Source: Candidatus Bipolaricaulota bacterium (lineage in GTDB: Bacteria > Bipolaricaulota > Bipolaricaulia > UBA7950 > UBA9294). Taken from it: 37,208 nucleotides of DNA. The notes beneath the pieces are model-generated. The model had not been told where the DNA came from. It was given only the letters and a program-made list of their open reading frames with translations, and made no database searches. A program made the translations under genes and the position numbers. Of this stretch, positions 1-37,208 are shown one piece after another (within the stretch, counting starts at the first letter, position 1; each line of letters starts with the position of its first letter). Location: the NCBI GenBank assembly GCA_030611415.1, contig JAUWPW010000009.1:1-37208 (forward strand), written 5' to 3'.

Positions 1-8072: not shown

Positions 8073-9326
8073 GTGAAACAACGAATGTGGAGAGATGACC
8101 CTGAAAAGGTACTTCAACAGGCAGCTGACATCGTCCAGAGCGGTGCTATTTGCGATGAATGCTTCGGGCGTGCCTTCGCACAGCTGGGACACGATCTTAC
8201 AAACAGCGAACGGGGCAAGTCACTACGAATCATGCTTTGTATGCTGGGGATAGAGGGCAAGGCAGGCTCATGTTGGATCTGTAAAGGTTTCTTCAAGAAT
8301 ATCAATGCCTGGGTGAGTCGTGCCGTTGCATTATCTACTGGAATCGAGTTTGACAGTTACCTATTTGGAGTGAAGCTTACCCCAAGGCTTATCGAGATGG
8401 AGAGGTTGTTTAGTGAGAGATTCCGTACGAACTGTGCTGAGTCACTGAAACACGCGATAAATCGTATGATCGGCAAGGCATTTGAAGCGCAAGTTAGACA
8501 TGGGACACTTGATATTAGGGAACCTCATCTTTCCTTTGTAATTGACCTTGTTCGGAATACGATCGAGCTTCGGCTTCTTTCGCTATTTATTTATGGCCGG
8601 TATCAAAAACTGATACGGGGGATTCCTCAAACTCGCTGGCCCTGCCGTCACTGCAAGGGGAAAGGCTGCGATCATTGCAACTTCACCGGGAAGCAATATG
8701 ACGAATCAGTGGAAGAGCTTATAGAGAAGGAATTTCTGAACGCAGCAGGGTCAAACAGTGGGCACTTACACGGAGCTGGACGAGAGGATATAGATGCTCG
8801 TATGCTTGGGTCTGGTCGGCCTTTTGTGCTCGAGATTTGTTCGCCGCGTAGACGTAAGTTGGATCTTGTGTCGCTTCAAGCTGAGGTTAACGAGGCACAA
8901 GGAGGCAAGGTAAGAATAGGCAGGTTGAAGTTTGTTCCGCGTATGATGGTATCGAGAATTAAGGAAATACACGCAGACAAGACGTATGAGGCGCTCGTGT
9001 CATTTGAAGGCGATGTTTCTCGTGTTAGGCTAGGTCAAGCATTGGTTGAGCTTGTTGGAGAGATCGAACAGCGAACTCCGCAACGAGTTGCTCATCGCCG
9101 GGCTGACCGGATCCGTACTCGCAGGATCCATGAAATCGAAGGAGAACCAGTATCTTGTCGTCAAGCGAAGATCAGAATAAAGAGCGAGGGAGGCTTGTAC
9201 ATCAAGGAACTTGTCTCAGGTGACAATGGTCGTACAGCGCCAAGTCTGGCTAGTGGCCTTGGAATTGCTGTCCATGTTATCAAATTAGATGTAGTCGAGG
9301 TAACCTCGTCTCTGTTTCCATTTTGA
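8073..9326 (+). CDS. pus10: tRNA pseudouridine synthase Pus10 (archaeal/eukaryal type)
   Basis: CDECFGRAFAQLGHDLTNSERG, CRHCKGKGCDHCNFTGKQYDESVEELI, HGAGREDIDARMLGSGRPFVLEI (catalytic Asp), RTPQRVAHRRADRIRTRRI, GLYIKELVSGDNGRTAPSLA. Confidence 0.93.
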   Translation: MKQRMWRDDPEKVLQQAADIVQSGAICDECFGRAFAQLGHDLTNSERGKSLRIMLCMLGIEGKAGSCWICKGFFKNINAWVSRAVALSTGIEFDSYLFGVKLTPRLIEMERLFSERFRTNCAESLKHAINRMIGKAFEAQVRHGTLDIREPHLSFVIDLVRNTIELRLLSLFIYGRYQKLIRGIPQTRWPCRHCKGKGCDHCNFTGKQYDESVEELIEKEFLNAAGSNSGHLHGAGREDIDARMLGSGRPFVLEICSPRRRKLDLVSLQAEVNEAQGGKVRIGRLKFVPRMMVSRIKEIHADKTYEALVSFEGDVSRVRLGQALVELVGEIEQRTPQRVAHRRADRIRTRRIHEIEGEPVSCRQAKIRIKSEGGLYIKELVSGDNGRTAPSLASGLGIAVHVIKLDVVEVTSSLFPF

Positions 9327-9370
9327 GCAGATCCTTGCAAGTTGGTGTTCTAATTGCGTAAGGTTTAGCG

Positions 9371-10258
9371 GTGAGACTAATGTCAAGAACAGGAACAGAC
9401 ACCAGTTGGAATTTAGGAACAGCAGATGTTTCTCGTATCCTGCAAATCTATTACCGTGAGATATCTCGCTTCCCTCTTCTGACCGCAGAGGAGGAACGCA
9501 AACTAGCTCAGTCTATGGCCAGCGGGTTAGATGGAGCACGACAACGGTTAATCACTTCTAATCTTCGTTTGGTCGTTAAGATAGCCCAAAGGTATGCTGA
9601 TTCTGGTGTTGACCTTATTGACCTTATTCAGGAAGGCAACCTTGGCTTAATTGAGGCCATTGATCGGTTTGACGTTGAGCGGGGCTATAGGTTGAGCACA
9701 TATGCGACTTGGTGGGTCCGCCGCGCTATTCTTTCGGCAATTACTGAATACTCGCGGATGATCCGTATACCTGATTACTTGTTCCGTGCTTTGCGTCGGC
9801 TGAAACAAATCCGAGATCTGTCTCAAGGTAAAGCAGAGAAGGATGAAGAAGAGATCACGAAGATTAGCGGTTTGTCGGTGGAACGCTTGGAACAAATTGA
9901 GAGAAAATTGAGGGATCTACGTTCCTTGGATGAGCTTGTTGGAACAGGCGGTGAAGAGACACTGGAAGAGGTATTAGAAGACACAAGTACACCAGCGACA
10001 GAAAGGGAAGCCCTGCGACTTCTCTTCCGGGAAGAGCTACGCGACATCATCGACTACATTCCAGCACGACAAGCCTCTGCGCTACGTTTGCACTACGGAC
10101 TGGAAGATGGAACACCTTACACTTTGGCCGAAGTAGGTAGAATAATGGAAATAAGCCGCGAACGTGCGCGCCAACTTGTGCAAGAGGGATTAGATAAGGT
10201 TACCACAAAGTGGAGCTATCGCAGCTTGGAGTACTTCCGCAATCTGTTGCTAGACTGA
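9371..10258 (+). CDS. RNA polymerase sigma-70 family factor (group 1/2 type, no region 1.1)
   Basis: DLIQEGNLGLIEAIDRFDVERGYRLSTYATWWVRRAI; region 4 HTH LAEVGRIMEISRERARQLVQEGLDK. Confidence 0.93.
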   Translation: MRLMSRTGTDTSWNLGTADVSRILQIYYREISRFPLLTAEEERKLAQSMASGLDGARQRLITSNLRLVVKIAQRYADSGVDLIDLIQEGNLGLIEAIDRFDVERGYRLSTYATWWVRRAILSAITEYSRMIRIPDYLFRALRRLKQIRDLSQGKAEKDEEEITKISGLSVERLEQIERKLRDLRSLDELVGTGGEETLEEVLEDTSTPATEREALRLLFREELRDIIDYIPARQASALRLHYGLEDGTPYTLAEVGRIMEISRERARQLVQEGLDKVTTKWSYRSLEYFRNLLLD

Positions 10259-10391
10259 GTAACTCCCTGGTCACTTACGCCTTAAAACCATATTCATCTC
10301 ACCCTCACCCCTGATCAAGTCAGGGTCAGGCTCTGGTCTTTCCCTTCCTGCATTCCTGGGTTCCTAAAGAGAAAACTTCTGTGCTTCAATA

Positions 10392-12530
<2,139 letters not shown>

Positions 12531-12601
12531 TCAGAAACGTTTAGGTGCTATAGTGTCTTGTTGAAGAGCTTGACTATAGAGAACACGCCTGATCGACAAA
12601 G

Positions 12602-13939
12602 GTGAATCAAAGTATTGCGAGGTGGATTCTGATGGAACTAGCTATACCGTTCTTAGCGATGTTTGTAGGAATAGCGATTGGTTTCCTTGCTTCATACATG
12701 CATAACGCCAGCGAAAGAACCCAACTGAAAGAGCGCCTTGCTATTGCCAAAGACAGACTTGCGAAAGATGAACAACTGCGTGAGGAAAACGAAACACTCA
12801 GAATCCAACGGGCTCAATTGCAGAAGGAACACGAAGTTGATGCAGAAAAGATGCAATGGGTAGAAGAGGCGCAAGAAAGGCTGCGAGAAGCATTCGAGGC
12901 CTTGGCAAGTAAGGCACTACGATCGAACGCTGATGCATTCTTGAAACGCACCTATGAGCAGCTCAACACCCTTCTTGCTAAGATAAAAGGTGATTGGGGC
13001 GTGCAAAGGGAGGAGGTAAGGAATCTTGTTCAGCCGCTCGAAAAGACATTAGCAACCATGGACATGCACGTACGGACGCTGGAGGAAAAACGCGAGGGAG
13101 CGTATAAAAGTCTGGAGCAACATCTTGCTTCCCTTTCCCAGGCTCATACCCAGCTTAGGGATACAACCGTTACCCTTGCGCAAGCCCTTCGATCACCTAC
13201 TGTGCGAGGGCGGTGGGGAGAGTTCCAGCTTCGACGCGTAGTAGAGCTTGCTGGTATGACAGCACAGGTGGACTTCGCTGAACAAGTTACAACTGATAAA
13301 GGTAGGCCAGACATGATCGTGTACCTTCCCAATGAAGGAATCCTGCCAGTCGATGCCAAAACACCAATGCAGGCTTATTTCGACGCCGTAAAAGCTAAGA
13401 CCGACGAAGAACGTAAGATGAAGCTAAGAGCTCACGTTCAAGCGATCCGACAGCGGGTACAGGAACTTGGGCGTAAGCAGTATTGGGCCCAGTTTGAGCG
13501 AGCGCCAGAGATGCTCATCATGTTTGTGCCAAGTGAGCCTTGCCTCGCAGCTGCTTTTGAGCTGGATGCCGAACTTCTGGAATCTGCTATTCGTAGACAC
13601 GTACTCATCGCAACACCACTAAGTTTGCTCGGGCTTCTTCGAGCAGTGGCGTATGGATGGCAACAGCATGAGATCACTGACAATGCTCAACAGATTGCTA
13701 AACAAGGCCAGGAATTATACGAACGCATAGTCACTTTTGTCCACCACCTGCAGAACACGGGCAAGTACTTGGGACAAACAATCAATGCCTACGATGCCGC
13801 GGTAGGATCACTGCAGCAGCGACTACTCCCTGCCGCAAGACGCTTCAAAGAACTAAACGCACAAACAAAAGACCTGCCCGAACCCTTGCCCATAGAGCGG
13901 AAGGTACGTCATATTCCCTCCACAGACCCTGATGAGTGA
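12602..13939 (+). CDS. rmuC: DNA recombination protein RmuC family
   Basis: Coiled-coil N-terminus; RGRWGEFQLRRVVELAGM, PDMIVYLPNEGILPVDAKTPMQAY. Confidence 0.92.
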   Translation: MNQSIARWILMELAIPFLAMFVGIAIGFLASYMHNASERTQLKERLAIAKDRLAKDEQLREENETLRIQRAQLQKEHEVDAEKMQWVEEAQERLREAFEALASKALRSNADAFLKRTYEQLNTLLAKIKGDWGVQREEVRNLVQPLEKTLATMDMHVRTLEEKREGAYKSLEQHLASLSQAHTQLRDTTVTLAQALRSPTVRGRWGEFQLRRVVELAGMTAQVDFAEQVTTDKGRPDMIVYLPNEGILPVDAKTPMQAYFDAVKAKTDEERKMKLRAHVQAIRQRVQELGRKQYWAQFERAPEMLIMFVPSEPCLAAAFELDAELLESAIRRHVLIATPLSLLGLLRAVAYGWQQHEITDNAQQIAKQGQELYERIVTFVHHLQNTGKYLGQTINAYDAAVGSLQQRLLPAARRFKELNAQTKDLPEPLPIERKVRHIPSTDPDE

Positions 13940-14046
13940 TCCTACAAGAGGAGTCAGGATATTGGGAGGTGGTATGACAAACTTCTTATGTCTTTGTGGC
14001 ACGATCCAAACTGAGTTAGGACTGTTTTTCTCTTGCGGGTGAATAT

Positions 14047-16158
14047 ATGAAAAAGCTTCTCATACTTCTGCTCGTTGTCACGAATATTTCTGTCGTTCTT
14101 GTATCATGTGCAACAGGAGATGAAGCGGTACTTCATCCGTCGCTGCGCAACATTCTCCAACAACTAGCACAAGACAAAAACATTAATCTTGCCAGATTTG
14201 TCGGCCAACTACAGGTATTGCCATCGAAACGTGCGAGGAACAGTCATGTTGATCTAGATGAAGGGCAATTCGGGGTACTGGTACAAACGCGCCGGGGGTT
14301 GTTTGGGCAAACCTTCCTTGGTATTCCTATACTTGTAAACACGGGAACGATTATCGGTATGCGCGTTAGCGCAAGAGAACTGTTGCTCTTGGCTGATTCG
14401 CCTTATGTTGCCTATATTGAGCCCTCATGGAAGGTAGAACCAAAGCTCGATTACAGCGTTCCTGCAATAAGAGCTGATCGATTACACTCAGCCATACCAC
14501 CGTTAACAGGAAAAGGGGTGATTATCGGCGCAGTAGACACAGGGATCGATTATTCTCACCTTGACTTCCGTTATGATTCAGACGGTGATGGCATCGAAGA
14601 ATCGTCTCGCATCTTGTCTATCTGGGATCAAACTAGCGGTTCTCTAGGCGCATATTACAGCAATAACGAGATCGAAAGTGATATTGCCTTTGGGCTTGGC
14701 CCAGAGAGCGGACAGGTCCATGAAGCAGACACAAACGGTCACGGGACACATCTGATGGGAATTGCGGCGGGTGATGGATCGTCGTCTGATAGCAGCCTGA
14801 TTGGAGTAGCTCCGGATGCGACCATCGTCATGGTCAAGACCTCTTTCTACACCTCGGATATTATCAGCGGGGTGAAGTATATCTTTGAACAAGCAAACAC
14901 ACTTGGTCTGCCAGCAGTGGTAAATCTGAGCTTAGGCGGACACGAAGGGCCGCACGATGGAACGAGCTTGTTTGAGCAAGGGCTATCCGAGCTAGCACAG
15001 CAGTATGGGCAGGCAATTGTTGTATCCGCGGGGAATGAAGGTGATAAGAAGATCCATGTAGGAGAGGAGCTCCACGGAGACTCTTTTACCTTTACTATCA
15101 ATCCTATTTCCCTGTCGCTTGAGCTACAGCTGTGGTATCCGGGTGAATCCAGCTTCTCACTTACTGTTACCCCACCGGTCGGCCCCTCTCTAACAGTGGA
15201 CAGAGGCAGCCACGCTAGCTCTCAGGCTGCGAATCTATACGTGGACAACGCTTCAAGTGGGACAAACCCAAATAACGGAGATAATGAGATCCTGGTATCC
15301 TTGATCGGTATCACTCCAGGAAGCAAGTGGTACTTCACCATAACTGATGAAGGCGGCGGCGGGCGGTTTGACGGATGGATTGTCACAAGCACGGGTGACA
15401 CAATTCTTGAAGGAGATACGGACTATACGATTGACGAACCAGGAAACGCATACGGTGTAATCACTGTAGGGTCATTCAACACCAAGGCATTGCACAATTT
15501 CCCTACTCAGAATGGAATTGGTGAAATCTCTTACTTTTCCAGCCAGGGACTAACTCGGGATGGGCGACAAAAACCGGAACTTACCGCCCCTGGGGCGTGG
15601 ATAGCTGCCGCTCTATCCAGTAACAGTTCTAGGGAAGGTCTGCCTGACCCTACGCATACCTTGCTTAGGGGAACCAGTGTTTCCGCTGCCCATGTGAGCG
15701 GGGTGATAGCATTGATGCTTTCGTGCAATTCAGAGTTAAGTAGCGAAGAGATGAAAATGAGACTAACACAGACTTCTATGAGTGACGCATTTACTGGGTT
15801 CACCCCTAACACTAGTTGGGGATATGGAAAGGCAAATGCCTACGAAGCGGTCGCCGCCATACGCCATCCCGGGGGAAGCGAAGCACATTCTCCCGCAGTG
15901 ACAGTGCTAAGTAATCCTGTCAGCAACCGTGCTTTATTTAGTTACACGCTCCCCAAAGGAACAACACAGGCAACGCTACAAGTCTATAATGTTGCAGGAG
16001 CATTGCTTTTCCAAGAAGAGATTGACCCAGAACACAACCAATATGAATGGAATCTTACTGGCAACTTAGGCAAACTACTGGCGAATGGACTCTACTTGTA
16101 TACGATTATCGCTGGGAATCACTGCTCGGAAGTAGGGCAATTGGTGATCATCAGATGA
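14047..16158 (+). CDS. Subtilisin-family (S8) serine protease, probable lipoprotein, with C-terminal T9SS/FlgD-Ig-like sorting domain
   Basis: Lipobox LVSC; triad GAVDTGID, NGHGTHLMG, GTSVSAAHVSG; C-term VLSNPVSNRALFSYTLPKGTTQATLQVYNVAGALLFQ...NGLYLYTIIAG...GQLVIIR. Confidence 0.9.
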   Translation: MKKLLILLLVVTNISVVLVSCATGDEAVLHPSLRNILQQLAQDKNINLARFVGQLQVLPSKRARNSHVDLDEGQFGVLVQTRRGLFGQTFLGIPILVNTGTIIGMRVSARELLLLADSPYVAYIEPSWKVEPKLDYSVPAIRADRLHSAIPPLTGKGVIIGAVDTGIDYSHLDFRYDSDGDGIEESSRILSIWDQTSGSLGAYYSNNEIESDIAFGLGPESGQVHEADTNGHGTHLMGIAAGDGSSSDSSLIGVAPDATIVMVKTSFYTSDIISGVKYIFEQANTLGLPAVVNLSLGGHEGPHDGTSLFEQGLSELAQQYGQAIVVSAGNEGDKKIHVGEELHGDSFTFTINPISLSLELQLWYPGESSFSLTVTPPVGPSLTVDRGSHASSQAANLYVDNASSGTNPNNGDNEILVSLIGITPGSKWYFTITDEGGGGRFDGWIVTSTGDTILEGDTDYTIDEPGNAYGVITVGSFNTKALHNFPTQNGIGEISYFSSQGLTRDGRQKPELTAPGAWIAAALSSNSSREGLPDPTHTLLRGTSVSAAHVSGVIALMLSCNSELSSEEMKMRLTQTSMSDAFTGFTPNTSWGYGKANAYEAVAAIRHPGGSEAHSPAVTVLSNPVSNRALFSYTLPKGTTQATLQVYNVAGALLFQEEIDPEHNQYEWNLTGNLGKLLANGLYLYTIIAGNHCSEVGQLVIIR

Positions 16159-17006
16159 TTTCGCGGCGAATACTATTGGTAGTACTCTTTGTCTTGTTTC
16201 TTGTCACAATAATGGTGCATGGAGACGATTTTGCTAACGTCGCGGCAATCTTCGAATTGGCAACAGGCACACGTTCCATAGGAATGAGTAAGACCCTTAT
16301 CGCCCTAGCGGACGATGAGAATGCCATCTTTTGTAATCCAGCAGGCCTAGGCAGTGTCAAGGATATTCGCTTCACTTCCTTATTCTCGCGACCGTTTGGA
16401 GCCTTCAGCTATGGAGCAATCGGCATCGCTGTTCCTCATCTAGGAATACTGGGAATGCAGTTGGATTCGGGATTGATCACAACAGAAGGAGGGGCTTTTC
16501 GTTACCTAAGCCAGGCGGCAGCCATCTCGGTCGGTGTAGCAATTGGTGGCTTTAGCCTAGGTGGACGAGTAAAGTTCTATCATCTTTCACAGCCCTTGTC
16601 GGGAACAGGTTGGGCGATTGATCCCGCTTGTCTCATTACGATCAATCGTGTGAAAATTGGCGTTATTGTGGAGAACCTTATTTCAGGACAGATTTCTTTT
16701 GAGAACGGTCATAATGAACATTGGCCCACTAAGATTGACATTGGAGCTGCCTTGACCATGCAGCCGTTCCTTACAGCCTATTGGAACTTGGCAGCGAGTA
16801 TTGCAGGGATCTTCACTGCCAACCCGCGGATAGCAGGAGGGGTTGAGGTATGGGTGAAAGACCTTGCCGCAAGGATTGGCTATAGCAAGAGCCAAGCCAC
16901 AATTGGCCTAACGCTGCGTTTTGAAACTTATCAAGTCGATTGGGCTTACGTTTTACACGCGGATCTTCCTGATAGTCACTATCTGTCTCTCACATTCAGG
17001 TTCTAG
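16155..17006 (+). CDS. PorV/PorQ-like outer-membrane barrel protein
   Basis: GTRSIGMSKTLIALADDENAIFCNPAGLG; C-terminal LSLTFRF; start MISRRILLVV overlaps the upstream stop (ATGA). Confidence 0.75.
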   Translation: MISRRILLVVLFVLFLVTIMVHGDDFANVAAIFELATGTRSIGMSKTLIALADDENAIFCNPAGLGSVKDIRFTSLFSRPFGAFSYGAIGIAVPHLGILGMQLDSGLITTEGGAFRYLSQAAAISVGVAIGGFSLGGRVKFYHLSQPLSGTGWAIDPACLITINRVKIGVIVENLISGQISFENGHNEHWPTKIDIGAALTMQPFLTAYWNLAASIAGIFTANPRIAGGVEVWVKDLAARIGYSKSQATIGLTLRFETYQVDWAYVLHADLPDSHYLSLTFRF

Positions 17007-17015
17007 AAGGAGAAA

Positions 17016-20000
17016 GTGAAACTGCTGCGCTATTTGGTGATCGTTACATTGCTTGTAATTGGGGTTTCCTTGCTGTCTCAGGGAGAGGAGGAAGCCTTCA
17101 AGGCTGACATCACTGGTGAGAAGACCTGGTGCCTACGCTATGGTTTCGGCTCCCCACAGGGATTAGCCCAGGCTGGCATGGCTCCGAATCAGCTATATCT
17201 TGATCAGTCACTTGCTGTAAACATCACAGGGAAAGCGCTTTCCTTCCTTACAATCAATGCTCAATTTGACGATCAGAAACCTATGAACATGCAATCGCTG
17301 ACAATTGATCTAGACGCTGGTGACCTGCGGGGCAAATTCGGCGATTTCCCTATCGCTGAGCAGGACACTTTTCTGGCTTATAACAAAGAGCTCAAAGGAA
17401 TGCGCCTAGATTATCAGATCGGCAAGGCACAACTAACCGGCATCGTCTCTCAAGTTGAAGGGATCTCAGAATCAAAGACATTTGTTGGTCGGACAGCGCA
17501 TGAGGAGGTGATTTTCTCTTCGTATTCCCCTGAACAGCCGTGGGTTAAACAGACGTACTTGCTCAACCTTCAAGGGCTGTACTATTTTGAGCTGGAAGAA
17601 CCTTTCATTGAAGGGTTCTCTATTGCGAGCATTAACTTAGTAGCGAATCAAGCCTTGCACTCCCTTCTTAGTGCCTACGGACTTGGCTATCTATTTGAAG
17701 ACATCACTAAGTCTCCATCCCAGGACCTTTCCAAGGCAAGTTATGCTGTTGTCAGCAAAGAACGAGACTTCCTTATCGTGAAAAGCGAGCCGCAAGCCCT
17801 CTTGCGAACGTGGCTACTGAAGTACATCAGACAGTACAACGAACAGACAGAGCTTAGTGATTCAGAAGAGAAACGCTATCCATTCAATATTGGAACCGAT
17901 TATGAACAAGCCTTTCTCAACCAACTTATGTCTTTTTGTTATCTGGGAGTTGAGGGAAGTGAATATCCGCTTCTAACAGGGAAACAGCAACGTTTCTATT
18001 ATCTCGGCCACGCTGATCTGAAAGAGGGATCAATCGTGGTAGAAGTGAGCTTGCATGGCGGGACATTTCTGCCGATCACTGAGGCTGATCTTCCCGAATA
18101 TGATGCATACCCATTTCTTAGTGAGGGAATCATCGAATTTGATTTCCCCAAACAGTTCTTTCAAGAAACGGGGAGCGCAGCAAGAGTCTCATTTGACTAT
18201 GCCGTGTCCGGGGATGTATTCATGCTTGGCCTATCCATTGTGCAAGGAAGCGAAAAGGTCTACTTAAATGGAGAACTCCTCGAGCGTGACATGGATTACT
18301 CTATTGACTACGAACTTGGCATGCTGATATTGTTCCGTGAAGTAGGCGAGGAAGATACGATCCGAATTGATTACGAACGTTTCCGTGGTGGTCTAGGCAG
18401 TGGTGCTGAGTATTCACGTAACTTCTACGGGTTGAGCCTTGACCTTCCCGCCACTGAGTCGCTTAACTTCAAATTGAGCCTACTACAAGCCGCTGACAAC
18501 CCTACCCCACTCAGCGATCCCGCAAAGGCTCATACTATGCCAAACACTCATACTATTTCGGGTGTGATTGGAGCAATTGACTTGGATGGCTTTCGCGCTA
18601 AGGTTGCGCTTGGATATAGCAATGATTGTTTCCCATTTGATGACAATCTGCGAGAAAATCTTCCCAATCTGGTAACTACGATCTTGGTCCTTGCTCAATA
18701 TACCCTTGTTGGCAACTTGAATGGGATTAGCGTGTATAACAACGGCGTCTGGAGAAGCTATACCACTGGGGCTGGTCTTTGCGGAAATCGAGTTCGCAGC
18801 ATGGTAAGCGATGGAAACACTGTGTTTATTGGTACGGACTCAGGGCTTACAGTACTTCATCTGAAAGGAGTATCTCCACTAGCCCACGTAGAGAACTGGC
18901 AGCGCTTTTACGAAAAAGATGGCCTACCAGATCCAGAAGTACGCGCGCTTGCACTTGTCGGCGAAAGCCTGTGGATCGGAACCACAGGTGGTCTAGCGCG
19001 AGTCAAGCCAGAAGAAATCGAAAGTGCTGAGGCCTGGAAGTCGTACACCCCTGATGTATTTCCAGAAATGAAAGGGATTCTCGCGCTTGCTGGAGATAAC
19101 ACCACCCTATATATCGGCACAGATCACGGTCTGTTTGCCTTTGACATAGCAAAGGAAGAAATGAGCGAACTTCACGGCATGAGTGGCGTTGCAGTGGGGA
19201 ATTTGGTCTTGGTCGATGGAACCCTGTACGCTAGCTCAGAGATTGGACTTCGTTCTTTTCATAAGGGAATAGGATGCGGCTGGCTTGTATTTGGCAGAGC
19301 AGTTCGGGCCAGTGCCATAGTCAATGGGAGTACATGGTACGCAACCGATGACGGTCTCTACCGTATCTCGGACCAGGAACCGTTCATCGATGATTGGGCG
19401 ATAACCGTACTGTCTGGCTCAGCAGTCGGGGGTTTATGGATAGGAAGCCGCGCAAATTCTAGCTATCAATTAAACGTGTGGCGAGCCGATAGTAAGCTGG
19501 AAACATTCACCAATTACGTAATGGGAATCGATGGGCGCGACAAGACCAGGTTTAGAGATATCTCGTCAGACGAGCACACAGACCGGGGGTTGTTCGCCAG
19601 AGCAAGTTTTAACCGCGACGTAGGCGTATTCAAGATCTCCGGAGACTTCGAGAGCATCGCTCCAGGTTTCTCATCCATAGGGCGCCTAGACCGCCGCGAT
19701 GTAACCGGTTGGAATATTTCAGTAGCTGGCGCCTTGGCACAAGGGATCAATATCGTTGCTTCCCATGGTTATCATATGATTAACCAGAGAAGCGAGGAGA
19801 AAAGAGACATCATGGATAATCAACTATCCTTTGCATGGCAGTTTGGTCCCTTGTTCAGCTTTTCCCTGAGAAACGAAATGGTAGATGATAATTGGTTACA
19901 CAGGGGACCTGATAGCACAGCTACTTCTTACAGCATTGGCCTGCAAAACGAATTCCTTGACCACGATCTTTCACTGGCTGTAGCTTGGAATGACGCGTTT

Positions 20001-20933
20001 GAGACAGCTATTTCCCATGAGCATTACTGGCGGGAGAGCGGACTTAGTTTTACGGGAACCTACCAGATAATCTCTGGATTCTCGATCTCGGGAAGCTGGG
20101 AATATCCGCTGATCTTTGATGCGAGCAGCACCCAGAGAAGCGAGAAAAGAAACCTCTCCATTAGTCTGTCCCGTAGCCTTGCCGCGGCTAACATAAGTGG
20201 AAAGTATGAACTGTTTACTAGTCGCTTCCTGCCTGATGGGAGTCTTTCTACGATTCATACCGCGTCTATTGACCTCCGCTTCAGCGAGTTCGCTCTTCTT
20301 GGTCTAGGATTTGTGCCCACATTGAACCTTGGTTTTGAGGCAAAGGAAGGGACTGTCGCCTGGGATGGACGAGCGAATGTACGCGTAAAGCTAAATGCAG
20401 TCTTTGCTCAAGTTACCTATCAGAAGAAGATGCTACAAGTTCAGGAAGAGCAGTCGCAACACGACGATCGCTTTCTCCTAAGCCTCGGGTATACAGGTAC
20501 TCCATACCTCAGGCCGAGCATTTCATATACTAGACGTACCAGCGTTGTTGCTTACAAGGAGGAAATACGTTCTGTTGTGGACCATGTTCTTAGTGGGCGG
20601 CTTTCGTGGGCGCCACAAGGGAGCTACCGCAATGATCTTTCCTTAGTGGTTAGGGCCGATGACAGTGATGAAATCACCGTTTCTGTACAGAACGATTTTT
20701 CCTACATCGTTTCCCAGCACATTTCCGCACGGTTTAACATTGATGGAAGCTACAAGATTGTTGGGGCTACGACTGGGAACGATCTTAGCCTTACGCTTGG
20801 CGGAACTGTTAACTACAGACTTTCCGATTCTTGGCGTGGGTCGCTTGCTATTTCCTACATCGCAGGAGAGACGGATACAACCACGCTCTATCACAGCACG
20901 TTGTTTGAGCTTTTCATCGCAGCAAAGTTCTAG
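17016..20933 (+). CDS. Very large outer-membrane protein: SprA-like strands, central two-component-regulator-type beta-propeller, C-terminal barrel
   Basis: VYLNGELLERDMDYSIDYELGMLILF; propeller repeats GTDSGLTVL, IGTTGGLARV, IGTDHGLFAF; C-terminal Phe (FIAAKF); preceded by AGAAGGAG. Confidence 0.75.
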   Translation: MKLLRYLVIVTLLVIGVSLLSQGEEEAFKADITGEKTWCLRYGFGSPQGLAQAGMAPNQLYLDQSLAVNITGKALSFLTINAQFDDQKPMNMQSLTIDLDAGDLRGKFGDFPIAEQDTFLAYNKELKGMRLDYQIGKAQLTGIVSQVEGISESKTFVGRTAHEEVIFSSYSPEQPWVKQTYLLNLQGLYYFELEEPFIEGFSIASINLVANQALHSLLSAYGLGYLFEDITKSPSQDLSKASYAVVSKERDFLIVKSEPQALLRTWLLKYIRQYNEQTELSDSEEKRYPFNIGTDYEQAFLNQLMSFCYLGVEGSEYPLLTGKQQRFYYLGHADLKEGSIVVEVSLHGGTFLPITEADLPEYDAYPFLSEGIIEFDFPKQFFQETGSAARVSFDYAVSGDVFMLGLSIVQGSEKVYLNGELLERDMDYSIDYELGMLILFREVGEEDTIRIDYERFRGGLGSGAEYSRNFYGLSLDLPATESLNFKLSLLQAADNPTPLSDPAKAHTMPNTHTISGVIGAIDLDGFRAKVALGYSNDCFPFDDNLRENLPNLVTTILVLAQYTLVGNLNGISVYNNGVWRSYTTGAGLCGNRVRSMVSDGNTVFIGTDSGLTVLHLKGVSPLAHVENWQRFYEKDGLPDPEVRALALVGESLWIGTTGGLARVKPEEIESAEAWKSYTPDVFPEMKGILALAGDNTTLYIGTDHGLFAFDIAKEEMSELHGMSGVAVGNLVLVDGTLYASSEIGLRSFHKGIGCGWLVFGRAVRASAIVNGSTWYATDDGLYRISDQEPFIDDWAITVLSGSAVGGLWIGSRANSSYQLNVWRADSKLETFTNYVMGIDGRDKTRFRDISSDEHTDRGLFARASFNRDVGVFKISGDFESIAPGFSSIGRLDRRDVTGWNISVAGALAQGINIVASHGYHMINQRSEEKRDIMDNQLSFAWQFGPLFSFSLRNEMVDDNWLHRGPDSTATSYSIGLQNEFLDHDLSLAVAWNDAFETAISHEHYWRESGLSFTGTYQIISGFSISGSWEYPLIFDASSTQRSEKRNLSISLSRSLAAANISGKYELFTSRFLPDGSLSTIHTASIDLRFSEFALLGLGFVPTLNLGFEAKEGTVAWDGRANVRVKLNAVFAQVTYQKKMLQVQEEQSQHDDRFLLSLGYTGTPYLRPSISYTRRTSVVAYKEEIRSVVDHVLSGRLSWAPQGSYRNDLSLVVRADDSDEITVSVQNDFSYIVSQHISARFNIDGSYKIVGATTGNDLSLTLGGTVNYRLSDSWRGSLAISYIAGETDTTTLYHSTLFELFIAAKF

Positions 20934-21086
20934 CCACGAAAAACAAGGACTACGCGTCTAAGGGAAGGTGCTTGGCCACGCGAGTTAATCGGGCCAGATC
21001 CTGGTTAACAAGTGTTCAAGTGGCGGTCTCATTCACCGATAAGTATAATAGACCCTTATCTATAAGGTTATAAAGAGGACAACAAC

Positions 21087-22727
21087 GTGAACAAGAAGAA
21101 GGTGCTCGTTTGTAGTGCCTGGCCATATGCTTCTGGAGTTCCCCATTTGGGAAACTTAGTTTCTTCGTTGCTTTCAGGCGATGTGTTCGCTCGGTATTAT
21201 CGACTGCGCGGGCACGAGGTTCTCTACGTATCAGGAACCGACACACATGGGGCGCGAATTGAGTACGAAGCGAAGAGACTCGGTATGTCTCCACCCCAGC
21301 TATCTCTGCAGCAGCATAAAGAGATAGTCTCCATAATTGACGCATTTGGCATAGAGTTTGACAACTATACCACTACAGAGTCGCCAACGCATAAACGCTT
21401 TGTGCACAACATCTATCTTCAGATGGAACAAAAGGGCTACATCACTCGTGCAGTGGAAAACAGAGCCTACTGTAGCAGGTGTCAGATGTTTCTGGCCGAT
21501 CGGTTCATTACCGGCATATGCCCCCGTTGTGGCGCGAACAGAGCAATGGGAAACCAGTGTAGCTTATGTGGGGCAATACTTGAACCGGAAGAGTTGATTA
21601 ACCCTACTTGCAGTATTTGTGGAGAGAGCAACATCGAGTTTCGCGCGAGTCAGCATTGGTACCTTGATCTCACAAAACTGACACCTCGATTGACTGATTA
21701 CGTCAATGGAAGGAAATTTCGGAAGAACGTTTACCGATTCACGAAACAGATGTTGGATGAAGGTCTACGACCCAGGGCAATGACCCGGGATATTTCCTGG
21801 GGAATTCCGGCGCCATTCGCAGGAGCGGAGGGCAAGGTTATCTATGTATGGGGCGAAGCTGCTCTAGGCTATGTTTCAGCAACAATCGAGCACTTTGGAG
21901 GAGAAGATAAGTGGAGGGAGTTTTGGTTTGGCGATGATGTCTGGCAGATCTATACCATTGGTAAGGATAACATTCCATTTCATACTCTGATTTTCCCAGG
22001 GCAACTACTTGCCTCCGGCGAGGCATATCATCTTCCGGATCAAATTGCTGCTACAGAATACTTGAACTGGATTGACGGAAGCAGGTTTTCCAAGAGTCGC
22101 GGGGTTGGGCTTTACTGCGATCAGGCAGCTCAGGTAATGGACCCTGAGCTATGGCGCTTCTATCTGCTTTACAACCGACCAGAGGAACGTGACGTTAATT
22201 TCTCGTGGCAGGAACTAGGAAAGGCTATCAATGGAGTCTTCATCTCCAATGTGGCTAATCTTGCAAATCGTGTGCTGTCCTTTATTCAAACTCGCTACAA
22301 GGGAGAAGTCCCTTCCAATGCTGTCGACCTCGAAGTAATTGCACATATAACAAAAGCAATTTCGAACTATGAAGCGGCAATGAATGCAGGAAATCTGAGC
22401 CATGCCTTGCGTACTACCTGTGCTTTAGCGGTTTTTGGAAATGAGTATTTTCAGCGTAAGGAGCCCTGGTCATCCGGTGATCAGCGTGCAGTAACAAGTG
22501 CTTTCCATCTCGTAAAGGCAATAACAGTGATACTCTTGCCTTTTGTTCCTCAATTTGCTAGTTCCGTTCTTGAAGTTATTGGGATTTCTTGCCCGTCTTG
22601 GGAAACAATAACAGGGCTAGCCGAGAAAAACGTACTCACTAACGGACGCGTCCTTATCCCTCGCATTGACATAGATGAGATCAAAGAACGTGCTAGGCCA
22701 GCAAAAGCAGAAGAGAATATCACTTGA
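21087..22727 (+). CDS. metG: Methionyl-tRNA synthetase (double-Zn-knuckle, archaeal/spirochaete-like)
   Basis: PHLGN (HIGH), CSRCQMF...CPRCGAN...CSLCGA...CSICGES, SRFSKSRG (KMSKS); GTG start. Confidence 0.95.
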   Translation: MNKKKVLVCSAWPYASGVPHLGNLVSSLLSGDVFARYYRLRGHEVLYVSGTDTHGARIEYEAKRLGMSPPQLSLQQHKEIVSIIDAFGIEFDNYTTTESPTHKRFVHNIYLQMEQKGYITRAVENRAYCSRCQMFLADRFITGICPRCGANRAMGNQCSLCGAILEPEELINPTCSICGESNIEFRASQHWYLDLTKLTPRLTDYVNGRKFRKNVYRFTKQMLDEGLRPRAMTRDISWGIPAPFAGAEGKVIYVWGEAALGYVSATIEHFGGEDKWREFWFGDDVWQIYTIGKDNIPFHTLIFPGQLLASGEAYHLPDQIAATEYLNWIDGSRFSKSRGVGLYCDQAAQVMDPELWRFYLLYNRPEERDVNFSWQELGKAINGVFISNVANLANRVLSFIQTRYKGEVPSNAVDLEVIAHITKAISNYEAAMNAGNLSHALRTTCALAVFGNEYFQRKEPWSSGDQRAVTSAFHLVKAITVILLPFVPQFASSVLEVIGISCPSWETITGLAEKNVLTNGRVLIPRIDIDEIKERARPAKAEENIT

Positions 22728-22922
22728 GGGGTTATCAACGCCTGATCTCAGTGTGAGAACAGTCTCGCGGGTAGGCTTTGCTAGTTGTGATGGATGTGGA
22801 AAACGATCTCTTGATCTACCGGTAGAAGCACCTAGTACTCGTTGTTGATGAGAAATAATGGCTAGATGTATTGAAAAACAAGCAGTAGCTTGCTAAAATC
22901 TATCTTACTTGAGGTGCTGGAA

Positions 22923-23237
22923 ATGTATGCTGTAATTGAAACAGGTGGAAAACAATATCGAGTTGAAGAAGGGATAGTCTTGGAGCACGAGCTGATTCAG
23001 GGCCTTGACTCCGGAAAGCCAGTAGAATTTAACAACGTTGTTCTTCTGGTTGACGGTAGCGGTGCCCATGTAGGAGCTCCCTACCTTGATGGTGCAGTCG
23101 TCAAAGGAAAGGTGCAAGCACAAGCGAAGTCGAAAAAGATAGTTGTCTACAAGTATAAGAGCAAGACGGGATATCGGCGCAAGCGTGGTCACCGTCAACT
23201 ATTCATGACAACACTAATCACTAAGATACAGGCGTAG
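22923..23237 (+). CDS. rplU: 50S ribosomal protein L21
   Basis: MYAVIETGGKQYRVEEG; GAGGTG SD upstream; start downstream of the listed 22890. Confidence 0.95.
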   Translation: MYAVIETGGKQYRVEEGIVLEHELIQGLDSGKPVEFNNVVLLVDGSGAHVGAPYLDGAVVKGKVQAQAKSKKIVVYKYKSKTGYRRKRGHRQLFMTTLITKIQA

Positions 23238-23247
23238 AGGAGACAAA

Positions 23248-23571
23248 GTGGGCGAAGTTCTTGTGAAACGCGATGAAGATAACAGGCTCGCTGGCTTCAC
23301 GCTACAAGGAATGCAAGCGGACACAACTGCTTCAGCAAGTGCAATTCACTTGTTGCGAGCGACGGTTGCCTCGGTGAGCGGTTATTTACATATTAGAGCA
23401 AATTTCTCAACAGGAAAGGAATTTCTTCTGACGATTGACCGAAGTGATCCCCATTTGAACAGGGAAATAGATGCAATTATGGAGACTTTGTTGATTGGGC
23501 TTAAGATGTTGGCGGAAGAATACCCCGATGATCTTGTGGTACGTGAAGCTAGGGCGGAAGTACGTGTATAG
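23248..23571 (+). CDS. Prp/YsxB-like protein, predicted catalytically inactive
   Basis: Position between rplU and rpmA; GLKMLAEEYPDDLVV C-terminus; catalytic His and Cys not present. Confidence 0.7.
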   Translation: MGEVLVKRDEDNRLAGFTLQGMQADTTASASAIHLLRATVASVSGYLHIRANFSTGKEFLLTIDRSDPHLNREIDAIMETLLIGLKMLAEEYPDDLVVREARAEVRV

Positions 23572-23600
23572 GCGAAGTACGTGTATAGGTAAGGAGTACT

Positions 23601-23858
23601 ATGGCACATAAGACGAGTACTGGTTCGTCCAGTAATTTTAAGGATAGCCCTGGTCAACGTCTAGGAGTAAAGCGCTATGGAGGCCAGTGGGTAAACGCGG
23701 GAACCATCATCATTCGTCAGCATGGAACTAAGTATGGTTTAGGAAAAAACGTTGGCCTAGGCCGAGACTACACGATTTATGCTACCTCCCCAGGCTATGT
23801 CCAATTTGAGGGACGTAGCAAGAAATACGTTAGCGTGCGTCCAGCCGAGAAGGTCTAA
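23601..23858 (+). CDS. rpmA: 50S ribosomal protein L27
   Basis: [61 protein letters not shown]. Confidence 0.97.
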
Positions 23859-23891
23859 TTCTCCTCATCATGTTTCCCTCCTTACGTTTCC

Positions 23892-25160
23892 ATGTTCATT
23901 GACCAAGCAGATATCCATGTGCATGGAGGGCGTGGAGGCAATGGCATAATTAGTTTTGTCTCTAACCGTCATCACATGAAAGGAGGTACAGACGGAGGAA
24001 GTGGAGGAAGTGGCGGAGCCATAATACTGCGTGCTAAAGCAGGTATGTCTACTTTGTATCGGTTTCAGAGTGACTCCATATTTCGTGGCCGACCTGGTAG
24101 CAATGGGGGCAATAATAATAAGAAAGGCGCGCGGGGCAAGGATACTATTATCTTTGTCCCTATAGGAACAATGGTCTTCGATCGAAAGAGTGGCGGGCAG
24201 ATTGCGGATCTCTTGTCCGCGGGGGATGAAGTAGTAGTTGCGCGTGGTGGAGAAGGAGGAAGGGGCAACAAGAGCTTTACCAATTCTACTCGGCAGGCAC
24301 CACGAATCTGCGAACGCGGAGCAAAAGTCCAGAGCCATGCCCTACGTCTTGAATTGAAGATTCTCGCGGACGTAGGAATAATTGGCCGACCCAATGCTGG
24401 GAAATCAAGCCTTATCTCGCTTATCTCGGGAAAGCAAGCCAAGGTAGCTGATTACCCATTTACTACCATTATCCCTAACATAGGCGTGGTGAATTTCGAT
24501 GACGTACATCAGTTTGTGGTAGTCGACATTCCAGGCTTGATCGAGGGAGCCCATGCCGGTAAGGGTCTTGGCGACCGCTTCCTGAAACATATTGAGCGGA
24601 CGCGGATGCTTGTTCATATGGTAGACCTGGCAGAAGCTCAAGTGCGAGATCCACTTAGGGCTTACCAAGAGATTAACAGAGAACTGGCCGCCTTTAATCC
24701 CTGTTTGACTAAGCGGCGACAGCTTGTCGTAGGGAACAAGATCGATCTGGTTGAGGAAAATGAAGTAGAGCGGCTAAGGGCTCGATTTGCTGAGAGTGCT
24801 ATTCAGTTGCTGCCGGTATCTGTTGTTACAGGAAGAGGAATCCCTCAGTTGATAACGAAGATTTATCACGTCTTGCAGGAAACGACAATAGACAAGGGCA
24901 AGACTACGGTACCATGGCGTGTATATCGATATTCAGACAAAGCGGGCTTCTCTGTAAGGCGAGAAGGTAACGTTTTCATTCTAAGAGGAGAGGCTATTGA
25001 ACAGCTAGTCCAGAAACTGGTGCTTGATAGCCGGGACGCGCGGGAATACCTGGGCGGTCGTCTCAAGAAGATGGGGATAGTGCGTGAACTAGTACGCCGC
25101 GGCATTGTTGAAGGCGACCTTTTACGCATAGGAGATGTCGAACTTGAGTTTCACAACTAG
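23892..25160 (+). CDS. obgE: GTPase ObgE/CgtA
   Basis: Gly-rich Obg fold, GRPNAGKSSLI, DIPGLIEGA, NKIDL, C-terminal OCT domain. Confidence 0.97.
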   Translation: MFIDQADIHVHGGRGGNGIISFVSNRHHMKGGTDGGSGGSGGAIILRAKAGMSTLYRFQSDSIFRGRPGSNGGNNNKKGARGKDTIIFVPIGTMVFDRKSGGQIADLLSAGDEVVVARGGEGGRGNKSFTNSTRQAPRICERGAKVQSHALRLELKILADVGIIGRPNAGKSSLISLISGKQAKVADYPFTTIIPNIGVVNFDDVHQFVVVDIPGLIEGAHAGKGLGDRFLKHIERTRMLVHMVDLAEAQVRDPLRAYQEINRELAAFNPCLTKRRQLVVGNKIDLVEENEVERLRARFAESAIQLLPVSVVTGRGIPQLITKIYHVLQETTIDKGKTTVPWRVYRYSDKAGFSVRREGNVFILRGEAIEQLVQKLVLDSRDAREYLGGRLKKMGIVRELVRRGIVEGDLLRIGDVELEFHN

Positions 25161-25761
25161 AATCGGGCTATTTGGAGGAACATTTAATCCCTTACACAAT
25201 GCGCATTTGCTGGTGGCGCAGCAAGCGCTTCGCGAGCTGTCGTTATCTAGAATAGTGTTTATCCCTAGCGGCATTCCGCCACACAAGAAGGTAGAATTTG
25301 GGATTAGTAAAGAGATGCGCTATGAGATGGTAAGAGAAGCAATTACATGTTACCCAAAGTTTTCTCTTTCGCGGATTGAGATCGATCGTGCTGGACCAGC
25401 GTATACTGTTGACACAATCCGCGCTATGAAGAAGATTTGTCCAGAGAGGCTCTGTTTTATTGTGGGAGCGGATCTCCTCGCGCAAATTGACACATGGAAG
25501 GAACCGGAAGCCTTGCTGAGAACTGTTCCGTTTGTAGTTGCGCCGCGAGATGATATCAAGCGAGAAGTATTTTCGCGACCACCATTTCACCGAGCAGAGA
25601 TACATTTCCTTGAAATGCAAGAAATAGACCTTTCCTCGACTTGGATACGTGAACGAGTACTTCATGGAGAATCTATCACTGAATGCGTGCCGCGGATCGT
25701 GGCCAGCTACATTATAGAACGCGGCTTGTACCGGAATAAGGAGCTGGCTAAGCTATGTTAG
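25135..25761 (+). CDS. nadD: Nicotinate-nucleotide adenylyltransferase
   Basis: GLFGGTFNPLHNAHLLVAQQAL; SSTWIRERV. Confidence 0.95.
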   Translation: MSNLSFTTRIGLFGGTFNPLHNAHLLVAQQALRELSLSRIVFIPSGIPPHKKVEFGISKEMRYEMVREAITCYPKFSLSRIEIDRAGPAYTVDTIRAMKKICPERLCFIVGADLLAQIDTWKEPEALLRTVPFVVAPRDDIKREVFSRPPFHRAEIHFLEMQEIDLSSTWIRERVLHGESITECVPRIVASYIIERGLYRNKELAKLC

Positions 25762-25800
25762 AAAGGGCTACAGAATAATTGATAGACAGAGGAGGTAGAG

Positions 25801-26310
25801 ATAGAAGTAAGCATGAGAGTGAACGAGCAGATCAGAGAGAAAGAGATTCGGCTCATCGGTGAGAATGGTGAGAACCTTGGGATAGTGTCGATAGAGACAG
25901 CTTTAGCCCAAGCAAAGGATAGGCGGCTTGATTTGGTCGAGATCGCTTCTACCACTAAGCCCAGCGTATGCAAGATTATTGATTATGGCAAACACCAGTA
26001 CCGTCAGGAAAAACGCCAACGCAAACAGAAGCGGCAAACCCGCCTAAAGGAAATAAAGTTCACCATCAAGATAGGAAATCACGATTTTGAGACCAAAATG
26101 CGTCGTGTACACACATTTCTATCTGCTGGGAACCAGGTGCGGGTAACCATTTTCTTCCGTGGAAGAGAAATCGTACATGCTAATCGAGGACATGCATTGA
26201 TGGACAAGGTGGCAGAGAGAGTAAGTGATATCGCTAAAGTTGATCATAAACCTACACAAAAAGGGAAAGTGCTGCAAATGCTGCTTGTTCCCACTGCCCA
26301 AGAAAATTAA
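25801..26310 (+). CDS. infC: Translation initiation factor IF-3 (probable AUA start at 25801; ATG at 25813)
   Basis: RVNEQIREKEIRLIGENGENLGIVS...CKIIDYGKHQY...KEIKF; GGAGGT at 25791-25796. Confidence 0.93.
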   Translation: MEVSMRVNEQIREKEIRLIGENGENLGIVSIETALAQAKDRRLDLVEIASTTKPSVCKIIDYGKHQYRQEKRQRKQKRQTRLKEIKFTIKIGNHDFETKMRRVHTFLSAGNQVRVTIFFRGREIVHANRGHALMDKVAERVSDIAKVDHKPTQKGKVLQMLLVPTAQEN

Positions 26311-26322
26311 GGAGAAGGCAAA

Positions 26323-26517
26323 ATGCCAAAACAGAAGACACACAGTGGAGCAAGCAAGCGTTTCAAGCTGTCGAAAAAAGGTAGGATATTTCACCATATG
26401 TCCAATTACTTTCACAAGAACACGAAGAAGAGATCAAAGGCTATACGGCAAGCAAGGCAAGCCAAGGAGCTTGAAGGTGGACAGACAAAAGTGATCAGGA
26501 AGATGATCGGTAACTAG
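26323..26517 (+). CDS. rpmI: 50S ribosomal protein L35
   Basis: MPKQKTHSGASKRFKLSKKGRI; downstream of infC. Confidence 0.96.
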   Translation: MPKQKTHSGASKRFKLSKKGRIFHHMSNYFHKNTKKRSKAIRQARQAKELEGGQTKVIRKMIGN

Positions 26518-26534
26518 AATAGTCGCAGGAGGAT

Positions 26535-26900
26535 ATGATGCCACGAGTGCGTCGAGGTAATAAACGCACGGAAAGCCGTAAGAAAATAATGGCCCGTGCC
26601 AGAGGATTCAAGGGGAAAAGAGGAACGTCTCATCGTATTGCTAAACAAGCAGTAATGAAAGCCCTTCGTAACAGCTATGTTGATCGGCGTCGGCGTAAGC
26701 GTGATTTCCGGCGACTATGGATCGCACGAATTAGTGCTGCCGCTAAGCTGAATGGTGTTTCCTATTCAACACTTATCGGTGGCCTTAGGAAGAGGGGCAT
26801 ACAGCTTAACCGTAAGATGCTTGCTGATATCGCGGTGCGGGACGCAAAAGTATTTGCAACTCTAGCGGAACTGAGCAAACAAGAGGTAAGCGAGAACTAA
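26535..26900 (+). CDS. rplT: 50S ribosomal protein L20
   Basis: [29 protein letters not shown]...[19 protein letters not shown]. Confidence 0.97.
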
Positions 26901-26901
26901 G

Positions 26902-27765
26902 ATGGATTTCCAGGAAATTGTGCTTCGTTTGCACAGCTTCTGGCGCGGTCGTGACTGTCTCATCCTACAACCCTACGACGTGGAGACCGGCGCCGGAACA
27001 TTCAACCCTGCCACTTTTTTTGGCACACTTGGACGCAATCCATGGAGGGTTGGATATTTGGAGCCAAGTCGACGGCCAACAGATGGACGGTATGGGAAAA
27101 ACCCGATCCGCCTACGATTGCATCACCAATACCAGGTAGTTCTTAAACCACCTCCGACCAATATTCAGGGGATGTATTTGGATAGCCTGAAAGCGTTGGG
27201 GCTGAACTTGCTTGAACATGATGTGAAGTTCGCCGAAGATGACTGGGAATCACCAACACTTGCAGCATGGGGTGTCGGGTGGCAAGTCTGGCTAGATGAG
27301 ATGGAGATCAGCCAGTTTACCTACTTTCAGCAGATGGGTGGAATCAACCTCGATCCTGTCTCAGTGGAGTTAACCTATGGATTGGAAAGGATTGCCATGG
27401 TTTTGCAGCACGTAGAAAGTGCTTATGACGTCAGTTGGAATGATAAGGTGACCTATGGAGCCCTATGGTGGGAAAAAGAGAGACAGTTTTCCATCTACAA
27501 TTTTGAGTCGGCAGTAGTAGAACGTATCCAGAAGATGTTCATCCTTTGTGAAGAAGAGTGCCGAACCAGTCTGATGGCTGGGCTGGTTTTCCCCGCTTAT
27601 GACTACGCACTGAAGTGTTCACACCTATTCAACATTCTAGACGCTCGCCGCGCAATTAGCATTACCGAAAGAGAGAGCTTTATTGCCCGGATTCGTGAAC
27701 TAGCCAAAGCATGCGCACAGGGTTACTTGGGAACGGGAGGAATTGATGCCTGCACTACTGCTTGA
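26902..27765 (+). CDS. glyQ: Glycyl-tRNA synthetase alpha subunit
   Basis: [47 protein letters not shown]. Confidence 0.97.
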
Positions 27766-29848
27766 GATTGGCACTGAAGAGATGCCTGCACTAGATATTC
27801 CTTGTCTTGCCCAGGAACTTCGAGCTACAACAAGCAGGGTATTCACTCAGGAGGCTTTGACGTATCGACAGATTGATGTGTACTACACGCCGCGACGTCT
27901 TGCCATGCTTGTGTGTGACCTTGAAACACAACAAGAAGAACGGGTGAGGAGTATAAAAGGGCCACCAGCAGCTGTTGCATTCGACTCTAATGGATGCGCT
28001 ACTCAGGCAGGAATTGGTTTCGCACAGAATCAAGGAGTAACAGTAGGAGAACTGGGGCAAGTCAAGCATGGTGATAAGATCTATACCTCTGTCAAACGGT
28101 CGATCCCTGGCAAGGAAACGGCTGAGGTGCTACTTACTATCCTTCCTGGGATTATCACTGGTTTGCACCCCAAGAAGACAATGCGATGGGATTCCTCTGG
28201 CCTGTCTTTCATCCGTCCAATTCGCTGGCTTGTTTGTCTTTTTGACGACAAGCTCATCCCGATAGAGCTGGGTTCCCTTCGCGCTGGTACCAAAACCCAT
28301 GGTCATCGGTTCTTGGAACAAGAGGAGGTCGTTCTAGATAGAGCTACAAGCTACGTGCAAGCCCTAGCGAGTTCCTTAGTTGTAGTGGATCCAGGGGTGA
28401 GAGAGAGCATGGTTCTAGACGCGCTCAAGGAACAAGCAGATAGGCTCGGCGCAGATTACCTTGTTGATGACGAGCTTCTCAGCCGTATTGTCAACGGAAC
28501 AGAATATCCTACTCCGATCTTTGGCAGCATCCCAGAGGGGTTTCTCGACTTACCAACGGAGATCGTACACGCTACCTTGCGCGAAGAGGGAAAGTTTGTT
28601 CCATTTGCTCTTGCGGATGGTACCTCGCCATACTTCATGGGGTTTCGCGATGGGATGCCTGATAGAAAGGGAATTGTACGCGCTGGCTACGAACAAGTTG
28701 TACGGGCTAGGCTGCGTGACTCTCGTTTCTTCTTTGATAAGGATCGCCAAGGTATGCTAGCAGAAAAGGTGGGAGACCTACGCAATATGGTCTATGATGC
28801 ACGGCTTGGGTCCCTATGGGAAAAGGTAGAGAGGGTTCGTGCTCTAGCAGGTGCAATAGCCGATCATAATGGAGATGGCTTAGGCCAGGAAGTTGATCGC
28901 GCTGCTTTCTTATGCAAGGCCGATCTTGTTACTGAGTTGGTGCAAGCATTTCCCAAATTGCAGGGAATAGCCGGAGGGATTTACGCACGACTTGACGGTG
29001 AATCGAATGCTGTTGCAGATGCAATCTCTGAGCACTACTTCCCGATATCTAACGAAGCCAGTTTGCCGAAAAGTAGAGTGGGAACTATAGTTGGTCTGGC
29101 TGACAAACTAGATACTGTTATAGGCGCAGTTCTTGTTGGAGAGGAGCCAACTGGCTCTCGCGATCCCTACGGAATTAGGCGGCAAGCAAATGGCCTGATT
29201 CGGTTGGCGATCGAGAGCAAAGTGGACCTTGACTTCTTTGAGTTGATTGAAAGCCTCAAGGAAACGTATCTAGTAATTGAACGGAAGGGCACTATGTCCG
29301 ATGTAAGGCGGTTTATCAGTGGAAGAGTGTCACGGCTTCTGCGGCAGAGGTATGGAATTGGGCCCGATGTAATTGCATGTGTCGCTGCAGTAAAAGGTGG
29401 GAATTTCTATCACGTGTTTCTACGGGCCCGAGCTGTCACAACCTGGCAGGAAAGCAAGGAATTCCATTCATTGATTACCGCCTTTTCTCGTGTACGTAAC
29501 ATAACAAAGGATAGCACTGAGAAGGGATTCAACCCGGCCTTGTTCAAATCTGAGGCCGAGAAAGTATTGTGGAGAGAATATCTGAAGGTAGAAGGTTCGC
29601 TAACCAATCTTCTTGAGAAAGGGAATTATGAAGAGGGAATCAAGCGACTACTATCCCTCAAAGACCCAATCAATTGCTACTTTGAGGATGTACTGGTTAT
29701 GGCAAAAGAAGTGAGTGTTAGGCAAAACCGACTTGGTTTCCTAGGTGCACTTGCAGGGCTCTTCTACCGCATAGGAGATCTCGACAAGGTGATCACCACG
29801 AGCGAGTCTCCCGAAACCAAGCCTGCTCTTGCACAAGAGAAATGGTGA
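27743..29848 (+). CDS. glyS: Glycyl-tRNA synthetase beta subunit
   Basis: [35 protein letters not shown]; overlaps glyQ. Confidence 0.97.

Positions 29849-37208: not shown

Follow-up and report, generated by a model that had tools for sequence, protein, structure and literature searches.

Bacteria of the phylum Bipolaricaulota (formerly Acetothermia/OP1) appear to have dropped TruB, which in bacteria normally makes a near-universal tRNA mark, and to use an archaeal Pus10 in its place, usually together with the archaeal partner of that enzyme, TrmY. Few marks in bacterial tRNA are as conserved as Ψ55 and m5U54. With a probability of about 0.85, we hold that Pus10 has replaced TruB, that TrmY makes m1Ψ54 in most Bipolaricaulota, that one genus (g20) has reverted to m5U54 via TrmFO and that the Pus10–TrmY pair is archaeal in origin. 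Reviews place Pus10 outside the Bacteria (PMC7912444) and in archaea and higher eukaryotes only (PMC9957541). No report of a bacterial Pus10, or of pseudouridine in connection with Bipolaricaulota, was found in the open-access literature; an earlier mention is possible, since TIGR01213 would already name such proteins in databases.

A full-length Pus10 in a bacterial contig

The window, the whole stretch of DNA analysed here, comprises 37,208 nucleotides of a Candidatus Bipolaricaulota genome (contig JAUWPW010000009.1 of assembly GCA_030611415.1; C52 in our numbering). The pus10 gene (8073..9326, plus strand) is an uninterrupted ORF of 417 amino acids that begins with GTG, an in-frame ATG further on, at 8085, being a possible alternative start. 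Its product is a full-length Pus10. The NCBIfam equivalog model TIGR01213 [tRNA pseudouridine(54/55) synthase Pus10] matches it with 477.6 bits (cut-off 200, E = 2.7e-143), the alignment spanning profile positions 2–401 of 402, and Pfam identifies Pus10_C (227 bits) and Pus10_THUMP_arc (56 bits). The N-terminal accessory domain is present, with a THUMP domain at residues 80–158 (8310..8546, plus strand; PF22023, E = 4.2e-15) and two cysteine pairs, C27/C30 and C67/C70 (8151..8282, plus strand), that form a putative metal site. These cysteines are kept in all Bipolaricaulota rows covering those positions and in 63 archaeal loci. The motif WPCRHCKGKGCDHCNFTGK (residues 189–207) lies within a loop, P185–Y209 (8625..8699, plus strand), which carries the Cys knuckle (PQTRWPCRHCKGKGCDHCNFTGKQY). 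The catalytic motif HGAGREDIDARMLG occupies residues 233–246 (8769..8810, plus strand), with the catalytic aspartate D239 encoded at 8787–8789; HGxGRED is invariant in our alignment (A1), and E238 and D239 occur in all rows covering them. A further motif, GGLYIKELVSGDNGRTAPS (residues 373–391; 9189..9245, plus strand), is conserved in the same alignment and in archaea. D239 of the GREDxD motif, Y376 and K378 are conserved in Bipolaricaulota and archaea. The initial annotation had read the ORF as Pus10 with all hallmarks in place; every motif that it quoted was found, and the HMM search assigns the protein to the Pus10 family.

The structural comparison agrees with this assignment. The closest solved structure by sequence is human PUS10 (PDB: 2v9k, E = 2.3e-33), and an AlphaFold (AF2) model built on relatives (mean pLDDT 92.4) also has 2v9k as its top PDB match (E = 4e-33, TM 0.78), followed by TruA, Cbf5 and TruB with E values of 9e-10 at best. 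The protein contains no PF01509 (TruB_N) and does not belong to the TruB/Cbf5 family. Judged by its family and motifs, it is predicted to be a Ψ55 (and Ψ54) synthase acting on tRNA, in which Asp239 would catalyse the isomerization and the THUMP-containing N-terminal domain would bind the tRNA. A parse of T-loops finds U54U55 in 34 of the 35 distinct source-genome tRNAs recovered in the fetched loci; a predicted substrate in the window itself is tRNA-Val(CAC) (31990..32064, plus strand; ARAGORN), the T-loop of which, TTCGAGC, contains U54–U55. The tRNA-Thr(CGT) of the source genome has the one parsed T-loop not starting with TTC (GTCGGAT), and may lack U54; the tRNA could be unusual or its T-loop wrongly parsed.

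Elsewhere in the window (14047–20933) a subtilase with a weak match to a T9SS-type sorting domain is followed by a PorV-like ORF (319 amino acids) and a weakly SprA-like ORF (1305 amino acids), which may be components of something like type IX secretion in Bipolaricaulota.

T-loop enzymes across the phylum

In a sample of 100 Bipolaricaulota genomes (39 genera, nine families) Pus10 is found in 89, of which 87 exceed the curated cut-off; among the 38 genomes of best quality, 37 have it. It is a phylum-wide trait and not an isolated recent transfer. TrmY is carried by nine of the 11 genomes with no Pus10 match, so gaps in the assemblies are a likelier cause than true loss. The Pus10 search gave no match in the bacterial control genomes, Thermotoga and Deinococcota among them. 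A scan of viral contigs gave no Pus10; the plasmids scanned yielded one distant copy from Natronococcus (27% identity). The record Thermotoga sp. BE2012_65_8 (L066, DYGJ01000072.1) was considered as a second bacterial phylum and rejected, as its Pus10 nests in family f3 and the record is a misnamed Bipolaricaulota.

The initial annotation had singled out truB as the gene to look for, and TruB_N (PF01509) was found neither in the source genome nor in any other of the 100, while the same search matched 14 of 14 control genomes, archaeal ones included. RluA-type pseudouridine synthases (PF00849) are seen in 98 of the 100 genomes, so the absence of TruB does not reflect a general blindness to pseudouridine synthases. 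TruA (PF01416) had been intended as the positive control, and PF00849 was taken instead when TruA itself appeared to be missing. TIGR00071 exceeds its cut-off in 0 of the 100 genomes, source genome included, and PF01416 gives only three weak matches, within ORFs of about 1060 amino acids; the TruA models have imperfect sensitivity, matching 12 of 14 control genomes. TruA, the Ψ38–40 synthase, appears to be missing from the whole phylum too, and so nearly complete an absence is striking.

TrmY N1-methylates Ψ54, and Pus10 must act before it (PMC9508554). TrmY (PF04013) occurs in 82 of the 100 genomes, including the source genome, and among the control genomes PF04013 matches archaea only. The source-genome trmY (contig C69, 8707–9270; locus L151, 1708–2532) exceeds the cut-offs of both the TrmY equivalog NF002560 (202.1 against 183 bits) and PF04013 (162 against 25.5 bits). 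Among solved structures, its closest relatives come from archaea (MJ1640, 1.8e-34; AF1056, 5e-32), and the Vibrio homologue VCA1059 is far weaker (4e-10). Family, phylogeny and co-occurrence suggest that this protein would act after Pus10 as an m1Ψ54 methyltransferase. It also has a C-terminal extension of ~85 amino acids, which matches a small separate ORF beside trmY in other families (L116, L118) and is apparently a fusion. The bacterial 54-methylases are missing from the sample except for TrmFO in one genus: no TrmA/RlmD/TrmU54-type methylase exceeds its cut-off in any of the 100 genomes. A search for Trm56, which in archaea also acts on the T-loop, gave 0 of 100, so the archaeal import is, as far as tested, limited to positions 54–55.

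True TrmFO, over cut-off, occurs in seven genomes, all from genus g20 of family f3, and TrmY was not found in that genus. The two enzymes never occur together (TrmY in 0 of 7 TrmFO genomes vs. 82 of the 93 others; Fisher p = 2e-6, corresponding to one event on the tree). Weak TIGR00137 matches outside g20 were rejected as TrmFO because they lie far below the cut-off, and most, around profile positions 260–390, resemble MnmG relatives. A tally of residues by TrmY/TrmFO status shows that the 185–209 loop of Pus10 is remodelled in all seven g20 proteins (P185 to A, P190 to T, R192 to P, Y209 to A or S), whereas P185, R192 and Y209 are conserved in nearly all Pus10 proteins outside g20; Y209 is retained in 72 of 72 TrmY-bearing rows, 5 of 5 from family f4 and 62 of 63 archaeal loci. 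The co-variation of TrmFO, TrmY and Pus10 is a single evolutionary event in one genus. Mutagenesis of M. jannaschii Pus10 by Joardar in 2013 reportedly identified forefinger Arg and Tyr determinants, which we do not equate with the 185–209 loop. The N-terminal cysteines, named in a review as important for Ψ54 (PMC9957541), are retained in g20. In Pyrococcus furiosus Pus10 makes Ψ55 only and U54 is methylated to m5U54 (PMC7912444); by analogy, we infer that g20 Pus10 is limited to Ψ55, with TrmFO as the source of m5U54 in this genus.

Family f4 (G041–G046; L130–L134) has a Pus10 that keeps Y209, and TrmY, TrmFO and TrmA were not found in it; position 54 may be plain Ψ54 in this family. The Cys knuckle is deleted in one f4 protein (L134, genome G046). 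The sole archaeal Pus10 in the set with a changed Y209 (to S) is that of Methanosarcinales archaeon UWMA-0233 (L052, 1200–2420), which shows no trmY within the 1.2 kb of upstream sequence at hand and could be an independent Ψ55-only case.

Origin of the enzyme pair and alternative readings

In the Pus10 tree, Bipolaricaulota and archaea fall on the two sides of one branch (97/91), and families f1, f3, f4, f6 and f8 are each recovered. The tree thus follows the families of the phylum, which is most simply explained by a single gain in the phylum ancestor and vertical descent thereafter. The archaeal proteins in this tree are the best 80 of at least 596 matches, almost only from Halobacteriota, a sampling that leaves the donor and the root of Pus10 unsettled; rooting on the human C-terminal domain was dropped, since that domain attached by a long branch close to family f4. 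The TrmY tree, rooted on M. jannaschii and with its archaeal sequences taken from loci where trmY adjoins pus10 plus two solved structures, places a Bipolaricaulota clade (100/96) inside Halobacteriota, beside Methanomicrobiales (98/93). The gene immediately upstream of pus10, in the same orientation and at a distance of −33 to +415 bp, is trmY in 33 of the 63 archaeal loci. Neither in the source genome nor in other Bipolaricaulota do the two genes adjoin, the closest approach being 13–14 kb in two genomes of family f9. The simplest reading is that an adjacent trmY–pus10 pair was jointly acquired from a methanogen-related archaeon, the direction and time of transfer being deduced from these trees and gene orders. 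Horizontal acquisition had been proposed in the initial annotation, and transfer from archaea stays the best reading.

Most of the genomes were assembled from metagenomes, and archaea live in such habitats as well, so that archaeal contigs might have been binned with bacterial ones. The gene context contradicts this. The source genome (1.33 Mb, 93% complete, 0.14% contamination) has a sigma-70 family factor gene (9371..10258, plus strand; Pfam Sigma70 regions 1.2, 2 and 4) 44 bp downstream of pus10 on the same strand, which belongs to the context and not to the system. It is a conserved pus10 neighbour in family f1 (neighbour cluster 1, 11 loci), where independent genomes have this sigma-70 gene after pus10 and ligA farther along. 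The remaining identified genes of the window are bacterial, and the GC content of pus10 (0.47–0.48) matches that of the contig, which is uniform. Pus10 and TrmY also occur together, with TruB not found, in G004 (96% complete) and G005 (99%), each of them a genome in a single contig; the Bipolaricaulota Pus10 proteins form a clade of their own, apart from archaea; and a Pus10 that is 82% identical (L032) occurs in another assembly titled Bipolaricaulota. Contamination is refuted by the family f1 synteny and the single-contig genomes, and the initial annotation was right to describe a Pus10 gene with bacterial flanks (sigma-70, ligA) in a bacterial genome and to doubt contamination: the contig is not chimeric at pus10. 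It is also very improbable that Pus10 and TrmY are relics from before the archaeal–bacterial split that other bacteria lost, or that archaea obtained them from Bipolaricaulota. With respect to other archaeal phyla the Pus10 tree has no root, and the human outgroup lands near family f4 through a long branch, which would leave room for either history, but no bacterial control genome has Pus10, the rooted TrmY tree sets Bipolaricaulota within Halobacteriota, and Pus10 is described from a wide range of archaea (PMC7912444).

A less radical reading, which we consider unlikely although less so than a relic or a reverse transfer, is that Pus10 is a plain substitute for TruB that makes Ψ55 only, the TrmY homologue methylating something else, as is assumed for other bacterial COG1901 proteins. 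The Ψ55-only Pus10 of P. furiosus offers a precedent (PMC7912444), the COG1901 proteins of bacteria appear in the literature as an unknown methylase (PMC5041015) and the two genes are not neighbours in the source genome. Against it, the source-genome TrmY scores above the equivalog cut-off and groups within the archaeal TrmY proteins, m5U54 enzymes are missing wherever TrmY is present, and it is precisely the genus with TrmFO and an altered Pus10 loop that lacks TrmY.

The preferred reading, replacement of TruB by an archaeal Pus10 working with TrmY, can be set out as follows. Pus10 would have taken over the conversion of U55 to Ψ in the tRNA T-loop and, in most of the phylum, would also isomerize U54. 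TrmY, an archaeal SPOUT methylase encoded elsewhere in the genome, would then N1-methylate Ψ54, giving m1Ψ54–Ψ55 instead of the bacterial m5U54–Ψ55. The pair most likely came, before the phylum diversified, from archaea with adjacent trmY–pus10, and truB would have been lost afterwards. In g20, trmY would have been lost, TrmFO gained and the Pus10 loop altered. The predicted outcome is m1Ψ54–Ψ55 tRNA in most Bipolaricaulota and m5U54–Ψ55 in the TrmFO genus. The whole history, in which archaeal elbow chemistry (m1Ψ54–Ψ55) reached the phylum ancestor from methanogen-related archaea through Pus10–TrmY, TruB and m5U54 were lost, and one genus went back to m5U54 by TrmFO with its Pus10 remodelled to Ψ55 only, seems to us reasonably probable, with clearly less assurance than the reading given at the outset.

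If true, this phylum-wide swap to an archaeal enzyme pair would mean that a core element of tRNA maturation is exchangeable across domains. The reading clearly predicts m1Ψ54 in bacterial tRNA, a pattern not known in bacteria. The TrmFO genus would be a natural experiment on the Ψ54 versus Ψ55 specificity of Pus10, and the phylum as a whole bears on the dispensability of TruB, including its proposed role in tRNA folding.

Comparison with known T-loop systems

The window protein resembles archaeal Pus10 (COG1258, TIGR01213; for example those of M. jannaschii and P. furiosus) in its full-length equivalog match, THUMP domain, Cys pairs, Cys knuckle and catalytic motif, and is 40–47% identical to the closest archaeal proteins among the best 80 of at least 596 matches. 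Unlike them, the Bipolaricaulota proteins form their own clade in a bacterial phylum without detected TruB/Cbf5, the source-genome gene is not beside trmY, and one genus has a remodelled loop. The source-genome TrmY is likewise similar to archaeal TrmY (COG1901/DUF358, the tRNA Ψ54 N1-methyltransferase) in its equivalog match, in having MJ1640 as best solved relative and in nesting within the archaeal proteins, and differs in its bacterial host, its C-terminal extension and a gene not adjacent to pus10. With TruB (COG0130), the usual bacterial Ψ55 synthase, Pus10 shares the predicted product, Ψ55, but belongs to a different pseudouridine synthase family. The P. furiosus T-loop system combines an m5U54 methylase with a Ψ55-limited Pus10 (PMC7912444). 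Genus g20 differs from it in being bacterial, in using the folate-dependent TrmFO rather than a RumA-type methylase and in that its Ψ55-only specificity is predicted; with an m5U54 enzyme present, TrmY absent and Pus10 altered, it looks like an independent equivalent of the Pyrococcus arrangement.

Follow-up and report, generated by a model that had tools for sequence, protein, structure and literature searches.

A Candidatus Bipolaricaulota gene module that looks like a pared-down relative of type IX secretion

The question raised by the locus

Type IX secretion (T9SS) is described only for the Fibrobacteres-Bacteroidetes-Chlorobi group (PMC11205867). Three neighbouring genes in a Candidatus Bipolaricaulota genome (GCA_030611415.1) raise the question of whether a related export route exists in this distant and little-known phylum. 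A preliminary description, made from the sequence alone, had proposed a minimal T9SS unit made up of a lipobox-bearing subtilase with a sorting domain, a PorV/PorQ-like barrel and an SprA-like outer-membrane protein. Here, we analysed the whole stretch of 37,208 nucleotides (contig JAUWPW010000009.1, positions 1 to 37,208; hereafter the window), the genome it belongs to and related genomes. A literature search, which did not cover preprints or most subscription papers, gave no published link between T9SS and this phylum; the one paper holding both terms has them only in its reference list.

Genes and domains of the module

The three adjacent genes are present and are what had been suspected, with one exception, the lipobox. 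The features are as follows.

14047..16158, + strand: S8 subtilase (703 aa) with signal peptide and C-terminal T9SS type-A-like sorting domain; D164, H232 and S544 as probable catalytic triad
15889..16158, + strand: C-terminal sorting domain (CTD, FlgD-Ig-like)
16155..16158, + strand: ATGA, stop of the subtilase gene overlapping the start of the PorV-like gene
16155..17006, + strand: PorV-like outer-membrane barrel, 283 aa
17016..20933, + strand: SprA-like outer-membrane protein, 1305 aa, with inserted propeller
17085..18650, + strand: N-terminal SprA-like part (residues 24-545), with early strands, alpha/beta region and motif region
18189..18377, + strand: SprA family match, residues 392-454
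18660..19499, + strand: inserted beta-propeller, residues about 549-828
19578..20930, + strand: C-terminal run of long barrel strands (about 20 in the predicted model up to residue 1223, counted by eye; the last 82 residues were not modelled)

The S8 domain of the first gene is clearly recognised (Pfam PF00082, E 1.8e-40). D164, H232 and S544 are invariant in 28 aligned relatives and, as expected for this family, are likely to form the Asp-His-Ser triad. The CTD scores 22.2 bits with TIGR04183 in the whole protein, just under the cut-off of 23, but 27.0 bits when the domain is scored alone and 26.2 bits in a search of the own genome. The lipobox (LVSC) is not conserved. Of three same-genus relatives (loci L075-L077) one has Cys and two have Tyr at this position, and of 37 subtilase ORFs of at least 400 aa scanned for a lipobox-like pattern only the window, L035 (same genus) and L070 (inside a hydrophobic stretch) show it. 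A lipoprotein is therefore unlikely.

The second gene starts at the ATGA overlap. A longer start at 16047 is not supported, since the PorV profile begins at residue 4 of the 16155 form. The protein matches the PorV/PorQ family NF033709 with E 2.6e-15, below the curated cut-off (57 of 90 bits). Its AlphaFold2 model has a pLDDT of 93.5, and the top solved structure is PorV (Z 30.7 over 256 residues at 2.6 A). In a profile search PorV was the only PDB hit (2.4e-4).

The third gene follows after a gap of 9 bases. It matches the SprA family TIGR04189 with E 1e-6 at residues 392-454, which include the SprA-like strand motifs noted in the preliminary description; the curated equivalog cut-off is not reached (26.2 of 200 bits), but 28 of 34 relatives match the same family. 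By sequence the protein is a remote SprA homologue (E 9.7e-13, two colinear stretches). SprA entries are also the top Foldseek matches of the AlphaFold2 model (2.3e-19 to 5e-17), although the TM-score normalised to the query is only 0.29-0.36 and the model, with a pTM of 0.67, is a fragment of 1200 of 1305 residues, in which about 34 strands were counted by eye. The inserted propeller is like those of Bacteroides hybrid two-component sensors (4a2l, 1.8e-29; Z 27.5 to 3v9f by structural alignment) and weakly like PorZ (NF052228, 1.1e-4). The structural alignment of the model with VIA-align was filled by propellers, which says little about the barrel. Pfam SprA_N was not found in the own genome, but this profile gave no hit in any control either. 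A scan for promoters and terminators gave counts no higher than in shuffled sequences and was uninformative.

Distribution of the module

SprA-like genes occur in 89 of 100 genomes of the phylum, in 37 of 38 near-complete genomes and in 37 of 39 genera. The order S8-PorV-SprA is kept in 36 of 41 loci read. Outside the phylum, S8-CTD protein, PorV and SprA-like gene stand together in two loci (L112 and L119), and in another order in a third (L130). Omp85 was found in 88 of 100 genomes, own included, which indicates an outer membrane.

A degenerate T9SS recently acquired from Bacteroidota-group bacteria would fit the reported confinement of T9SS to that group. However, the wide presence in the phylum speaks against it, as does the fact that identity falls with kinship, from 80-81% in the genus to about 30% in the class; in addition, five Bacillota-labelled relatives form one clade. 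Although no tree with Bacteroidota SprA was built, we consider recent acquisition very unlikely.

PorV-like genes lie directly behind genes of CTD proteins

The CTD is found on two other exported-looking proteins in the same genome, and the module is thus only part of the system: the genome contains three CTD proteins and three PorVs in three pairs, and one SprA-like gene. The hydrophobic N-termini were seen by eye only. Among 33 CTDs examined, 24 match TIGR04183, 23 the PorU model and 8 the PorZ model. Altogether, 83 of 85 PorV-like ORFs lie directly behind a CTD protein, against 12 of 537 control ORFs, of which 5 are SprA-like genes and 6 other CTD genes. FlgD-Ig folds are common, but this linkage rules out a chance resemblance of the CTD. 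PorV and CTD also diverge together (r 0.78 over 81 pairs, 0.88 over the 44 pairs whose cargo is not the module subtilase; 0 of 2000 permutations as high), which can, however, also come from co-inheritance of neighbouring genes.

The pairing is not strictly one-to-one across the phylum. The CTD count equals the PorV count in 35 of 100 genomes, exceeds it in 51 and is lower in 14. In families f5-f9 CTD proteins far outnumber PorVs (310 to 65), so that many cargos must share a carrier or use none, and 11 of 94 CTD ORFs read have no PorV behind them.

It is conceivable that the SprA-like protein is not the translocon for these cargos but a surface-architecture or lipid-handling barrel, and that CTD proteins are displayed with their PorV partner by another route. 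The PorV-like fold is close to FadL transporters (Z 27.8 against 30.7 for PorV), SprA-like genes are missing from 11 of 100 genomes, 8 of which still have PorV, and in the 22 stretches chosen for other PorV genes no SprA-like gene lies in the stretch. On the other hand, 36 of 41 loci keep CTD protein, PorV and SprA-like gene together, and ten of the 11 genomes without the SprA-like gene are under 90% complete. Moreover, SprA and PorV are the only barrels hit by the two profiles among solved structures, and they are partners in one solved complex (6h3i). We regard this alternative as unlikely.

Sortase and motor components

The C25 sortase family (PorU, PF01364) is absent from the own genome, which is 93% complete, and was found in 4 of 100 genomes of the phylum. 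MotA/ExbB-type motors are absent from 99 of 100 genomes, while the same model gave hits in 8 of 14 controls. GldM was not found in 18 genomes, 9 of them Bipolaricaulota, and GldN was not found in 100 genomes, but neither profile gave a hit in any control, and these absences are not firm. No motor-like gene lies near the module, which is flanked by rmuC and metG in the window.

A full T9SS might be present, with PorK/L/M/N diverged beyond the profiles used, so that only the outer parts are recognisable. SprA and PorV themselves score far below the curated cut-offs, GldL was not among the families searched, and in known T9SS release of the PorV-cargo complex needs the motor (PMC10994853). The absence of the MotA/ExbB family from 99 of 100 genomes and of motor-like neighbours speaks against this explanation, which appears improbable but is the strongest of the alternatives.

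Discussion

Our data support the preliminary interpretation as far as homology is concerned: the 1305-aa protein is a remote SprA homologue, and the CTD is present on other exported-looking proteins. A minimal T9SS, however, is a functional claim and is inferred. The lipobox is not conserved, and other cargo-PorV pairs lie elsewhere in the genome.

We consider it more likely than not that the module is a type IX-like outer-membrane export unit of Bipolaricaulota. In the model we propose, the cargo is exported by Sec into the periplasm and enters the pore of the SprA-like protein. Its CTD would bind the loops of a PorV-like barrel docked on that pore, and the cargo would leave sideways still held by PorV, with one SprA-like channel serving three cargo-PorV pairs in this genome. 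We infer that PorV stays bound as a dedicated surface anchor instead of being recycled, because PorU is missing and no lipopolysaccharide genes are reported for the studied relative (PMC6092417). It has been reported that PorU is anchored through PorV and that porU mutants accumulate PorV-bound cargo (PMC5562754). The S8 protease of the core module stands where PorU stands in known systems and may process or release cargo, and the propeller in the SprA-like protein recalls PorZ. Work without a motor is likewise inferred, and such a machine would have to work differently from known T9SS.

The Bacteroidota T9SS (structures 6h3i and 8gl6) shares with this module an SprA homologue, a PorV homologue and cargo ending in a type-A-like CTD. 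Here, no C25 sortase was found in the own genome and no MotA/ExbB family motor in 99 of 100 genomes, the SprA-like protein has about half the length of SprA and carries an inserted propeller, several PorVs lie each behind its own cargo gene, and an S8 protease is part of the core. In Flavobacterium johnsoniae, type B cargo pairs stoichiometrically with a dedicated PorP-SprF shuttle (PMC12618676); there too the cargo gene is directly followed by the gene of its own outer-membrane shuttle and some cargos are orphans. Here, however, the CTD is type-A-like and the shuttle PorV-like, whereas in F. johnsoniae all type A cargo share one PorV. In the P. gingivalis attachment complexes PorU-PorV and PorZ-PorQ (PMC5562754) a CTD-bearing surface protein is held by a PorV-family barrel, as we infer here, and a propeller protein belongs to the set; in our module the protease is an S8 subtilase and not a C25 sortase, and the propeller is fused into the SprA-like protein.

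A further possibility, which is tentative, is that Bipolaricaulota and some Bacillota-labelled bacteria use a T9SS-type translocon that runs without any proton-driven motor. Each cargo would bring its own single-use PorV, which docks on the one SprA-propeller channel, draws the cargo out as it leaves and remains as its anchor, with an S8 protease replacing the C25 sortase. The motor and sortase would then be later Bacteroidota additions to an older, widespread core.

T9SS is described as driven by a proton motor. A conserved SprA-PorV-CTD core across a distant phylum and in Bacillota-labelled genomes would push the origin of the translocon back, and would give a natural test of which parts are essential and whether the motor is. 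The dedicated PorV behind each type-A-like cargo makes carrier specificity testable.

Genomic context of the module

The stretch analysed is contig 52 of a 1.33 Mb genome in 78 contigs that is 93% complete. The nearest loci, which are 80-81% identical over the 1305-aa protein, carry the name Candidatus Bipolaricaulota (Acetothermia, OP1). The module consists of three genes on the + strand and lies between rmuC and metG. The features of the region are, in order:

6355-6990 (-), a tyrosine recombinase (Phage_integrase 8.5e-31), about 7 kb before the module
8073-9326 (+), a Pus10 tRNA pseudouridine synthase of the archaeal type in this bacterial genome (TIGR01213 477.6 bits, cut-off 200)
12602-13939, rmuC
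first gene of the module (+), an S8 subtilase of 703 aa
second gene of the module (+), a 283-aa barrel whose ATG overlaps the stop of the subtilase (ATGA)
third gene of the module (+), starting 9 bases on, a 1305-aa protein
21087-22727, metG

The 1305-aa protein is a remote SprA homologue

The single sequence matched the SprA family TIGR04189 (1e-6) over residues 392-454 and PorZ (1.1e-4) over residues 683-747. Of 34 relatives, 28 match the SprA model and seven the PorZ model; three also match a phage tail tube model (best 8.7e-6), which we take for chance. Among solved structures, a profile of the whole family hits two-component propeller sensors (4a2l, 1.8e-29, residues about 555-825), SprA as the only outer-membrane barrel (4.5e-7) and some further propellers, among them 5m11 (0.014). 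With the propeller left out, we used a profile of residues 1-545 (37 rows, five of them from propeller-less relatives in other phyla). SprA then rose to 9.7e-13 with two colinear stretches, residues 38-155 on SprA 147-269 and residues 405-501 on SprA 695-789, while all other hits had an E-value above 0.6. The AlphaFold2 model of residues 24-1223 (mean pLDDT 85.7, pTM 0.67) shows long strands, an alpha/beta region, a propeller at about 549-828 and then a run of about 20 long strands. Foldseek ranks three SprA entries first (2.3e-19 to 5e-17), but the TM-scores are low (0.29-0.36), and a comparison with VIA-align was taken up by propellers. Thus, the homology to SprA is firm, but the full barrel is not proven. 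SprA-like proteins in which the N-terminal block and the motif block lie next to each other, without the propeller, were found in Riflebacteria and other genomes (loci L137, L140, L145, L151 and L153; 977-1040 aa, L151 1395 aa). No PorV was found on the same strand of these stretches.

The 283-aa protein is PorV-like and the subtilase carries a sorting domain

The 283-aa protein matches the PorV/PorQ family NF033709 at 2.6e-15, which is below the cut-off of that model. A profile of 27 relatives has a single PDB hit, the PorV chain of the SprA-PorV complex 6h3i (2.4e-4). The predicted structure has a pLDDT of 93.5 and PorV is its top fold match, both with Foldseek (4.1e-10) and by Z-score (30.7, with 256 residues at 2.6 Å), FadL following at 27.8.

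The subtilase is an S8 protease with the triad residues invariant in 28 relatives. Its last 90 residues score 27.0 bits with the type A sorting-domain model (cut-off 23) and also match the PorU model. The preliminary description had assigned a lipobox to this protein; it is not conserved, since two of three relatives from the same genus have Tyr instead of Cys.

Distribution of the module

The family of the 1305-aa protein is present in 89 of 100 genomes of the phylum, and in 37 of the 38 genomes that are at least 90% complete and at most 5% contaminated. We read 41 loci, the window and one stretch from each of 40 of the 88 other genomes with a match. Altogether, 36 keep S8-PorV-SprA in order on one strand. 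Of the other five, L062 is cut by a contig end after PorV, L043 and L051 have the SprA-like gene alone, and L059 and L063 have CTD-PorV pairs convergent to it.

Outside the phylum, long relatives were found in MAGs labelled Bacillota or Firmicutes (one source titled Limnochordaceae) and in one labelled Thermotogae, and nine such loci were scanned. The order CTD protein-PorV-SprA is kept in L112, L119 and L126, and also in L132 but with split frames. In L110 PorV comes first, and in L130 the CTD protein and PorV follow the SprA-like gene. In L121, L128 and L129 no PorV or CTD was found in the stretch. Of the six CTD proteins at these loci, three were tested for domains (L112, L119, L130) and all three carry S8. 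Five Bacillota-labelled rows form one clade in a FastTree.

PorV-like genes are paired with CTD proteins

We built a CTD profile from the 28 module subtilases and ran it over all ORFs of 72 loci (41 module loci, 22 chosen for other PorV genes including the two of the own genome, and nine outside the phylum). Of 85 PorV-like ORFs (84 genes, as L132 is split), 83 have a CTD protein directly upstream on the same strand. The two exceptions are L062 (contig end) and L110 (CTD protein directly downstream). The profile was trained on the module, so the independent part of this result is the 44 pairs whose cargo is not the module subtilase. As a control, 537 other ORFs of at least 250 aa were examined, of which 12 have a CTD protein upstream; five of these are SprA-like genes, six are further CTD genes and one is unrelated. 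In the other direction, 83 of 94 CTD ORFs are followed by a PorV and 11 are not. PorV and CTD distances go together (r 0.78 for 81 pairs with the two L132 pieces dropped, 0.78 for 37 module pairs, 0.88 for 44 others), with none of 2000 permutations as high, although relatedness adds to this. Two of the CTD proteins followed by a PorV, at loci L190 and L200, carry Cohesin-like plus PKD domains and might represent a surface scaffold.

The own genome has exactly three PorVs and three CTDs, in three pairs. One is the module, the second contains an LTD plus two PKD protein of 599 aa, and the third a 989-aa protein (locus L155, 7692-10661) without a Pfam hit and with repeats seen by eye, which is paired with the most diverged PorV of the genome. 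TIGR04183 alone had found one of the three CTDs, and the profile used to find all three included them among its 33 rows. Across the phylum, PorV and CTD counts correlate (Spearman 0.76), but CTDs exceed PorVs in 51 of 100 genomes, mostly in five families of the phylum (f5-f9; 310 CTDs, 65 PorVs), so there are orphan cargos as in F. johnsoniae type B. Three genomes of the phylum (G048, G058, G061) encode 36 to 51 CTD proteins with only 3 to 5 PorV genes, unlike the paired state of the own genome.

Sortase, motor and envelope

The C25 peptidase family of PorU was found in 4 of 100 genomes of the phylum (G024, G071, G073 and G089) and not in the own genome. MotA_ExbB was found in 1 of 100, while the same model matched in 8 of 14 controls. 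TonB, Tol and Mot type energisation thus seems absent from the phylum despite signs of an outer membrane. GldN was found in 0 of 100 genomes and GldM in 0 of 18, of which nine are Bipolaricaulota, but neither profile matched in any control, so these two results do not prove absence, and GldL, GldK and SprE were not part of the search. Omp85 is present in 88 of 100 genomes and in the own genome, so an outer membrane is likely. For the closed genome of the phylum, no lipopolysaccharide genes and a possible simple diderm envelope have been reported, and, as far as we saw, only Sec is named for secretion (PMC6092417).

Relation to known type IX secretion and possible mechanism

Published work confines T9SS to Bacteroidetes (PMC4793230) or to the FCB group (PMC11205867; PMC12421860), and no link with this phylum was found in the literature searched. 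The module shares three outer parts with T9SS, but one defining part, PorU, was looked for and not found in the own genome, and the motor is unproven; we therefore do not call it a T9SS in the strict sense.

It has been reported that in known T9SS PorV docks on the side opening of SprA, the CTD binds PorV loops inside the pore, and energy drives the PorV-cargo complex away (PMC10994853). PorU sits on PorV, and without PorU cargo stays on PorV (PMC5562754). In F. johnsoniae, type A cargo share one PorV, while type B cargo have dedicated shuttles in stoichiometric amounts (PMC12618676). Here, a type-A-like CTD is joined to dedicated PorVs, and the sortase and, as far as tested, the motor are absent. 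Release might be driven by folding of the cargo outside or by docking of newly made PorV, but both are guesses. The simplest inference is that PorV is not recycled but remains as the anchor. The S8 protein may be both a cargo and the processing protease, as PorU is.
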